Positions 1 through 64,000 of a DNA stretch of 64,000 nucleotides are shown here, one piece after another. The stretch lies in the NCBI GenBank assembly GCA_029262065.1, contig JAJDAC010000022.1, forward strand, positions 1 through 64,000, written 5' to 3'. This DNA comes from Candidatus Krumholzibacteriota bacterium (GTDB taxonomy: Bacteria > Krumholzibacteriota > Krumholzibacteriia > JAJRXK01). Every line of letters starts with the position of its first letter. Within the stretch, counting starts at the first letter, position 1. A model generated the notes under the pieces. That model was not told the DNA's origin, ran no database searches, and was given only the letters and a program-made list of their open reading frames with translations. The position numbers and the translations under genes are program-made.

Positions 1-346
<346 letters not shown>

Positions 347-375
347 CGACGGTCCTTCTTCGATTCGGCTGGTAT

Positions 376-1320
376 CTACTCGCGCTTCGTGGACTCATCG
401 GCCCACGGCACCGAGAGGTTCAAGCGAGCCATCTTGGCTTCCAGCTCGCGCCTCTCACGATTGTTCTTCAGGCCTTTCGGGCCGCGGTTCAAGATCCCCA
501 GGCGCTGGGCCGTTTCAATGGCCGCCGGCGCACCACCCTGTCCCAAAGCGGCCAGGACTTCGCGATCGATCCGCGTCAGGAACATGGCTCCCATACGATA
601 ATCCTGAAACGCCTCCCACGTAAGAGGGCACCACTTGGCCACGATCTGTTCGCCCATGATCCGGGCGTAGGCGCGGATCTCTTCCTGTGCATGCATGTCC
701 ATTCGCAACGACAGGAAGTGAAGCAGATTGTGGAGGTCGACTTTCCAGTAGGCCTCGGTATAGGTGGCCAGCGGCAGGTCCTTGCGCGCCTGCTCGCGGG
801 CAATGCCGTGCTCCAGGCGCTCGGCGTACACGCGACGGGCCGCGTCCTGCAATTCCTGCTCGGCCCGGGTCAGCTCCGCGCCGGCGGTGGTATCCAGGAA
901 TCCCGCGCTACCCTGCTTGCTGTCATCGGACTGCAGTCGCCACTCATCGGCCGCGGTGCGTTGCGAGGCGTCGATGGCAATGGAGTAGCGCGTCGAGTAC
1001 TCGTTCACGTTGGCCGTGCGATGGCGAATCCACTGGCGCCAGCAGTCCATGGGGACCCGCACGTGGAATTTGATCTCGCACATCTCGAACGGGGTGGTGT
1101 GGCGGTGCCGTAACAGATAGCGGATGAGTCCACGGTCTTGGCTCACCGTCTTGGTGCCATCGCCGTACGAGACACGGGCGGCCTGGACGATCGACTGATC
1201 GTTGCCCATGTAGTCCACTACCCGGATGAAACCGTCGTCGAGCACGGGGAACGAGGCTCCCAGAACTTTCTCTATTTCTTCGACTTGGGGCCGCTCCACG
1301 CGCTGTGGCTGACCTTCCAT
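376..1320 (-). CDS. thyX: FAD-dependent thymidylate synthase ThyX
   Basis: Makes dTMP from dUMP with methylenetetrahydrofolate, using reduced FAD and NADPH. The 314-residue product carries the ThyX signature RHR-x7-S at residues 99-109 (RHRTANVNEYS), followed by TRY. A second conserved helix, LHNLLHFLSLRMDMHAQEEIR, lies in the C-terminal half. At 314 residues it is longer than typical ThyX proteins of about 220-250, with an insertion after the signature and a C-terminal tail. An upstream in-frame start at 1455 exists, but I chose the ATG at 1318-1320 because GGAGAG precedes it and the extra 45 residues look non-coding. It shares a strand and a 30-base gap with fumC. The region 1321-1572 separates it from the divergent protease gene. 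Confidence 0.93.
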   Translation of the reverse strand: MEGQPQRVERPQVEEIEKVLGASFPVLDDGFIRVVDYMGNDQSIVQAARVSYGDGTKTVSQDRGLIRYLLRHRHTTPFEMCEIKFHVRVPMDCWRQWIRHRTANVNEYSTRYSIAIDASQRTAADEWRLQSDDSKQGSAGFLDTTAGAELTRAEQELQDAARRVYAERLEHGIAREQARKDLPLATYTEAYWKVDLHNLLHFLSLRMDMHAQEEIRAYARIMGEQIVAKWCPLTWEAFQDYRMGAMFLTRIDREVLAALGQGGAPAAIETAQRLGILNRGPKGLKNNRERRELEAKMARLNLSVPWADESTKRE

Positions 1321-1572
1321 ATTGCTCTCCAGGGTGCGCCAATGAGGAAGCCTGGGGGGGCCGACGGCACCTTCACCGTCGCTCGACCAAACTCCAGTGC
1401 TCCGGCTGGTCAGCCGAAGCTGGCCGATGTTAAGGTGACGCAAGACGGGCTGCAACTTGGTTTCCCCGTCACCCGTAATGAGTCAGTAGTTCGTGGATAT
1501 ACAAGCAGTCGGCCCTTCCGCCGGGGTCCATTACCACCGCCAATCCATCTGCCCCCCGTTCTGGAGGTTCCC

Positions 1573-4236
1573 GTGTTGAGGATCCTGTTGTTCTTCCTGC
1601 TCGTCTGCGGCCTCGGATTGTCGCTCGCGCTTTCTCCGACGCTGGTCCTGGACGCCTACGCCGACGAAGAGAGCAAAGACAAAGAAGGCGAAGAAGAGGA
1701 AAGCGAAGAGGAAAAAGGGCCGTTCAAGAAATTCGACGAGGTCACCGAGGACGCAAAGCTCCTCGAGGGGTTCTTCGACCTCTACGAGAAGTCGGGCACG
1801 CTGCTCATGGCCATCAAGCCCGGTCAGCTGGACATGGACTTCCTGATGAATTTCGAGATCGCGCAGGGAGTGGGAGCCGCCGGCCTGAACGGCGGAACCA
1901 TGCTGGGAATCTTCCAGGCGAACCTCATGGCACTGCAGCGCCACGGCGACAAGATCTACCTGGTACAACACCCGGTGCACATGACCGCGACCGATGAGTC
2001 GGACGCGTGGAAAGCCACCATGGAGCGCAGCTTCGGGTCTTCAGTGGTGGCCGCGGCCGGCATCGAGACCATCCGCGAGGACGACGAGGCCATCCTGATC
2101 GACGTGACCGAATGGTTCGTCTCGGATATCTCCGGCGTCAGCCAACGCGTGAAGTTCGCCGTGTCGACCACGCCGGGCAAGCCCGGACAGGCCTCACTGG
2201 ACGCCGCACGTAGCTACGTCGAGTGGGCCAAGACCTTCCCCAAGAACGTCAGCATTCGCACCAAGCTCACGTTCACCCTGAACGAACCACCCAGCTTCGA
2301 TTCGCTCGCCGACTGGCGCTCACTGCCGTTGGCCATCCACGCCAACATCGTGCAACTACCCGATGTGCCGATGGAGCCTCGCGTTGCCGATGAGCGCACG
2401 GGGTACTTCCTGACCGTGCACAAGGATTTCTCTCGCGACGAACGCACGTTCTTTTCACGCTACGTGAACAAGTGGCGGCTCGAGCGCGGCGACAAGGACG
2501 GCAAGCTGTACAAGCCCAAGAAGCAGATCGTCTACTACATCGATCCCAGTGTGCCGGCCGAGCATCGCCAGGCCGTGAAGGCCGGCGTCGAAGCCTGGAA
2601 CAAGGCCTACGAGAAGGCCGGGTTCAAGAACGCCATCAAGGCCCGCATGCTGCCCGAAGGCGCCGACGCCGAAGATATTCGCTACCCGACGATTCGGTGG
2701 GTGGCCAGCGACCAACCCCAGTACCTGGCCATTGGGCCGTCGATCGTGGATCCGCGTACCGGTGAGGTGCTCGACGCCGACATTCTCATGGACGCGTTGT
2801 TCGCGCTGCGCACCACTACCGAATGGCGCAACCTGGTGGACCCGGCCACTGCGTTGGCCCAGGCCATTGGCACCACCGAAGTCACGACCTTCCCCGAAGA
2901 CGAGCTGCGGTTCGAGCACGCTTCCTTCACCACGCAGATGCTGGCCGAGGCCAGTCTTCTGCATGCATCGTTGGTGGACCGTGGCGTGATCGGCGTGGGC
3001 GAACCCATGCCGGCGGAATTCGCCAGCGAGTTCATGCGTTGGGTCGTCATGCACGAGGTGGGGCACAGCCTGGGGCTGCGTCACAATTTTCGCTCGTCGA
3101 CCGACACGCCGATGGACAAGCTGCACGACCGCACTTGGACCGAGGCCAACGGCCTGGTGTCGTCGGTCATGGACTACGCGGCCGCGAACGTGGCGCCCAA
3201 CGGCAAGACCAACGGTCAGTACTACGGCACCACTGTGGGTACGGCTGACGATTGGATGATCGCCTACGGGTACCACTACGATGCCGAGGAGGCCGAGCGC
3301 ATCGCACGGCTCGGAGCCAACAAGGGGCACGCCTACGGCACCGACGAAGATCGACTGGGACCGGGGGCCATGGACCCCACCGTGAACACGTGGGATCTGG
3401 GCGCCGACCCCCTGGCCTGGAGCGAGGAACGTTGTTCGATCGTGTCGAGCCTTCTACCCAAACTTCCCGAGCGCGTGCTGGTGGACAACGCCCCGCGCTC
3501 GGACCTGACCTCGACGGTACAGAACCTGATGGGTACCTACGCCGTGAGCCTGGCCACGGCGCTGAAGTACGTAGGCGGACACTACGTGTACCGCGACCAC
3601 GAGGGAGACCCCGGGGCACGCGACCCATTCGTTCCCGTACCTCGCGAAAAACAGCTGCGGGCCCTCGATCATCTGGTCGAGAACGCGTTCAGCCCCGAGG
3701 CCTTCGCGCTGGCGCCCGAGACCATCGCAATGCTCAGCGCCGATCGTTGGAACCATTGGGGTAAGTCGACCACCATTCGCGGTCGCGTGGACTACCCCTA
3801 CCACGAGCAGGTTCTGAGCCTGCAGACCCAGTACCTGAGCGCGCTCATGGCGCCGTTCAGGCTGGCCCGGATCAGCGATGGCGAAATGACGTTCGGCGCC
3901 GAACGCATGATCACCATCCCCGAGCTGTTCGAGCGCGTGACCGGCGCCATCTGGAGCGAGTTGGACGACGGCGGCAACATCTCGAGCACCCGTCGCAACC
4001 TACAGCGAGCCTACGTGGACCAACTCACCGACCTGCTGACGTCACCGCCCGACCGGATGCCGTCGGACGCGCGAGCGGTGGCCCGGCTTACCGTTACCGA
4101 GCTCTTCGACAGCGTCGACAGCTCGCTGGGCCGGGGCGACCACGATACCTATACGCTTGCCCATTTGGCCGAAGTGCGCGAACGTCTTGAAATGGCCCTG
4201 GAAGCGGGCCTCGAAGTCCAGATGTTGGCGGACTGA
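1573..4236 (+). CDS. Exported zinc-dependent metalloprotease (DUF5117/DUF4953-like)
   Basis: Predicted exported metallopeptidase of 887 residues. The zinc site is HEVGHSLGLRH at residues 494-504, an HExxHxxGxxH motif with ligands His494, His498 and His504. A Met-turn-like SVMDY sits around residue 533, as in metzincin folds. The N-terminus is a hydrophobic signal peptide ending near AYA-DE, followed by a very acidic stretch rich in Glu and Lys. The family is known as large zinc-dependent metalloproteases of Bacteroidetes, Gemmatimonadetes and related groups, with unknown substrates. I chose the GTG at 1573 because GGAGG lies five bases upstream and the signal peptide begins there; the open frame back to 1138 overlaps thyX. 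A strong hairpin follows the stop codon. Confidence 0.87.
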   Translation: MLRILLFFLLVCGLGLSLALSPTLVLDAYADEESKDKEGEEEESEEEKGPFKKFDEVTEDAKLLEGFFDLYEKSGTLLMAIKPGQLDMDFLMNFEIAQGVGAAGLNGGTMLGIFQANLMALQRHGDKIYLVQHPVHMTATDESDAWKATMERSFGSSVVAAAGIETIREDDEAILIDVTEWFVSDISGVSQRVKFAVSTTPGKPGQASLDAARSYVEWAKTFPKNVSIRTKLTFTLNEPPSFDSLADWRSLPLAIHANIVQLPDVPMEPRVADERTGYFLTVHKDFSRDERTFFSRYVNKWRLERGDKDGKLYKPKKQIVYYIDPSVPAEHRQAVKAGVEAWNKAYEKAGFKNAIKARMLPEGADAEDIRYPTIRWVASDQPQYLAIGPSIVDPRTGEVLDADILMDALFALRTTTEWRNLVDPATALAQAIGTTEVTTFPEDELRFEHASFTTQMLAEASLLHASLVDRGVIGVGEPMPAEFASEFMRWVVMHEVGHSLGLRHNFRSSTDTPMDKLHDRTWTEANGLVSSVMDYAAANVAPNGKTNGQYYGTTVGTADDWMIAYGYHYDAEEAERIARLGANKGHAYGTDEDRLGPGAMDPTVNTWDLGADPLAWSEERCSIVSSLLPKLPERVLVDNAPRSDLTSTVQNLMGTYAVSLATALKYVGGHYVYRDHEGDPGARDPFVPVPREKQLRALDHLVENAFSPEAFALAPETIAMLSADRWNHWGKSTTIRGRVDYPYHEQVLSLQTQYLSALMAPFRLARISDGEMTFGAERMITIPELFERVTGAIWSELDDGGNISSTRRNLQRAYVDQLTDLLTSPPDRMPSDARAVARLTVTELFDSVDSSLGRGDHDTYTLAHLAEVRERLEMALEAGLEVQMLAD

Positions 4237-4244
4237 CCACTGAA

Positions 4245-4275
4245 CCTGGGTGGGAGGTTCAGCCTTCCACCCAGG
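4245..4275 (+). terminator. Hairpin between metalloprotease and methyltransferase genes
   Basis: The arms CCTGGGTGGGAGG (4245-4257) and CCTTCCACCCAGG (4263-4275) pair over 13 positions with one G.U pair, around the five-base loop TTCAG. No T-run follows, so this is not a standard intrinsic terminator. It lies 9 bases after the protease stop and ends 11 bases before the next ATG. It could end transcription with a factor, protect the 3' end of the upstream mRNA, or mask the start of the next gene. Confidence 0.5.
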
Positions 4276-4286
4276 CCCCCCGCCCC

Positions 4287-5027
4287 ATGCCCCGAATACC
4301 CGAAAACACCGCCAAGAACACGCACAACGTGGTGGCCGAACTATGCCTGCGCGAAGTGCGGGCGGTAGGCAGTGACGCCAGGGTGCTGGACATTCCGTCG
4401 GGAGCCGGCGCCTTCACCAAGCGCATGCTCGACGCCGGCGTCGAGGTGCACTCGGGCGACATCGACAACATCATGCAGGTCGAGAACCCGAACTTCCGGG
4501 TGGCCGACATGAATCAGCCGCTGCCATACGACGATGGCACGCTGTCGGTAGTGGTATGCATCGATGGAATCGAGCACCTGGAGCGTCCGTTTGATTTCGT
4601 ACGCGAGTGTCATCGCGTATTGGCGCCCGGCGGAGCATTCATCATATCCACCCCCAACATCACTGCCCTGCGCTCGCGCTGGCGGTGGTTCTGGACCGGG
4701 CACCACAACAAATGCAAGGTGCCGCTCGATGAGCACAGCCCCAATCCCCTGCACCATATCAACATGCTGTCGTACCCCAAGGCGCGGTACCTGCTGCACA
4801 CCAACGGTTTCGACCTCGAGCAGGTCACGACCAACCGCATCAAACCCGTGAGTTGGCTGTACGCGATCTACGTACCGCTGGCGTTTGTGGCTACAAAGCT
4901 GGCCTACGGTAAAGAAGAGAAGGTGCCGCGGCAACGTGACATCAACGCCCGCGACATCGTGCCCGCGGTGTTCTCCCGCGCCATGCTGTTCGGTGAGAGT
5001 ATGATTCTACTGGCCCGCAAGACCTGA
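4287..5027 (+). CDS. Class I SAM-dependent methyltransferase (type 11 family)
   Basis: A 246-residue Rossmann-fold methyltransferase of unknown substrate. Motif I is VLDIPSGAGAFT at residues 33-44, an acidic residue after the next strand follows (SGDID, residues 56-60), and the post-I region has the CIDGIEHLERP segment typical of the Methyltransf_11 family. A hydrophobic stretch near residue 190-210 (WLYAIYVPLAFVATKLAYG) may associate with the membrane. Such domains often methylate small molecules, sugars or lipids, but nothing nearby fixes the substrate. There is no clear Shine-Dalgarno; the sequence before ATG is C-rich and sits at the foot of the preceding hairpin. proC follows after 20 bases. 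Confidence 0.82.
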   Translation: MPRIPENTAKNTHNVVAELCLREVRAVGSDARVLDIPSGAGAFTKRMLDAGVEVHSGDIDNIMQVENPNFRVADMNQPLPYDDGTLSVVVCIDGIEHLERPFDFVRECHRVLAPGGAFIISTPNITALRSRWRWFWTGHHNKCKVPLDEHSPNPLHHINMLSYPKARYLLHTNGFDLEQVTTNRIKPVSWLYAIYVPLAFVATKLAYGKEEKVPRQRDINARDIVPAVFSRAMLFGESMILLARKT

Positions 5028-5047
5028 ACCTTCGAAGGGAATTTCCC

Positions 5048-5860
5048 ATGACACGACTACTGGCTATTCTTGGCGCCGGAAACATCGGCCGGGCCATCGC
5101 GCAGGGACTGGTGACCTGCAAACAACACGCGGCCACCGACATCACCATGACCAGTCGCCACGAGAAGAACCTGGCCGACCTGAAGGCCCTGGGCTTCCAC
5201 GTGACCATCGACAACGCAGCCGCCGTGCGCGATGCGAAGATGTTGGTGGTCTGCGTTCTTCCCGCGCAGTTGCCCACGGTCCTGGAAGAGATCCATCCCC
5301 ACTTGGACCCGGCGCGACACGTGGTGGTTTCGGTGGTCACGGGAGTGGAAACCACCCGCATCGCCGGTGCACTCCCCGCCGGCACGCCGATCGTGCGGGC
5401 CATGCCCAACACCGCCATCCAGATTGGCGAGTCGATGACCTGCCTGGCGGGCCATGGGGTCGAGGCCGACACCATGGCCGAGGTGCGAAAGCTGTTCGAT
5501 GCGCTGGGCAAGACCCTGGTGATCGACGAGTCGCTCATGTCCGAGGCCACCGCGCTGTGCGCCTGCGGCGTGGCCTTCTTTCTGCGCGCGATTCGGGCGG
5601 CCAGCCAGGGAGGCATCCAGGTGGGCTTCCACGCCGAAGAGGCCCTGGCCATGGCGGCCCAGACGGCGCGCGGGGCCGCGTCTCTCCTGCTCGAACTCGA
5701 CCGTCACCCCGAGCGCGAGATCGATCGCGTGACGACGCCCATGGGCTGCACCATCGCCGGTCTGAATCAGATGGAGCACGAAGGATTCAGCTCCGCGCTC
5801 ATCCGCGGCATCGTTACGTCAGCCAACAAGGCCGCCGAATTGGGTCGACCGGCCGACTAA
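5048..5860 (+). CDS. proC: Pyrroline-5-carboxylate reductase
   Basis: Last step of proline synthesis: reduces pyrroline-5-carboxylate to proline with NAD(P)H. The 270-residue length is normal. The N-terminal dinucleotide-binding motif is LGAGNIG (Gly9, Gly11, Gly14). The central VRAMPNTAIQIGESMTCL segment and the C-terminal TTPMGCTIAGLNQMEHEGFSS region match the family's substrate-binding helices, the latter replacing the usual SPGGTTIAG wording. A GAAGGGAA ribosome-binding site precedes the ATG. It is probably cotranscribed with the methyltransferase and converges on the YihY gene 17 bases downstream. Confidence 0.9.
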   Translation: MTRLLAILGAGNIGRAIAQGLVTCKQHAATDITMTSRHEKNLADLKALGFHVTIDNAAAVRDAKMLVVCVLPAQLPTVLEEIHPHLDPARHVVVSVVTGVETTRIAGALPAGTPIVRAMPNTAIQIGESMTCLAGHGVEADTMAEVRKLFDALGKTLVIDESLMSEATALCACGVAFFLRAIRAASQGGIQVGFHAEEALAMAAQTARGAASLLLELDRHPEREIDRVTTPMGCTIAGLNQMEHEGFSSALIRGIVTSANKAAELGRPAD

Positions 5861-5877
5861 CCCCGACCACGGGGAAG

Positions 5878-7287
5878 TCAGTCGTCGGTCCGGTCCTCGC
5901 CGTTCGGGCCATCGGTGGCCTCGGAGTCCTGGGCGACCAGAAGGTCGGCCAGGGTTCGGTCGCCCAGCTCATCGACCATGCGCTTCTCCAGATTCTGCAC
6001 AGCCAACCAGGCGGGGCCTTCACCGCGCGTCTGGGGCGGAACCAGGGCTTTCGTTGCCGCCAACACCTGGGCCGCGCCGATCTCGTGAGCCGGACGCGCC
6101 AGCGTGTAACCCCGCCCGCGGCGGGTCTTCACCTTGTAGATGAGGCCAGCGTCCTGGAGCGGCAACATCATGCGTCGGATGGCACGCACGGGCAGACTCG
6201 CGGTTCGACTGAGATCTTCGCCCGACGCCAAGCGGCCTTCGGCGAAACGCCGCGCCACCAGCGTGGCCATGGGCAAAAGCACCGTGCGATCCACCACGAT
6301 CTGCTCGCCCTCCCGTCCGAATCGGTGTTTGAGTAGACCGTCCCGCATGGCTTGTAGGGCGTAGCTGAGCTCCAGCCCGAACAACACGATGCACCAGGTC
6401 AACCACACCCAGAAGAGCGTGAGTGGCAACAGTCCGAGTGCACCGTACAGAGTGGTAACCGCCGCGCGCTGGACATACACCGTGAACAGTTGCAACGCGG
6501 CCAGCCACAACAAGGCCGCCACGAAACTGCCCACCGACGCCATCCGCTTGCTGACGTGGGTGTTGGGAAGCAGCGTGTACATGATGTTGAGAAACAACCA
6601 GGTCGTCAGCACCGGCGAGACCGCGCCGAGCAAGCCTACCGCCCAATCCAGCCAGCTCTCGGTGGCCAGCGCGCCCACCACGCGACGCTGGATCACCTGA
6701 CCGGCCAGAATGAAGATGGGCCCCAGCGTGATCACCGTGTAATAGGCGGGCAATCGTATGTACGACGATCGTGCATCGGCGGCGCCGTAGATGATGTTGA
6801 AACTGCGCTCAATGGTGGTGAGCAGACCCGTCACGCCGTAGATGAAGATGAGGATGCCCACCACGCCGATGCTGCGCAGGTTCACCTTCTCCAGTTCATC
6901 GATCGTCGACCCCACGCGGTCGGTAAGGGACCTTCTCACCTCTTCAAATTCGCGTTTGTTGGCGTTCTCCAGGGCCGGGTCGGGAGTCGCGTTGCCGGGA
7001 GCCTTGATGGGCCGGAGCACCCAGTTGACGGCGGTCTCCTTGAACTCCTCGCGCTCGGCTTCGCCGACGAAGGTTCCCAGGACCACCAACGTGAGCACAA
7101 GGGTGGGAAGCAGACTGAACAGGGTGTGATAGGTGAGGGCGGCGGCCATCTGCGACGCCCGATCGTGGCGCAGCTCAGCTACGCAGTGACGGGCCAGGTC
7201 CACCCACCACCGCACGGTACGTTGCCCGGCGGGTAATTCCTGCCACGGGGCACTCAACCACTCCCGGGCGTCATCCGTCCATCTCAT
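5878..7287 (-). CDS. YihY/BrkB-type inner-membrane protein with C-terminal winged helix
   Basis: A 469-residue membrane protein of the YihY/BrkB (once called RbrB or 'ribonuclease BN') family, whose function is unresolved. The N-terminal two thirds hold about six hydrophobic segments, including LTYHTLFSLLPTLVLTLVVLG and the family's AALLWLAALQLFTVYV and LFWVWLTWCIVLFGLELSYA helices. The last ~130 residues are soluble and read like a winged-helix domain (LPVRAIRRMMLPLQDAGLIY followed by a basic wing KTRRGRGY). This tail occurs in a subset of the family and suggests a sensor or regulatory role, which is inference. I use the ATG at 7285-7287 rather than the upstream start at 7383, which would add a poor N-terminus overlapping the divergent gene's upstream region. 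Confidence 0.85.
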   Translation of the reverse strand: MRWTDDAREWLSAPWQELPAGQRTVRWWVDLARHCVAELRHDRASQMAAALTYHTLFSLLPTLVLTLVVLGTFVGEAEREEFKETAVNWVLRPIKAPGNATPDPALENANKREFEEVRRSLTDRVGSTIDELEKVNLRSIGVVGILIFIYGVTGLLTTIERSFNIIYGAADARSSYIRLPAYYTVITLGPIFILAGQVIQRRVVGALATESWLDWAVGLLGAVSPVLTTWLFLNIMYTLLPNTHVSKRMASVGSFVAALLWLAALQLFTVYVQRAAVTTLYGALGLLPLTLFWVWLTWCIVLFGLELSYALQAMRDGLLKHRFGREGEQIVVDRTVLLPMATLVARRFAEGRLASGEDLSRTASLPVRAIRRMMLPLQDAGLIYKVKTRRGRGYTLARPAHEIGAAQVLAATKALVPPQTRGEGPAWLAVQNLEKRMVDELGDRTLADLLVAQDSEATDGPNGEDRTDD

Positions 7288-7451
7288 GCCGCGAGCATAG
7301 AGCGCACGGCCGACGAATACCAGCGGTGGCCCACAATCCGTTCCGCGGAGCCGCCAAAAGGCTGTGGTACACTCCCCGCCCACCGACCCGCCAGAGATGT
7401 GGGCAAGACCTTACTGAACCGCGCACAAGCGTCGAACGAGTTGCCCTTCGG

Positions 7452-9344
7452 ATGAACTCCCCACCATCTGGCCTCACCCCCCGCGCGCTTTGGCTGCTCA
7501 TGGCGGCCGCCGTGGTTCCGTACCTGCCCAGCCTGGGGTTCGGGTTCCTGTTCGATGACATCTACGCCATCGTCGAGCACCAGAAACTGCATAGGTGGTC
7601 GGCGGTCTGGGAATCGTTGGCGGTGTGGAAGGGAACCACACTGAACTACCGGCCCGTGCGATTCGCGTCCCTGGCCATCGACTGGAATCTGGGCGGTGGT
7701 GCGCCCTGGATCTTCCACGCCACCAACGTAGCCCTGCACGGCCTGTGCACTTTCGTGTTCTGGCGCCTGCTCCAGCATCTACGATTACCCCCGCGTACGG
7801 TGCTCGTGGCCGCGTTCCTGTTTGCGGTTCACCCCGCCCACGTCGGCGCCATCGACTACATTTCGGGCCGCAAGGACCTGCTTCTGACTGCGTACTACCT
7901 GGGCACAATGCTGGCGTTCCTGCGGTTTCGCCTAGCCGATACAGCCGGCCGTCGGCTGCGCTGGGGCACGACGGTGGTCACGCTGGGGGTGCTGGCTGCT
8001 TTCACGAAGGAGTCGGCGATCACGTTGCCCGTCATCCTGCTTCTGCTGGATCTTTGGCTGAGCCACCCGAGGCCGTGGACACACACGGTACGCGCGCGCG
8101 CGACGTTCTACGCGTTGTGGGTTCTGGGCGGCGCCGCCTACGTGGTATTCAAACTCGCAATACGCCCGGCCACCAAGGTGCCCCGGGAACAGTGGTTCGA
8201 CCTGACCACCCACGCGGGCACCGCGCTCGCGATCTGGTGGCGAGCCGCCGTCAACCTGGTAGCGCCCTGGCGCACCGTGCCCGACTACCAGGGCATGTAT
8301 GAGGTTGGTCAGGGTTGGAATCTGGCCTCGGCGGTCGGCCTGCTCCTGGGCTTGGTGCTGGTGGTGTTGGCCCTGCAATGGCGACGCTCGCGGGCGCCGT
8401 TCACGGCCGCCGTTGCGTTCTGGATGATTACCTGGATTCCAACCTCCGGCATCCTGCCCATCGCCGAGTTGTACTCCGAGCACTACCTGTATCTACCCTC
8501 GGTTGGATTCTGCCTGGCGGCGGCCGTACTCATGGCCAACGTTCGCGTCGGGCGCGCGGTTGGCGCGGTCTGTGTGTTGCTGGCCATGCTGCAGATCGTG
8601 AATCTCGGTCGAGCGTGGGCCACGCCCCAGGCCATGTGGGAAACCACCCATCGGATCAACCCGGCCAGCAAGCGGGCTCCCGCCGCCCTGGCCACCATCT
8701 ATCAGGAACAGGGCCGCGCCGAAGACGCATTGGCCATGGCCCGACGGTCCGCCGAGATGGCGCCCGAGTCGGACCGCGTGCGCGCGAACTTCGCGGGCAT
8801 CTTGTTCGATCAGGGGCGGGTCCAGGAGGCCCTTGCAACCGCCGACCGTGGTCTGGCCACTTTCCCCGAGTCCGACCGTCTCCACCTGGTACGAGCCAAG
8901 GCGTTGGCGGCCGCGGGCCAACGTGACGCCGCGATCGGCGCGTTCGCGCGCGCCGCGAACATCAATCCTACCTGGGAGTATCTGGGTTTGTGGGGCGAGC
9001 AGTTGGTATTGGCCGGCCGCCTGGCCGACGCCGAGCCGGTACTGACCCGTGCCGTGGAAACCAATCCCAACTACAGTCAGGCCTGGAACAACCTGGGGCT
9101 GATTGCCATGGGATTGCGGCATCACGAGAAGGCCGAAGAACGCTTTCGCCGCGCGGTGGAGTGCGACACCACCAATCCCGAACCACACAACAATCTGGCC
9201 GTCATGTTCTTCCAGAACGGCCGCTTGCCCGAATCCCACGCCGAAGCGCAATTGGCGGCGAATCTCGGGCGCGAACTTCACCCCGGGTTCGTTCAGGCCC
9301 TGGCCAACGCCGGGTATACCATCGAAATCCCGCCGCGGCGCTGA
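7452..9344 (+). CDS. TMTC-like integral membrane protein with C-terminal TPR repeats
   Basis: A 630-residue protein. The N-terminal ~400 residues are polytopic and carry segments shared with bacterial relatives of the TMTC/DUF1736 family: FLFDDIYAIVEH, NYRPVRFASLAIDWNL, FHATNVALHGL, FAVHPAHVGAIDYISGRKDLL and FTKESAITLPVILLLLDLW. Acidic residues in the first periplasmic loop (FDD) resemble the catalytic region of GT-C glycosyltransferases. The C-terminal ~230 residues are TPR repeats (for example AWNNLGLIAMGLRHHEKAEERFRRAVE). Eukaryotic TMTCs are O-mannosyltransferases; activity of this protein is inferred only from resemblance. The ATG at 7452 starts just before the first hydrophobic helix and has no strong ribosome-binding site. 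Confidence 0.8.
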   Translation: MNSPPSGLTPRALWLLMAAAVVPYLPSLGFGFLFDDIYAIVEHQKLHRWSAVWESLAVWKGTTLNYRPVRFASLAIDWNLGGGAPWIFHATNVALHGLCTFVFWRLLQHLRLPPRTVLVAAFLFAVHPAHVGAIDYISGRKDLLLTAYYLGTMLAFLRFRLADTAGRRLRWGTTVVTLGVLAAFTKESAITLPVILLLLDLWLSHPRPWTHTVRARATFYALWVLGGAAYVVFKLAIRPATKVPREQWFDLTTHAGTALAIWWRAAVNLVAPWRTVPDYQGMYEVGQGWNLASAVGLLLGLVLVVLALQWRRSRAPFTAAVAFWMITWIPTSGILPIAELYSEHYLYLPSVGFCLAAAVLMANVRVGRAVGAVCVLLAMLQIVNLGRAWATPQAMWETTHRINPASKRAPAALATIYQEQGRAEDALAMARRSAEMAPESDRVRANFAGILFDQGRVQEALATADRGLATFPESDRLHLVRAKALAAAGQRDAAIGAFARAANINPTWEYLGLWGEQLVLAGRLADAEPVLTRAVETNPNYSQAWNNLGLIAMGLRHHEKAEERFRRAVECDTTNPEPHNNLAVMFFQNGRLPESHAEAQLAANLGRELHPGFVQALANAGYTIEIPPRR

Positions 9345-9381
9345 CCGCTTGCGGGTTCGGGGTCTGGTTTGGAATTCGGGG

Positions 9382-10509
9382 TCAGTCGCGCAGCAGCAAC
9401 GCGACGATGAACGCCAGCACCAACCCGCCCCAGATCGCGCGGCGCACTGGAGTGGGCAGTTCCAACCACCAACGTTGCCAGGCCGGTGCACGCGCGGCGC
9501 GATCGGCGTTCACGTCGACCGCCTTGGCCTGATCCAAGGCGTGCGCCAGGTCTTCGGCGGTGGCCGTGCGTTGGTTTGGGTCGAGCGCGCAGGCGCGATC
9601 GATCACGTCCACCACCAAGCGCGGCATATGGGGTGCAGCTTCGGCCAGGGAAGTACGTTGGCCGGCGGCGTGATCTTCACGCAGGCGGCGAACCAGTGGA
9701 CCACGTACCGGATAGGAACCCGTCAGCACGTAGTAGAGGGTCACTCCCAGCGAATAGATATCGCTGGAAACAGAGGGGGCCGCGCCGGTTATCCGTTCGG
9801 GCGACATGAACAACGGCGTGCCCGACAAAGCCACCGCGCGATCGCCTCCATCGCCCAGCGCCCGCGTGACCGAAGGGTCCATGAGCACGGCGGTGTCGTC
9901 ACGCACCACCACGTTGCGCGGTTCGATGTCATCATGGATCACACCGGCCGCGTGCAGATGCGACAATCCGCGGGCCACCTGGGCCCCCCAGCTCAGGACC
10001 GTGGCAAAAGGCAACTTGGCGCGATCGCGCACCATCATATCCAGCGTGGGACCGTCGATCCAGGGCATGATGATGCCCGTCTTGCCCGCGTGTTCTTCAA
10101 CCGCCTGGATTGCGATCAGGTTTTCATGCGGCGTACGCGGATACGACTCCCACCAGGTCCTCGCCGCCGCCACCCGCGCGCCCGGTTCCTCGTACCCCTT
10201 GACGACCGCGTTGCGTAGCAGCTTCACAACCAGGTCGCCGGATTCGGTACCCGTGTCGCCAAGCTCCGCACCCACGTCGCCAAGCTCCGTGCCCACATCG
10301 CCAGGTCTCGCGCGCCAGGCACGGGCCGCGGGTCCTTCGCCCACCATTTCGGTCAGCGTGTACGGGCCCCAGCTCTGCGCGGCCGAGTCGCCCGGCCCAG
10401 GTTCGCGGCGGGCACGGTCGCGCTTCGAGCGCAGCCTCTGTTCCATGTCGGGGTCGAGGGCGCGAAAGGAGGCCTTCTGCTCGGGCGTGCGGCTCACGGC
10501 TCTGGCCAC
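9382..10509 (-). CDS. Divergent Ser/Thr protein kinase with C-terminal membrane anchor
   Basis: A 375-residue eukaryotic-like kinase. The glycine-loop region is around GEGPAA (57-62), the candidate ATP lysine is Lys96 in LVVKLL, and the catalytic loop reads HDDIEPRN (192-199), so the catalytic Asp194 and Asn199 are kept while the usual lysine is Glu196. The DFG site is DPS (Asp211) and the APE site is SPE (236-238). C-lobe helices (SSDIYSLGVTLYYVLTGSYP) are normal. A single hydrophobic helix at 357-373 ends the protein, so the kinase faces the cytoplasm from the inner membrane. Three tandem seven-residue repeats (70-90) sit between the glycine loop and Lys96. Its start overlaps the end of the upstream lipoprotein gene by 16 bases, which suggests translational coupling. 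It may be active or a pseudokinase. Confidence 0.85.
   Translation of the reverse strand: MARAVSRTPEQKASFRALDPDMEQRLRSKRDRARREPGPGDSAAQSWGPYTLTEMVGEGPAARAWRARPGDVGTELGDVGAELGDTGTESGDLVVKLLRNAVVKGYEEPGARVAAARTWWESYPRTPHENLIAIQAVEEHAGKTGIIMPWIDGPTLDMMVRDRAKLPFATVLSWGAQVARGLSHLHAAGVIHDDIEPRNVVVRDDTAVLMDPSVTRALGDGGDRAVALSGTPLFMSPERITGAAPSVSSDIYSLGVTLYYVLTGSYPVRGPLVRRLREDHAAGQRTSLAEAAPHMPRLVVDVIDRACALDPNQRTATAEDLAHALDQAKAVDVNADRAARAPAWQRWWLELPTPVRRAIWGGLVLAFIVALLLRD
10240..10303 (-). repeat. Three 21-bp tandem repeats inside the kinase gene
   Basis: The forward-strand unit AGCTCCGCACCCACGTCGCCA occurs three times in a row with a few substitutions (about 10241-10261, 10262-10282 and 10283-10303). 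On the coding strand it encodes GDVGTEL, GDVGAEL and GDTGTES. The period is a multiple of three, so copy-number change would keep the frame and only lengthen the N-lobe insertion. Confidence 0.85.
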
Positions 10510-12269
10510 AGGAAATCGCGAGCGCCGGCGTCGTCGGGAATCCCCAGCTGCAAATTGAAACGTCGCTCGAAGATGGCCGAACGCCGCCCACGCAGCGAGA
10601 GATCGACCTCCGACACACAGTCGTTCAGCGAGGGGTCGTCGATGGGAGGGCTGGGGCAGATGGACGCGCCCAATCCCGTGGTCTTGCCCCGAACCCGCAC
10701 CGTCATGCGACCGAGCTCACGCAGAAGGTACTGACCCTGTTCACAAAGCACGGGGACCGAACAAGCTCCGTCGGGATCGAACAGATCGAAATTCTCCCAG
10801 ATGAGAAACGGTATGAAGATCTCCATGGCATCGTCACCATCCAGCGCCCAGACGTCGGGAGCGGATGAGTTGGTGAACCGCGCAATGTCGTCGAGGCCGC
10901 CGCCATGAGGCAACTCGTTATCGGGATCGCCCTCGCTGCTGAACTCGTAGGCCCACGCTCGTACCGCACCGACGAAGTCGCTGGCCTCCGAGTCGGTGGT
11001 GGGTAACTCTCTGGCGTCGGACGCGCCGACGAATCGCAGGGGAATCCGATAGATCGATCCCGAGGTCTGCTGACGATTCTCTCCCGGACTACGGAAGTAC
11101 TGGAGGATTTCGGAATCCCAGTAGCGCGTGACGTCCGTTTCCACCGTGTAGGGAACTTCATTTTCGGGCCAGGAGTCGGTCCCCGGCCCCTTGAGTACCA
11201 TATTGGCGTTCTCGGCCGGCTCCACGTTCAGAACCCGCGGCGGGAATCCGGCCACGAACGAGAATTCCACATCGCTGCGGTCGGGACGCCCGTGCTCGTC
11301 TTTGGTGCGGCCGATGAAGGTGTAGTCGAACGGCCCCGCCAAGAACGTCAGCTCGGCCCCGTCCGCCTCGGGCGCGAAGCCCACCATGAGCGAATCAACG
11401 AGACCCAGGTCGGTCACGGCCACGTACTGTAGTCGGCCCTGGTAGCGAACCTCGGGGTCAACGGGATCCAGGCGCACGTCGCAGCAGAAACTGTCGGCCA
11501 TCACGCTCGTCGCCACGCGATCGAATCCGCCCAGCTTCACGGTGACCCATGCACCCGCGGGAATCGTATCGCCCGGCGCGAAGTTGCAGATCATGGGATC
11601 GTCACCCACGGGAGTTACCCGGTACTGGGGAAACTTCGATGCGTCATCGCAACCGGAAGGCGTATCTACTACGAGCGTCGTTTCGGGCGGATAGTTGACG
11701 TCGAATTCCAGACGGCCCTGATCGACGTCACTCTCGACGCCGGTGGCGTCCAGCGCCACCACTTCGAACCGGTGCAAGCCCGACTCGAAACGCAGTCGGT
11801 CGGGGCAGTCCTCGCCGGTGTCGCAGTCTTCGCCGACGAGCACCTCGGGCGCCGTGTTGTTGCCGAAGCTGAAGCTGGTGTCGGGCCCCCACACCGTCAC
11901 TCCGTTCGCGTCGAGTGGCAACCACGGTCCACCGATCACCTGACTTGGCCGGAATTGATACCCCGTGATCGAAGCTCGTTCGGAGGTGATCACCCACTCG
12001 ATCCGGAATGACCGGCCGAAACCGATATACGGACGCTGCGTGGCTTCAGGCGACTCGGCGAACGGTCCTTCGCTGTTGCCCACCCATCGCAGGATCTCGC
12101 CGCTGTCTTCGGTGGTGTAGACCCGCAGCTCCACACGATCTTCGGTGCCCCCACCAATGCCTCCGCCGCCCACCGGAGGATCGACGGAGTCGGATGAGCA
12201 CGAGGCGGCGCTCAACGCGAGCACCATCAGGACGTAGTGGAGCGACGAGCGAGTTGTATTCTTGTGCAT
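10494..12269 (-). CDS. Large predicted lipoprotein of unknown function
   Basis: A 591-residue protein beginning MHKNTTRSSLHYVLMVLALS with a lipobox ending in ...SAASC, so it is probably lipidated and envelope-attached. After the cysteine comes a Ser/Asp and Gly-rich linker. The body looks beta-rich with repeated Ig-like wording such as GLHRFEVVALDATGVESD and PFDYTFIGRTKDEHGRPDRSDVEFSFVAG, which suggests extracellular Ig/FN3-like domains. I do not recognise a specific family. The chosen ATG at 12267-12269 gives the signal peptide directly; the open frame extends upstream to 12332 without a signal. It overlaps the kinase gene downstream and follows the M1 aminopeptidase gene after 72 bases, so the three may form one transcript. 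Confidence 0.75.
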   Translation of the reverse strand: MHKNTTRSSLHYVLMVLALSAASCSSDSVDPPVGGGGIGGGTEDRVELRVYTTEDSGEILRWVGNSEGPFAESPEATQRPYIGFGRSFRIEWVITSERASITGYQFRPSQVIGGPWLPLDANGVTVWGPDTSFSFGNNTAPEVLVGEDCDTGEDCPDRLRFESGLHRFEVVALDATGVESDVDQGRLEFDVNYPPETTLVVDTPSGCDDASKFPQYRVTPVGDDPMICNFAPGDTIPAGAWVTVKLGGFDRVATSVMADSFCCDVRLDPVDPEVRYQGRLQYVAVTDLGLVDSLMVGFAPEADGAELTFLAGPFDYTFIGRTKDEHGRPDRSDVEFSFVAGFPPRVLNVEPAENANMVLKGPGTDSWPENEVPYTVETDVTRYWDSEILQYFRSPGENRQQTSGSIYRIPLRFVGASDARELPTTDSEASDFVGAVRAWAYEFSSEGDPDNELPHGGGLDDIARFTNSSAPDVWALDGDDAMEIFIPFLIWENFDLFDPDGACSVPVLCEQGQYLLRELGRMTVRVRGKTTGLGASICPSPPIDDPSLNDCVSEVDLSLRGRRSAIFERRFNLQLGIPDDAGARDFLWPEP

Positions 12270-12341
12270 GGGATCCCGTGGGGTCGGGTGTGGGTACCCT
12301 TCAATATCGCGCGGAGGCAAAGGCGCCGTCAAGGGCGCGGC

Positions 12342-14435
12342 TCATTTGAGCAAGGTGGCGCGGCGCACAGCCTCGAATCCCGACGCCGTGGTCAGGCGGA
12401 AGTAGTAGACCCCGCTGGCCGCGGCCGACCCCTCACCATCGCGACCATTCCATGTGAACCGATGCAGGTCCTCGGGCAGGTCATCGTCGATCAGCGTCTC
12501 CACGCGGCGACCACGTACGTCATATATCTCCACTCGAACCCGTTCGGGCGAGGGAAGCAGAAACTGAACATTCAACTCGGGATTGAACGGGTTGGGAAAC
12601 GGCGGCAGGAATTGCACGGTGGAACTGGCCAGTACCGGCTGCACCGCGGCGTTGATCAACCAATCCTGATTGGGATCCACCTGTACGCTGTCTACATTCT
12701 GCGTACCGGGAAAATCGAAAGTCTGGTCCGCGCTCTCGATCCACACCGTATGATCTTCGAATGTTCCGCCTTCGAAGTTCAACCGAATGACCTGGGGCAA
12801 GCGAAAAGCACTCGCGGGATTCTGGGTAATTCTTACTCGCAGAGTGCCTTCAACCTGAAACGGCACCACGCGCAGCGAAGGCCGCGCGTCCGATCGCAAC
12901 CACGGTTCGAAGAACCAGTCGAGGCTGTCGTTCAGGAGAACCTTGGTCAGACCCTGGTCGCGCGCGACCTGCTCGCAATGACCCTGAAAGTCGGGCGTGG
13001 TCACCGTCTGGTGCCTCAGCGCGGGATCGGTCATGTAGTTGCTCATGGCCAGCAGCATGTTTTCCAGTCCCATCACCTGCCGCAGCTGATGAAGAACCCA
13101 CGCGCCCTTGTTGTACACGGTTGATCCGAAAAGTTGATCGGGATCGATCACGGTACCCTGGTAGTTGCCTTGGCGCTTGAACATGAGGCGCACCTTGGCC
13201 GCCTCGTATCCATACTTGTATTCATTCCAGAGTATCTCGCCGTAGCTGGCGAAACCCTCGTTCAGCCAGATCTCGCCCCAACGCGCGACCCGAACCGCGT
13301 CACCAAACCACTGGTGGATGGCTTCGTGCGCAACGACCCATTCCCCACTGGGTCCATCGTGCTCATCGGGCGAACCCAGCGACACCGACCACCATCCCAT
13401 GCTGGACATGGTGGGGTGTTCCATGGCGAAGGAGCTCATGAACAAGGCCATGCCGTACTTGATGTCGGCGTACGGATACGGGCCGAACATCTGCTCGAAG
13501 GTGGTGAGGATCTCGGCCGTGTTCTGCCACGTGTACTCGGCCCGCGCGCGCTCGATCGCCGGCGAGTAGTACTCGATAGGAGTCTGCACCAACTGCCCCG
13601 ATTCGAAATCGGTCAGGGTGACGGTCTCACTCCAGGTCTCGTAGTTGGCCAACGCCAACGAAACCAGATAAGCCGGAATCGGCTTGGACATGAACCAGGT
13701 CTGTCGACGCATGCCGCCGCCCAGCAGGTCGTCCTGGGTCCGGATGCCTGGTGCCGCCAGAACGAAAGCTTCGGGGGCGACGACCGAGAGCTCCACCGGA
13801 GACGCGTCGTACGGCGTATCGTGGCAGGGCCACCAACCGCGGGCCCCGTCGGGCTCGCTCAAGGTAGCCACCACCGGTTGCGTGGGATCGGGAAACGAAT
13901 CCTCGTCCACGAACAATCGTACGTCATAACCCTGTAGCCCCGACCGCTCGGGAATTCCGCCGTAATCCACACTGATCGTAGCTTCGACGTCCGGGGCCAA
14001 CGCGCTGGGCAAGGTCACCGTGAGCAGATCCGATTCATGCGTGAAGTTGGCGGCGGCTCCGTCCACGCGCACCGCGGACACGCTCAATCCCGCGTTGGCC
14101 AGATCCAGAACGACCTCGCTCAACGTTACGGTCGTCGCGGCCACGGTGATGTCCGCGGTTCCGTCGAGCCGGGCGTCGTTGGGATCGGGAACGATGGTCA
14201 GATCGAGCGCCACCATGCGCACGTCCATGGGACGATCGTTGCGTTCTCGCGGCGGCACCCGCTTGGTGGGAACGGCTTGTTTTTCCAACCGCTGTCCATC
14301 GAGATCTCGGTGGTCCAACACACAAACTCCGGCCTGGACCGGATCCACGACATAGGCGGGGAACGCCACGGCACCGAGAGCCAGGGCCACGAACACCAGA
14401 CCTCGAAGTCCGGGTGAAGAACAGGCATGCATCAT
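12342..14435 (-). CDS. Secreted M1-family aminopeptidase with C-terminal FlgD-like sorting domain
   Basis: A 697-residue exported zinc aminopeptidase. The zinc motif HEAIH lies at 370-374 and the third ligand is 19 residues on, in NEGFASYGE (Glu393), giving the HExxH-x18-E pattern of M1 peptidases. The exopeptidase segment normally GAMEN appears as FAMEH, a variant that keeps the central Met-Glu. The N-terminal ~180 residues form the family's beta saddle. The last ~90 residues start at FPNPFNPELNVQF and read IYDVRGRRVETL ... SGVYYFRL, a FlgD-like Ig domain used as a secretion signal in FCB bacteria. A signal peptide follows the start. The ATG pair at 14430-14435 is preceded by GGAGA; the start at 14537 is less likely. 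Confidence 0.9.
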   Translation of the reverse strand: MMHACSSPGLRGLVFVALALGAVAFPAYVVDPVQAGVCVLDHRDLDGQRLEKQAVPTKRVPPRERNDRPMDVRMVALDLTIVPDPNDARLDGTADITVAATTVTLSEVVLDLANAGLSVSAVRVDGAAANFTHESDLLTVTLPSALAPDVEATISVDYGGIPERSGLQGYDVRLFVDEDSFPDPTQPVVATLSEPDGARGWWPCHDTPYDASPVELSVVAPEAFVLAAPGIRTQDDLLGGGMRRQTWFMSKPIPAYLVSLALANYETWSETVTLTDFESGQLVQTPIEYYSPAIERARAEYTWQNTAEILTTFEQMFGPYPYADIKYGMALFMSSFAMEHPTMSSMGWWSVSLGSPDEHDGPSGEWVVAHEAIHQWFGDAVRVARWGEIWLNEGFASYGEILWNEYKYGYEAAKVRLMFKRQGNYQGTVIDPDQLFGSTVYNKGAWVLHQLRQVMGLENMLLAMSNYMTDPALRHQTVTTPDFQGHCEQVARDQGLTKVLLNDSLDWFFEPWLRSDARPSLRVVPFQVEGTLRVRITQNPASAFRLPQVIRLNFEGGTFEDHTVWIESADQTFDFPGTQNVDSVQVDPNQDWLINAAVQPVLASSTVQFLPPFPNPFNPELNVQFLLPSPERVRVEIYDVRGRRVETLIDDDLPEDLHRFTWNGRDGEGSAAASGVYYFRLTTASGFEAVRRATLLK

Positions 14436-14692
14436 ATGGATTGGATCTCCGGCGAGGCTTACGTCGATTTGGGGGCGACACGAGGTAATATACAGGAATC
14501 GGTTCCACAAGGCCCGCCGAACTGACAAGTGCGCCAAAGGTCCAACCGTCCACGCTGAGACACGCGGCGGCGCAACTGGAAGTCGCGCGGGGAAAAAGGC
14601 TCCTATATGGTCTCACTACATCTGTTACGCTCTTTGGGCTGGGGGGGTGACTGCTCGATTTCCGAAATCGGAGAACGAGTACCGGGAGCCGC
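14436..14692. other. Divergent promoter region with a short inverted repeat
   Basis: This 257-base gap lies between the minus-strand aminopeptidase and the plus-strand secreted protein, so it must hold both promoters. The inverted repeat CGATTTCCGAAATCG (14656-14670, six-base arms, three-base centre) lies 23 bases before the downstream ATG and could be an operator, although it may be chance. TATATGG near 14605 is a possible -10 element without a convincing partner. Confidence 0.35.
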
Positions 14693-17437
14693 ATGCGATT
14701 TGTATTCGGAGCCATATTCGCGGCGACACTGACCGCGTGGACCACGCCCGCCAGCGCGGCTACGGGGTCCTCCCATCTGCCCGGCACCACCTCCGAGATC
14801 ACGCAGCAATTGGAAATGGTCTTCGGCTCGACCGACGCCGCGCCCCTGCGTTGCGCCACGGAAACCCTGATTGCCTACGAGAACGTCCGATCCACGCTCG
14901 ATGTCACGACCCAGAACCACCTCGATCACCTGATCCAACCCAGGGCCAATGTCGCCAAGGATGCGTCAACCTACCTGACCCCCGAGGGTCATTTCGAGAT
15001 CACGTACGAGCTCACCGGCGTCGACGCGGTGTCCGACCACGACGCCAAGCCGTCCAACGGTGTTCCCGACTACGTCGAACTGATCGGCGAATACCTCGAA
15101 ACGGCCTGGTCGGTTCAGATCGACACGCTGGAATTGCCCGCCCCGCCCGTGGACGAGGCTCCCTACGCCGTCTCGTTCCGCGCCATGAGCAGCTACGGCT
15201 ACACCACGACCAACGATCCTGGCCCGGCGGGAACCCGCATCGTCCTGCACAACACCTTCATCGGGTTTCCCGCCAACGAAGATCCTGACGGCGACCGTCT
15301 GGGCTCGGCCAAGGCCACGGTGGCGCACGAATTCAAGCACGCCAGCCAGCACGCTGGATCGCGATGGTCAGAAGGATCGTGGTTGGAGCTCGATGCAACC
15401 TGGGTCGAAGACGTCGTGTTCGACGACGTGAACGACTACTACCAGTTCCTGGAATTCAACGGGCCCATCGGTTCGCCCACCGCTTCCATGCACGACGGTG
15501 GCGGCGGACGCTACGAAGATTGTATCTGGCAGCATTTCCTGGAGCAGCGGTTCGGCACGCAGCTCGTCGTGGATGTCTGGCTACGTCGCGTGGACAAGAC
15601 CTCCGAGAACGTCCTGATGTCGTACGATGAAGTGCTGCGCACGCGTGGCTCTTCGGTGGAAACGGTCTGGGCCGAGTTCGTGAGTTGGAACTACGCCACT
15701 GGCGACCGCGCCGTACCGGGGTTTGGCTACGAAGAAGCGGCGAGCTACCCCATGGCGCCCATCCACTACGATCTGGAGAACCTGCCCAACTCGTTCACCG
15801 GCACCGTCGACCCGCTGGCCGCCGCATTCCTGTTCCACCCGTCGTTCTCGGCGCAGGAAGGCACCGTGGAAATCGAATTCGAGTCGCCGCAGCCATTGCA
15901 ATTCTCGGCCGTGGTCCACACGCCCACCGGTACGATCGAGACTTTCAAGTTCGATGACGGACCCGTGTCCCTTTCCCTGGCCAACATCCAGACCATGGGT
16001 CTGGTTGTCTCCAACGCAGCTTCGGAGGGCGAGCCGGCCGTGTGGACCATGCAGGTGCGCGAGAACATTCCCCCGCGCATTGCCGCCCTGTCGCTGGACG
16101 CGGCATCGTTCGACCTGAGTGTGGCCGCGGGCGGCCAGGGTTCGGCCGACTTTCGTATCACCAATACAGGAGAAGCGGGCTCACAACTGGAATTCGAAGT
16201 GGTAGCCATGGAAGAGCTGCCCCCCGAATTCCTCCCCTCCGTTACCGCCAACAAGAGCATCGAGGGATCCACTCTGGAAACCCTCCAGAATCGCTATCAC
16301 GCGGGTTCACAGAGCAGCTTCGACCTGGTGGTGACCAACGCCAGCGGCGACGAGGAGTGGCTTACCCTGGTGGAGCTGCAGTTGCCGCCGGGCGTAACGA
16401 TGGTTGGCGCCACCAATTTCGTAGGTGGCACCGCCGGAGAGCTCGAAGTTCAGACGACATCCGACAACGTGGTGCGCTGGCTCGACCCAACGCCGCCGTT
16501 CGGAAACGTCTTCGGCGACGGAGCGCAGGCTACGGCCTCGGTCACCCTGGCGTTCGACGCCGCAATCCAAGGCACGCTCATTGTGGACTACACCCTCATG
16601 GGCGACGGATGGATGGCGTACCCGCACGAGGTGAAAGATCAACTCACCCTGAATCAGGCCAGCACGGAACTGACGATCGAGGGTCCGACTTCGAACTACC
16701 TGGCGCTGGGCGATCGCGCCCGCGTGTCATGGGAAGCCTCGCCCGACGTGAGCCTGGTCAGCCTGGAGTTCAGTGGCGACGACGGCGCAACCTGGAACCT
16801 GCTGACCCAGAGCAACGACTCGACGGGCTCGTTCGAATGGACCGTGCAGGGATCGCCGACCCGCTTTGGACGCTTCCGCGTCAACGAGACGCTCGGAGGG
16901 CTTACTTCGAGCACTCAACGCGCTATCTGGATCTATCGTCGCCCGACATGGGCAGCGAACACGGCCGTCACGGGTACCGTAGCCGCGGCGTCCACGCAGG
17001 CGGTGGCGGTGGAAGTCGACGCGCGGGACCTGACCGAAGGAACCTCGACCTCGGCCAAGATCGTGGTGGCCTCGAACGCCCCCAACCAACCGGTCGCCAT
17101 ATTGGATCTGCTGGTGCGCGTCGAAGCCACCGAAGTTCCGCCCGTTCCCAACTCGTCCGTCACGCAACTGCGGCCCAATTTTCCCAACCCCTTCAACCCG
17201 GAAACCACCATCCGCTTCTCGTTGGCCCGGGCCGGATCGGCCACCCTGCGCATCGTCGATCTGAAGGGCCGCCACGTAGCCACTCTGGTACGGGAAGACC
17301 TTGGCGCCGGGGACCACAGCGTGCAGTGGTTCGGCCAGGACGATCGGGGCCGTGCGGTGGCCAGCGGAATCTATGTGTATCGACTGGAGTCGGCGGCCGG
17401 CGAAGTAGCCACCCGGAGCATGACGCTGGTGCGCTGA
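14693..17437 (+). CDS. Secreted MXAN_6640-like putative metalloprotease with FlgD-like C-terminus
   Basis: A 914-residue exported protein. The first ~24 residues are a signal peptide (MRFVFGAIFAATLTAW, cleavage near ASA). Residues 100-330 resemble the MXAN_6640 family of putative metalloproteases: HFEITYELTGVDAV, DYVELIGEYLETAW, and the zinc-type motif HEFKH at 212-216 followed by SEGSWLELDATWVEDVVFDD. Two or more Ig-like regions follow, including wording typical of DUF11-like repeats (LVVTNASGDEEWLTLVELQLPPGV). The end, from about residue 825, is FPNPFNPETTIRFSL and then IVDLKGRHVATLVR ... ASGIYVYRLES, the same FlgD-like sorting domain as the neighbouring aminopeptidase. GGGAG lies four bases before the ATG. 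Confidence 0.82.
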   Translation: MRFVFGAIFAATLTAWTTPASAATGSSHLPGTTSEITQQLEMVFGSTDAAPLRCATETLIAYENVRSTLDVTTQNHLDHLIQPRANVAKDASTYLTPEGHFEITYELTGVDAVSDHDAKPSNGVPDYVELIGEYLETAWSVQIDTLELPAPPVDEAPYAVSFRAMSSYGYTTTNDPGPAGTRIVLHNTFIGFPANEDPDGDRLGSAKATVAHEFKHASQHAGSRWSEGSWLELDATWVEDVVFDDVNDYYQFLEFNGPIGSPTASMHDGGGGRYEDCIWQHFLEQRFGTQLVVDVWLRRVDKTSENVLMSYDEVLRTRGSSVETVWAEFVSWNYATGDRAVPGFGYEEAASYPMAPIHYDLENLPNSFTGTVDPLAAAFLFHPSFSAQEGTVEIEFESPQPLQFSAVVHTPTGTIETFKFDDGPVSLSLANIQTMGLVVSNAASEGEPAVWTMQVRENIPPRIAALSLDAASFDLSVAAGGQGSADFRITNTGEAGSQLEFEVVAMEELPPEFLPSVTANKSIEGSTLETLQNRYHAGSQSSFDLVVTNASGDEEWLTLVELQLPPGVTMVGATNFVGGTAGELEVQTTSDNVVRWLDPTPPFGNVFGDGAQATASVTLAFDAAIQGTLIVDYTLMGDGWMAYPHEVKDQLTLNQASTELTIEGPTSNYLALGDRARVSWEASPDVSLVSLEFSGDDGATWNLLTQSNDSTGSFEWTVQGSPTRFGRFRVNETLGGLTSSTQRAIWIYRRPTWAANTAVTGTVAAASTQAVAVEVDARDLTEGTSTSAKIVVASNAPNQPVAILDLLVRVEATEVPPVPNSSVTQLRPNFPNPFNPETTIRFSLARAGSATLRIVDLKGRHVATLVREDLGAGDHSVQWFGQDDRGRAVASGIYVYRLESAAGEVATRSMTLVR

Positions 17438-17474
17438 GGTTGCCGTCGCGGACAACTGCGCGGATACTCTCGCA

Positions 17475-19283
17475 ATGAGCCCAGTCCTCACCCTCCTTTT
17501 CTCGGTCGTCGCGCTGGGGCTGGGACCCGCGTTCGCCGGGATCATGCCCCGCCAGGCCAAGGCCCACGCCTTCCTCGACGGCTTCGTGCTGTTCATGGTG
17601 GCTGGCCTTTGCTTGTTCTCGCTGCTTCCCCACGCCTACGCCGAACTTGGACCCTGGGCCATCGCCGTGGCCCTGGCCGGACTGTTCCTACCCCACTTCG
17701 CTGAATCCCGCCTCCAAGGCCACCGCCACGGCGAGTCTTCCGCAATCTTGGGGGTAGCCGTGATCGGGCTGTTCCTGCACGCGGCGCTCGACGGTGTGGC
17801 TCTCGGCGAGGGACACGACCATCTCCACCAGTCGGCCAGAGGCACCAACCTGGCCCTGGCGATCCTCATTCACCGGCTGCCCGTGGGACTGTTCCTGTGG
17901 TGGACCATGCGCGCGCGCTTTGGCCGCGGCCTGACGTGGGCCATGTTGGCCGGGCTATCGCTGGCTACCGTCGCCGGATTCCTGGTGGCCGACCAGTTGC
18001 CGGTCTACGGGCCGGCCGGTGGCATTCTTCACGCTCTGCTCGCGGGCGGTCTGTTGCATGTGGTCATCGATCATGGCCCCCAAGACCACGGCACGCGTCA
18101 TCGCGTGGCCGCGGCCAGCGGGTCGCTGGTGGCGCTTGCACTGTTCGCCCTGCTTCCCACCGCCGACACGCCGGTGGTGGCCCAAGCACTGCGAGCTACG
18201 ATGTCCCTGGTTCAGCAGAGCAGCCCAGCCATCGTACTTGGCTTTCTGGGCGCCGGGCTGCTGAGCCTCGTGCCCACCGAAGCGCTGGCGCGTCTCATGA
18301 CCGGCGGCAACGCCTTCACCAGCTCGCTTCGCGGCGTCATCTTTGGGCTACCGCTACCGGTGTGCTCCTGCGGCGTCGTCCCGCTGTATCGGAGCCTGGC
18401 CCACAAAGGGGTTCCACCCGCGGCGGCCATGGCGTTTCTGGTAGCCACACCCGAGCTGGGGCTGGACGCCATACTTATTTCCGTACCGCTATTGGGTGCG
18501 AAACTGGCGCTGGTGCGTGTGGTGGCCGCCTTCGCCGTCGCCTTGGTCATCGGCGTGGCCGCGGGGCTTCTGGTGAAATCAGGATCCACGCCACCGCCGG
18601 CGCCAGACATCGAAGTCGCGGCGACGGGGTCGAAGACGCAACGCGCGCTGAAGTACGGATTCGTGGAATCGGTCGACGACCTGGGTCCCTGGATTCTGGC
18701 CGGGTTGCTGTTCGCCGGTTTCCTGGAACCGCTGATCGAACCCACGTTCGCGCACGGTATCGCCGCAATAGCCGAGGTGCCGCTGTTCGCGGTGTTGGGC
18801 ACGCCGCTCTACATCTGCGCCTCGGGCGCCACGCCCGTGGCCGCGGTGCTACTGGCCAAGGGCGTCAGCGTGGGCGCGGTGTTCGCATTCCTGCTTTCGG
18901 GTCCCGCGACGAATGTGACCACGTTCGGCGCAATCCGATCGGTGCACGGGCGCGGCACGACCATCGCCCTGGTTTTGGCGATTCCGGTGGCGAGCGTGCT
19001 GGTGGGCTACATCCTGAACGGCACCATCACGGTAGATCCTTCGCAGGCTCCGGCGGCCCAGACCCATTCGCAGCCGTGGTGGCGCACCGTGGTGGCCGCG
19101 GGTTTCCTGCTACTGGTCGCCGCGTCGTTCGTGCGTCAGGGTCCACGTGGATTCCTGCGCAAACTTGGGATCGGCGAACATACGCACGCCGATCACGCCG
19201 AAGCGGAGTCGTGTTGTTCCACTGATGGAGAAGCGCGCGGGAACGAGCCCGACCACGCCGATCACGTGCACGAACCGGTGTAG
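17475..19283 (+). CDS. ZIP-like domain fused to DUF318/ArsP-type permease (metal efflux candidate)
   Basis: A 602-residue polytopic protein. The N-terminal ~200 residues resemble ZIP transporters: the helix-4 region LHAALDGVALGEGHDHLH and the helix-5 region AILIHRLPVGLFLWW hold the expected His/Asp positions. From about residue 270 a DUF318 permease follows, with VFGLPLPVCSCG-type wording (Cys297 and Cys299) and a second matching half (STPLYICASGATPVAA-like segment). It ends in a His/Cys-rich tail containing HTHADHAE and SCCS. The DUF318 half matches proteins annotated as SO_0444 family Cu/Zn efflux transporters. Function in divalent metal export is inferred from the halves and the metal-binding tail. 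The gene converges on the CBS gene with only seven bases between the stops. Confidence 0.83.
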   Translation: MSPVLTLLFSVVALGLGPAFAGIMPRQAKAHAFLDGFVLFMVAGLCLFSLLPHAYAELGPWAIAVALAGLFLPHFAESRLQGHRHGESSAILGVAVIGLFLHAALDGVALGEGHDHLHQSARGTNLALAILIHRLPVGLFLWWTMRARFGRGLTWAMLAGLSLATVAGFLVADQLPVYGPAGGILHALLAGGLLHVVIDHGPQDHGTRHRVAAASGSLVALALFALLPTADTPVVAQALRATMSLVQQSSPAIVLGFLGAGLLSLVPTEALARLMTGGNAFTSSLRGVIFGLPLPVCSCGVVPLYRSLAHKGVPPAAAMAFLVATPELGLDAILISVPLLGAKLALVRVVAAFAVALVIGVAAGLLVKSGSTPPPAPDIEVAATGSKTQRALKYGFVESVDDLGPWILAGLLFAGFLEPLIEPTFAHGIAAIAEVPLFAVLGTPLYICASGATPVAAVLLAKGVSVGAVFAFLLSGPATNVTTFGAIRSVHGRGTTIALVLAIPVASVLVGYILNGTITVDPSQAPAAQTHSQPWWRTVVAAGFLLLVAASFVRQGPRGFLRKLGIGEHTHADHAEAESCCSTDGEARGNEPDHADHVHEPV

Positions 19284-19290
19284 AGCCAGA

Positions 19291-20643
<1,353 letters not shown>

Positions 20644-20778
20644 GGTCCTCGTCCGCGGTGGGAATGGAAAGTGCGACTCGGAGACCATGGTAGGAGGTCA
20701 CTGGGCGTGGCCGCAACTTCTACTGCTGAAGAGGGCCCGGGGCAACCCACGCCCGCCCATTTGAGCGGTCCGACCCGG

Positions 20779-21852
20779 CTAGTTCAGAGCCTGGAGCTCC
20801 AACTTCACGGTCTTTTCCTGGCGGTCGCGAACGTACCGAACGATCACGGCGTCTCCGGGACGACGCCCGTCCAGCGCCTGATACAGATCGTCATAGCTGT
20901 TGATGTCCTGGTCGCCGATGCCCACGATGATGTCGCCTACGAACATGCGCCCTCGCCGATCCTGCCGTAGCCCTTCCAATCCCGCCCGAGCCGCGGCACT
21001 GTCTCGTTGGACATCACCAATGATCACGCCACGGATGCCACGCTGGCGGGCGACGTTGTCCGACACCAGTTCCACGCCCAAACCGGCCCTCTTGACCTCA
21101 CCGTACTTGATGAGTTGGGGCACGGTACGTTTGACCGTTTCCACGGGAACCGCGAAACCAATGCCCACGCTGGCGCCGGTAGCGCCATGGATGGCGGTGT
21201 TCACCCCGATCAGCCGACCCTGGCTGTCCAGCAGCGGCCCACCCGAATTACCGGGGTTGATCGAAGCATCGGTCTGGATCACATGATTGATCGTAGTGCC
21301 AGCGATGGACCTGATCTCGCGCCCGAGCGCGCTGATGACGCCGGTGGTCAGCGTGTAGTCCAGTCCAAACGGATTGCCGATGGCAATGACCTTCTGGCCC
21401 ACCTTCAACGCCCTCGAATCACCGATCGGAAGTGGCTCCAACCCCGCATCCGGATCCACTCGAAGCACCGCGAGATCCTTGTACCTATCGGCACCCACCA
21501 GCTGCGCGTCGTAGCTGGCGCCGTCGGCGAACGTCACCTGGTAGTTGGTACCCTCCGCGATCACATGGAAGTTGGTCACCACGTGACCCAGGCGGTCCCA
21601 CACGAAACCCGACCCCGACCCCACGGGCACTTCCATGGCGTTGCGGCTCCACACGCTGCTACGTCGCGTGGCACTGGTGGTGATGTAGGCCACCGAGCCC
21701 GAAGCGCGATCGAAGACATCTATGGTGTTCCGCTCGCTGGCCAGCAGGAATTCCTGCTCGTCCGCCAGAACATCTTGCGCGCCAACGACGGCACTGAGTG
21801 GACCCATCCATGCCACGATAGTCAGCATCAGGATCTTGGCGGGGGTACGCAA
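20779..21852 (-). CDS. HtrA/DegP-like periplasmic serine protease with one PDZ domain
   Basis: A 357-residue S1C protease for envelope protein quality control. The triad is His96 (VVTNFHVIAEG), Asp126 (YKDLAVLRVD) and Ser203 (GNSGGPLLD), followed by one PDZ domain covering roughly residues 245-350. The best start is the TTG at 21850-21852: GGAGG sits seven bases before it and translation gives a good signal peptide with Arg2 and Lys6 before the hydrophobic core. An ATG eight codons later (21826-21828) would lose the basic residues. The open frame continues upstream to 22302, but that runs into the divergent peptidase gene. A single PDZ is like DegS or actinobacterial HtrA rather than DegP. 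Confidence 0.9.
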   Translation of the reverse strand: MRTPAKILMLTIVAWMGPLSAVVGAQDVLADEQEFLLASERNTIDVFDRASGSVAYITTSATRRSSVWSRNAMEVPVGSGSGFVWDRLGHVVTNFHVIAEGTNYQVTFADGASYDAQLVGADRYKDLAVLRVDPDAGLEPLPIGDSRALKVGQKVIAIGNPFGLDYTLTTGVISALGREIRSIAGTTINHVIQTDASINPGNSGGPLLDSQGRLIGVNTAIHGATGASVGIGFAVPVETVKRTVPQLIKYGEVKRAGLGVELVSDNVARQRGIRGVIIGDVQRDSAAARAGLEGLRQDRRGRMFVGDIIVGIGDQDINSYDDLYQALDGRRPGDAVIVRYVRDRQEKTVKLELQALN

Positions 21853-22027
21853 AGTTTCGCCTCCAGGAGTGTACGGGTTGCTTGCATCATACTCCTCGAC
21901 GACCGCCGGGGTTCCTCGGGTCGAGCCCCGACCCAGGAGAATCCGCTTGCGCCGGCCTGTCCAGCCTGCCACCCTTTTGAGGCCGGCTCCATCGCAATTC
22001 AACGACGAGATTACTCGGGAGGCGCTC

Positions 22028-25000
22028 TTGCGACTGCGAGCCGGGATCCTATTGCTCTTGTGGGTCGTCAGTGGCAGCACTGCGGCCCAGGGGCAGGAAT
22101 TCGAGCCCGGCGAGATACTCGTCCGGTTCGCCGCCAACGCCAAGGCCCACGAGAAAGCCGATCGCCTGGCCCAAGTTGGCGCCACGACCACCGAAATCCT
22201 CAGCCTCATCCAGACCGAGCGCTGTCGCCTCTCGAACACCAGCGTGGAAGAGGCCGTGCGCCAGCTGAGCGCCGACCCCCTGGTGGTATACGCCGAGCCC
22301 AATTACATATGGCGCGCCGACCTGCGCCCCAACGATCAGTTGTTCAGCTTCCTCTGGGGCTTGGAGAACGTCGGCCAGACCCAAGGTACCGTGGGAACCG
22401 ACATCAACATGATCCCCGCGTGGGATACCATTACCGACGCGTCGTCGGTGGTGGTCGGCGTGATCGACACGGGGATCGATATCGCGCACCCCGACCTGAT
22501 AGACAATATCTACGTGAATCCAGCTGAGATCCCCAACAACGGCATCGACGACGATGGCAACGGGTTCATCGACGACGTCAGCGGATGGGATTTTCGCAAC
22601 GACGACAACAACCCGTTTGACGATCGCAGTCACGGAACGCATGTCGCCGGAACCATCGGCGCGCGCGGCCACAACGGCCTTGGCGTGGTTGGAGTCTGCT
22701 GGCGAGTGCAACTGCTTCCCCTGAAATTCCTCGGCGCCAACGGCGCCGGCAACAATGCCGATGCGATCAAGTGCATCCAGTACGCGCTGCTCATGGGCGC
22801 CCAGGTAAGCAACAACAGCTGGGGCGGCGGACCATTCTCCAACGCTCTGTACGCGGCCATCGAAGCCGCGTCCGTGGCCGACCACATCTTCGTGGCCGCG
22901 GCCGGCAACAGTACCTTGAACAACGACGCCATCCCCCATTATCCCGGCAGCTATGACCTTCCCAATATCGTGTCCGTGGCCTCCACCAACGATCGCGACC
23001 TGCTGTCTTCGTTCTCGAACTGGGGCGCGGTAACGGTCGACCTGGCGGCACCGGGCAGCAACATCTACAGCACGCTCCCCTTCGGACGGTACGGTCTGAA
23101 CTCCGGCACCAGCATGGCCGCGCCCCATGTAACCGGGGTGGTGGCGCTGATGCGGGCGCAGGCCCCGGGGGTGAACTATCCCACCATTGTCGAACGCCTT
23201 CTCGCAACCACTGAACCCGTCGCCGCGCTCGCCGGCCGCACGGTTACCGGGGGACGACTCAACGCGCTACTGGCCGTGGCCGACCCCGATTCGATCGCCC
23301 CCGCCCCGATCGACGACCTTCGCGTGGTCACCACGGGGTCCAACCACCTGGACCTCACCTGGACCGCGACCGGCGATGACGGCCGTGAAGGACGCGCCAG
23401 CATCTACGACCTGCGCGTATCGACATCGACCATCACGGCTGACAATTTTCCCTCGGCCACCGCTATCCAGCTGGAACCACCGGTCGAGAGCGGCGGTACG
23501 GAAACGGTCCGGGTGGGCGATCTCGCCGCCAACACGGACTATTTCTTCGCCATGGTGGTCTTTGACGATTTTTCCAACGTTACAAACCTGTCCAACACCG
23601 CTAGCGCCCAAACCGAGCGCCCCCCCACCGCGGCCATCAGCCCCGACCTCCTGAAGGAGGAACTACTGACCGGCGCCAGCGCCGACGCCTCCATCACGAT
23701 ATCCAACCAGGGACCAGGCACGCTGGACTTCGCCATCTCGGGAGTGGTGTATGAACCAAAGGCCGCCGCCCAACGCCGCGCCACCGTTCCGTCGCGGCCG
23801 CTCGATTCGTACTACGGCCCGCCCGACCCTTCGCGGCCCGCGCACCGAGTCGAAGTGGACATGATGCCACCGATGGTCCGATCGAAAGACGCGCCTATCT
23901 TCTTCGACGACATGGAACAGGGCGACAATGACTGGACCCACACTTCCACCCATCTGAACGGAAACGATCTCTGGCATCTGACCGACGACCGCGCACACAG
24001 TGGCAGCACCAGTTGGCGCGTTCCCCAGCACTCGGGCACCGGTAGCGATGCCCTGCGCTCACCCACGATCGACCTGCGCGGGTTTCGGGCCGCCACCCTT
24101 TCGTTTCAACACTGGTACCGCTTCGACGACTGCGACGACCCCACGCTCGACGCCGATGGCGGCGTGGTCGAGATCACCGTGGACGATGGAAACACCTGGT
24201 TGCCGCTTTCACCGCTGGACGGCTACCCCTATGTCCTCGACGACGTATGCGAAAACCCCTTGGCCGGCCGACCGGCCTATGCGCATCAGGGGGGCCGAGG
24301 TTCCTTTACCAGCGCGACGTTCGATCTTTCACCGTTTGCCGGCGAGCTAGTGGCCATTCGGTTCCACGCGGGATGGGATTGCGGAAACTGCAACGAGGAA
24401 GACGGCTGGTACGTCGACGACGTCGCCGTGACTCCCGGACAGCCGCAATGGCTCATCCTGGGCGACAGCTCAGGATCGATTCGACGCGACGAGCCGACGA
24501 ACGTCGACGTACAACTCGATGCCACCGGCGTGCGCGGCGGCGAGCACGTGGCGTCGATCGAGTGGTCCACGAACGATCCCGCCCAACCAAGCGTATCCGT
24601 CTTGGCAAAACTTCGCGTGACGGCCGCGCCCGACGTGTTCGTCTCCGAATCGTTGATCGACTTTGGTCAGACATTCGTGGGAATCGCCGCCCACCGACCC
24701 ATACGCGTCTACAACGTGGGCACGGCGCCGTTGATCGTGAGTCAGGTGGATGTGGAAGGTCCCTTCGACCTCGATAGCGCCGGCGCGGTTCTGGAACCGG
24801 GTGCCCACTTCGAGCGCATCATCACCTTTCTGGGTCAGAGCCCCGACACGTTCACGGGTACCATCACGGTGACCAGCGACGATCCCGATCACCCCACGTC
24901 CACCGTGACCCTTACCGCCACCGCCGTGCTTCCCCCCGAACTGGTGCTCGAACCGCAGATCATCGAAACGCAGCTGTTCACGAACGGAAGTACCACGCAA

Positions 25001-28000
25001 CCGTTGGTAGTACGCAACGTGGGATTCACGCCGCTCGAAGTGGACCTTCGCATCGAGAACGACACCGCTCGCAAGCGCGTGCCGCGGGTGCACCATCGCC
25101 CAATGCCAAGCGGCATCAGCGGCGGCTCGAAACACTCCGATGACAACGCCCTACCAAAACAAACCAAGCGCGACGCGGGCCGCGTGCTGGTGGTGCAGAA
25201 CACGCTGGCCTGGGGCCTCGACATCTCTGAATTCCTCCAAGACGAATTCGGACTCGACGCCGACCTCGTATCGTCAACCCAGCTCGAAAACGTGGCCCTG
25301 AACGGATACGACCTGGTGATCACCGCGGGCGACGAAGGCGATGTCTACTACCAGGAAATTTCCGGGTTCGTGGATGCCTTTGACGGGTTCGTACAATCCG
25401 GCGGCGTAATGCTCTACCTGGCCGCGACCCACGGCGCCGACGTCACCCTGCCGGGCGGCACGATTGCCGAATGGGGCTGGCACGAGCTCCGCAACCTGGT
25501 GGAAGCACCCGGCCACCCCTTGGTATCCGGCTTGCCCGACGAACTCGAAGGCGACTCGGCCAACCATATGATCTTCTTCGAGCTGCCGAACGACGCCACC
25601 GTCATCACGCGCACGAAACAGACGGGCGGCCCTACCGCCGTGGAGTACGCACGCGGTGACGGCATCGTGATTGCCACGGGGCAACCGTGGGAATTCCTTT
25701 GGCGCAGCGAGTTCGCGATGGGCCAGATGCTCCCCAACGGCGTGGGCTACGCACTCGAACGCGCGCGACGGCGATGGGTGACCCTCGCGGTCGAACGGGT
25801 CATCGTACCGGCCATGGACCAGGTCGCGGTGGATATCGCCATGGACGCGGCGTTTCTGGGCTTCGGAAACTTCGAATCAACCGTGCATTTGGTCAGCAAC
25901 GACCCGGCGCGACCCGCGGCAACCGTCGCGACGAAGCTGACGGTCGTCAGCTCGTCTGACGTGCGTGTATCAACGCAGGTATTCGACCTGGGGAACGTGT
26001 TCCTGGGAGGCTCGAATTCGAAGCCACTGCGTATCGAGAATCGTGGCACCGAAACACTCACGGTCGAGGCCGCGAATGTTCCACCGTTCGTGGTCGCGAG
26101 CACTTCACTGATCATCGAGCCCGGCCAATTCGTGGACACCAGTATCAGCTTCGCGCCAACGAAGCTGGGACCCAGCGCAACCCAACTCGAATTGACCACC
26201 AACGACCCCGACCAATCGACCGTGATTCTCGACGTACAGGGAACCGGACTGGCCGCCCCCGCGATCGTCGTCACACCAACGTCGATCCAGGAATCCCTGG
26301 CCAGTGGCACCACCGCCCAGCACTTGTTGCAGATCAGCAACGAAGGCGGCAACGATCTCCACTGGCAAGCCGAAATCACCACCGCGGCCACCAAGGACGT
26401 TCGCGATCTCGCTGGACTGAACGTGCTGTTCGACCGCGCGCACGGACAACAGCCGTGGCAGGATTGGTCGACGACGCGCGGCGACCTGACCGCGCGCGGC
26501 GCGAATCTCTGGGAATCATCGGAACGGTGGTCGACGGCCCAGCTGGCCTCGGTCGACCTGTTGTGGCTAACCGATTTCGCGCAGCACCCCTCCGCCGACG
26601 AACTCGATGCCTTGCGAGCCTGGTTGCATTCCGGTGGCGGCCTTCTGATCGAGGGCGACGACACTCCATCGGTGCCCCGCTTCAATCAGGTGCTGTCCAA
26701 CGTGGGCTCCTCGCTCGCCTTCTCGGGGTTCGATGGCGCCGAGGGAGTGAGCGACCTGATCGCCATCCACCCCACGACGCGGGCGGTTCGGCGCGTGCAT
26801 CTGGTCCAGAACCTGGCGCGCATCGCATCACCTTCGAATCCCGCGGTGCCATTGGTTTTCGATCGAGACGGGCATGCCGCGGTCGCGGTGGAAGAACTCC
26901 AGAACGGTCGGATATTGGTGATGTCCGACGAATTGCTCGACGATGTCCACGCGCCGTTGGCCGACAATCGGCGTCTGGCCAACCAGTTGCTACACTGGCT
27001 AAGCGGCCGAACGTGGATGGTCACCGACCCGGCGGCGGGAACGGTACCACCGGGCGAGACCGCCACCGTGACCCTGACGCTCCAGGCCCTGACCCTGCCC
27101 CAGGGAAGCCACGTGGGCACCCTGAGTCTACTGAACAACGACCCAATCCAGCCCCGGTTGGACGTGGACGTGGCGCTGGTCGTAAGCGGTTCGGCGCAAG
27201 CGGTCGTCGAGTTCTCAGAACTCGACTTTCCCGAAACACCGCTCGGGCATTCGAGCCCACGCTCGCTGCGGATCTGGAACACGGGCACGGCTGACCTGAA
27301 TGTAACCGCGTCGATCGCGGATCAAAACTTCGCCGTGGATCAACCATCGTTGGTCGTCTCGCCCGGAGCGGTCGAAACGCTACAGACTACGTTCGCACCC
27401 ACCCTGGTCGGACCCCACACCGCGCAGCTGATGGTGACGACGAACGCCGCGGCGCAGCCCACCATTTCGGTGGATCTGGCCGGACACGGTGTCGTCGTCC
27501 AGACAAACCTTTCCGGTCCGCCGCCACCACACTTTGGACCGATCGTGATCGGCGAGTCCGTCTCGACCACGATCGAGTGGACCAACGACGGAAACGTCCC
27601 CCTGGAACTTACCAGCGCCGCCACCAACGCACCGTTCTGGGTCATCGCCACCAACCAGACCCTGGCGGTGGGTGAAACCACGTATATAGAGGTAGGCGTC
27701 CAACCCAGCGTCGCAGGAACATCGGAGCAATCGCTGGGTCTGGTGGCGAACGGCGAGAGTGTTTCCATGGGCACGATGAGCGTCGAAGGCATCGCCGCGC
27801 CGATCCTGGAAACGTCTACCGATCGCATTCAGGAAGTCATGGCGGCGGAGACCCACCATTCCACATTCGATATCCGCAACGACGGTCAGGGACCGTTGCT
27901 GGTAACGGTTCGTCCAACGCTGATCAATGCCGCCCCGTTGCTCGCCCCTCGGGCCAAGCGCCCCCACGACGACTTCGGTCACACCTGGACCGACAGCGAC

Positions 28001-29020
28001 ACCCCCGGCGCCCCCGGTTACTCCTGGCACGACGTCCGTGCCCATGGAACCGCGCTGGCTCTTGAGCCGGACGGTTCCACCGCCCCTGTCCCGCTGCCAT
28101 TCCCGTTTCCTTTCTACGGCGATGCCCACGAAACCATTTTCGTAAGCCGCAACGGATGGATTTCGTTCGCACCCAACACGACGACGCTGGAGCCGCAACG
28201 CCTCCCATCGACCGATGTGAACGGCGCGATCATCGCCGCGCTGTGGACCACGTTCGAGCCGGGCCCAGGCACGGTTCACGTGGCCACCACGCCCCACGCG
28301 GTCGTCGTGCAGTACACTGACATGCAACCCACGGGCGGCACGTCGGGACCGAGCACCTTCCAGATGACGTTGCTCCCCGACGGCCGGTTGGAGTTTGGCT
28401 ACCGCCGAGCCACCACGCCCAGGGTCGGCTGGTCGGTGGGAATGCAGAACGCCAACGGAGACGATGGCATGTCGGTGGCCCACGACACCCAAGGGTACCT
28501 GCACGATCGTCTGTCGGTACGGGTCGGCGAACCGGTACCGTGGCTGAGCACCTCCCCCCAGGAGCTATCGATTGCGCCCGGAGCAACCATGCCCCTGCGA
28601 GTTGACTTTGACGCCACCCAACTGCCACTGGGGGTCTACCTTGGAGCCCTGGTGCTGGAAAGCAACGACCCGGTCCGGCCAATAGCGATCATCGGGGTGG
28701 ACGCGGCCGTCACCGCGGACGAGACCCAGCGGCTGCTTCCCAACCGGGCCAGCCTGCACAGCGTTGGCCCGAATCCGTTCCGGACTCGCACCCGAATTAC
28801 GTACGCGGTGCCGCGCGACGGGCGCGTGGAGCTGAACGTCTACGACGTGCGGGGTCGTCGGGTCCGCCAATTGGTGGCAGAACCGCTGGCGGCCGGCATC
28901 CACGCCGCCGAATGGTCAGGCCACGACGACCAGGGGCGCCGGGTGGCCGGCGGTATGTACTTTCTGAGGCTGGAAGCGGGCACCGAGACGATCGTACGAC
29001 GGGTATCCGTGACCCGCTGA
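22028..29020 (+). CDS. Giant secreted subtilisin-like protease (S8) with choice-of-anchor repeats and FlgD-like C-terminus
   Basis: A 2330-residue exported protein. After a signal peptide comes an inhibitor-I9-like propeptide (PGEILVRFAANAK), then the S8 domain with Asp147 (GVIDTGIDIAHPD), His202 (SHGTHVAGT) and Ser362 (GTSMAAPHVTG). An FN3-like domain follows, then several abnormal-spindle/choice-of-anchor D repeats (for example SNDPARPAATVATKLTV). Two amidotransferase-like alpha/beta modules are inserted at roughly 1050-1250 and 1464-1658. A beta-rich module with PLPFPFPFYGDAHETIFVS lies at about 1980-2170. The end, from about residue 2238, is GPNPFRTRTRITYAV and YDVRGRRVRQLVA, a FlgD-like sorting domain. 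The TTG at 22028 is preceded by GGGAGG and starts the signal peptide; the frame upstream to 21722 overlaps the HtrA gene. Confidence 0.88.
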   Translation: MRLRAGILLLLWVVSGSTAAQGQEFEPGEILVRFAANAKAHEKADRLAQVGATTTEILSLIQTERCRLSNTSVEEAVRQLSADPLVVYAEPNYIWRADLRPNDQLFSFLWGLENVGQTQGTVGTDINMIPAWDTITDASSVVVGVIDTGIDIAHPDLIDNIYVNPAEIPNNGIDDDGNGFIDDVSGWDFRNDDNNPFDDRSHGTHVAGTIGARGHNGLGVVGVCWRVQLLPLKFLGANGAGNNADAIKCIQYALLMGAQVSNNSWGGGPFSNALYAAIEAASVADHIFVAAAGNSTLNNDAIPHYPGSYDLPNIVSVASTNDRDLLSSFSNWGAVTVDLAAPGSNIYSTLPFGRYGLNSGTSMAAPHVTGVVALMRAQAPGVNYPTIVERLLATTEPVAALAGRTVTGGRLNALLAVADPDSIAPAPIDDLRVVTTGSNHLDLTWTATGDDGREGRASIYDLRVSTSTITADNFPSATAIQLEPPVESGGTETVRVGDLAANTDYFFAMVVFDDFSNVTNLSNTASAQTERPPTAAISPDLLKEELLTGASADASITISNQGPGTLDFAISGVVYEPKAAAQRRATVPSRPLDSYYGPPDPSRPAHRVEVDMMPPMVRSKDAPIFFDDMEQGDNDWTHTSTHLNGNDLWHLTDDRAHSGSTSWRVPQHSGTGSDALRSPTIDLRGFRAATLSFQHWYRFDDCDDPTLDADGGVVEITVDDGNTWLPLSPLDGYPYVLDDVCENPLAGRPAYAHQGGRGSFTSATFDLSPFAGELVAIRFHAGWDCGNCNEEDGWYVDDVAVTPGQPQWLILGDSSGSIRRDEPTNVDVQLDATGVRGGEHVASIEWSTNDPAQPSVSVLAKLRVTAAPDVFVSESLIDFGQTFVGIAAHRPIRVYNVGTAPLIVSQVDVEGPFDLDSAGAVLEPGAHFERIITFLGQSPDTFTGTITVTSDDPDHPTSTVTLTATAVLPPELVLEPQIIETQLFTNGSTTQPLVVRNVGFTPLEVDLRIENDTARKRVPRVHHRPMPSGISGGSKHSDDNALPKQTKRDAGRVLVVQNTLAWGLDISEFLQDEFGLDADLVSSTQLENVALNGYDLVITAGDEGDVYYQEISGFVDAFDGFVQSGGVMLYLAATHGADVTLPGGTIAEWGWHELRNLVEAPGHPLVSGLPDELEGDSANHMIFFELPNDATVITRTKQTGGPTAVEYARGDGIVIATGQPWEFLWRSEFAMGQMLPNGVGYALERARRRWVTLAVERVIVPAMDQVAVDIAMDAAFLGFGNFESTVHLVSNDPARPAATVATKLTVVSSSDVRVSTQVFDLGNVFLGGSNSKPLRIENRGTETLTVEAANVPPFVVASTSLIIEPGQFVDTSISFAPTKLGPSATQLELTTNDPDQSTVILDVQGTGLAAPAIVVTPTSIQESLASGTTAQHLLQISNEGGNDLHWQAEITTAATKDVRDLAGLNVLFDRAHGQQPWQDWSTTRGDLTARGANLWESSERWSTAQLASVDLLWLTDFAQHPSADELDALRAWLHSGGGLLIEGDDTPSVPRFNQVLSNVGSSLAFSGFDGAEGVSDLIAIHPTTRAVRRVHLVQNLARIASPSNPAVPLVFDRDGHAAVAVEELQNGRILVMSDELLDDVHAPLADNRRLANQLLHWLSGRTWMVTDPAAGTVPPGETATVTLTLQALTLPQGSHVGTLSLLNNDPIQPRLDVDVALVVSGSAQAVVEFSELDFPETPLGHSSPRSLRIWNTGTADLNVTASIADQNFAVDQPSLVVSPGAVETLQTTFAPTLVGPHTAQLMVTTNAAAQPTISVDLAGHGVVVQTNLSGPPPPHFGPIVIGESVSTTIEWTNDGNVPLELTSAATNAPFWVIATNQTLAVGETTYIEVGVQPSVAGTSEQSLGLVANGESVSMGTMSVEGIAAPILETSTDRIQEVMAAETHHSTFDIRNDGQGPLLVTVRPTLINAAPLLAPRAKRPHDDFGHTWTDSDTPGAPGYSWHDVRAHGTALALEPDGSTAPVPLPFPFPFYGDAHETIFVSRNGWISFAPNTTTLEPQRLPSTDVNGAIIAALWTTFEPGPGTVHVATTPHAVVVQYTDMQPTGGTSGPSTFQMTLLPDGRLEFGYRRATTPRVGWSVGMQNANGDDGMSVAHDTQGYLHDRLSVRVGEPVPWLSTSPQELSIAPGATMPLRVDFDATQLPLGVYLGALVLESNDPVRPIAIIGVDAAVTADETQRLLPNRASLHSVGPNPFRTRTRITYAVPRDGRVELNVYDVRGRRVRQLVAEPLAAGIHAAEWSGHDDQGRRVAGGMYFLRLEAGTETIVRRVSVTR

Positions 29021-29072
29021 CGTCCGCCACCGTAGCGGCGACGGTCGCCGCGTGCTACCGTAGTTGCTTATC

Positions 29073-30902
29073 ATGAATACGAACGCAGTCAAATCGAACT
29101 CCAGTGAGAGGGCCCTCGTTGCCCTCTTCTTCATTCTGGCTCTGCTGCTTCGCGCGCTGTTCCGCGTGGAGGCCAGTGAGCTCGAGTTCTTCCAGATCCT
29201 GGGGCTTGATTCCCGCTTCTACCACGACTGGGCGATGTCGCTGGCCGGCGGCACCTTCGCCAGCGACGAGCCGTTCTTCCAGGGCCCACTCTATCCGTAC
29301 TTCCTTTCTGGGTTGTACCGCACGTTCGCGGCCAGCGTCGCCACGGCCCAGTGGTCACAGGCGATTCTGGGCGCACTTTCGACGGCGCTCGTGGTGTCCA
29401 CGACGTGGCGGGTGTTCGAAAACCGTGCCGCGGCCATTTCCGCCGGGCTCATGCTTGGCACCTACGGCTACCTGATGTTCCTCGAGATGCACGTGGTCGC
29501 GGCACCGTTGCTGGTGTTCCTGTTTTCGTTGTCGCTATGGTTGCTCGTTCGTCTCACGCAACAACCCACGATGTGGCGGGCGCTGCCGCTGGGCTTGGTC
29601 GTGGGTTTTCTGGCTCTGGGCCGAGGCGTCGCCCTCGTCATGCTGGCGTTGGGCATTGTGGCCAGTTTAGTGGCCGCGCGGCAACAGCGGAAAACCGTGT
29701 TGCGAGCGAGCGGATTCGTGTTGCTGGGCACCATCGTGGCCCTGCTCCCCACCACCATATTCAACGCGCAGCGGGGCGGTGGCCTGACCCCCGTCAGCAC
29801 CAACGGTGGCATCAACTACTACATTGGCAACCACGACGGTGCCAGCGGAGCGTTCGACAACATTTCCGGTATCGAATTCTTTCAACCCGGGGTTGGCCAG
29901 GATGGCGGCAGCGTGGCCCTGGCCGCACGTCTCAGTGGACGCAACCTCAATCCCACGGAAGCTTCGCGCTACTGGCTGGGTGAAGGCCTACGTTGGAACG
30001 CCGCGAATCCCGGCACCACCGTGGCCCTCTACGGCAAGAAACTGCTCATGCTCATGAGCAACTTCGAAATTCCCCAGATCGAAAACTACGACTGGGGCAG
30101 GGAGGAGTCTCGCTGGCTACGCTGGTCGCCGGTTCGGTTCGGATGGATGATGGCCCTTGCCCTCGTGGGCACGGTTCTGCTTTGGCATCGTCGACCGAGC
30201 CGCTGGATCGTCCTGGCCATGGTGACCTATCTCATCGGCCTGTTGCCATTCTTCGCCACCGGCCGGTTTCGCGCAGTGGTAGTACCGGCCGTCGTGATTC
30301 TGGCCGCCGGAACCATCGGACGACTGTGGGAGCTTTTGCAACAGCGGGATATGCAACGCGTGGCCACCACGGTTGCGGCCGCGACCGCGTTGGCCGTGGG
30401 ACTTGGGTTGTACGCCCCCTCGGGCATCCAGGCTTCTTCCGAAATGCTTCGATTCTACTCACGTGGCGTCGTGGCCATGGAGGCGGGCAAGTCCGGCGAC
30501 GCCATCGAGGCGTTCCGACTGGCCCTGGAGAAGAACCCTGAGCACGTACCGTCGCTGGCCAACATGGCATTCTGCTTCTCGCAGCAGGAGCGCCACGAAG
30601 AGTCCTTGAAGATGTATTCGGCCGCCCTGGCCGTCGACCCCTCGGCCACGCACCTGCTGGGCTTCATGCTGCAGGCCGCCTTGGCCGACAACAACGACAT
30701 TGCCGCGCGAGCGACCTTGGACAGGGTCCTGGAAGTAGACCCCAACAGCTATCCGGCCATCGCGCAACTGGGAGACCTGGAAATGCGCGCGGGGAATTTC
30801 GAGGCCGCGCGCATGCACTGGATGCGCATCCTGCGCGAGGTGCAAGGTGGGCCTCTCCAGGAAATGGCCCAGGAACGCATCCAGTCGCTCTCGGGCAACT
30901 GA
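29073..30902 (+). CDS. GT39-like membrane glycosyltransferase with C-terminal TPRs
   Basis: A 609-residue membrane protein. The N-terminal ~430 residues have about ten hydrophobic helices. An early loop contains LGLDSRFYHDWAMSLAGGTFASDEPFFQGPLYPY, which resembles the catalytic loop of GT39/PMT-type glycosyltransferases in bearing Asp and in the GPLYPYFLSGLYR wording. A large soluble loop has NGGINYYIGNHDGASGAF. The last ~150 residues are TPR-like (AGKSGDAIEAFRLALEKNPEHVPSLANMAFCF). The product could glycosylate envelope proteins from polyprenyl-phosphate sugars, which is inference. A TTG three codons upstream (29064) is also possible; I chose the ATG. It is the second TPR-tailed GT-C-type protein in the window. 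Confidence 0.8.
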   Translation: MNTNAVKSNSSERALVALFFILALLLRALFRVEASELEFFQILGLDSRFYHDWAMSLAGGTFASDEPFFQGPLYPYFLSGLYRTFAASVATAQWSQAILGALSTALVVSTTWRVFENRAAAISAGLMLGTYGYLMFLEMHVVAAPLLVFLFSLSLWLLVRLTQQPTMWRALPLGLVVGFLALGRGVALVMLALGIVASLVAARQQRKTVLRASGFVLLGTIVALLPTTIFNAQRGGGLTPVSTNGGINYYIGNHDGASGAFDNISGIEFFQPGVGQDGGSVALAARLSGRNLNPTEASRYWLGEGLRWNAANPGTTVALYGKKLLMLMSNFEIPQIENYDWGREESRWLRWSPVRFGWMMALALVGTVLLWHRRPSRWIVLAMVTYLIGLLPFFATGRFRAVVVPAVVILAAGTIGRLWELLQQRDMQRVATTVAAATALAVGLGLYAPSGIQASSEMLRFYSRGVVAMEAGKSGDAIEAFRLALEKNPEHVPSLANMAFCFSQQERHEESLKMYSAALAVDPSATHLLGFMLQAALADNNDIAARATLDRVLEVDPNSYPAIAQLGDLEMRAGNFEAARMHWMRILREVQGGPLQEMAQERIQSLSGN

Positions 30903-30934
30903 CCGCTATCCCACGTCTCGATCTGTTTCGTGGT

Positions 30935-31414
30935 TTATCCCGACGGTAGCCGCGGATACGACTGCAGGATCTGGCGCACGCGTTCGCGCACGTCGTCGTA
31001 GTCGGGTTCAATCGAAGCGTCCCAGCCCAAGCCAACGCCGCGCCAGACCCGGCGCTCGGCCGACACATCGACCAGGTCGATCGCGATACTACCGTCTACC
31101 GCGGAGGTGCGGTAGGTAGCCATGAGGTCCACGCGCCGGCTGTCGGTGCGGATGAGCCCCTTGTTGGTCAATTCCTGCGCGATCGCATTCTGAAGGTGAC
31201 GATCGCGTGCGGCGATGGGTTGTCCCAGCGCCGACCCCTCCGACGGCGCCACCTGAAAGCTCTTGTAGCCCGCGAACGAGACGTTGGGGTCAACCTCGGT
31301 GTCCACCGTCAACGAACCCGTGCGCCGGGGCGAGGCACAGCCTGACGCCAGCAACGCCACGATCACCAGAATCAGACCGCAGCGTCGGGCTTGGGGCTGG
31401 TCGAACCTCGTCAT
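30935..31414 (-). CDS. DUF4136-family lipoprotein
   Basis: A 159-residue lipoprotein. The signal peptide ends in the lipobox LLASGC, with Cys25 as the lipidated residue. The remainder shows the DUF4136 pattern: a first strand DTEVDPNVSFAGYKSFQV, a helix HLQNAIAQELTNKGLIR, and a strand DLMATYRTSAVDGS. Members are small envelope lipoproteins of unknown role. The ATG is one base after the stop of the upstream gene (TAG-G-ATG), which indicates translational coupling with the membrane-anchored protein at 31416-32255. Confidence 0.85.
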   Translation of the reverse strand: MTRFDQPQARRCGLILVIVALLASGCASPRRTGSLTVDTEVDPNVSFAGYKSFQVAPSEGSALGQPIAARDRHLQNAIAQELTNKGLIRTDSRRVDLMATYRTSAVDGSIAIDLVDVSAERRVWRGVGLGWDASIEPDYDDVRERVRQILQSYPRLPSG

Positions 31415-31415
31415 C

Positions 31416-32255
31416 CTATTCGTCTCCCAGCTCTACCTGGAAACCGTCTTCGCCGGTAGCAATCATGGCCAACGTTTCTATGAGTTGTTCGTGGGCGGTG
31501 CGCGGAAGCCAGCTACGCAGACGAACCTCCAACGACGCCAATTGAGCGACGTCCTCGCCGGCAAGTTGCCCTCGCAGGGGAAAATCAAACGGTCCCTGGA
31601 AGCGTCGGGCCAGTTCGCTGCTCAGGACCTGTCGCCAGGGATCATCCTCGCCCAACGACTCACGATGATTGCGCAAGATCGTCACGTACATGTCGCGCAG
31701 TTGCTCGAGAGACTCGTCGATCGTTTGCGTGATGTCGCCGCCCTCAATCGGCTCGCCGCTCGACAACGCCATGGGCACGTCGTTGGCCAGCCAGGAGTAC
31801 TGCGTCAGGCAATGCAGATAGACGTACTCGCCCTCGCCCATGCCCTGCTGCATCAAGAGCGAATCTCGAACGGCCAGCGCCACCATGCCGTCCCGGAACA
31901 GCCCCATCGATCCGCGAATCTGTGACGCCGCTTTACGCAACCCCGCGAACGGTCCCGATTTCTCCTGCACATGCAGGGCCTCCGCATCGCTGGCCACCTG
32001 CCGCACGAACCGAGACACCGACTCCCGCACCACCATGAACTGCTCGAGGCGGGCCGGACTCAGCTCGCTCGGCGCCACCGGCACGTACTCTTCGGCGGAA
32101 CCGTACTCCTTCACCAGTTCTTCGTGGACACGCTCGGTGCGCTTGGCCACCTCGAATTCCTGACGAACGTTCTGGACCGCGATGTATCCGCCGATGCCTA
32201 TGAAAAGGACCGCGAGCAGCACGAGTACGCCGCAGCCGATCAATACTTTTTTCAC
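31416..32255 (-). CDS. Membrane-anchored protein of unknown function
   Basis: A 279-residue protein that I do not recognise. It begins with a lysine-lysine and a single hydrophobic helix (VKKVLIGCGVLVLLAVLFIGIGGY), then a mostly helical, charged domain on the far side of the membrane. The helices around SVSRFVRQVASDAEAL and LRDMYVTILRNHRESL look amphipathic. The GTG at 32253-32255 is the start because AGGAGG lies eight bases upstream; the ATG at 32279 would overlap that site. The gene is 55 bases after the histidine kinase gene and is coupled to the DUF4136 lipoprotein gene downstream. The context suggests an envelope role controlled with, or sensed by, the two-component pair. Confidence 0.72.
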   Translation of the reverse strand: MKKVLIGCGVLVLLAVLFIGIGGYIAVQNVRQEFEVAKRTERVHEELVKEYGSAEEYVPVAPSELSPARLEQFMVVRESVSRFVRQVASDAEALHVQEKSGPFAGLRKAASQIRGSMGLFRDGMVALAVRDSLLMQQGMGEGEYVYLHCLTQYSWLANDVPMALSSGEPIEGGDITQTIDESLEQLRDMYVTILRNHRESLGEDDPWRQVLSSELARRFQGPFDFPLRGQLAGEDVAQLASLEVRLRSWLPRTAHEQLIETLAMIATGEDGFQVELGDE

Positions 32256-32309
32256 TGAAGCCTCCTCCTGGCCGGGCAACCCTAGCAGGGAACCGCAAGG
32301 GAGGAAACG

Positions 32310-35300
32310 TCAGACCGCAGCGGTGGCTTCTGGTTGGATCCGGGGTCCTCGAGCCTCGGAAATGGGCAACGCCACGGAGAACACCGAGCCCACGCCAGGG
32401 TCGCTGGACACGAACACGCGGCCGCCGTGCAGCTCCACCAACTTTTTCACGATGGCCAGCCCCAGGCCGCTACTGGGTTCGCCTCCGGTGGGCCGGGGAC
32501 CCAAGCGACGAAATGGCTGGAACAGCTGCTGAATCTCCGACTCGGTCAGGCCCGGCCCCGTGTCCTCGACGCTGACCACGGCTTCGCCGTCGAGCTGTTG
32601 GTACCGCAGGATCACGCGACCACCGGGCTGGGTGTACTTCACGGCGTTGCTCAGAAGGTTGTCCAGCACCTCGACCATGCGGGGCCGATCCATCAGAACG
32701 TCGGAGCACTGATAGCTTCCCGCGAACGTCAGCTCGATCCCCTTCTTTTCGGCGACCCGACGGAAGAATCGGCGGCGCTCTTCGAGCAACGCCGTGATAC
32801 TTCCGGATTCAAGGTCCAGGCGCATTTGACCCGCCTCGATGGCGGCCGTGTCGAGCATGGTCGTAAGCAAGCGCGAGACCCGCGACACTCCCGACTGCAC
32901 CTGACGAAGATCGGCCACGGCTACCGCGGCATCGTGGTGCGAACTCTGCAGATTTTCCAGCACGAGTCCTACGTACCCCTGCACGGTGGTCAGAGGCGTG
33001 CGCATGTCGTGGGCCGCGATCCTCACGAATTCATCCTTCTGCTGGTGCAACCCCCGCAACTCTTCGTTGGCGGCCAGAAGGTCCCGTGTGTTCTCTTCCA
33101 CGCGGCGCGCGAGTCGCCGTCGATCGATCTCCAGGCGCCGCACGCGCCAATGGTAGGCGACCACCACCACCAGCAGGAACAGCAGCCCCACGAGTCCACG
33201 GAACCACGTGGTCATCCAGAACGGAGGCGCGATCAGGATCATCAAACTGACCCCCTCGTCGTTCCACACTCCGTCGTTGTTGCTGGCTCTCACCTGGAAC
33301 TCGTAGCGACCGGGCGCCAGGTCGCTGTAGCTGACTTGTCGTTGGGAGCCCGGGTCGATCCATCCCGCGTCAACGCCGGCGAGCTTGTATCGATAGCGGT
33401 TGGCCGACGGGTTCGTGAAGTCCAGGCTCGCGAACTCCAGCGTCAGGTAGTTCTCACGATGCCCCAGATGAAGCGGCCGCGGTGATCGACCGGACCCTTC
33501 CAATGGCAGCTCACGATCGAAAACCCGAACCCGTCGCAACACCACCGAAGGTACGTGCCGGTTGTCGCGCAGCTCGTCGGGGTTGATTCTATGCAGACCG
33601 TGAACGCCCGCGGTCACGAGCGCGCCCGTGCGGTCCAGCAATGTGGAGTTGCGCGAGAACTGCAGGCCCAGCAGCCCGTCGCGATGGTCAAACACCTGGC
33701 AGCGTGTGGTCTTGGGATCGAACCGTCCCAGGCCCTTGTCGGTGGCCAACCAAAGGTGTCCACTGTAGTCCTCGGCAATGCCGTTGATCATGTTGCTGGG
33801 GAGACCATGTCGCCGCGTGTAGGCCCGGAACAAGTGGGTCTGGGGATCGAACAAGCTGAGGCCGCCACTATAGGTACCCACCCAGACTCGCCCCTGACCA
33901 TCTTCGAACAGGGAATTGATGGTCTTGTTGTTCAGGGAGCCCGGAATCGACGAATCAGGAATGTAGCGGTGAACCCGCCCGGAAACTGGATCGAGCCTGC
34001 ACAGGCCCGACACCGGACCACCGACCCAGAGCGAACCTCCACGATCGTACAGCAGTGACCAAACGGAGTTGACCATGAGTCGAGTCGGATCGGCCCGGTC
34101 GGCCACATGGGGCACGGCCTGGCCAGTGAGCAGATCCACCTGGAGCAGGCCCTGACGCGCCGTGCCAATCCACAACTCGCCTTCGCCGCCGGCGGCGAAC
34201 ACGTTGACACGAGGCGGCAACGACAACGTCGACGCAGTCCAGGGTCCAAACTCCAGTCGCGAGATATCGGTTGGGAGATCGGGGGGCGGCAGTTGCGCTC
34301 GCCAGATTCCCTGGTCGACCGTGCCAACCCACAACATTCGACTCTCATCGATATGCAACGCGCTGACGCGCACCGACGGCAGCTGGCCGTGGCCGCGACC
34401 CAGGGTCAGGCGTTCGACGGTTTGGTTCGGTGGCATCAGCCGCCCAATGCCGCCGCCGTCGCCACCCACCCAGATGTCGCCATCGGGCCCCTCTATGACC
34501 GAACGGATGCCGCCGGGAATCAGGCTCGTGGGCTCGTTGGGGTCGTGTTGCAACGGCACCAACTCCCGCTTGCGCAAATCCAACGAGCTCAAACCGTGGT
34601 TCAACGTACCAACCCACAGCAGGCCGCTGCGATCCTGGTAGATGTGCATGACCACCGAACCACTGAGACTGTGCGGGCGATTGCGACCATGTTCGTACCG
34701 GTACACGCGCGTAGTATCCAACTCCAGTTGCAGCAAACCCTGGCCCTGAGTGCCCAACCAGATGTCACCATCACGGTCCTGCATGAGCGTGCTCACCAGT
34801 ACCTGCTCATCGAGCGCGCCCGTCAGAGGTTCAGTCAAACGCCCACTGGCCGGGTGCCATCGCATGGCGCGCCCGGCCGCCGTCAATATCCACAGGCTGC
34901 CCTCGTGGTCTTCCATGACGAATGGAGCCCAGCTCGAGTAGGCGTTGAAGACGGAAAGGGCGTCGGGCAACGAGAGCCGATGCGTCCATGCATCGCGCGC
35001 CGCGTCGTATTCCCAGATCATACCGTCAATACGACCGGCCCATAGCTGACCGCGGGCCCCCGCCATGACGAACGACATGGCGTCGGCGCCGAGATCGGCC
35101 GCGTACGAAACGAATTCGTCCTGCGCGGCGTCGTAGCGGAATATGCCACCACTGGTGCAAGCCCACACAGATCCACGGTGATCGAGGGTCAGTGAGGTGA
35201 CCAGGATGGCTGAGTCGGGGTCGGCGGCTGGACCGAGATAGTGCCGAAACTCCCCCGTCTCACGATCCATTCGACAGATTCCGTCGAGCGTGCCGAGCCA

Positions 35301-35711
35301 GCGTGCGTCGTCGGCCTCACAGACCGATTGCACAAGCCATGATCGCGCAAACGACTCGAACCCTCGCGTCGCGGAATCAAATCGTTCGATACCGCCGGCG
35401 GCCAGCGCCACCCACACGTCGCCCGAGGCGTCTTCCCACAGTCCATCGATGTAGTTCGCGGAAATTGTCGTGGAATCGGCCGGATCCAATTCGAACACTT
35501 CGAACTCATAGCCGTCGAAACGGTTGAGGCCCGCTTGCGTCCCCACCCATAGGTATCCGTCCCGGTCCTGGTGCATCAGCAGCACCGACGAGCCGGAAAG
35601 CCCGTCCTCGACACTCAATCTGCGAAATGCGGCGTTCTCTGGAGCCACCGCCCCCAACGAGAACAACACCGCGACACAGACGAGAAAATCGAGTTGTCGC
35701 GCCATGGCCAT
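32310..35711 (-). CDS. Sensor histidine kinase with periplasmic two-propeller and Y_Y_Y domain
   Basis: A 1133-residue membrane sensor kinase. A signal peptide is followed by about 700 residues of propeller repeats with the Reg_prop wording DRDGYLWVGTQAGLNRFDG and many later GDIWLGTQGQGLLQL-like copies. Next is a Y_Y_Y domain (NRYRYKLAGVDAGWIDPG ... PGRYEFQVRASNNDG), one transmembrane helix (GLVGLLFLLVVVVAYHW), HisKA with His901 in IAAHDMRTPL, and HATPase with N-box DNLLSNAVKYT, VEDTGPGL and SSGLGLAIVKKL. It ends soon after the HATPase with no receiver or AraC output, unlike the hybrid kinases of Bacteroides polysaccharide loci. The adjacent receiver gene is the probable partner. The ligand is unknown; polysaccharide or peptide breakdown products are the family's common signals. 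Confidence 0.9.
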   Translation of the reverse strand: MAMARQLDFLVCVAVLFSLGAVAPENAAFRRLSVEDGLSGSSVLLMHQDRDGYLWVGTQAGLNRFDGYEFEVFELDPADSTTISANYIDGLWEDASGDVWVALAAGGIERFDSATRGFESFARSWLVQSVCEADDARWLGTLDGICRMDRETGEFRHYLGPAADPDSAILVTSLTLDHRGSVWACTSGGIFRYDAAQDEFVSYAADLGADAMSFVMAGARGQLWAGRIDGMIWEYDAARDAWTHRLSLPDALSVFNAYSSWAPFVMEDHEGSLWILTAAGRAMRWHPASGRLTEPLTGALDEQVLVSTLMQDRDGDIWLGTQGQGLLQLELDTTRVYRYEHGRNRPHSLSGSVVMHIYQDRSGLLWVGTLNHGLSSLDLRKRELVPLQHDPNEPTSLIPGGIRSVIEGPDGDIWVGGDGGGIGRLMPPNQTVERLTLGRGHGQLPSVRVSALHIDESRMLWVGTVDQGIWRAQLPPPDLPTDISRLEFGPWTASTLSLPPRVNVFAAGGEGELWIGTARQGLLQVDLLTGQAVPHVADRADPTRLMVNSVWSLLYDRGGSLWVGGPVSGLCRLDPVSGRVHRYIPDSSIPGSLNNKTINSLFEDGQGRVWVGTYSGGLSLFDPQTHLFRAYTRRHGLPSNMINGIAEDYSGHLWLATDKGLGRFDPKTTRCQVFDHRDGLLGLQFSRNSTLLDRTGALVTAGVHGLHRINPDELRDNRHVPSVVLRRVRVFDRELPLEGSGRSPRPLHLGHRENYLTLEFASLDFTNPSANRYRYKLAGVDAGWIDPGSQRQVSYSDLAPGRYEFQVRASNNDGVWNDEGVSLMILIAPPFWMTTWFRGLVGLLFLLVVVVAYHWRVRRLEIDRRRLARRVEENTRDLLAANEELRGLHQQKDEFVRIAAHDMRTPLTTVQGYVGLVLENLQSSHHDAAVAVADLRQVQSGVSRVSRLLTTMLDTAAIEAGQMRLDLESGSITALLEERRRFFRRVAEKKGIELTFAGSYQCSDVLMDRPRMVEVLDNLLSNAVKYTQPGGRVILRYQQLDGEAVVSVEDTGPGLTESEIQQLFQPFRRLGPRPTGGEPSSGLGLAIVKKLVELHGGRVFVSSDPGVGSVFSVALPISEARGPRIQPEATAAV

Positions 35712-35813
35712 CCCGGAATGCGCGGCATGGCCAGCCCGTCAGCTCGCCCGCCGATACCTTGAGAAATCTGCTATTGGCAGTTTCGGCTGGTAACGCCGGG
35801 AACTTGAAGGGAA

Positions 35814-36242
35814 TCAGACGCTCGAAGGCATGGGCAAGAGCCGGCTGACGGCCGCCATCAGGTCGGCCGGTGCGAATGGCTTGGCCAACGTCACCGAAGC
35901 ACCCAATCGTTCGGCAATCTTGAGGTAGTCGCCCGAGCCGAAGCGGGTGCCGCCCGACATGGCAATCACCGGAAGGTCAGCGTGACTGGCGCGCAGCTGC
36001 AGAATGGTCTCAATACCCTCCTGCTCGGGCATGACGATGTCGGTCAGCACCAGATCCGGCGGCTCCGACTCGACCGCGCGCACGCCCTCGACGCCGTTGG
36101 TTGCCTGCGACGTTTCATAGCCGGCCGATTCCAGCACACGCACCAGTAGCTCGCGCAACTCGGTGTCGTCATCGATCACGAGGATTCGGGGCCGGGCCGG
36201 CCCGCTGGGAACGAATTCCGGAGTCGATTGAGAATCTTGCAT
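35814..36242 (-). CDS. Single-domain response regulator (CheY-like)
   Basis: A 142-residue receiver domain without an output domain. The acidic pocket is Asp24-Asp26 in LVIDDDTE, the phosphoacceptor is Asp68 in LVLTDIVMP, the switch residue is Ser96 in IAMSGG, and Lys121 is in LAKPFAP. A short disordered N-terminus precedes the fold. The ATG at 36240-36242 begins the sensible reading; the open frame to 36296 adds residues that lie in the divergent promoter region. It is the first gene of the likely minus-strand operon response regulator, histidine kinase, anchored protein, DUF4136 lipoprotein. With no DNA-binding output it would act by protein contact or in a relay. Confidence 0.9.
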   Translation of the reverse strand: MQDSQSTPEFVPSGPARPRILVIDDDTELRELLVRVLESAGYETSQATNGVEGVRAVESEPPDLVLTDIVMPEQEGIETILQLRASHADLPVIAMSGGTRFGSGDYLKIAERLGASVTLAKPFAPADLMAAVSRLLPMPSSV

Positions 36243-36399
36243 GGTCCAAGAGCCCCCGCTGGCGCACAGCGCCCGCTGGAAATGGTTGTGGAACACGATC
36301 CATTGCGTGGATCGGTTCGGGTTTGCGCATGTCCAATGGGGAGCTTCGAATCAATTCAAAGGTCCCAATGCACGATCCGTTCCATCTAACGATCGTGGT

Positions 36400-36427
36400 T
36401 TGCCCGAAACAGGGGGAATGCTAGTCT
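36400..36427 (+). promoter_or_regulatory. Possible sigma-70-type promoter of the beta-barrel gene
   Basis: TTGCCC (36400-36405) and TAGTCT (36422-36427) are separated by 16 bases and lie about 65 bases before the ATG at 36493. The match is modest. The same -10-like hexamer TAGTCT occurs before rlmB. The rest of 36243-36492 is the divergent region shared with the response-regulator gene. Confidence 0.3.
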
Positions 36428-36492
36428 ATTCCGATCATGAGCCGGACTGGCCAGCACCGACCCTAGATACCCTGTCCCCTAAGGAACTTACG

Positions 36493-37824
36493 ATGCGGCA
36501 AAGAACCTGGACCGTCGCGGCGGCGATCATCGTGTGGAGCATCGCTCCCACTCTGGCGTACTCGGATGGGGGGGCCTTTTCCCCGAACCTCCGGGACCTC
36601 ATCCCCAACTTGCTGCAACAGGGAATAACGCTCGCCCCGCCCGAAGTGGGAACCGACCACTCCGCGCACTTCATCAGCTCGGACTCACCGCAATTGCTGG
36701 CGCTCCAACGACTCAATGCCGATCTGGGCGGTCAGCTCTCGTCGTTTCCGCTTTCATCTTCGGCCGGCGGCTTCACCTACCAGCTGGATCCGGCGCTGGG
36801 TGTGTTCACGCGTTCGACCGAGAGCTTCGGGCCCATCTATTCCGAACGGTTCAACACGGTGGGTGAAGGACGCTTCAGTCTCGGCGTGAATTTCAGTCAT
36901 TTCTCGTTCGATGAAGTAGACGACCTGAACCTGCGCGACGGAGATCTGCGTCTCGTGTTCAGCCACGAAGACACCAACCAGGACGGCAGCAGCTTGGAAA
37001 CCCCTTTCGAGGGCGATGTCATTACCGCGGAGCTGTTCCTGAAAATGCAGAGCAGTGTAACCGCCTTCGTGGCCACGTTCGGTTTGAGCGACCGTTTCGA
37101 TCTGGGTCTGGCCGTTCCGCTGGTCGACGTGCAAATCGAAGCATCCGCGGCGGCCACCGTGCGAAGACTGGCCACGGGCGAGGCTTCCTCCGTGCACACC
37201 TTCGAGAACGGAAGCCCCGAGGATGTGATCACCCAGTCGGGTTCGGCCACCGGTCTGGGCGACGTGGTCATCCGCGGCAAGCTCGTGTTGTCACAAAGCG
37301 AAACAGGTGGCCTCGCGCTCATCGGCGACGTTCGTGCCCCCACCGGCGAGGAACGTGACCTGCTGGGCCTGGGCGAATGGCAATTCAAGGGCGGGCTCAT
37401 CGGCTCGGTATCGCGTGGCAGTATTTCACCCCACGGCAACGTGGCCTTCGCCTCCACCACCGGAGATATTCCCAACGAGTTCACCCACGCGTTGGGTATA
37501 GATTGGGCCGCCAGCGGCACCGTAACCCTGGCCGCGGACTTGCTTGGGCGCTACTTCCTGGACTCACCCAAGGTGAACGTCCAGGACCAGACCTTCGAGG
37601 CCAACGTGAATCCAGCCGGCACGCCGGTCGATCTGGTGGAGGCTGACTACCCCATTTTGGGCGTGGCATCGAGCGAGTCGCGATACCTGCTCTCGGCCTC
37701 GTTCGGCTTCAAGGTGAACGTGGTTTCCAATCTGCTGCTGAGCTTGAACGGCCTGGTGTCGGTGAGTACCGACGGGTTGCAGGATCACTTCACGCCCCTG
37801 ATCGGGATGGATTACAGTTTCTAG
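36493..37824 (+). CDS. Outer-membrane beta-barrel protein (phenol MetA/transporter-like)
   Basis: A 443-residue exported protein with a signal peptide (MRQRTWTVAAAIIVWSIAPT, cleavage near TLA). The rest has the alternating hydrophobic pattern of an outer-membrane barrel and wording shared with the 'MetA-pathway of phenol degradation' family: FSLGVNFSHFSFDEVDDL, SDRFDLGLAVPLVDVQIEA, GLGDVVIRGKLVL, DVRAPTGEERDLLG and the C-terminal GLVSVSTDGLQDHFTPLIG. It ends in Phe (MDYSF), typical of BAM-inserted barrels. No transport substrate can be named. AAGGAA precedes the ATG. It is followed after 23 bases by the anchored protein at 37848. Confidence 0.83.
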   Translation: MRQRTWTVAAAIIVWSIAPTLAYSDGGAFSPNLRDLIPNLLQQGITLAPPEVGTDHSAHFISSDSPQLLALQRLNADLGGQLSSFPLSSSAGGFTYQLDPALGVFTRSTESFGPIYSERFNTVGEGRFSLGVNFSHFSFDEVDDLNLRDGDLRLVFSHEDTNQDGSSLETPFEGDVITAELFLKMQSSVTAFVATFGLSDRFDLGLAVPLVDVQIEASAAATVRRLATGEASSVHTFENGSPEDVITQSGSATGLGDVVIRGKLVLSQSETGGLALIGDVRAPTGEERDLLGLGEWQFKGGLIGSVSRGSISPHGNVAFASTTGDIPNEFTHALGIDWAASGTVTLAADLLGRYFLDSPKVNVQDQTFEANVNPAGTPVDLVEADYPILGVASSESRYLLSASFGFKVNVVSNLLLSLNGLVSVSTDGLQDHFTPLIGMDYSF

Positions 37825-37847
37825 ATTCCCTGGAAAGCTGATCGGTC

Positions 37848-39500
37848 ATGGCTGATCCCGGCGAGAACCTCCCGCGGTCCGACAAACTCTGGCGCGAGTT
37901 CCGCGTCCTGATGGCCGTGGTGTTGGTATTGGGCGTGTTGGTGGGTGGCTACCAACTGTGGGAGCTTGTGCTGGCGCCTCACTCCACCCCCGTGGAGCTG
38001 ACCGCGCAGACCAACCCCACCTTCTCGGGTCAGTCCACCGCTGAATGGTTGTTGCCGCGCCTGGCGGCCAATCTGGTCACGACGCGCACCAGCGAGTCGT
38101 TGCTGCAGCTGCCGCCGGGCACCACCCGCGGCACGCTGAAGGTACGCGGACGATCAAAACGTCGCGAAATGGATCAGAACGGTCTGGACGCGATCTTGTC
38201 CTACCCCGATTCCGATCGCGAGATCTTGAACATTCGGTTGCGCCCCACCGCGACTGGCGACGCGCTGGCGTTCGTGCTCAGCGAAGACGCCGCCGAGGAA
38301 TACTGCGGCCGGATGGTCCGGACATTCGTGGCCATACGGGATCAGCAACAGAACCCGGTTCGCGATCTCACCAGTCGCGAGGCTTTGCCCTTCGACGAAC
38401 GATCCGGACAAGCCAGCGTCTACGACATCGGACTGCCCTTGGAGAATCTGTTGTTCGTGCTCGAGGGCGACGGCGTGTTTCCCTACCGGGTTAGCTTGGG
38501 AGACCACGACCTGGTCCTGGAGGTTCCGGCCAATCTTTTCCTGCGCGAGGTGCAGGAGTCGCATGTGGTCGACATCATTCTCCCACGCGAGCTCATCCGG
38601 AATCCCACCGTCGCGGCACCCGAGCCCGAAGCCGCGCCCTCGCCAACGCAAACCAGCATTGCCGAATCGCAGCCCACCAATCCCGAGCCAACCGGCACCC
38701 GACCCCCACCGGATACGGCTCCACCAACACCCCAGCCGCCGGCGCCGGATCCGGCCGAACTGGCTGCACAGAGAATGAAGGAAGAATGCGCCGCGACCGA
38801 GCGCGCGGTGGAAATGGCCGTGCGCAGGGGTAACTGGGATCGTGCCCAAACCGAGTTACGCGCACTGGCCGACCTGGGCGCACCGGCCGCCACGTTGGCG
38901 CGTCTTGAGACCTCGATCCGCGAGGGGCGCGACGAAGAAGCCCAGCTTCAGCAGGTGGCAACCCTGGCCGGCCGCGTGGACGAGCAACTGGGAAATCGCG
39001 ACTGGGACAACGCTGAAGCCACGATGGCGCAGCTCACGGACCTGGTCGGTGACCCGCCGCGACTGGCCGAATGGACGCGGGCCATTCGTGAAGGTCGCCA
39101 GGCCGACGCGCTGGCCGCCCAACCCGAACCGACACCGCCGGTTCCTGAACCCACTTTGAAACCAGCGGACGACAGGAAACTCATCGAGGAAACCCTCGCG
39201 ACGTTTGAACGCTCCCAGAACGATCGCAACCTCGCGCTGTACACGTCGGTGTATCCCACCGTGGACTCGAAGCAACGCGACACGCTGGAACAGGCCTGGT
39301 CGGAGTACCGCTCGTTCGAATACGAGTTGAACGTGCAGTCCGTCGACGTCCAGAACCAGACGGGCACCGCGCGATGCCAACAACGCATTCGATACGTGCC
39401 CAAGCGAGGCAACGCCGGTACCAGTGAAATCCAGATCGATGTCTCGCTATGCAAAGCCGACGATCGCTGGACCATCCAGAGCGTCACTCCGGTCCGCTGA
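37848..39500 (+). CDS. Membrane-anchored protein with proline-rich linker and C-terminal NTF2-like domain
   Basis: A 550-residue protein of unknown function. One transmembrane helix near residues 18-38 (FRVLMAVVLVLGVLVGGYQL) is followed by a ~200-residue extracytoplasmic region with a lone Cys near residue 150 (EEYCGRM). A Pro/Thr/Glu-rich linker covers about 255-300. Two similar helical segments (RGNWDRAQTELRALADLGAPA and NRDWDNAEATMAQLTDLVGDP) look like a duplicated helical-repeat unit. The final ~130 residues (IEETLATFERSQNDRNLALYTSVYP ... WTIQSVTPVR) resemble SnoaL/NTF2-like folds often seen at the ends of bacterial regulators. I do not assign a function. It is probably cotranscribed with the barrel gene. 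Confidence 0.75.
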   Translation: MADPGENLPRSDKLWREFRVLMAVVLVLGVLVGGYQLWELVLAPHSTPVELTAQTNPTFSGQSTAEWLLPRLAANLVTTRTSESLLQLPPGTTRGTLKVRGRSKRREMDQNGLDAILSYPDSDREILNIRLRPTATGDALAFVLSEDAAEEYCGRMVRTFVAIRDQQQNPVRDLTSREALPFDERSGQASVYDIGLPLENLLFVLEGDGVFPYRVSLGDHDLVLEVPANLFLREVQESHVVDIILPRELIRNPTVAAPEPEAAPSPTQTSIAESQPTNPEPTGTRPPPDTAPPTPQPPAPDPAELAAQRMKEECAATERAVEMAVRRGNWDRAQTELRALADLGAPAATLARLETSIREGRDEEAQLQQVATLAGRVDEQLGNRDWDNAEATMAQLTDLVGDPPRLAEWTRAIREGRQADALAAQPEPTPPVPEPTLKPADDRKLIEETLATFERSQNDRNLALYTSVYPTVDSKQRDTLEQAWSEYRSFEYELNVQSVDVQNQTGTARCQQRIRYVPKRGNAGTSEIQIDVSLCKADDRWTIQSVTPVR

Positions 39501-39506
39501 TTTCGC

Positions 39507-40733
39507 CTACGGGGCTGCGAACTCCGGCGCTCCCTGTTCGATCCAGGCCAGAATCAGCTCGTAGGTCTCGCCGCCGACGGACCAGCTGCTGTTGAACGTG
39601 TGACCGGAGTTGCTGCCACTGGTGGGTTTGCTCAGCAACGCGCTGCTACCCGGCGAGCCCAGGTTCACCCTGGCGAGGGCCCACGCGTAGTTCGTGGTAT
39701 GACACGATTCGCAGGATTGACCGGCGCCGTTGCCCGGTGTGAACAAACGCCCGGATACGTTGGCGTACTCCACCAGTCCCGTACCCGTAGCCACGACCGT
39801 ACCGCACTCCACGTTGCCCGTGTCGATCGTACAGACCTGAGCACCGGGCTCGCTTTCAGCCGGGGAAAACCGCACCACGACTTCGCGCTGCTCGGCCGGG
39901 TCGAGCGTGTAAGCGCCACCGCCACTCAGCACGAGAAAGGGGCCGCACGGCTCGCTGACATTGCCACTGATGGGTGAGCCACTGGTGTTGGTGATGAAGA
40001 ACGACTCTGAGGCCCCGGAACCACCGACGACCTGGTCGGTGAAGGGAAGATCGAACACCGAGATACCGCACACCAGGCTGGTAACCGCGGTGATCTCGAG
40101 TTGCGTGGCGCCCGAGAAGGAATCGGCGTCGGTCACGTTGAGTTCAATGACGTACAGGCCCGCCACATCGGGTGTGAACTCGGGCGTGGGCGAGCTCGAG
40201 TCGTCGAACGCCGCGGTTGATCCACCCGGCACCGTCAGGAACTGCCAGTCGTAGGTAAGGGCGGTCATTTCCGGATCGGAACTGGCCGACCCGTCCAGGC
40301 TGACCGCGAAATCCACCTGCACCGTACGATCGGGACCCGTCCGCGCCACCGGAGGAAAGTTCATCGCCGTTATGGTCATGGTGTCGGTGGCTTCGAGCGA
40401 ACCATCACTCACCGTTACCCGGATCTGGTAGGTGCCATCGACGTCGGGCGTGAAACGAACACTCGATGCTTCGGGCACCACGATCGAGGCCGTGCTGGCC
40501 GCCGGCCGGGCCGAAATCTCCCAGGCGAAGGTCAACGAGTCGCCATCGAAGTCCTGCGATCGCTCGGGCGAAATGATCGTTTCGAGGCCGGTTGAGACCA
40601 CCCGATCGGGCCCCAATCGCACCAGGGGCGCGTTGTTGCCCACCTCGATCGGATCGTCGTCGCAGGCCACCAAGCCGAGGCTCAAACCGGCCAAGGCCGC
40701 GCCAAGGGCCACCACCAACAGATTCCGTTGCAT
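39507..40733 (-). CDS. Lipoprotein with PKD-like domains and a C-terminal CxxCH heme-type motif
   Basis: A 408-residue lipoprotein. The signal peptide ends at ...GLVAC (Cys24), then DDD. Two PKD/REJ-like Ig modules follow, with wording such as DRVVSTGLETIISPERSQDFDGDSLTFAWEI and VSLDGSASSDPEMTALTYDWQF. A choice-of-anchor-like domain has FITNTSGSPISGNVS. Near the C-terminus, CESCH at 341-345 is a c-type heme-binding motif, followed by a short helical tail (ELILAWIEQGAPEF) like those ending planctomycete-type cytochrome c domains. Heme attachment is inferred and needs a cytochrome c maturation system; the distal Met ligand is not obvious. AGGAG precedes the ATG. It converges on the anchored protein at 37848-39500. 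Confidence 0.8.
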   Translation of the reverse strand: MQRNLLVVALGAALAGLSLGLVACDDDPIEVGNNAPLVRLGPDRVVSTGLETIISPERSQDFDGDSLTFAWEISARPAASTASIVVPEASSVRFTPDVDGTYQIRVTVSDGSLEATDTMTITAMNFPPVARTGPDRTVQVDFAVSLDGSASSDPEMTALTYDWQFLTVPGGSTAAFDDSSSPTPEFTPDVAGLYVIELNVTDADSFSGATQLEITAVTSLVCGISVFDLPFTDQVVGGSGASESFFITNTSGSPISGNVSEPCGPFLVLSGGGAYTLDPAEQREVVVRFSPAESEPGAQVCTIDTGNVECGTVVATGTGLVEYANVSGRLFTPGNGAGQSCESCHTTNYAWALARVNLGSPGSSALLSKPTSGSNSGHTFNSSWSVGGETYELILAWIEQGAPEFAAP

Positions 40734-40883
40734 CCGCGCACTCCTAAACGGTTCGTGTACTCGCGACCGCGGCCAACGTTAGCACACAGATGATTGTCTC
40801 GAAACGACCGAGGTTGGACCACGGAGGCACCTGAGCTACCTTCGTTGCACCCCCACCGTCATAAACACTTCAGGAGTGCACCG

Positions 40884-41795
40884 ATGAACGTGCCCAAGGC
40901 CACCCTCGTACTCGTTCTACCGCTGTTGGCTTGCGCCACCGCGAACGACGCCGACCGGCTTTCCCACCAACAGGAAATCGATCAATGGCGGACCGCGCGG
41001 GCCGAAAGGCTGCGGCAAGACGACGGCTGGCTGACGCTGGTGGGACTCATGCCATTGCAGCCCGGATCCCAGACGTTCGGCTCGGCCGCCGACAACGATC
41101 TGGTGTTTCCCGAAAAAGCCCCCGCCCGGGCGGGCACCATCTCCTGGAACGACTCCGAGCTCATGTTGACGGCCCACGAAGAAGCGGGCGTGTTGGTCAA
41201 CGGTACAGCCGCGGGGCCGGCGGCCGTGGCGCTGCAAACCGACGCGCAGGAAGAGCGATCGCTCGTGCAGATAGGCGACCTTTCGTTCTTCATCATCGAT
41301 CGCGAAGGCAAACTCTACGTGCGCTTGAAGGACGCAAGAGCCACCACGCTCCTGCAGTTCGACGGGATGGACAACTACCCGGTGCAGTACGACTGGCGCA
41401 TCACCGGCCGTTTCGAGGCATTCGACGAGCCACAGATATTGAGCGTGCCCAACGTATTGGGTTACGTGTCGCAGGAAGAATGCCCGGGGGAACTGGTGTT
41501 CGAGCGCAACGGCGCCACCCACCGCCTTCGTCCCATGAACGCCAGCGGTGGCCAACTATTCGTGGTCTTCGGCGATCGCACGAACGGACAAGACACCTAC
41601 GGGGGCGGCCGATTTCTCTACGTGGACGCAGTGACCGACCCCGACAGCGTGGTCATCGATTTCAACCGGGCCTACAACCCGCCGTGCGTCTTCACGCCCT
41701 ACGCCACCTGCCCGCTGCCGCCGGAAGGAAACAGTCTGGACCTGGAAGTGCTGGCGGGAGAACGCGCCTTCGTGGCTCATGACCAAGTCCACTGA
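40884..41795 (+). CDS. DUF1684-domain lipoprotein
   Basis: A 303-residue protein. A signal peptide ends at LLAC with a following Ala-Thr, so it is probably lipidated. The domain begins QQEIDQWRTARAERLRQDDGWLTLVGLMPL, matches the opening of DUF1684, and ends with the family's FNRAYNPPCVFTPYATCPLPPEGN block that carries a pair of cysteines. Central wording (GDLSFFIIDREGKLYVRLKD) also fits. The family's activity is unknown; the fold resembles FHA-like and beta-sandwich proteins. CAGGAG at good spacing supports the ATG at 40884 over the upstream start at 40794. Confidence 0.87.
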   Translation: MNVPKATLVLVLPLLACATANDADRLSHQQEIDQWRTARAERLRQDDGWLTLVGLMPLQPGSQTFGSAADNDLVFPEKAPARAGTISWNDSELMLTAHEEAGVLVNGTAAGPAAVALQTDAQEERSLVQIGDLSFFIIDREGKLYVRLKDARATTLLQFDGMDNYPVQYDWRITGRFEAFDEPQILSVPNVLGYVSQEECPGELVFERNGATHRLRPMNASGGQLFVVFGDRTNGQDTYGGGRFLYVDAVTDPDSVVIDFNRAYNPPCVFTPYATCPLPPEGNSLDLEVLAGERAFVAHDQVH

Positions 41796-41839
41796 ACGGG
41801 CCCACCGCACGAACGCCGTGGAATTCGCGTTGCGGGGCA

Positions 41840-44053
41840 TCACCCGCGCAAGCTGAGTTTGGTGCCAATCCAGAACGTGCGCCCGGCCTCGGGCAAACCG
41901 GTTTGTGAGTCGAGCCTTTGATCCAGGAAGTTGTTCCAACGCACGAACAGTTCCCCGTCGTAGAACGGACCGCGCTCGAAGAACATTCGGTGACCCAACC
42001 GTAGGCTCCAGATGGCCTGCGAAGGCAGTCGTTGAAATCCGTCGGCGGCGTTCTCATCGGCGCTCTCGCGCGAACCGGTAGCCGTGATCTCCAGGCGAGC
42101 CTGCCAACCGATGGCCGGAGCTCTGGTGAGCACGACCGAAGTGAGATAGTCAGGACGATCTTCCGCCGGTCCCGCGAATTTTCCGGCCTGTTTGGTACGG
42201 CTGTGGAGAAACGCCTGGTGGATCTGAGCCCGCCACCCCGGCCCGAGGCGCCATAGCGCGGTGACTTCGGCGCCCAGCGTGCGCAGAACGTCCACGTTCT
42301 GCCTCTGGAATTGTCCGCCGTCCAGCCGCGCGCGCTCGATACCGCCATCGACCCAGGCACCGAACAGCGTGGATCCCAACTCCAGGCGACGCCCGGTGAA
42401 CGCGAAGCCCACATCGACGTAGTCCTGGCGTTCGGGCTCGAGCATGTCGTTCACCACGAAACGACCCAGTGCTCCCGAGAACAACTCGCGCAGCGACGGA
42501 AACCGACTACGCCGCGAAGCCGACGCCTGCACCTGCATCGACTCACCCACAATGCGCGAGACGCCCAGCTGAAAAACGGGTGCGTCGAATGCATCGCGAG
42601 CGGGCTTGTCGCCGGTGTTTGGTGTATCCGCCCGTTCGAAGCCCGCGCCCGCCTGCATATCCCAAGGTCCGGTCGCCACATTCCACTGGGCCACGATCGA
42701 CCCCACGTCTTGTACGAACTCGTTCTCGGGTCCGTCGACCTCCAGCGTTTCACCGTGTCGGGTGTGCCGCCATACGGTCTGCACCCCCACGCGCTGTCCA
42801 CCGCCGACAGACCGATGAACCGCAGCGCGGCCGTAGAGCGTTCGATCGTCGTCCGATTCGAAATCGGCCCCCGGCTCCAGACCTGGCGTCAGATAGCTCG
42901 CGTCGTCGAAAGCGCGGATGTCCTGCCGGAAGAAGTCGACCGAGAACGCGGCCTCCGCTCCCCACTTGCTCGTTTCGGACACCGGACGATCGAACGATCC
43001 CCCCAGCAACACGCGACGCAACGTGGGCTGTCGCCAGAAGCGAGCATCTTCCACGTGCCCCTCGGGCACCACTCCCTTCGACCCATCGGAAACCTGGGCG
43101 AGCCAACCCAATGACCCGCCACCCGCCAGCTCTCGCCGGGCGCGAACCAGACCACTGAACTGTTCCAGCTCGCTGTTGGTGCGGGCCAACCGGTCACCTT
43201 GGTGGAATGCCAACGCAACGTCTTCCGGTAGTGTGAATGCGTCACGCGTACGGTAGGCCGCCGAGGCCAGTACCGACCACCCACCCAGGCGCCGGATGTG
43301 CATGGCCCGCGCCTGCCGCGCACCCGCCCCGGCTCCCTGCGCACCGAACAAGGTGCGATGTTCAGCGCCGTCGGTATCACGGGTGCGCAAGCGGATCGAT
43401 CCGGCCAGCGCGTTGGGACCATCCAGAACACTGCGCGGTCCGCGCGCCACGTCGACACTACCCACCGCGTCCATCGAAACCATGGACAGGTCGGCCCGCT
43501 CGTCCCAGGGAATCGTCAGGGGAATTCCGTCCAGCCACACGCGAACGTGACGTTCGGGCGCTCCGCGCAGCATGAACAGCGACTCGCCCCGCGAATTCAC
43601 GGTCAGACGCGTGGAGGGCAGCAGCCGCGCGATATCGGCGATGGAGCCAGCGTCGCTGGCCTCCACGACCGACTCGGACAACCGGGACCGGCCCGCATCG
43701 ACCATGCGCCGTACCCGGCGCGCGGTGATCGTCTGGGTGGGTAGAAGCAGCGGGTTCAGGGAGTCGGCCACCATGATGACCGGAGGATCATTGGGCCGAA
43801 TGGGCGGAAGGTCGAGCAGGAGCGGGTTGTTGGCCCCGCCCAGGGCCGTGGAGTCCGAGGGAGCCCGCAGCAGCGTATCCGGCGCGGCCGGGCCGGTGGA
43901 ATCGACCCCGGCCGCCATGCGCACGGAGTCGGCCGTCGAGACCGCCTGAACCCCGGCGGGAAGCGACCTGCGATCATCGAAAGTCCGAGCCGAGACCTCT
44001 GGTCCAGAGACCAGCAAACAGGCCAGCCCTAGAGCTACCAAGAAGATACGCAA
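41840..44053 (-). CDS. TonB-dependent outer-membrane receptor
   Basis: A 737-residue receptor. A signal peptide (MRIFLVALGLACLLVSGPEV) is followed by about 100 residues rich in Pro, Asp and Ser, then a candidate TonB box around PTQTITARR. The plug begins IADIARLLPSTRLTVNSRGESLFMLRG and continues with VWLDGIPLTIPWDERADLSMVSMDAVGSVDVARGPRSVLDGPNALAGSIRL, which is standard for the BtuB/FepA-like superfamily. The remainder is a long beta-barrel with many Gly and Arg residues. It ends SLRG rather than in the usual aromatic residue. The substrate is unknown; a cobalamin riboswitch was looked for upstream and not seen. It is divergent from the desaturase gene. Confidence 0.88.
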   Translation of the reverse strand: MRIFLVALGLACLLVSGPEVSARTFDDRRSLPAGVQAVSTADSVRMAAGVDSTGPAAPDTLLRAPSDSTALGGANNPLLLDLPPIRPNDPPVIMVADSLNPLLLPTQTITARRVRRMVDAGRSRLSESVVEASDAGSIADIARLLPSTRLTVNSRGESLFMLRGAPERHVRVWLDGIPLTIPWDERADLSMVSMDAVGSVDVARGPRSVLDGPNALAGSIRLRTRDTDGAEHRTLFGAQGAGAGARQARAMHIRRLGGWSVLASAAYRTRDAFTLPEDVALAFHQGDRLARTNSELEQFSGLVRARRELAGGGSLGWLAQVSDGSKGVVPEGHVEDARFWRQPTLRRVLLGGSFDRPVSETSKWGAEAAFSVDFFRQDIRAFDDASYLTPGLEPGADFESDDDRTLYGRAAVHRSVGGGQRVGVQTVWRHTRHGETLEVDGPENEFVQDVGSIVAQWNVATGPWDMQAGAGFERADTPNTGDKPARDAFDAPVFQLGVSRIVGESMQVQASASRRSRFPSLRELFSGALGRFVVNDMLEPERQDYVDVGFAFTGRRLELGSTLFGAWVDGGIERARLDGGQFQRQNVDVLRTLGAEVTALWRLGPGWRAQIHQAFLHSRTKQAGKFAGPAEDRPDYLTSVVLTRAPAIGWQARLEITATGSRESADENAADGFQRLPSQAIWSLRLGHRMFFERGPFYDGELFVRWNNFLDQRLDSQTGLPEAGRTFWIGTKLSLRG

Positions 44054-44255
44054 TGATGAACCCTGGGAGAGAATCGAAGGGAAGCTGGCGCTACGCCCCG
44101 AAAAGCTAGCATGGCAATTGCAGTATTCCTAGCGTTCCGGCGCAATTCGGCCTTCATTGGCTGAATCAGACGGGAATTGGGTTGACGCGCCCTCGCATCG
44201 TGCCGATCTTCCTTGTTGCCTGCGCCCTTGCCCTCCGGCGGAAAGCTTGGATTTG

Positions 44256-45338
44256 ATGGTTGAAACGACCGAAAACCCGCGAAGCCGCATGTTTATGCGC
44301 GCCATTCCCTTCATGTTGGTCCATTTGATGCCGCTAGGCGCCATCTGGGCGGGCGTCCGCACACGCGACGTGGTGCTTTGCTTCGCGTTGTACGCGGTGC
44401 GAATGTTCTTCATTACGGGCGGTTTTCACCGTTATTTCGCCCACAGAAGCTACAAGGCCAATCGCGTCGTGCAGTTTCTGATGGCGTTCGGAGCCCAGAC
44501 CGCCGCCCAGCGGGGCGTACTCTGGTGGGCGGCCCACCATCGCCATCACCACCGATTCTCGGACATGCCGGAAGACTCCCACTCGCCCCTACGCGGGTTC
44601 TTGTGGAGCCATGTAACCTGGTTTTTCCATAGCGAGAACCGGCGTACCAAGTCCGAACTGATCAAGGACTTCTACAAGTATCCGGAGCTGCGCTTCCTGA
44701 ACAAATTCCACCTGCTGCCGGCCATCATGCTGGGCGCCGTGGTGTTCTTCACTATGGGAGCCAGCGCGCTGTTTACCGGGTTCTTCCTGAGTACCGTGCT
44801 TCTGTACCACGGCACGTTCTTCATCAACAGCCTGGCCCACGTCATGGGCACGCGACGCTTCGTTACGCATGACACCAGTCGCAACAACTTCGGCCTGGCG
44901 CTCATCACCGGTGGCGAGGGTTGGCACAACAATCACCACCACTACCCCAGCGCGGCCTCGCAGGGGTTCTACTGGTGGGAGATCGACACCACCTATTACA
45001 CGCTCAGGCTCATGAACATGCTGGGGCTGATTTCGGACCTGCGTCAGCCTACCGAAGAGGCGCTGAGCAAGAACCTGGTACGCGATGGTCACGCCGACAT
45101 CGGCATGTTCCAGGCGCACTGGTCGAAGGCTGCCTCGGCGTTGGTGAATACACGCACCCAGACCGGGGCGTTCTACGAGGCCCGCAAGCGCGAAGTCGAA
45201 GCACGGCGTAAGACCATGGAGGAGTTCGTGGTTACCACGAAGACTCGCGCCGACGAGGTTGCCCGTAGTTCGCGCGATCAGATCGAGCGGGCCCGCATGG
45301 CCGCCACCACCTCCCAGGAAGCCAACATCTCGATGTAG
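44256..45338 (+). CDS. Acyl-CoA/fatty-acid delta-9 desaturase
   Basis: A 360-residue membrane di-iron desaturase that introduces double bonds into saturated acyl chains, adjusting membrane fluidity. The three histidine boxes are HRYFAH (in ITGGFHRYFAHRSYK), HHRHHH (WWAAHHRHHHRF) and HNNHHH (EGWHNNHHHYPSA), as in acyl-CoA delta-9 desaturases. Four hydrophobic segments surround them. The final ~70 residues form a charged helical tail (ARKREVEARRKTMEEFVVTTK) not needed for catalysis. GGAAAG precedes the ATG at 44256; the frame open to 44157 adds a Cys/Pro-rich leader that looks untranslated. A strong intrinsic terminator follows. Confidence 0.9.
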   Translation: MVETTENPRSRMFMRAIPFMLVHLMPLGAIWAGVRTRDVVLCFALYAVRMFFITGGFHRYFAHRSYKANRVVQFLMAFGAQTAAQRGVLWWAAHHRHHHRFSDMPEDSHSPLRGFLWSHVTWFFHSENRRTKSELIKDFYKYPELRFLNKFHLLPAIMLGAVVFFTMGASALFTGFFLSTVLLYHGTFFINSLAHVMGTRRFVTHDTSRNNFGLALITGGEGWHNNHHHYPSAASQGFYWWEIDTTYYTLRLMNMLGLISDLRQPTEEALSKNLVRDGHADIGMFQAHWSKAASALVNTRTQTGAFYEARKREVEARRKTMEEFVVTTKTRADEVARSSRDQIERARMAATTSQEANISM

Positions 45339-45362
45339 CGTTCCCGGGGCTTGTACATACAA

Positions 45363-45395
45363 ACGGCGGGCACCAGTACGGTGCCCGCCGTTTTT
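45363..45395 (+). terminator. Strong intrinsic terminator after the desaturase gene
   Basis: The 12-base arms ACGGCGGGCACC (45363-45374) and GGTGCCCGCCGT (45380-45391) pair perfectly around the loop AGTAC, followed by a run of T. It ends transcription of the desaturase and lies 25 bases before the convergent end of the CHRD gene, so it could also slow transcription from the other side. Confidence 0.93.
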
Positions 45396-45419
45396 CGTTC
45401 TGGTTGCAGAGTCAGCCGC

Positions 45420-45887
45420 CTAGAACAGAGCCTTCACCTTGCTGAACGAGCTGGCCTGAGTCGGCACCACGTCCATGATGATCTGGCCACGGATTTCACC
45501 GCCCGGGTTCTGCGAGCTGTGCACGTTCACGTAGTGAAGTCCGGCAAACAGATCGGCCTCCTGCGCCGCCGAATAGGGTCCGGCCACACCAACCTTGGGG
45601 CTTCCCAAAGGCAGGGGAAACTGGACGCCAGCATTGGACCCCAAGGCGGCCGGCCCGTGGATGTGGGAGACGGTTTCCGGCGCGTCCAGAGGACTGAACG
45701 TGATGTTGTACGACAGCATTTTCGTCACGGCATCGTATGTGAACGATCCGGTGCCGGTCGAACCGCTGCCGGTGGGTACGGTAACGTTGCTTCCGTTCAG
45801 GGTCGCGGAAAACGACTGAGCATGAACGGGAGCGGCGAGAGCGAGTCCAACCCCGAGCACCAGGGCTAAGACGAGAACCTTACGCAT
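45420..45887 (-). CDS. Exported CHRD-domain protein
   Basis: A 155-residue secreted protein consisting of a signal peptide (MRKVLVLALVLGVGLALA, cleavage near VHA-Q) and one CHRD domain. Family wording includes FSATLNGSNVT, GTGSFTYDAVTKMLSYNITF, VSHIHGPAALGSNAGVQFPL and the closing YVNVHSSQNPGGEIRGQI. CHRD domains occur in chordin and in many bacterial exported proteins; the bacterial function is unknown. It is a single gene facing the desaturase terminator. Confidence 0.92.
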   Translation of the reverse strand: MRKVLVLALVLGVGLALAAPVHAQSFSATLNGSNVTVPTGSGSTGTGSFTYDAVTKMLSYNITFSPLDAPETVSHIHGPAALGSNAGVQFPLPLGSPKVGVAGPYSAAQEADLFAGLHYVNVHSSQNPGGEIRGQIIMDVVPTQASSFSKVKALF

Positions 45888-46031
45888 GAGTGCTTCCTAT
45901 CGATGAGAAGAAACGGCTGCGCAGACGGCACTGGGTAGGGCTTGAGTATAGCGAACTTGTGACCGATTGGCATCCCGTCTTGGCGGTCGGCGCATGTCAC
46001 TGAAGCGCATACAGTTACAGCGCGAAGTCGC
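45888..46031. other. Divergent intergenic region upstream of the pyrimidine operon
   Basis: Region between the CHRD start and the -35 element of the pyrimidine operon. It must contain the CHRD promoter and any operator of the operon. GACCG and CGGTC arms (about 45962-45989) flank an 18-base centre, a weak inverted-repeat candidate. No regulator gene is adjacent, so control cannot be named. Confidence 0.35.
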
Positions 46032-46060
46032 TTGTTGCGCGGGTCCCGTTCTGGTATTTT
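46032..46060 (+). promoter_or_regulatory. Promoter candidate of the pyrimidine-degradation operon
   Basis: TTGTTG (46032-46037) and TATTTT (46055-46060) are 17 bases apart, the ideal sigma-70 spacing. The likely transcript starts near 46067, and AGGAG (46082-46086) precedes the ATG at 46095. This is one of the clearer promoters in the window and would drive the six genes 46095-53880. Confidence 0.55.
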
Positions 46061-46094
46061 CGTCGTCAGAATCTAATGTCTAGGAGAAATCACG

Positions 46095-47540
46095 ATGGCG
46101 AAACGACTTCAAAACTACATTGGCGGATCCTGGGTCGACTCCACCGCTTCCGAAACCTACACGGTCCGAAACCCGGCTTCAGGCAAGGCACTCGCTGAAA
46201 CGCCGCTGGGTGGTCACGACGACGTGGACCGCGCCGTCAGCGCCGCCCGCGAAGCGTTTCCGGCCTGGCGCCTGACACCCGCCGTGGAACGCGCACGCTA
46301 CCTGTTCGAGTTCAAACACCTGCTCGAGGCCAACTTCGAAGAACTCTCCCGCATCGTGTCGCAGGAGAACGGTAAGACCATGCCCGAGGCTCGCGGTAGC
46401 GTGCGCCGCGGCATCGAGTGCGTGGAGGTCGCGGCCGGTGCGCCATCGCTGCTCATGGGCCAGGCGCTCGAAGACGTCGCCGCCGGCATCGATTGCGAGG
46501 CCGTGCGGCAGCCGCTGGGCGTGTTCGCGGCTATCGCACCCTTCAACTTCCCCGCCATGGTACCACTGTGGTTCTACCCGTTCGCGGTGGCCTGCGGAAA
46601 CACCTTCGTGTGCAAGCCCAGCGAACAGGTGCCTCTGTCCCAGATGCGCATGTTCGAGTTGATGCACGACGTGAAACTTCCCGATGGCGTACTCAACCTG
46701 GTGCACGGCGGCAAGGACTGCGTGCAAAGCCTGGTGGAACATCCCGATGTACGGGGCATTTCCTTCGTGGGTAGCAGCCCGGTGGCCGAATACGTGTACC
46801 GCGAAGCCGCGGCGCGCGGTAAGCGCGTACAGGCGCTCGGCGGCGCCAAGAACTTCATGCTGATCATGCCCGACGCCGCGCGCGATCAGACCCTTGACCA
46901 GATCATGAGCTCGGCCTACGGCTGCGCCGGTGAACGATGCCTGGCCGGCAGCGTGATCCTGACCGTGGGTGAAGCCCACGACTGGGTGCGCAAGGGCCTC
47001 ACCGATCGCATTGCAAAGCTCAAACTAGGTGCCGGGGTCGACGCGGACACGGGTATGGGGCCGGTCATCTCGGCCGCGCACAAGAAGAAGGTGCTGGGCT
47101 ACATCGAGAAGGGCATCGAGGAAGGCGCCGAGCTGGTCACCGATGGCCGCACGCCCGACGCGCCCGCAGGCGGGTTCTTCGTGGGCGCCACGCTGTTCGA
47201 CAAAGTCAAACCCGACATGACCATCGCCCAGGAAGAGATCTTCGGCCCCGTGCTGTGTCTCATCCCCACCAAGGACCTGGACACCGCCATCGACGTGGCC
47301 ACGCGCCATCCGTTGGCCAACGCCACCAGCATCTTTACCCAGAGCGGAAAGTCAGCGCGCGAATTCAAATACCGCATCCACGCGAGCATGACCGGCGTGA
47401 ACATCGGCGTGGCCGCGCCCATGTCGTTCTTCAGCTTCGGTGGCGCCAAGGGCAGCTTCTTCGGCGACCTCAAGGGCCACGGACGCGACGCGTTCGACTT
47501 CTACACCGACAAGAAGGTCGTCATCTCACGCTGGTTCTAA
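46095..47540 (+). CDS. mmsA: CoA-acylating (methyl)malonate-semialdehyde dehydrogenase
   Basis: A 481-residue aldehyde dehydrogenase of the MMSDH family. It converts methylmalonate or malonate semialdehyde, NAD and CoA to propionyl- or acetyl-CoA with release of CO2. The catalytic cysteine is Cys282 in GCAGERCLAGS, wording specific to this family. The start KRLQNYIGGSWVDS and the regions APFNFPAMVPLWF and GGAKNFMLIMPDA also match. In valine or inositol catabolism the partners would differ; here the next five genes are for pyrimidine breakdown, so the likely job is malonate semialdehyde from beta-alanine to acetyl-CoA. First gene of the operon, with AGGAG before the ATG. Confidence 0.9.
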   Translation: MAKRLQNYIGGSWVDSTASETYTVRNPASGKALAETPLGGHDDVDRAVSAAREAFPAWRLTPAVERARYLFEFKHLLEANFEELSRIVSQENGKTMPEARGSVRRGIECVEVAAGAPSLLMGQALEDVAAGIDCEAVRQPLGVFAAIAPFNFPAMVPLWFYPFAVACGNTFVCKPSEQVPLSQMRMFELMHDVKLPDGVLNLVHGGKDCVQSLVEHPDVRGISFVGSSPVAEYVYREAAARGKRVQALGGAKNFMLIMPDAARDQTLDQIMSSAYGCAGERCLAGSVILTVGEAHDWVRKGLTDRIAKLKLGAGVDADTGMGPVISAAHKKKVLGYIEKGIEEGAELVTDGRTPDAPAGGFFVGATLFDKVKPDMTIAQEEIFGPVLCLIPTKDLDTAIDVATRHPLANATSIFTQSGKSAREFKYRIHASMTGVNIGVAAPMSFFSFGGAKGSFFGDLKGHGRDAFDFYTDKKVVISRWF

Positions 47541-47579
47541 GGGCAAGACTTCAACTCTCAAGACGGGGAGAAAAACATC

Positions 47580-48452
47580 GTGGGCCGAGTCGTGAAGGGT
47601 GGATTGATTCAGTGCGAGAATCCGCTGAATGACGAGAGCCGTCCGGTGGCCGATATCCAGGCCGCCGCGTTCGAGGCTCACGTCCCGTTTCTGGAAGAGG
47701 CCGGCAAGAGCGGCGTGCAGGTCTTGTGTCTGCAGGAAATCTTCAACGGTCCCTACTTCTGCCCCAGCCAGGACGCGCGCTGGTACGAAGCGGCTGAATC
47801 GGTGCCGGGGCCGTCGATCGAAGCGCTCACCCCGTACGCCAAGAAATACTCGATGGTCATCATCGTGCCGGTGTACGAGCGCGAGCAGGCGGGCGTGTAC
47901 TACAACACCGCCGCGGTCATCGACGCCGACGGCAAGTATCTGGGCAAGTACCGCAAGAACCACATTCCGCAGACCTCGGGATTCTGGGAGAAGTACTTCT
48001 TCAAGCCCGGCAACCTGGGCTACCCGGTGTTCGATACCGCGTACGCGAAGGTCGGCGTCTACATCTGCTACGACCGTCACTTTCCCGAGGGTGCGCGGCT
48101 CCTCGGTCTGAACGGCGCCGAGATCGTGTTCAATCCGTCGGCCACCGTCGCCGGCCTGTCGCAATACCTCTGGAAACTCGAACAGCCCGCCCACGCGGTG
48201 GCCAACGGGTACTTCATGGGCTGCATCAACCGCGTGGGTACCGAAGATCCGTGGAACATCGGAAAATTCTACGGCAGCAGCTACTTCGTGGACCCGCGCG
48301 GCAACTTCCTGGTCGAGGCCAGTGAGGACAAGAGCGAACTGATCGTGGCCGACATGAACCTGGAACTCATAGAAGAAGTCCGTCGCGTGTGGCAGTTCTA
48401 CCGCGACCGTCGCCCCGAAACCTACGGCGACATGGCCGAGCTGCTTCCTTGA
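47580..48452 (+). CDS. Beta-ureidopropionase (nitrilase superfamily)
   Basis: Hydrolyses N-carbamoyl-beta-alanine to beta-alanine, CO2 and ammonia. The 290-residue protein has the nitrilase triad: Glu53 (LCLQEIF), Lys126 (KYRKNHIP) and Cys163 (VYICYDRHFPEG). NPSATVAGLSQYLWKLEQPAHAVANGYF matches the beta-ureidopropionase and N-carbamoylputrescine-amidase group. The genes on either side make beta-ureidopropionase the best choice within that group. The GTG start at 47580 has GGGGAG nine bases before it. It lies 39 bases after mmsA and 16 bases before the dihydropyrimidinase gene. Confidence 0.88.
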   Translation: MGRVVKGGLIQCENPLNDESRPVADIQAAAFEAHVPFLEEAGKSGVQVLCLQEIFNGPYFCPSQDARWYEAAESVPGPSIEALTPYAKKYSMVIIVPVYEREQAGVYYNTAAVIDADGKYLGKYRKNHIPQTSGFWEKYFFKPGNLGYPVFDTAYAKVGVYICYDRHFPEGARLLGLNGAEIVFNPSATVAGLSQYLWKLEQPAHAVANGYFMGCINRVGTEDPWNIGKFYGSSYFVDPRGNFLVEASEDKSELIVADMNLELIEEVRRVWQFYRDRRPETYGDMAELLP

Positions 48453-48468
48453 CCCTGGAGAAACTGAC

Positions 48469-49845
48469 ATGGGCGTGCTCATAAAGAATGGAACCATCGT
48501 TACCGCGCTCGACCAGTACGTGGGTGACGTGTTGTGTCGCGACGGTAAGATCACCGGCATCGGACGTGATCTTACCGCCAGCGGCGACGATGAGGTCATC
48601 GACGCATCGGGCCAGTACGTATTTCCGGGCGGCATCGATCCGCACGTGCACATGGAGCTACCGTTCATGGGCACGGTGTCGGCCGATGATTTCGAAACGG
48701 GTACGGCGGCCGGCGTGGCGGGAGGCACGACGTCGATCATCGACTTCGTCATCCCCGGCCGCGGCGACGACTACGACGAGGCCCTGCGCTGGTGGCACGA
48801 AAAAGCCGACAAGGCCGTGGCCGACTACGCTTTCCACATGGCCATTACCTGGTGGGGCGACGACACGGCCAAGGTCATGCGCCGTTGCGTCCAGGAAGAA
48901 GGCATCAACTCGTTCAAGACCTTCATGGCCTACCGTGGAGCCATTGGCGTCGACGATCACGAGCTGATCCAGGTCATGAAGACGTCCAAGGAATTGGGCT
49001 CGCTGGTTACCGTGCACGCTGAGCACGGCGATATGGTAGTGGAACTACAGAACAGTCTGTTTGCGGCCGGTCATACGGAGCCCAAATACCACCCCATGTC
49101 CCGACCGGCTCCGGTAGAGGGCGAAGCCACCGCGCGCGCGGCCATGTTGGCGCGCATGACGGGTCAGCCGCTGTACGTGGTGCACGTCACGTGCGAACCT
49201 TCGATCGACGCCATCGCCAAGGCCCGAGCGCAGGGTCAGACGGTGTACGGCGAAACCTGTCCGCAGTATCTGCTGCTCGACGATTCGGTGTACGACAAAC
49301 CCGACTTCGAGGGCGCGGCCTACGTCATGTCGCCACCCATTCGCCCGCTCGGTCATCAGGACAAGCTTTGGGCGGCACTCAAGGCGGGAGTGCTGCAAAC
49401 GGTGGCGACCGATCACTGCCCCTTCAACCAGGCGAAGCAGAAGGAAATGGGCAAGGACGACTTCCGCCTCATTCCCAACGGTGCCGCCGGCATCGAGCAT
49501 CGGCTCAGTCTCATGTACACCTACGGCGTGCTGGAAAATCGCATCACGCTGAACGAGTTCGTCGATCTCACGTCCACCCGCGCGGCCAAGATCTTTGGAC
49601 TGTACCCGCGCAAGGGTTCGATCACTCCCGGCGCCGACGCCGATCTGGTGGTATTCGATCCCGAGGCCACCGGCACAATCTCGGCGGCCACGCACCATCA
49701 CAAGGTGGACCGCAACATCTTCGAAGGCTTTGCGGTGAAGGGACTGGCCAGTCACGTGGTGTGCAACGGACGTGTCCAATACAAGAACGGCAAGCTCGAC
49801 GTAGAAAAGGGCGCCGGTCGTTACCTCCGAAGGAGCGCCTCATGA
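48469..49845 (+). CDS. hydA: Dihydropyrimidinase
   Basis: Zinc amidohydrolase that opens dihydrouracil to N-carbamoyl-beta-alanine. In the 458-residue protein the metal ligands are His59 and His61 (GGIDPHVHME), the carboxylated Lys150 (FKTFMAYRG), His residues in TVHAEHGD and VVHVTCE, and Asp in ATDHCPF. GTTSIIDFVIP and GAAGIEHRL are typical of dihydropyrimidinase/D-hydantoinase. Length and context support dihydropyrimidinase over allantoinase or dihydroorotase. A TGG-AGAA ribosome-binding site precedes the ATG. Its stop overlaps the next start in ATGA. Confidence 0.93.
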   Translation: MGVLIKNGTIVTALDQYVGDVLCRDGKITGIGRDLTASGDDEVIDASGQYVFPGGIDPHVHMELPFMGTVSADDFETGTAAGVAGGTTSIIDFVIPGRGDDYDEALRWWHEKADKAVADYAFHMAITWWGDDTAKVMRRCVQEEGINSFKTFMAYRGAIGVDDHELIQVMKTSKELGSLVTVHAEHGDMVVELQNSLFAAGHTEPKYHPMSRPAPVEGEATARAAMLARMTGQPLYVVHVTCEPSIDAIAKARAQGQTVYGETCPQYLLLDDSVYDKPDFEGAAYVMSPPIRPLGHQDKLWAALKAGVLQTVATDHCPFNQAKQKEMGKDDFRLIPNGAAGIEHRLSLMYTYGVLENRITLNEFVDLTSTRAAKIFGLYPRKGSITPGADADLVVFDPEATGTISAATHHHKVDRNIFEGFAVKGLASHVVCNGRVQYKNGKLDVEKGAGRYLRRSAS

Positions 49846-51161
49846 GCGATTCGCAAACCACCAGCCAGGCAGCGGACATTCGCGATCGCCACGGCAAATA
49901 CCTTTGGCCTTCGGTGGCCAATTTCTATCAGGAACCACTGGTGCTCGAAAGCGGCAAGGGTCTGTACCTGAAAGATATCGACGGCCGGGAATTCCTCGAT
50001 TTCTTCGGCGGCATTCTCACCGTTTCCATTGGTCACTGCGACGATCGCATCACCAGTGCCATCAAGACGCAGGTGGATCGCCTGGGCCATGTGTCCACGC
50101 TGTATCCCACGGTGCCTATCGTCGAGCTCGCCGAGCGCATGGCTCGTATCACGCCAGGCAACCTGCAGAAGAGTTACTTCACGGCATCGGGGACCGAGGC
50201 CGACGAGACCGCGTTCACCTTGGCCCAGGTGCACACCGGGGCCATGGAAATCATCGCGTTGCGGCACGGATACTCGGGCCGATCCATGCTGGCCCAATCG
50301 CTGACGGCGCACGGGACCTGGCGCGCCGTGCCCTCGCAGATCGCCGCGGTCAAGCACGCGCCCAACCCCTACTGCTACCGTTGCCCCCTGGGACTCGAGT
50401 ACCCGTCGTGCAACATAAAGTGTGCCGACGACATCGAGGCGGTCATCCAGACCACCACCACCGGCAACATTGCGGGCTTTCTGGCCGAACCCATCCAGGG
50501 CGTCGGCGGCTTCGTGGTTCCGCCACCCGAATACTTCGAGCGCGCCGTGGGAATCATCCGCAAGTACGGCGGCCTGTTCATCTGCGACGAGGTACAGACC
50601 GGATTCGCGCGCACCGGCGGCAAGATGTTCGGCATCGAGCACTGGGGCGTGCAACCGGACATCATGACCATGGCCAAGGGCGTAGCCAATGGCATGCCGC
50701 TGGGCGTGACCATCGCCACGCCGGAAATCGCCGACAGTTTCCAGAAACTGCAGATTTCTACCTTCGGCGGCAATCCCATTTCGTGTGCGGCGGCCAACGC
50801 CACGCTCGACATCATCGAGGGCGAGGACTACCCCAAGCAGGTCGAGGCCAAGGGCAACTACCTGCAAGAAGGGTTGAAGGAACTCCAACGCGAGTTTCCC
50901 AAGATCATCGGCGACGTACGCGGCAAGGGACTCATGCAGGCCATCGAGTTCGTCGTGGACGAACCCGGCGGCGACCGCACCCCCAATCCCCAGGCCGTGG
51001 GTTCCTTCCTGGAGGAAACCAAGAAGCAGGGCGTTCTGGTGGGCAAGGGTGGTTTCTTCGGCAACGTGTTGCGCATATCGCCCCCCATGAGCATCGAGAA
51101 CGCCCAGATCGACGACGCGCTGAAGATGTTCCGCGCTGCCCTGACCGCGATGGAGCACTAG
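49842..51161 (+). CDS. Class III aminotransferase, probable beta-alanine transaminase (AGXT2-like)
   Basis: A 439-residue PLP aminotransferase of subgroup III. The PLP lysine is Lys279 in MTMAKGVANGMPLG, and the sequence also holds FLDFFGGILTVSIGH, FTASGTEADE, CDEVQTGFARTGG and FGGNPISCAAA. The wording is close to alanine-glyoxylate aminotransferase 2 (AGXT2-like), which also accepts beta-alanine. In this operon the expected reaction is beta-alanine plus an oxoacid to malonate semialdehyde, feeding the mmsA product. An unusual Cys cluster at CYRCPLGLEYPSCNIKC is common in this subgroup. The start overlaps the hydA stop (ATGA), with AAGGAG before it. Confidence 0.87.
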   Translation: MSDSQTTSQAADIRDRHGKYLWPSVANFYQEPLVLESGKGLYLKDIDGREFLDFFGGILTVSIGHCDDRITSAIKTQVDRLGHVSTLYPTVPIVELAERMARITPGNLQKSYFTASGTEADETAFTLAQVHTGAMEIIALRHGYSGRSMLAQSLTAHGTWRAVPSQIAAVKHAPNPYCYRCPLGLEYPSCNIKCADDIEAVIQTTTTGNIAGFLAEPIQGVGGFVVPPPEYFERAVGIIRKYGGLFICDEVQTGFARTGGKMFGIEHWGVQPDIMTMAKGVANGMPLGVTIATPEIADSFQKLQISTFGGNPISCAAANATLDIIEGEDYPKQVEAKGNYLQEGLKELQREFPKIIGDVRGKGLMQAIEFVVDEPGGDRTPNPQAVGSFLEETKKQGVLVGKGGFFGNVLRISPPMSIENAQIDDALKMFRAALTAMEH

Positions 51162-51164
51162 CGC

Positions 51165-52472
51165 ATGGCCGAGCGCGATTGGAAGGTCCCGGCGAAACGA
51201 CTCGAAGCCGGGTTCGAAGACAAGAAACCCGCGTTCGACGCGGGCGAGGCGCTGACGGAAGCCAGTCGTTGTCTGTATTGCTACGACGCACCGTGCATTC
51301 CGGCGTGTCCCACGGCCATCGACATCCCCACGTTCATCCGGAAGATCGGCACGGACAACCTCCGCGGTTCGGCCCGTACCATTCTGGAGTCCAATCTACT
51401 GGGCCGTAGCTGTTCGCAGGTGTGTCCGGTCGAGGTGCTGTGCGAAGGCGCGTGTGTGTACACGGGCTGGGGTCGCAAGCCCATCGAGATCGGTCGACTG
51501 CAACGGTTCGCCATGGAAAGCGCGCAGTCGCCAGACCTGCTGCCACGACAACCAGCCACCGGCCACAAGATCGCTTTGGTCGGCGCCGGGCCAGCCTCGC
51601 TGGCTTGCGCCGGCACGCTCGTTCAGATGGGCCACGAGGCCGTGGTGTTCGAGAGAGATGCACTTCCCGGTGGCCTCAACATGACCGGCGTGGCGCCCTA
51701 CAAGTTCCGCGCGGAATCGACGTTGGCCGAGGTGGAGTTCATCCGTTCTCTGGGCGTGGAGATTCGCACCGGCGTGGAGATCGGACGGGACTTCACCGCC
51801 GAGCAGCTACTGGAAGACTACGATGCGGTGTTTCTGGGCGTTGGCCTGGGCAGCGACAGCCTGCGTGGTATTCCGGCGATCGAGGGCACCGGTGTGATCG
51901 GTGCCGTGCAATGGATTCGCGGCATGAAGCTCGACCCGGCCACCAGTGTGGATGGAGTTGGTCACGCGATCGTGGTCGGCGGCGGCAACACCGCACTCGA
52001 CGTGGTGCAGGAGTTGGCCACGCTCGGCGTACCATCGGTGCACATGGTGTACCGACGCGGTTTGGCCGACATGTCGGGCTACGCACACGAGTTCAAGAAC
52101 GCCCGGAACGTGGGCGTGCGGGCCGTCGAGCACGCGACTCCGGCGAAACTGGAATGGCGCGACGGTCGCCTGGTGGGTGTCTCGCTCGAGTCCACCCAGT
52201 CACCCGCGTCGTTCGAGTCTCGCGACATGCCCTGTGACCTGCTGGTGGTCGCCACCGGCCAGGGCCGGCTGCGCGATCTGGTGGAACAGTTCCCCCAGGT
52301 CGAATGCGATCAAAGCGGCCGGGTGGTCGCCGAACCGGAAAGCCTGGTCACGGGAAACCCGCGCGTCTTCACCGGCGGCGATTGCTACAACGGCGGTAAA
52401 GAGGTCGTGAACGCCGCGGCCGAAGGCCAGCGCGCGGCCCGCGCCATCGACGAACTCCTGCGCCAGGGCTAG
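51165..52472 (+). CDS. preT: NAD-dependent dihydropyrimidine dehydrogenase, flavoprotein subunit PreT
   Basis: FAD subunit that passes electrons between NAD(P)H and the pyrimidine-reducing PreA. The 435-residue product is GltD-like: N-terminal Fe-S cysteines C36, C39, C44, C48 (RCLYCYDAPCIPACP) and C83, C87, C93, C97, an FAD-binding VGAGPASLACAG near residue 118, a pyridine-nucleotide motif VVGGGNTALD near 270, and the C-terminal TGGDCYNGGKEVVNAAAEG. It starts three bases after the aminotransferase stop. PreT and PreA together correspond to the two ends of the mammalian DPD enzyme. Confidence 0.9.
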   Translation: MAERDWKVPAKRLEAGFEDKKPAFDAGEALTEASRCLYCYDAPCIPACPTAIDIPTFIRKIGTDNLRGSARTILESNLLGRSCSQVCPVEVLCEGACVYTGWGRKPIEIGRLQRFAMESAQSPDLLPRQPATGHKIALVGAGPASLACAGTLVQMGHEAVVFERDALPGGLNMTGVAPYKFRAESTLAEVEFIRSLGVEIRTGVEIGRDFTAEQLLEDYDAVFLGVGLGSDSLRGIPAIEGTGVIGAVQWIRGMKLDPATSVDGVGHAIVVGGGNTALDVVQELATLGVPSVHMVYRRGLADMSGYAHEFKNARNVGVRAVEHATPAKLEWRDGRLVGVSLESTQSPASFESRDMPCDLLVVATGQGRLRDLVEQFPQVECDQSGRVVAEPESLVTGNPRVFTGGDCYNGGKEVVNAAAEGQRAARAIDELLRQG

Positions 52473-52506
52473 TTCGCCCCGCGCATCGCTTTGCGAAAGA
52501 GGAATC

Positions 52507-53880
52507 ATGCCCGACCTGTCCATCGACTTCGCCGGCATTCGTAGCCCCAATCCGTTCTGGTTGGCGTCGGCTCCCCCCACCAACTCCGGCGACCAGATCA
52601 TGCGCGCTTTCGACGCCGGTTGGGGCGGCGCGGTGTGGAAAACGCTGGGCACCCCCATCATCAACGTTTCGAGCCGACTGGGCTCGGTGGACCTGGGCGA
52701 TCGGCGCATGATGGGTTTGAACAACATCGAACTCATCACCGATCGGCCGCTCGATGTGAACCTGCGCGAGATCGCCGAGGTGAAGAAGAAGTACCCCCAC
52801 CACGCGGTGATCGTGTCGTTGATGTTCGACACGCCCGAAGAATGGGCCGACATCCTGAAGCGCTGTGAAGACACCGGCTGTGACGGAGTGGAGTTGAACT
52901 TTGGATGTCCGCACGGCATGTGCGAGCGCGGCATGGGATCGGCCGTGGGTCAGGAACCGAAGGTGCTGACCGAGCTGGTGAAGTGGGTCATGGACTCCAC
53001 GACGTTGCCCGTGATCGCCAAACTCACCCCCAACGTGTCGGAGATCGTGGATCCCGCGCTGGCGGCGCAGGCCGGCGGCGCGCACGCGGTGTCGTTGATC
53101 AATACCATCAAGAGTGTGGTGGGAGTCGACCTGGACCGTTTGGTTCCAGTTCCTCGCGTGAACGATGCTTCGTCGCACGGGGGCTATTGCGGCCCGGCTG
53201 TGAAACCTATCGCCCTGCGTATGGTGGCCGAACTGTTTCGGCAGCCGGATTTCTCACTTCCCATTTCGGGCATCGGCGGCATTTCCAGCTGGCGCGACGC
53301 GGCCGAGTTCATCGCCCTGGGCGCGGGGTCGGTGCAGGTGTGCACGGCCGTGATGCACCATGGCTATCGCATCGTGGAAGACATGATCGAGGGGCTGGAC
53401 GAGTACCTGGTGAGCAAGAACATGTCATCGGTTCAGGAGCTGGTGGGCGCCGCCAACGCGGGCTTTCGCGAATGGGGCGAGTTGGATCTGAACTACCACG
53501 TGGTGGCCAAGATCGACGAGGCCAAATGCATCGGCTGCAACCTGTGTCATGTTGCTTGTTGGGACGGCGCGCATCAGTGCATTCATATGCCCGGGACGGC
53601 GGCCATCGAGGGGCATGTGGCACCGATGGCGGCTACGGCGAAGAAGCGGGCTTTTGAGGCGGCGTCGCTCATTGCTTCGGGGCGGACCGATGTTGAACCG
53701 TACCGGGTGCCGTGGGTGGATGAGACCGAGTGCGTGGGGTGCAACCTGTGTTGGTTGGTCTGCCCGGTGAGCGGGTGTATTGAGATGGTCGAGCAGCGGC
53801 GGGCACCGGAGACGGATACGTGGAATGATCGGGTGCGGGAAGGGCGGGATTTCGTGCCCGGTGGGTTGAAGGATATCTAG
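52507..53880 (+). CDS. preA: NAD-dependent dihydropyrimidine dehydrogenase, catalytic subunit PreA
   Basis: FMN/Fe-S subunit that reduces uracil or thymine to the dihydropyrimidine. Residues 1-330 are the dihydroorotate-dehydrogenase-like barrel with ASAPPTNSGDQI, NFGCPHGM and ISGIGGISSWRDAAEFIALGA. The C-terminus holds two 4Fe-4S sets: CIGCNLCHVAC from Cys341 and CVGCNLCWLVC from Cys409. Length (457) is a little above E. coli PreA. AAAGAGGA precedes the ATG. The last ~80 codons switch to a different codon style: all eight Arg codons are CGG and five of six Gly codons are GGG, while the rest of the gene mostly uses CGC and GGC. Confidence 0.93.
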   Translation: MPDLSIDFAGIRSPNPFWLASAPPTNSGDQIMRAFDAGWGGAVWKTLGTPIINVSSRLGSVDLGDRRMMGLNNIELITDRPLDVNLREIAEVKKKYPHHAVIVSLMFDTPEEWADILKRCEDTGCDGVELNFGCPHGMCERGMGSAVGQEPKVLTELVKWVMDSTTLPVIAKLTPNVSEIVDPALAAQAGGAHAVSLINTIKSVVGVDLDRLVPVPRVNDASSHGGYCGPAVKPIALRMVAELFRQPDFSLPISGIGGISSWRDAAEFIALGAGSVQVCTAVMHHGYRIVEDMIEGLDEYLVSKNMSSVQELVGAANAGFREWGELDLNYHVVAKIDEAKCIGCNLCHVACWDGAHQCIHMPGTAAIEGHVAPMAATAKKRAFEAASLIASGRTDVEPYRVPWVDETECVGCNLCWLVCPVSGCIEMVEQRRAPETDTWNDRVREGRDFVPGGLKDI

Positions 53881-53922
53881 GGCGGGGTTGCCAGCACCCG
53901 CAAATCTCTTCAAACAAACCAC

Positions 53923-53951
53923 TTGCAAACCAAACATGTGTTTGTTATATT
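53923..53951 (+). promoter_or_regulatory. AT-rich sigma-70-type promoter of the HNH gene, with inverted repeat
   Basis: TTGCAA (53923-53928) and TATATT (53946-53951) are 17 bases apart, the best promoter match I found here. The spacer contains CAAACA-TG-TGTTTG (53931-53944), an inverted repeat placed where a repressor would block polymerase. The sequence is notably AT-rich against its surroundings. The predicted transcript start is near 53958. Confidence 0.6.
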
Positions 53952-53993
53952 CCTTTGGTCAACGAGTCCTCAGCCTCCCAGTTGCGGACAACC

Positions 53994-55907
53994 GTGGCTT
54001 CCGATCTACGACAATCCAATGAACAACAAGTAGACGCATCACCCGCGGCGAATCGAGCGCGCGAGTTCCGCGTCCGACCGAACGCCCGCATTGCGGAGCT
54101 GAGTCTCGCCGCGTTCCGCTTCCGGCAACGATGTTGTCACCGCGAGCTGGGTTTCTCATCGCTGCGTGACTATGTCCGCGCACGCGCGGGCATTCAATGG
54201 GCCGCATGGTCCAGCTACGTTCGGGCCGGACGTGTCCTGACAGCATCACCGCAAACGTCCATCCAGTTCACCAACGGGCAACTGGCCTTCTCCACGGTGG
54301 AACGAATGGCGTCGCAGGCCGATCCGTCTCGCTGGGAAGCACTAGCAAGCGAACTGGCAGGTCTACCCGTGCGCCAGGCGCGCGACAAGCTGGCTCTCGA
54401 AACCAAACCTGCAAACACTCCCCCGGCACACATGCCCGATGGCACGATTCACGTGTCGATCTCAATGCCCGTCGCCGTCGCGTCATACGTAGAAGATACC
54501 GTCGAACTTGCCGCGTACCTGCTGGGCGACCAGGCAACCGACGAACGATGCCTGGATGCAATATGCGCAGAGGCAGCTACCGAGATCAACGCCACCGTGG
54601 AAATAGAAACCGCTGTGTCGCGACTCGATTCATCGATGCGCTTGAGGCCTGGCCAAATACCAAGGCCAGCCAGTGACCCCCTAGAATCGGAAGTGGCGCA
54701 AAAGGATCAGCCGAAACCTATCGACGCCAAAGCGCTAGCTGGCCAGGTTGACGCTCGGATTGTGCGACTACTGCAAGAACATCAGAAACTGGACATGGAA
54801 CGCGAAGACGAACTGCTTTCCATGCTCCACGACGACGTCCACGGGCAGTGCGGTTTTCCCAACTTCGAACGGTTCGTGAAAGCGCGGCTGGGTATCTCGG
54901 CCAGAACTTCCCACGCGATGCGGCGCCGCGCCCGCGAGAGACGGGCCAACCACCCCCTGGCCATCGCACGCGCGCACGGCCAGCTATCGGCATTTCAATT
55001 CGACGAACTGCATCGGCTCGAGCGGAGCGCGGGGATACCCCGCTCATCGCTGGGCGCTTGGATTGCCGAGGCGTCGCGTGGCAGTACGCGACAACTCACC
55101 CTCATGGTGAACTGGGGCATTCGAAGATCGCGCGAGGATTACTGTGGCCTGAGCGGCAAGAACTTCGCGCCACCCAGCCGCAAGGAACTGCAAACGTCCA
55201 TCCAATCTCCCACGGCGATCGCCGCCAACCCCGCTATTCCCGAATGGGAAGAGGGCGCTCCGAGCGGAGGCCGAGACGGCCAAAACGACACCATGGTAGC
55301 CATCCAATGGTCACTCTCCGAGGAAACAGTCCATTCACTGCTACAACTCATGGCCTCGGTGGCAGAACAGGCCAGGCTGATCGCAAGCCGCCGACTGCAA
55401 ACGTCCACCCAGGATCTCCCCCTGCCCCCGCCGTGGTGGTCACTCCTACGCATCTGCTATGTGGCACGTACTGCGTGGGCAGACTTGATCGATGCCAGCG
55501 CGCGGGCGTACGAGTACCAGCACATTCTCGAACGGGACCGATTCCAATGCGCGGCGCCCGAATGCACCAAACGCCGCCAACTGGAGACCCACCACATCAT
55601 CTATCAGAGTCGCGGCGGCAACGATCACGTCACAAACCTGGTTACGCTATGCCACTATCACCACCATCATGGAGAGCACGGCGGCCGCATTCGCGTGCGC
55701 GGCGAAGCCCACGAAGGTGGTCACAGCCTGAAATGGAACATGGGAGTCCTGGGTCAATGGAACGGCGATCGCAGGGTCGTAAACGACACGCATCGATTGA
55801 TGGCGCCACCCACGTCATCTACAATCCCATCCCCCGCAACGACAGTCTCTGGCGTGCCGCCCCGTCCTCACAGACCGGCGGATGATCCAGCATCCATTTC
55901 CATCTAG
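53994..55907 (+). CDS. HNH endonuclease-domain protein with duplicated helical N-terminal region
   Basis: About 637 residues. The C-terminal HNH nuclease domain has the zinc-type pair DRFQCAAPEC and the core LETHHIIYQSRGGNDHVTNLVTLCHYHHHHGEHGG, fitting a His-Asn-His metal site on a beta-beta-alpha fold. The N-terminal part contains two similar helical units: CHRELGFSSLRDYVRARAGI near the start and GFPNFERFVKARLGISARTSH in the middle. Such proteins are widespread stand-alone HNH proteins of unknown role. An in-frame TTG at 53955 gives a longer protein but lies at or before the predicted transcript start, so I prefer GTG 53994; neither has a clear ribosome-binding site. Its AT-rich promoter suggests acquisition. 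The hydrolase-OsmC gene follows after 15 bases. Confidence 0.8.
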   Translation: MASDLRQSNEQQVDASPAANRAREFRVRPNARIAELSLAAFRFRQRCCHRELGFSSLRDYVRARAGIQWAAWSSYVRAGRVLTASPQTSIQFTNGQLAFSTVERMASQADPSRWEALASELAGLPVRQARDKLALETKPANTPPAHMPDGTIHVSISMPVAVASYVEDTVELAAYLLGDQATDERCLDAICAEAATEINATVEIETAVSRLDSSMRLRPGQIPRPASDPLESEVAQKDQPKPIDAKALAGQVDARIVRLLQEHQKLDMEREDELLSMLHDDVHGQCGFPNFERFVKARLGISARTSHAMRRRARERRANHPLAIARAHGQLSAFQFDELHRLERSAGIPRSSLGAWIAEASRGSTRQLTLMVNWGIRRSREDYCGLSGKNFAPPSRKELQTSIQSPTAIAANPAIPEWEEGAPSGGRDGQNDTMVAIQWSLSEETVHSLLQLMASVAEQARLIASRRLQTSTQDLPLPPPWWSLLRICYVARTAWADLIDASARAYEYQHILERDRFQCAAPECTKRRQLETHHIIYQSRGGNDHVTNLVTLCHYHHHHGEHGGRIRVRGEAHEGGHSLKWNMGVLGQWNGDRRVVNDTHRLMAPPTSSTIPSPATTVSGVPPRPHRPADDPASISI

Positions 55908-55922
55908 CGCGAGGCCAAGCAC

Positions 55923-57137
55923 ATGCCCGAAAGCAAGGAACTGCGTTTCCTCAACCGCTCCGGCGAAGAACTCTCGGGACGGCTCGAACTGCCGGCCGGA
56001 CCCATCCGCGCCACGGCTATCTTCGCCCACTGCTTCACGTGCTCGAAGAACGTGCACGCAGCCAGCCGCATCAGCCGCGCCCTCAGCGCGCGGGGGTTTG
56101 CCGTCCTACGTTTCGATTTCACGGGGCTGGGCAACAGCGATGGTGACTTCGCGAACACGAACTTTACAACCAACGTCGAAGACCTGCTGGCCGCGGCCGA
56201 ACATCTGGATGATCAGGTCGGCTCGCCGCAATTGCTCGTGGGGCATAGTCTGGGCGGGGCCGCCGTTCTGGCCGCGGCGCCCCAAATCACTTCGGTGGAA
56301 GCTGTCGTCACCATTGGCGCACCATCCGATCCGGCGCACGTGGTCGCCCACATGGGCAGTGGCATTCAGCAGATCCAGGAACAGGGTTCTGCACCCGTCA
56401 AACTCGGCGGCCGCGAGTTCACGATTACCCGGCAGTTCCTCGACGACGTTTCCAGCCAACGCCTGGCCGGGCAGATCAGCCAACTCGACGCATCGCTGTT
56501 GGTGCTTCATTCCCCCATCGACGAGATCGTGGGCATCGAACACGCCCGCCAGATCTACGAAGCAGCTCGCCACCCCAAGAGCTTTGTCACACTCGACCAG
56601 GCCGACCACCTACTCACGCGGGAAGCCGATGCCGAGTACGTGGCCGAACTCATCTCAGCCTGGGCCAGCCGGTATCTGGCACCGGCGGAAGCCTCATCTC
56701 AACCGGCCGAGGGCATCGTCCGCGTATCTGAAGACGGCCCCAAGTACGGCCAAACCGTCAGCGCTCCTCCGCACGCCCTGCGCGCCGATGAACCACGCAG
56801 CGTCGGCGGTGCCGACAGCGGCGCGTCGCCGTACGACCTTCTCCTGGCCGCCCTCGGCTCGTGCACCAGCATGACCCTGCGCATGTACGCCGACCGGAAG
56901 AAGTGGCCGCTCGAACACGTGTCGGTAGACCTGGAACACAGCCGTATCCACGCCAGCGACTGCGACACGTGCGAGACCGAAAAAGGCAAGGTGAGCCAGA
57001 TTGAACGCGTGATAACGCTGCAGGGTCCACTAGACAATGAACAGCGAGCACGGCTACTCGAAATCGCCGACCGCTGTCCCGTGCATCGAACAATCACCGA
57101 AGACAACCAGATCGTGACTCGACTGGAGGGAGGCTGA
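55923..57137 (+). CDS. Alpha/beta-hydrolase fused to OsmC-family peroxidase domain
   Basis: A 404-residue two-domain protein. Residues 1-255 are an alpha/beta hydrolase with the nucleophile elbow VGHSLGG (Ser109), an oxyanion region FAHCFTCSKN, and the late acid and His in SPIDEIVG and DQADHLL. Residues about 265-404 form an OsmC-like domain with the two redox cysteines Cys314 (LGSCTSMTLRMYADRK) and Cys385 (DRCPVHRTI), which reduce organic hydroperoxides in OsmC/Ohr proteins. This fusion is known in other bacteria; the hydrolase substrate is not. The ATG lies 15 bases after the HNH stop, so they may be cotranscribed. Confidence 0.9.
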   Translation: MPESKELRFLNRSGEELSGRLELPAGPIRATAIFAHCFTCSKNVHAASRISRALSARGFAVLRFDFTGLGNSDGDFANTNFTTNVEDLLAAAEHLDDQVGSPQLLVGHSLGGAAVLAAAPQITSVEAVVTIGAPSDPAHVVAHMGSGIQQIQEQGSAPVKLGGREFTITRQFLDDVSSQRLAGQISQLDASLLVLHSPIDEIVGIEHARQIYEAARHPKSFVTLDQADHLLTREADAEYVAELISAWASRYLAPAEASSQPAEGIVRVSEDGPKYGQTVSAPPHALRADEPRSVGGADSGASPYDLLLAALGSCTSMTLRMYADRKKWPLEHVSVDLEHSRIHASDCDTCETEKGKVSQIERVITLQGPLDNEQRARLLEIADRCPVHRTITEDNQIVTRLEGG

Positions 57138-57160
57138 ACTTGTCATTCATCACGCAACAA

Positions 57161-57262
57161 ACCGAAGCACGCCGAAGCACACCGCCCCAGGGCACAACAC
57201 AGGGGCACAACTCGGGGGCACAACTCGGGGGCACAACACGGCAGCACAACACGGCAGCACAA
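57161..57262. repeat. 10-bp and 13-bp tandem repeats after the OsmC fusion gene
   Basis: Two copies of a 10-base unit ending CCGAAGCAC (57161-57180) are followed by about five and a half copies of a 13-base unit, GGCACAACTCGGG with variants (57191-57262). They fill the gap between two convergent genes and adjoin a terminator hairpin. The period is not a multiple of three and no gene reads through it. Confidence 0.88.
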
Positions 57263-57294
57263 AAATAGCCCCGGGCACCAATGGCACCCGGGGC
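57261..57294 (-). terminator. Intrinsic terminator for the minus-strand gene 57382-58707
   Basis: On the minus strand the arms GCCCCGGG and CCCGGGGC (57287-57294 and 57268-57275) pair around an 11-base loop and are followed by TATTTTT (57267-57261). It lies about 90 bases beyond the stop at 57382. The downstream tandem repeats begin within its T-run. Confidence 0.75.
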
Positions 57295-57381
57295 GTATGA
57301 ATTGAGATCCCCGTTCCCAAGGCAGACCAGCGGCTCTCGCGGGTCACTGCCGTGATGGTCGGGAGGAAGCCGACGTCATCC

Positions 57382-58707
57382 TCAGTATCGGCTATGACCC
57401 GAAACCAGAACCACTTTCTCCTCGGGTTCGGGGATCTCAAAAACTTTCTTACCGCCGCGCACACTCCAGCCGCGCGAGTCACCCATGGTTCGATCCCCGG
57501 CCGCTAACGGCTCGGACTCGGCGGGCTTTAGACGCGCCGGCCGAAGCCCCACCGGCTTGGCCTCGGCCACCGGCAAGTCGTCGACCTCGTCCAGCGCCGA
57601 GTGCACGATCTGCTCAACGCGATCGATCTCGCGCGTCACGGGGCCCCGTCGATCAACTTGCGTTGGCGGAACGCCACGGCTGGCTGCCCTGACCGTTTCC
57701 GTACGTGTCGCCACATCGTCCGGAGCCAGCGTCGTTGGCATCGGCAACCGTTCTATGTTGCCTTCCTGCGCCAAAGCCGAACGAAGGTCCTTGTGACCAT
57801 GCCGAACCGCGCGAGCCAGGCCTGAGTCCGTTCGGGAAGTGGCTGTGTCCACCCGCGAGGGGTGCAAGCCCACACCAGGCATACCGTTCATGCTGGCCTC
57901 CGTAGTCGCCGCCACCGAATTCGCGCGCGACAGCTCACTCGGCATGGGCTTGCGCCAGGTCTGGCTGGTCGCGGTCGCGTCATTCGGACGAATACTGGGA
58001 ATTCTCTGCGTGGGTCGCGCCATACTCGTCTCTCGCAATACGCTAAGCAGCTCCTGCCGCACCATCTTCAAGACCTCCAACAGGTCACTCATACCGTCAT
58101 CGGATACCGAACGCGTGGTGTGCACCTCCACCTGGCGATCATGCACACTCAAACCCAAACGCGTTCCGCCCTCGATCATGCGCGCCATGGTGCGTAACAC
58201 TGCGCCCCCCATGGCCACCGTCGCGGCATCGGCCATCTGGGCCGAGTCGCCGTCCCAACAAACCTGCAAACGCCACTCGTCGTCGTCCCGACGCAGTACC
58301 GTATCGGCCCAGCGGCGAGCCGCCGATCGATTCTCGGCGGGCAACAAATCCAACCGAAACCCCTGCAGGCAAATGCTGGCGTTCGACTCGAACGACAAGA
58401 CCTGCTGTGCGAGGCCGCGCGCCTCGCGGCGACCGACGTAATAGGTTCCCTGGTCGTCCTTGCCCAGAAGCACATCCTTCACGCGGGCATTTCGACGAAC
58501 ACCGTCAACCCAACGCACGCGCTCGAGCAGGTGCTCGGGCGTCTCATCCAGAAGTTTGAACCCCTGCTGGCGGGCGAGACTTGCCACCAGGGTACGCCTT
58601 CGATCGTCACGTCTTCGCTGACGTGCCAACCATTGTCCACGCGCGACCATCGCAGCCGCGCCCAGCCCCAGGCCTGCGATCAAAGGCAGAAGAGGCAAGT
58701 TCCACAT
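57382..58707 (-). CDS. Membrane-anchored protein of unknown function
   Basis: A 441-residue protein I do not recognise. It starts with one hydrophobic helix (MWNLPLLPLIAGLGLGAAAM) followed by a very basic segment (RQRRRDDRRRTLV), so the bulk is probably cytoplasmic. Residues 30-230 look folded (alpha/beta, for example DDEWRLQVCWDGDSAQMADAATVAMGG). From about 240 to the end it is rich in Thr, Arg and Pro, low in hydrophobics and probably disordered. The ATG at 58705-58707 has GGGAG upstream; the frame open to 58770 is not needed. It is a single gene with its own terminator, and no neighbour suggests a role. Confidence 0.7.
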   Translation of the reverse strand: MWNLPLLPLIAGLGLGAAAMVARGQWLARQRRRDDRRRTLVASLARQQGFKLLDETPEHLLERVRWVDGVRRNARVKDVLLGKDDQGTYYVGRREARGLAQQVLSFESNASICLQGFRLDLLPAENRSAARRWADTVLRRDDDEWRLQVCWDGDSAQMADAATVAMGGAVLRTMARMIEGGTRLGLSVHDRQVEVHTTRSVSDDGMSDLLEVLKMVRQELLSVLRETSMARPTQRIPSIRPNDATATSQTWRKPMPSELSRANSVAATTEASMNGMPGVGLHPSRVDTATSRTDSGLARAVRHGHKDLRSALAQEGNIERLPMPTTLAPDDVATRTETVRAASRGVPPTQVDRRGPVTREIDRVEQIVHSALDEVDDLPVAEAKPVGLRPARLKPAESEPLAAGDRTMGDSRGWSVRGGKKVFEIPEPEEKVVLVSGHSRY

Positions 58708-59019
58708 TGGTTGAGTCTCCCGCGGACGGCATGACTCGGTTTCCTCCCAATCGAGTGTGCAAACCAGCAATCGGCGTGCTCATTTCCACAACCCCGCGCC
58801 CACGGTGGGTTGCCGCGTGGGAACCCACCGCATGGCGGTCAGACCCGGTTCGATCCACCCCGCAAAGAGCCGTGACGGAGCGTAGTGTCTCAATCCACTA
58901 TCCTGGCGTCCGTCCGCTCCACACGGCACCTTGCCCGCGGCATTCGGATCCCTCTTGTCCCCGGCCGAACGCCACTCACCAGATCCTGAGCCCCGTGCAC
59001 AGTGCAACCCAGCGTGCGC
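58708..59019. other. Gene-free region with one strong inverted repeat
   Basis: Part of a ~417-base gap between two divergent genes. The perfect nine-base arms CGGTGGGTT (58803-58811) and AACCCACCG (58822-58830) surround a ten-base loop without a T-run, so this may be a leader structure of the minus-strand gene or an operator. I see no open reading frame with coding character and no tRNA-like fold here. Confidence 0.5.
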
Positions 59020-59048
59020 TTGTCGCTTGGGCAACTAGCGCCTAGTCT
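59020..59048 (+). promoter_or_regulatory. Possible promoter of rlmB and the permease gene
   Basis: TTGTCG (59020-59025) and TAGTCT (59043-59048) are 17 bases apart, about 77 bases before the rlmB start. A perfect palindrome GGGGATCCCC (59074-59083) lies in the predicted leader. Confidence 0.35.
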
Positions 59049-59124
59049 GGTCCTGCGGATCGCCTCGGCACGGGGGGATCCCCTCGCTCGATCAGTTCAA
59101 CCTCCGATCCAATAGGGGCTCCGC

Positions 59125-59877
59125 TTGGCACGGCCGCGTTTCGAATACATCTACGGCGTCAATCCCGCGTTCGAAGTCCTCCGCGGCGACAAACGACCCG
59201 TGAAGTCCGCGTACCTGGCCCAAGGGCCCGAGTTGAACCCGCGCCTGCGAAAGCTCCGGTCGTTCCTGCAAAGCAAAGCCATTCCCATCGAAATGGTCGA
59301 CAAGAGCCGACTGTTCGAACTGTGCCGCACGCGCGAACACCAGGGCGTGGTGCTACAGGCCAAAACCTATCCGTACGAGGCATTCGAAGACATCCTGGGC
59401 GCCCGCCGCGTGCTGCTCCTGGACAACGTCGAAGACCCCCACAACGTGGGGGCGATTCTCCGCAGCGCCGAAATCTTTGGGTTCCACCACATCCTGCTAC
59501 CCCTGAAAGGCACGCCGGACGTCTATCCATCGGTCGTCAAGGTCTCGGCCGGGGCCACCGAGCACCTGCACATCGTGCGTGAAATGAACGCCAACAAATA
59601 CGTGCAGAGATGCCAGGAAGAGGGCTACCAGGTGGCCGCACTCGACGTAGGTGGCGACGTGAGCCTCGATGGTCTCGCCGAGGCGCAGGCCACGTCCACG
59701 AACAACATTGTCCTGGTCATTGGCGGTGAAGACAAAGGCGTGGGCCACTTCATCCTGCGCGCGGCCGAACACCGCATTCGTCTCGAACAAAGCGGCCGGG
59801 TCAATTCGTTGAACGCATCGGTGGCCGCGGCCATTGCCATGTACTCACTTCGGTTGCGGGAACCAGGGAGCGAATGA
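59125..59877 (+). CDS. rlmB: 23S rRNA (guanosine-2251-2'-O)-methyltransferase, TrmH/SpoU family
   Basis: A 250-residue SPOUT methyltransferase with an N-terminal substrate-binding domain (FEYIYGVNPAFEVLRG) and a knotted catalytic domain. The three SpoU motifs are NVEDPHNVGAILRSAEIFG, VIGGEDKGVGHF and RLEQSGRVNSLNASVAAAIAMY, where the first Arg/Asn and the last Ser/Asn form the SAM and active site. The family is sure; G2251 specificity is the usual assignment for this domain order and length. The start is a TTG at 59125 with AGGGG seven bases before it. Its stop overlaps the permease start in ATGA, so the two are coupled. Confidence 0.85.
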   Translation: MARPRFEYIYGVNPAFEVLRGDKRPVKSAYLAQGPELNPRLRKLRSFLQSKAIPIEMVDKSRLFELCRTREHQGVVLQAKTYPYEAFEDILGARRVLLLDNVEDPHNVGAILRSAEIFGFHHILLPLKGTPDVYPSVVKVSAGATEHLHIVREMNANKYVQRCQEEGYQVAALDVGGDVSLDGLAEAQATSTNNIVLVIGGEDKGVGHFILRAAEHRIRLEQSGRVNSLNASVAAAIAMYSLRLREPGSE

Positions 59878-61253
59878 GCATGAGTCAGAAGCTGATCTAC
59901 TCCATCGACGATCGACCGCCGCTGCGCGACGCGTTGCCACTGGGATTTCAGCACTACCTCACCATGTTCGGATCAACCGTCGCCATTCCCCTGCTGCTCA
60001 GCGAACGGTTGGGACTCGAAGAAGATCCCGGCGCCCTCGGGCTTCTCATTGGCACCATGTTCTTCGTCAGTGGCATCACGACCCTGCTGCAGACCACGAT
60101 CGGCAACCGGTTGCCGCTCGTTCAGGGCGGCACCTTCTCGTTCCTGGCTCCCGCGTTTGCCATCTGCGGCATGGCCTCGCTGGCCGAGGCTGGTTGGCAG
60201 GTGCGAATGCAACACATCCAGGGCGCGGTCATCGCCGGCGCGCTCGCCGAGATGGTCATTGGTTACTCTGGCCTCATGGGTCGCCTGCTTCGGTTCGTCG
60301 GCCCCATTACCATCGCTCCCACCATCGCCCTCATCGGCCTGGCCCTTTTCAAGTTCGGCGCGCCTGTGGCTGGCAGCCATTGGGGCATCGGTGGACTGAC
60401 CATCGCCCTCATCATTCTATTCAGTCAGTACCTGCGCACCGTGCACCGAACGTTCGAGATGTTTCCCATCATGCTCGCCATCCTGGTCGCGTGGGGTACG
60501 TCCGCCATCCTCACCGCCACGGGTGTGTTTGGCCCCGGCCATCCCGCACATGTATCGATGGACGCGGTAAGCAACGCCCCCTGGCTGCGTGTGCCGTATC
60601 CGTTTCAATGGGGCATGCCGGTGTTCGGCGCCGCGGCCATCGTCGGCATGCTGGCCGGCTACATGGCATCCATGGTGGAATCGGTCGGCGACTACTTCGC
60701 CTGCGCGCGGCTAGCCGGCGCACCGCCGCCAGATGCCAAACTCGTCAACCGCGGCATCGGCATGGAGGGCGTGGGATGCTTCGTAGCCGGTTGTTTCGGC
60801 ACGGGCAACGGCACCACGTCCTACAGCGAGAACATCGGCGCGATCGGCCTCACCCGCGTCGGTAGTCGGCGAGTGGTACAGGTGGGCGCCGTACTCATGA
60901 TCGCCATGGGAATGTTCGGAAAGTTCGGCGCGATGTTCGCCAGCATTCCGCAGCCCATCGTAGGCGGAATGTACTGCGCCATGTTCGGCATGATCGCGGC
61001 GGTGGGACTATCCAACCTGCAGTTCGTGAACCTGAACTCGGCCCGCAACCTCTTCATCTTGGGCTTCGCGTTCTTCATGGGCCTGTCGGTGCCGGAGTAC
61101 TTTGCCAACTCGCCCGTGACCAGCGGACCCGACTGGCTGAACAACATGGTCAACACGCTGGGACAGACGGGCATGGCGGTGTCGGCCCTGGTGGCCCTGG
61201 TGCTCGACAACACCATCGCCGGAACCGCAAAGGACCGCGGACTCGAAACCTGA
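59874..61253 (+). CDS. NCS2-family uracil/xanthine-type permease
   Basis: A 459-residue transporter with about 12-14 helices that moves nucleobases with protons or sodium. The start LPLGFQHYLTMFGSTVAIPLLL is the family signature. The region PLVQGGTFSFLAPAFAICGMA, the KFGAP and the central SVGDYFACARLAGAPPPDAKLVNRGIGMEGVGCFVAGCFGTGNGTTSYSENIGAIGLTRVGSR contain the conserved glutamate/glycine and TSYSENIG-type motifs. The latter resembles the xanthine/uric-acid-type branch as well as UraA, so uracil is inferred from the pyrimidine operon 6 kb upstream, not read from the sequence. A second ATG six bases downstream is possible. Confidence 0.85.
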   Translation: MSMSQKLIYSIDDRPPLRDALPLGFQHYLTMFGSTVAIPLLLSERLGLEEDPGALGLLIGTMFFVSGITTLLQTTIGNRLPLVQGGTFSFLAPAFAICGMASLAEAGWQVRMQHIQGAVIAGALAEMVIGYSGLMGRLLRFVGPITIAPTIALIGLALFKFGAPVAGSHWGIGGLTIALIILFSQYLRTVHRTFEMFPIMLAILVAWGTSAILTATGVFGPGHPAHVSMDAVSNAPWLRVPYPFQWGMPVFGAAAIVGMLAGYMASMVESVGDYFACARLAGAPPPDAKLVNRGIGMEGVGCFVAGCFGTGNGTTSYSENIGAIGLTRVGSRRVVQVGAVLMIAMGMFGKFGAMFASIPQPIVGGMYCAMFGMIAAVGLSNLQFVNLNSARNLFILGFAFFMGLSVPEYFANSPVTSGPDWLNNMVNTLGQTGMAVSALVALVLDNTIAGTAKDRGLET

Positions 61254-61410
61254 GTCCACTTTGATCATCGCGCGAACAAACGCTTCGCCACTGTCCGTAG
61301 GTTCTCCAACTCCATGGTATTGCTGGCTTCGTGGTTGGAATGTTTACGCCAGCCCCGAATGTTGAGTACTCTTACCACCCCTCGTGCTCATCATAACCAA
61401 TGGAGTTTCT

Positions 61411-64000
61411 ATGAAGAGGTATTCTCTCGCCACTCTTCTCGGAACGGGTCTTCTGCTGCTGAGCGCCAGCGCTATGGCGCAGGAGATCCCTTCCAAGTCC
61501 TACCCCGACTCCCGCGATTTCGCTCCCGTCCAACGCGGATTCGACGCCACCGGGCGATCCGTCGCCACGCACCTTCCCAATCAGATACAGATAAAGTTCA
61601 CGCCGCAGGCCGCGCGTGACCTCCAGTATGCCGATGCCGCCAAGACCCTCGCGGCGATTCCCAGCGGCCTGGCTTCGTTTGATCGCGCCGCGCAGCGCGC
61701 GGGCATGAGCGACATCCGCCGTTCGCATCCGTTCGTGAAGAACCGCGGCATGGCCGAACAGATCGGCGTGGATCGCTGGTTCACGCTGACCGTGGCAGCG
61801 GGCGATATGCACGAGGTGGCCAAGAACCTACAAAGCGACCCCCACGTGCAGGCGGCTTCGCCGGTGTACGTGGCGTTTCCGGCGGTGGCCCCGAACGATC
61901 CGTCGTACTCGCTGCAGTGGGGCCACGACAACACCGGACAGATGCTCGACTATTGCTGGCAGTGCGGCGGCCACGACAGCGGCAGCCCCGTGGGCACCGT
62001 GGGCTTCGACGCCAACGCCGAAGCCGCCTGGGACGAACCGCAGGGCTACGGCAGCTCGAGCGTGGTCATCGCCATCCTCGACTCGGGTGTGGACAACGAC
62101 CACCCCGACCTGAACCAGGTGGCCGGCTACGACTACGGCGACAACGACACCAACGCCGACGACAACAGCTCGCAGCCCGGACACGGTACCGCCTGCGCCG
62201 GCGTGGCCGCGGCCACGGCCAACAACGGCCTGGGCGTAGCCGGCGTGGCCGGCGGTTGCAGCATCATGCCACTGAAGGTTGCCGACAGCGCAGGCACGCT
62301 GGCGTTCACCTACATCCAGAACGGCCTGTACCACGCGGCCGACAACGGCGCCGACATTGCCAGCATGAGCTTCGGTGCGGCCATCACCAGCGACCCGGCC
62401 ACCGACGATGCGCTGCTGTATGCCTACAACAACGGTGTGACGCTTCTGGCCGCCACCGGCAACGAGAACGCCAGCAGCATCAGCTACCCCGCCAACCAAT
62501 CGCTGGTGATCGGCGTCGGCGCGGCGTCGCCCTGCGGCGAGCGCAAGCGCAGCAGCAGCCTGAGTAGCGAACTGAACCCGGGCGTGAGCGCCGATCCCAA
62601 CGGCTACACGTGCGACAACGAACGCTGGTGGGGTTCCAACTACGGTAGCACCACGCAAGACGCGAACGGCGCGGTGGACATCATCGCACCCACCATCCAG
62701 CCCACCACCGACATCGGCGCCGGTGGCGGCTACACGCCCACCGACTACAACAACTGGTTCAACGGCACCAGTTGCTCTACACCCTACGCGGCGGGCGTGT
62801 GTGCGCTCATCCTGTCGGCCAACCCCACCTTCACCCCCGCGCAGATCCGCGACCAGCTCGTGACTACCGCGCAGGACGTGACCAGCGTGGAGTCGGGCGC
62901 CGGATGGGATCGCTACACGGGCTACGGCATGGTCGACGCGGCCGCGGCCGTGAACGGTGGTGGCCCACCGCCGCCGCCGCCCACCCAGGACTACGCCACG
63001 TTGCCCTACTCGACTGGTTTCGAGAGCGGCCTGGACACCTACTGGAGCACGCAGACCAGCAACGCCTTCGGACGCGTTCAGACCACCAGCGCCAACGGAC
63101 CGCAGTCCGGCAGCCAGCACCTGACCATGGACGTGACCACCAACGGCAACTTCTCCGAGCAGCAGGCCCGGCTTCATCTGGATCTGTCGGGTCAGACGCA
63201 GGTGTCACTCGACTTCTGGTGGAAGGAGTTCGGCGACGAGACGCACGCGCAGGACGGTGTGTATTTCTCCGACAACGGCGGCGCCACCTTCACCAAGGTG
63301 CAGGACCTGAACGGTGGCAGCACCACCAACAACACCTGGCAGCAGTTCAACCTCGACCTCGACGCACTGGCCGGCAGCAACGGCCTGAGCCTGACCAACG
63401 AGTTCGTGGTGAAGTTCCAGCAATACGACAACTACGCCATCGCCACCGACGGTTTCGCGTTTGACGGCATCGACGTGAGCGCGGGCGGCCCACCGCCGCC
63501 TCCGCCGCCCGGTGACTACGCCACGCTGCCCTACTCCACCGGATTCGAGAGCGGCAGCCTCGATCAATACTGGGCCGCCACCCAGGGAGTCGAGGGCCGC
63601 ATCCTGGTTACCTCGGCCAACGGACCACGCGGCAGCTACCACGTGACCATGGACGACGCGGTCAGCGGCGGCAGCTACTCCGAGAACAACCTCGACCTGT
63701 CGCTCGACCTGACTGGCGAGACCGAGGTGGACCTGTCCTTCTATTGGAAGGAGTTCGGCGACGAGGACCACGCGCAAGACGGCGTGTACTTCTCCGACGA
63801 TGACGGCGCCTCGTTCACCAAGGTGGCCAACCTGACCGGGGGCACGGCCACCTATCAGCAGATCGCGCTCGATCTCGACGCGCTGGCCGCCAGCAACGGA
63901 CTGTCGCTCAGCTCGACGTTCATCGTGCGCGTCACCCAGTACGACAACTACCCCATCACGTCCGACGGCTTCGGCATCGACGACGTAAGCGTAAGCGCGG
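61411..64000 (+). CDS. Secreted subtilisin-like protease (S8) with repeated C-terminal modules, cut by window edge
   Basis: At least 863 residues and open to the window end. A signal peptide (MKRYSLATLLGTGLLLLSAS, cleavage at AMA-Q) and a propeptide precede the S8 domain, with Asp224 (AILDSGVDNDHPD), His258 (GHGTACAG) and Ser454 (NGTSCSTPYAAG). The unusual Cys after the catalytic Ser is shared by a group of FCB subtilases. Poly-proline linkers at about residue 520 and 692 separate two copies of a ~170-residue beta-rich module that opens DYATLPYSTGFESG and contains FWWKEFGDE-type wording and a DGVYFSD loop. The second copy is incomplete at the edge. TGGAG precedes the ATG. A FlgD-like sorting domain may lie beyond the window. 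Confidence 0.9.
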   Translation, partial: MKRYSLATLLGTGLLLLSASAMAQEIPSKSYPDSRDFAPVQRGFDATGRSVATHLPNQIQIKFTPQAARDLQYADAAKTLAAIPSGLASFDRAAQRAGMSDIRRSHPFVKNRGMAEQIGVDRWFTLTVAAGDMHEVAKNLQSDPHVQAASPVYVAFPAVAPNDPSYSLQWGHDNTGQMLDYCWQCGGHDSGSPVGTVGFDANAEAAWDEPQGYGSSSVVIAILDSGVDNDHPDLNQVAGYDYGDNDTNADDNSSQPGHGTACAGVAAATANNGLGVAGVAGGCSIMPLKVADSAGTLAFTYIQNGLYHAADNGADIASMSFGAAITSDPATDDALLYAYNNGVTLLAATGNENASSISYPANQSLVIGVGAASPCGERKRSSSLSSELNPGVSADPNGYTCDNERWWGSNYGSTTQDANGAVDIIAPTIQPTTDIGAGGGYTPTDYNNWFNGTSCSTPYAAGVCALILSANPTFTPAQIRDQLVTTAQDVTSVESGAGWDRYTGYGMVDAAAAVNGGGPPPPPPTQDYATLPYSTGFESGLDTYWSTQTSNAFGRVQTTSANGPQSGSQHLTMDVTTNGNFSEQQARLHLDLSGQTQVSLDFWWKEFGDETHAQDGVYFSDNGGATFTKVQDLNGGSTTNNTWQQFNLDLDALAGSNGLSLTNEFVVKFQQYDNYAIATDGFAFDGIDVSAGGPPPPPPPGDYATLPYSTGFESGSLDQYWAATQGVEGRILVTSANGPRGSYHVTMDDAVSGGSYSENNLDLSLDLTGETEVDLSFYWKEFGDEDHAQDGVYFSDDDGASFTKVANLTGGTATYQQIALDLDALAASNGLSLSSTFIVRVTQYDNYPITSDGFGIDDVSVSA
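62988..64000 (+). repeat. Two direct copies of a ~500-base protein module
   Basis: The modules at about 62988-63483 and 63514-64000 encode the same pattern (TGFESG, WWKEFGDE or YWKEFGDE, HAQDGVYFSD, ALSLDLDAL-type ends) and are joined by proline-rich linkers. Many third-base differences show the duplication is old, although codons in the YFSD segment stay very similar. Confidence 0.8.

Follow-up and report, generated by a model that had tools for sequence, protein, structure and literature searches.

A silent codon shift at the 3' end of preA beside a dispersed HNH-family gene in a Krumholzibacteriota genome

When codon usage switches abruptly within a gene, the usual reading is foreign DNA, and the locus described here raises the question of whether such a reading holds for the end of preA in Candidatus Krumholzibacteriota bacterium. 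The gene lies in a window of 64,000 nucleotides (the whole stretch that was analyzed, from contig JAJDAC010000022.1), in tandem with a preT-like gene whose product is likely its partner. The protein scores 636 bits against NCBIfam NF006183, for which the curated equivalog cut-off is 335, and belongs to PreA by this measure. On the 3' side of preA there is an AT-rich island and then an HNH-domain gene (Table 1), directly followed by a gene (55923-57137) that combines an alpha/beta hydrolase part with an OsmC-like one. An initial annotation had noticed the codon usage at this junction and proposed either recombination with a donor whose codon preferences differed or the edge of an inserted HNH element, while allowing for a chance run in a short stretch.

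Table 1. Features of the preA locus, in positions of the window.
Feature	Position	Strand	Basis or remark
preT-like subunit (4Fe-4S, FAD/NAD oxidoreductase)	51165..52472	+	Pfam Fer4_20 and Pyr_redox_2
preA, NAD-dependent dihydropyrimidine dehydrogenase subunit	52507..53880	+	NCBIfam NF006183
Codon-shifted tail of preA	53542..53880	+	third positions C-depleted and G/T-rich; most marked over roughly the final 80-90 codons
Second 4Fe-4S cysteine motif, CVGCNLCWLVCPVSGC, within the patch	53731..53778	+	sequence; Pfam Fer4, residues 403-421
G-quadruplex-type run, GGGTGCGGGAAGGGCGGG, within the patch (candidate only)	53831..53848	+	pattern scan
Sigma-70-like promoter, TTGCAA-17-TATATT, in the AT-rich island	53923..53951	+	promoter scan; aligns with regions before the HNH paralogues
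Dyad CAAACATGTGTTTG between the promoter hexamers (possible operator)	53931..53944	+	CAAACN4GTTTG scan
Conserved HNH-family leader, core	53971..53985	+	alignment of 5; 7 genome sites at 0-1 mismatch
HNH-domain gene, dispersed family	53994..55907 (about)	+	GTG start inferred from paralogues; the ORF list has TTG 53955

A recount of the stretch from 53640 to 53880 agrees with what the annotation had reported: all eight Arg codons (53647 to 53845) are CGG and five of the six Gly codons are GGG, the exception being GGT at 53860. The 16 Arg codons that precede 53640 comprise nine CGC, three CGG, three CGT and one CGA. The patch itself is real, and the extent first given to it, the last ~80 codons and Arg and Gly only, was too narrow. 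In a change-point fit the shift starts at codon 346 (53542), with a log-likelihood gain of 13.4, and Asp moves as well, from 17 GAC and 7 GAT before about 53617 to none and six thereafter. Because Asp exchanges GAC for GAT, what disappears is third-position C, and the patch is a loss of third-position C that is wider than Arg and Gly; among the codons able to end in C, 148/279 do so before 53542 and 20/89 after it. GC content is 0.65 up to 53820, and GC skew peaks at +0.38 at 53701-53820; beyond 53941, most bins have a skew below or close to zero. The G-rich tract runs to about the stop codon and abuts the presumed insertion at its promoter. The cysteine motif of the second 4Fe-4S domain does lie inside the patch, as had been claimed, whereas the reported return of C-rich codon use beyond the island is not seen in the HNH gene, with third positions that are A-rich (z +6.75) and G-poor (z -2.78). 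An ORF on the opposite strand, 170 aa long, covers the preA tail.

How unusual such a tail is was judged from 98 stretches covering 1.92 of the 5.77 Mb of this genome. preA ranks first of 1181 script-called genes in both statistics used (426,533 80-codon windows), with an Arg+Gly z of 7.23 (next gene 5.58) and a z over all four-fold boxes of 5.71 (next gene 5.36); the gene caller was a simple ORF picker, and other single ranks are to be taken loosely. None of 50,000 within-gene synonymous permutations reached the preA Arg+Gly statistic. These ranks and permutations speak against a chance run, and the equally long CGG runs that the annotation suggested looking for did not turn up in this sampled third of the genome, where preA has the longest at eight and the next is seven. 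Nor does the tract recur elsewhere in the genome, in which a query of 53585-54060 matched itself and three promoter-leader sites only.

An extreme value may still be the end of an ordinary distribution. Under local compositional drift, third positions would be patchy, 3' ends would lean slightly toward G, preA would be the extreme case and its HNH neighbor incidental, and this is the main rival to any reading that involves the HNH gene because G-rich patches favor gene ends without HNH genes here. Gene 3' ends in this genome lean slightly G-rich, HNH gene or not: the z of the last 80 codons has a mean of about 0.2 and an SD of about 1.2 across 981 genes, a permutation p of 0.05 is reached by 41 of 599 genes where 30 are expected, and 13 of the top 60 Arg+Gly windows in the 98 stretches lie within 15 codons of a stop (3.2 expected). 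However, preA stands clear of this spread (7.23 versus 5.58) and beyond 50,000 permutations, and tails that face HNH-family sites exceed operon-end controls, as set out below. We regard drift as possible, if rather less probable than the reading that we come to favor. Among the top 60 all-box windows, 10 lie within 15 codons of a stop, where 3.0 are expected. The orientation of the downstream neighbor was considered as a general cause and set aside, there being no clear difference among four classes in 568 genes.

Comparison with relatives bears on the question of a donor. A first search found long preA orthologues, 58-63% identical, in 3 of 57 other genomes, and a scan of genome contigs then supplied the best 80 of 567 confirmed loci. 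Among the matches listed from these best 80 of 567, L058 and L059 are the nearest, with identities of 80% and 78% in the body and 68% and 71% in the tail, and the next tail is at 57%. Pairwise identities within the trio of the window gene, L058 and L059 are 0.80, 0.78 and 0.78 for the body and 0.69, 0.71 and 0.72 for the tail, and thus in proportion. The tail tree has 81 rows and 83 columns, few for a tree of that size; the window sequence is held there by supported sets of which the smallest have two rows (100/92) and three rows (99/83), with L059 nearest and then L058. The body tree, of 82 rows and 366 columns, places it in a set of three rows (98), and the nearest rows are again L058 and L059. 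Both trees were built without L025, a fragment, and L106, which starts at a contig edge, and the tail tree also without one further row that had too few residues. Because body and tail trees give the same nearest relatives, preA, tail included, was most likely inherited vertically and a distant donor is not supported. The separate tree that the annotation had thought worth seeking for the last codons is therefore not found in this set, and the recombination junction that it proposed is not supported in so far as the donor was distant. It had also supposed that relatives sharing both the patch and one consistent tree would undo its reading; the tree is one, and the patch is not shared.

At the third positions of jointly aligned tail codons, the window has 13 C and 51 G, L058 has 34 and 27, and L059 has 32 and 37. 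Tail C numbers 16 at codon position 1 (20 and 22 in the two relatives) and 19 at position 2 (25 and 20); C is low mainly at position 3, and the loss is therefore mostly at silent sites. CGG and GGG make up a fraction of 0.93 in the last 80 codons of the window gene and at most 0.58 in the 82 other preA sequences compared (best 80 of 567), none of which has a tail like it, and the shift appears lineage-specific as far as sampled. Since a distant donor is at odds with the protein tree, the patch of silent changes would seem to have formed on the spot or to have come from a very close lineage. Compared with the two nearest relatives, the preA linker has eight extra residues before the second cluster (53668-53691).

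A very close lineage could have supplied the tail by homologous recombination, as an allele from the same clade that preferred CGG, GGG and GAT. A change point within the gene that leaves the protein intact, a tail that groups with the same clade and a relative, L059, that is somewhat CGG-rich (6/10 CGN codons in its last 90) are all consistent with such an exchange. However, no similar tail occurs among the 82 other preA sequences just described, and the tract ends near the stop, beside the HNH promoter; we consider recombination of this kind unlikely.

The gene next to the tail is one of five long family copies in this genome, which sit beside unrelated genes. The window gene is 48-54% identical to the four other long copies, with one weak HNH-only match in addition, and two genomes of the same family contain three remote matches at 35-38% identity. 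Its Pfam HNH-type matches lie below the gathering cut-offs (20.6 against 27.5 and 19.9 against 21.4 bits), and matches to HNH families of PHROGs (best 9e-8) and to IscB (40.8 bits, where the cut-off is 175) lend weaker support to a nuclease-like protein, a putative HNH endonuclease. A tblastn search with the HNH protein found no match in the DNA around preA in L058 and L059, while five own-genome controls all matched, and the whole genomes of these two relatives gave 0/2 in a search without a positive control there. Patch and HNH neighbor are thus both absent in 2/2 nearest relatives, which are 20-25% diverged in the body protein.

The five copies share a promoter region and a leader in alignment, and the leader core occurs at seven genome sites with 0-1 mismatch; a further 29 sites with two mismatches were left out of the analysis. 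Two of the seven sites lack a full gene as far as the sequence reaches: one, on contig C5, is a relic, and the other, on C11, meets the contig end. The promoter at the head of the window gene, which the annotation ranked as the best of its kind in the window, has 9/12 matches and ties with two others in 45-64 kb, where 3.5 are expected by chance; the call is supported because it aligns with the regions before the HNH paralogues. A scan of the 98 stretches and three LexA loci gave six occurrences of the dyad pattern CAAACN4GTTTG, of which four lie at promoters or leader sites of the family; the copies on C17 and C20 lack its exact form. An SOS (LexA) operator was considered and rejected, the pattern being absent from the three LexA homologue loci (1.5 kb flanks); one of the six sites is 2.7 kb before the LexA homologue of C49.

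Several further observations concern this family and its genome. The leader (53960-53996) and its six other sites show strong conservation against only about 50% identity among the proteins, and the leader may therefore be under constraint as a regulatory or recombination sequence. In this one genome, three matches to the LexA family exceed the curated cut-off, on contigs C49, C14 and C41. The relic HNH locus (L015 about 13840-14100; C5 near 34028, minus strand) retains promoter, dyad and leader, and its coding part is mostly lost except for three copies of a short motif. That motif, around CGTCCATCCA, is found at 54255, 55194 and 55401 of the window and also in L150, L157, L168, L169, L152 and L015. 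It is read inside HNH genes in two frames, as A/T-S-I-Q/H and A-S-V-H-P, and outside them it forms short arrays with a spacing of 36-42 bases; GCGTCCATCCA has 16 occurrences in 1.92 Mb against one for a reversed control. At L152 6380-6640 (C17), where no HNH copy is reported, three spaced copies of the motif (one mismatched) have a repeated TCGTTTGGTCGACA stretch between them.

If the HNH gene matters to the patch, other gene tails that face family sites should lean the same way. Tails were scored over their last 80 codons (all-box z/Arg+Gly z), with 552 operon-end genes as controls, cases excluded. The preA tail scores 5.4/6.9. The others in this genome are the C17 TPR tail (2.97/4.20), the C5 upstream tail (1.76/3.53), the C17 recD2-like tail (1.80/0.97), the C5 relic convergent tail (2.96/1.30), the C5 relic upstream tail (0.79/2.26), the C11 upstream tail (1.38/1.79) and the C5 3'-side tail, which has no shift (0.59/-0.34). 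These seven average 1.75/1.96 against 0.23/0.19 in the controls (P 0.0012/0.0003), a link that is partly post hoc in that the first cases were examined while the idea was forming; for the three tails found afterwards (the C5 relic pair and C11), P is 0.02 for either mean. Two other genomes offer one tail each facing a remote family member, with 2.18/1.95 and 2.94/0.59 (P 0.004/0.07), and the third remote match faces a gene start. An opposite shift at five gene starts across from copies was not significant (P 0.10, 0.08; one of the five, C20 phosphatase-like, is cut inside the gene), and the gene start after the window's own HNH copy has no such shift. The data thus give some support to a statistical association of HNH-family sites with a G shift in the tails of neighboring genes. 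The suggestion that the patch marks the edge of an HNH element is borne out in part, by the lack of an HNH gene in the DNA around preA in L058 and L059, by the paralogues and by other tails that lean likewise.

Taken together, these data lead us to favor, tentatively and somewhat short of an even chance, the view that the preA tail is an element-linked repair or gene-conversion tract, produced when the HNH gene arrived. About 340 bases at the 3' end of preA, up to the HNH promoter, have lost silent coding-strand C and gained G and T. We envision that the HNH gene was inserted here, rather than lost in the relatives, and that its arrival involved a break beside preA; one strand would then have been resected, and synthesis or conversion would have kept the protein and altered the silent sites. 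A strand whose 3' end points to the insertion and which has lost C would be compatible with a resected end that was damaged or copied with bias. The sequence of steps is tentative, since even the nearest relatives differ by 20-25% in the body protein. Several findings count against a repair or conversion tract: the C5 3'-side tail is unshifted and three other tails are mild, gene starts across from copies have no significant opposite shift, the tract has no further copy in the genome, the HNH matches are below the Pfam cut-offs, and G-rich patches favor gene 3' ends without any HNH gene.

The same association between tails and HNH sites would arise if the family lands preferentially beside strand ends that are already G-rich and C-poor, the patch coming first and then serving as a target. 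The two nearest relatives without the gene are also without the patch, although they are too diverged for timing, and we judge this order of events very unlikely. Least credible of all is that the silent changes were selected, for an RNA or DNA structure or for an overlapping gene: the G4-type run, some 30 bases ahead of the stop codon, and the antisense ORF noted above would suit such selection, but the relatives lack the patch, and synonymous resamples are predicted to fold more strongly than the tail itself (z +1.3), an absence of folding excess on which RNA structure was rejected as a cause.

Returning to a tract formed by repair or conversion as the HNH gene arrived, one may ask whether it applies beyond preA. 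It is conceivable, though doubtful, that dispersed free-standing HNH genes generally adjoin gene ends depleted in silent C over a few hundred bases, whether as a scar of strand-specific breakage and repair or through target preference. If so, codon usage alone would show where such genes have landed. Should the link to HNH sites hold, earlier insertions or repair events would be on record in codon patches, which would offer a way to test how these little-known genes spread.

In the literature searched, we found no article on codon patches at 3' ends. In the part of PMC12725619 available to us, unusual mutation rates at the 5' ends of bacterial genes similarly make silent sites depend on position within the gene; unlike those 5' ends, the case here is a 3' tail in one lineage. 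The REP13E12 / HNH endonuclease / DUF222 repeats of mycobacteria, as presented in the portion of PMC10589994 at hand, are likewise a multicopy HNH family dispersed in one genome, but a Pfam scan of the window's HNH gene gave no DUF222 domain among its matches at E 0.001. The closest parallel comes from homing introns, which can replace flanking exon sequence and leave tracts marked largely by silent differences, as described for the plant cox1 intron in the available part of PMC3192709. Minimum tract lengths there are 3 to 78 bases, compared with about 340 here. Unlike that intron, the HNH gene at preA is free-standing, and there is no known donor allele, none of the 82 preA sequences compared having a similar tail, although a donor may lie outside that sample; unlike a homing element with a single site, its family has five long copies at unrelated sites. 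Because the gene is free-standing, has many sites and no known donor, and scores below the Pfam HNH cut-offs, we do not file the preA tail as a homing co-conversion tract, which it would resemble in outline only. Relatives free of both the insertion and the tract, here two that are 20-25% diverged and may instead have lost the gene, would be a further likeness. As far as the cox1 source goes, that outline is nonetheless the same in one respect: a coding stretch with mainly silent differences abuts a nuclease-bearing insertion, here a putative one.
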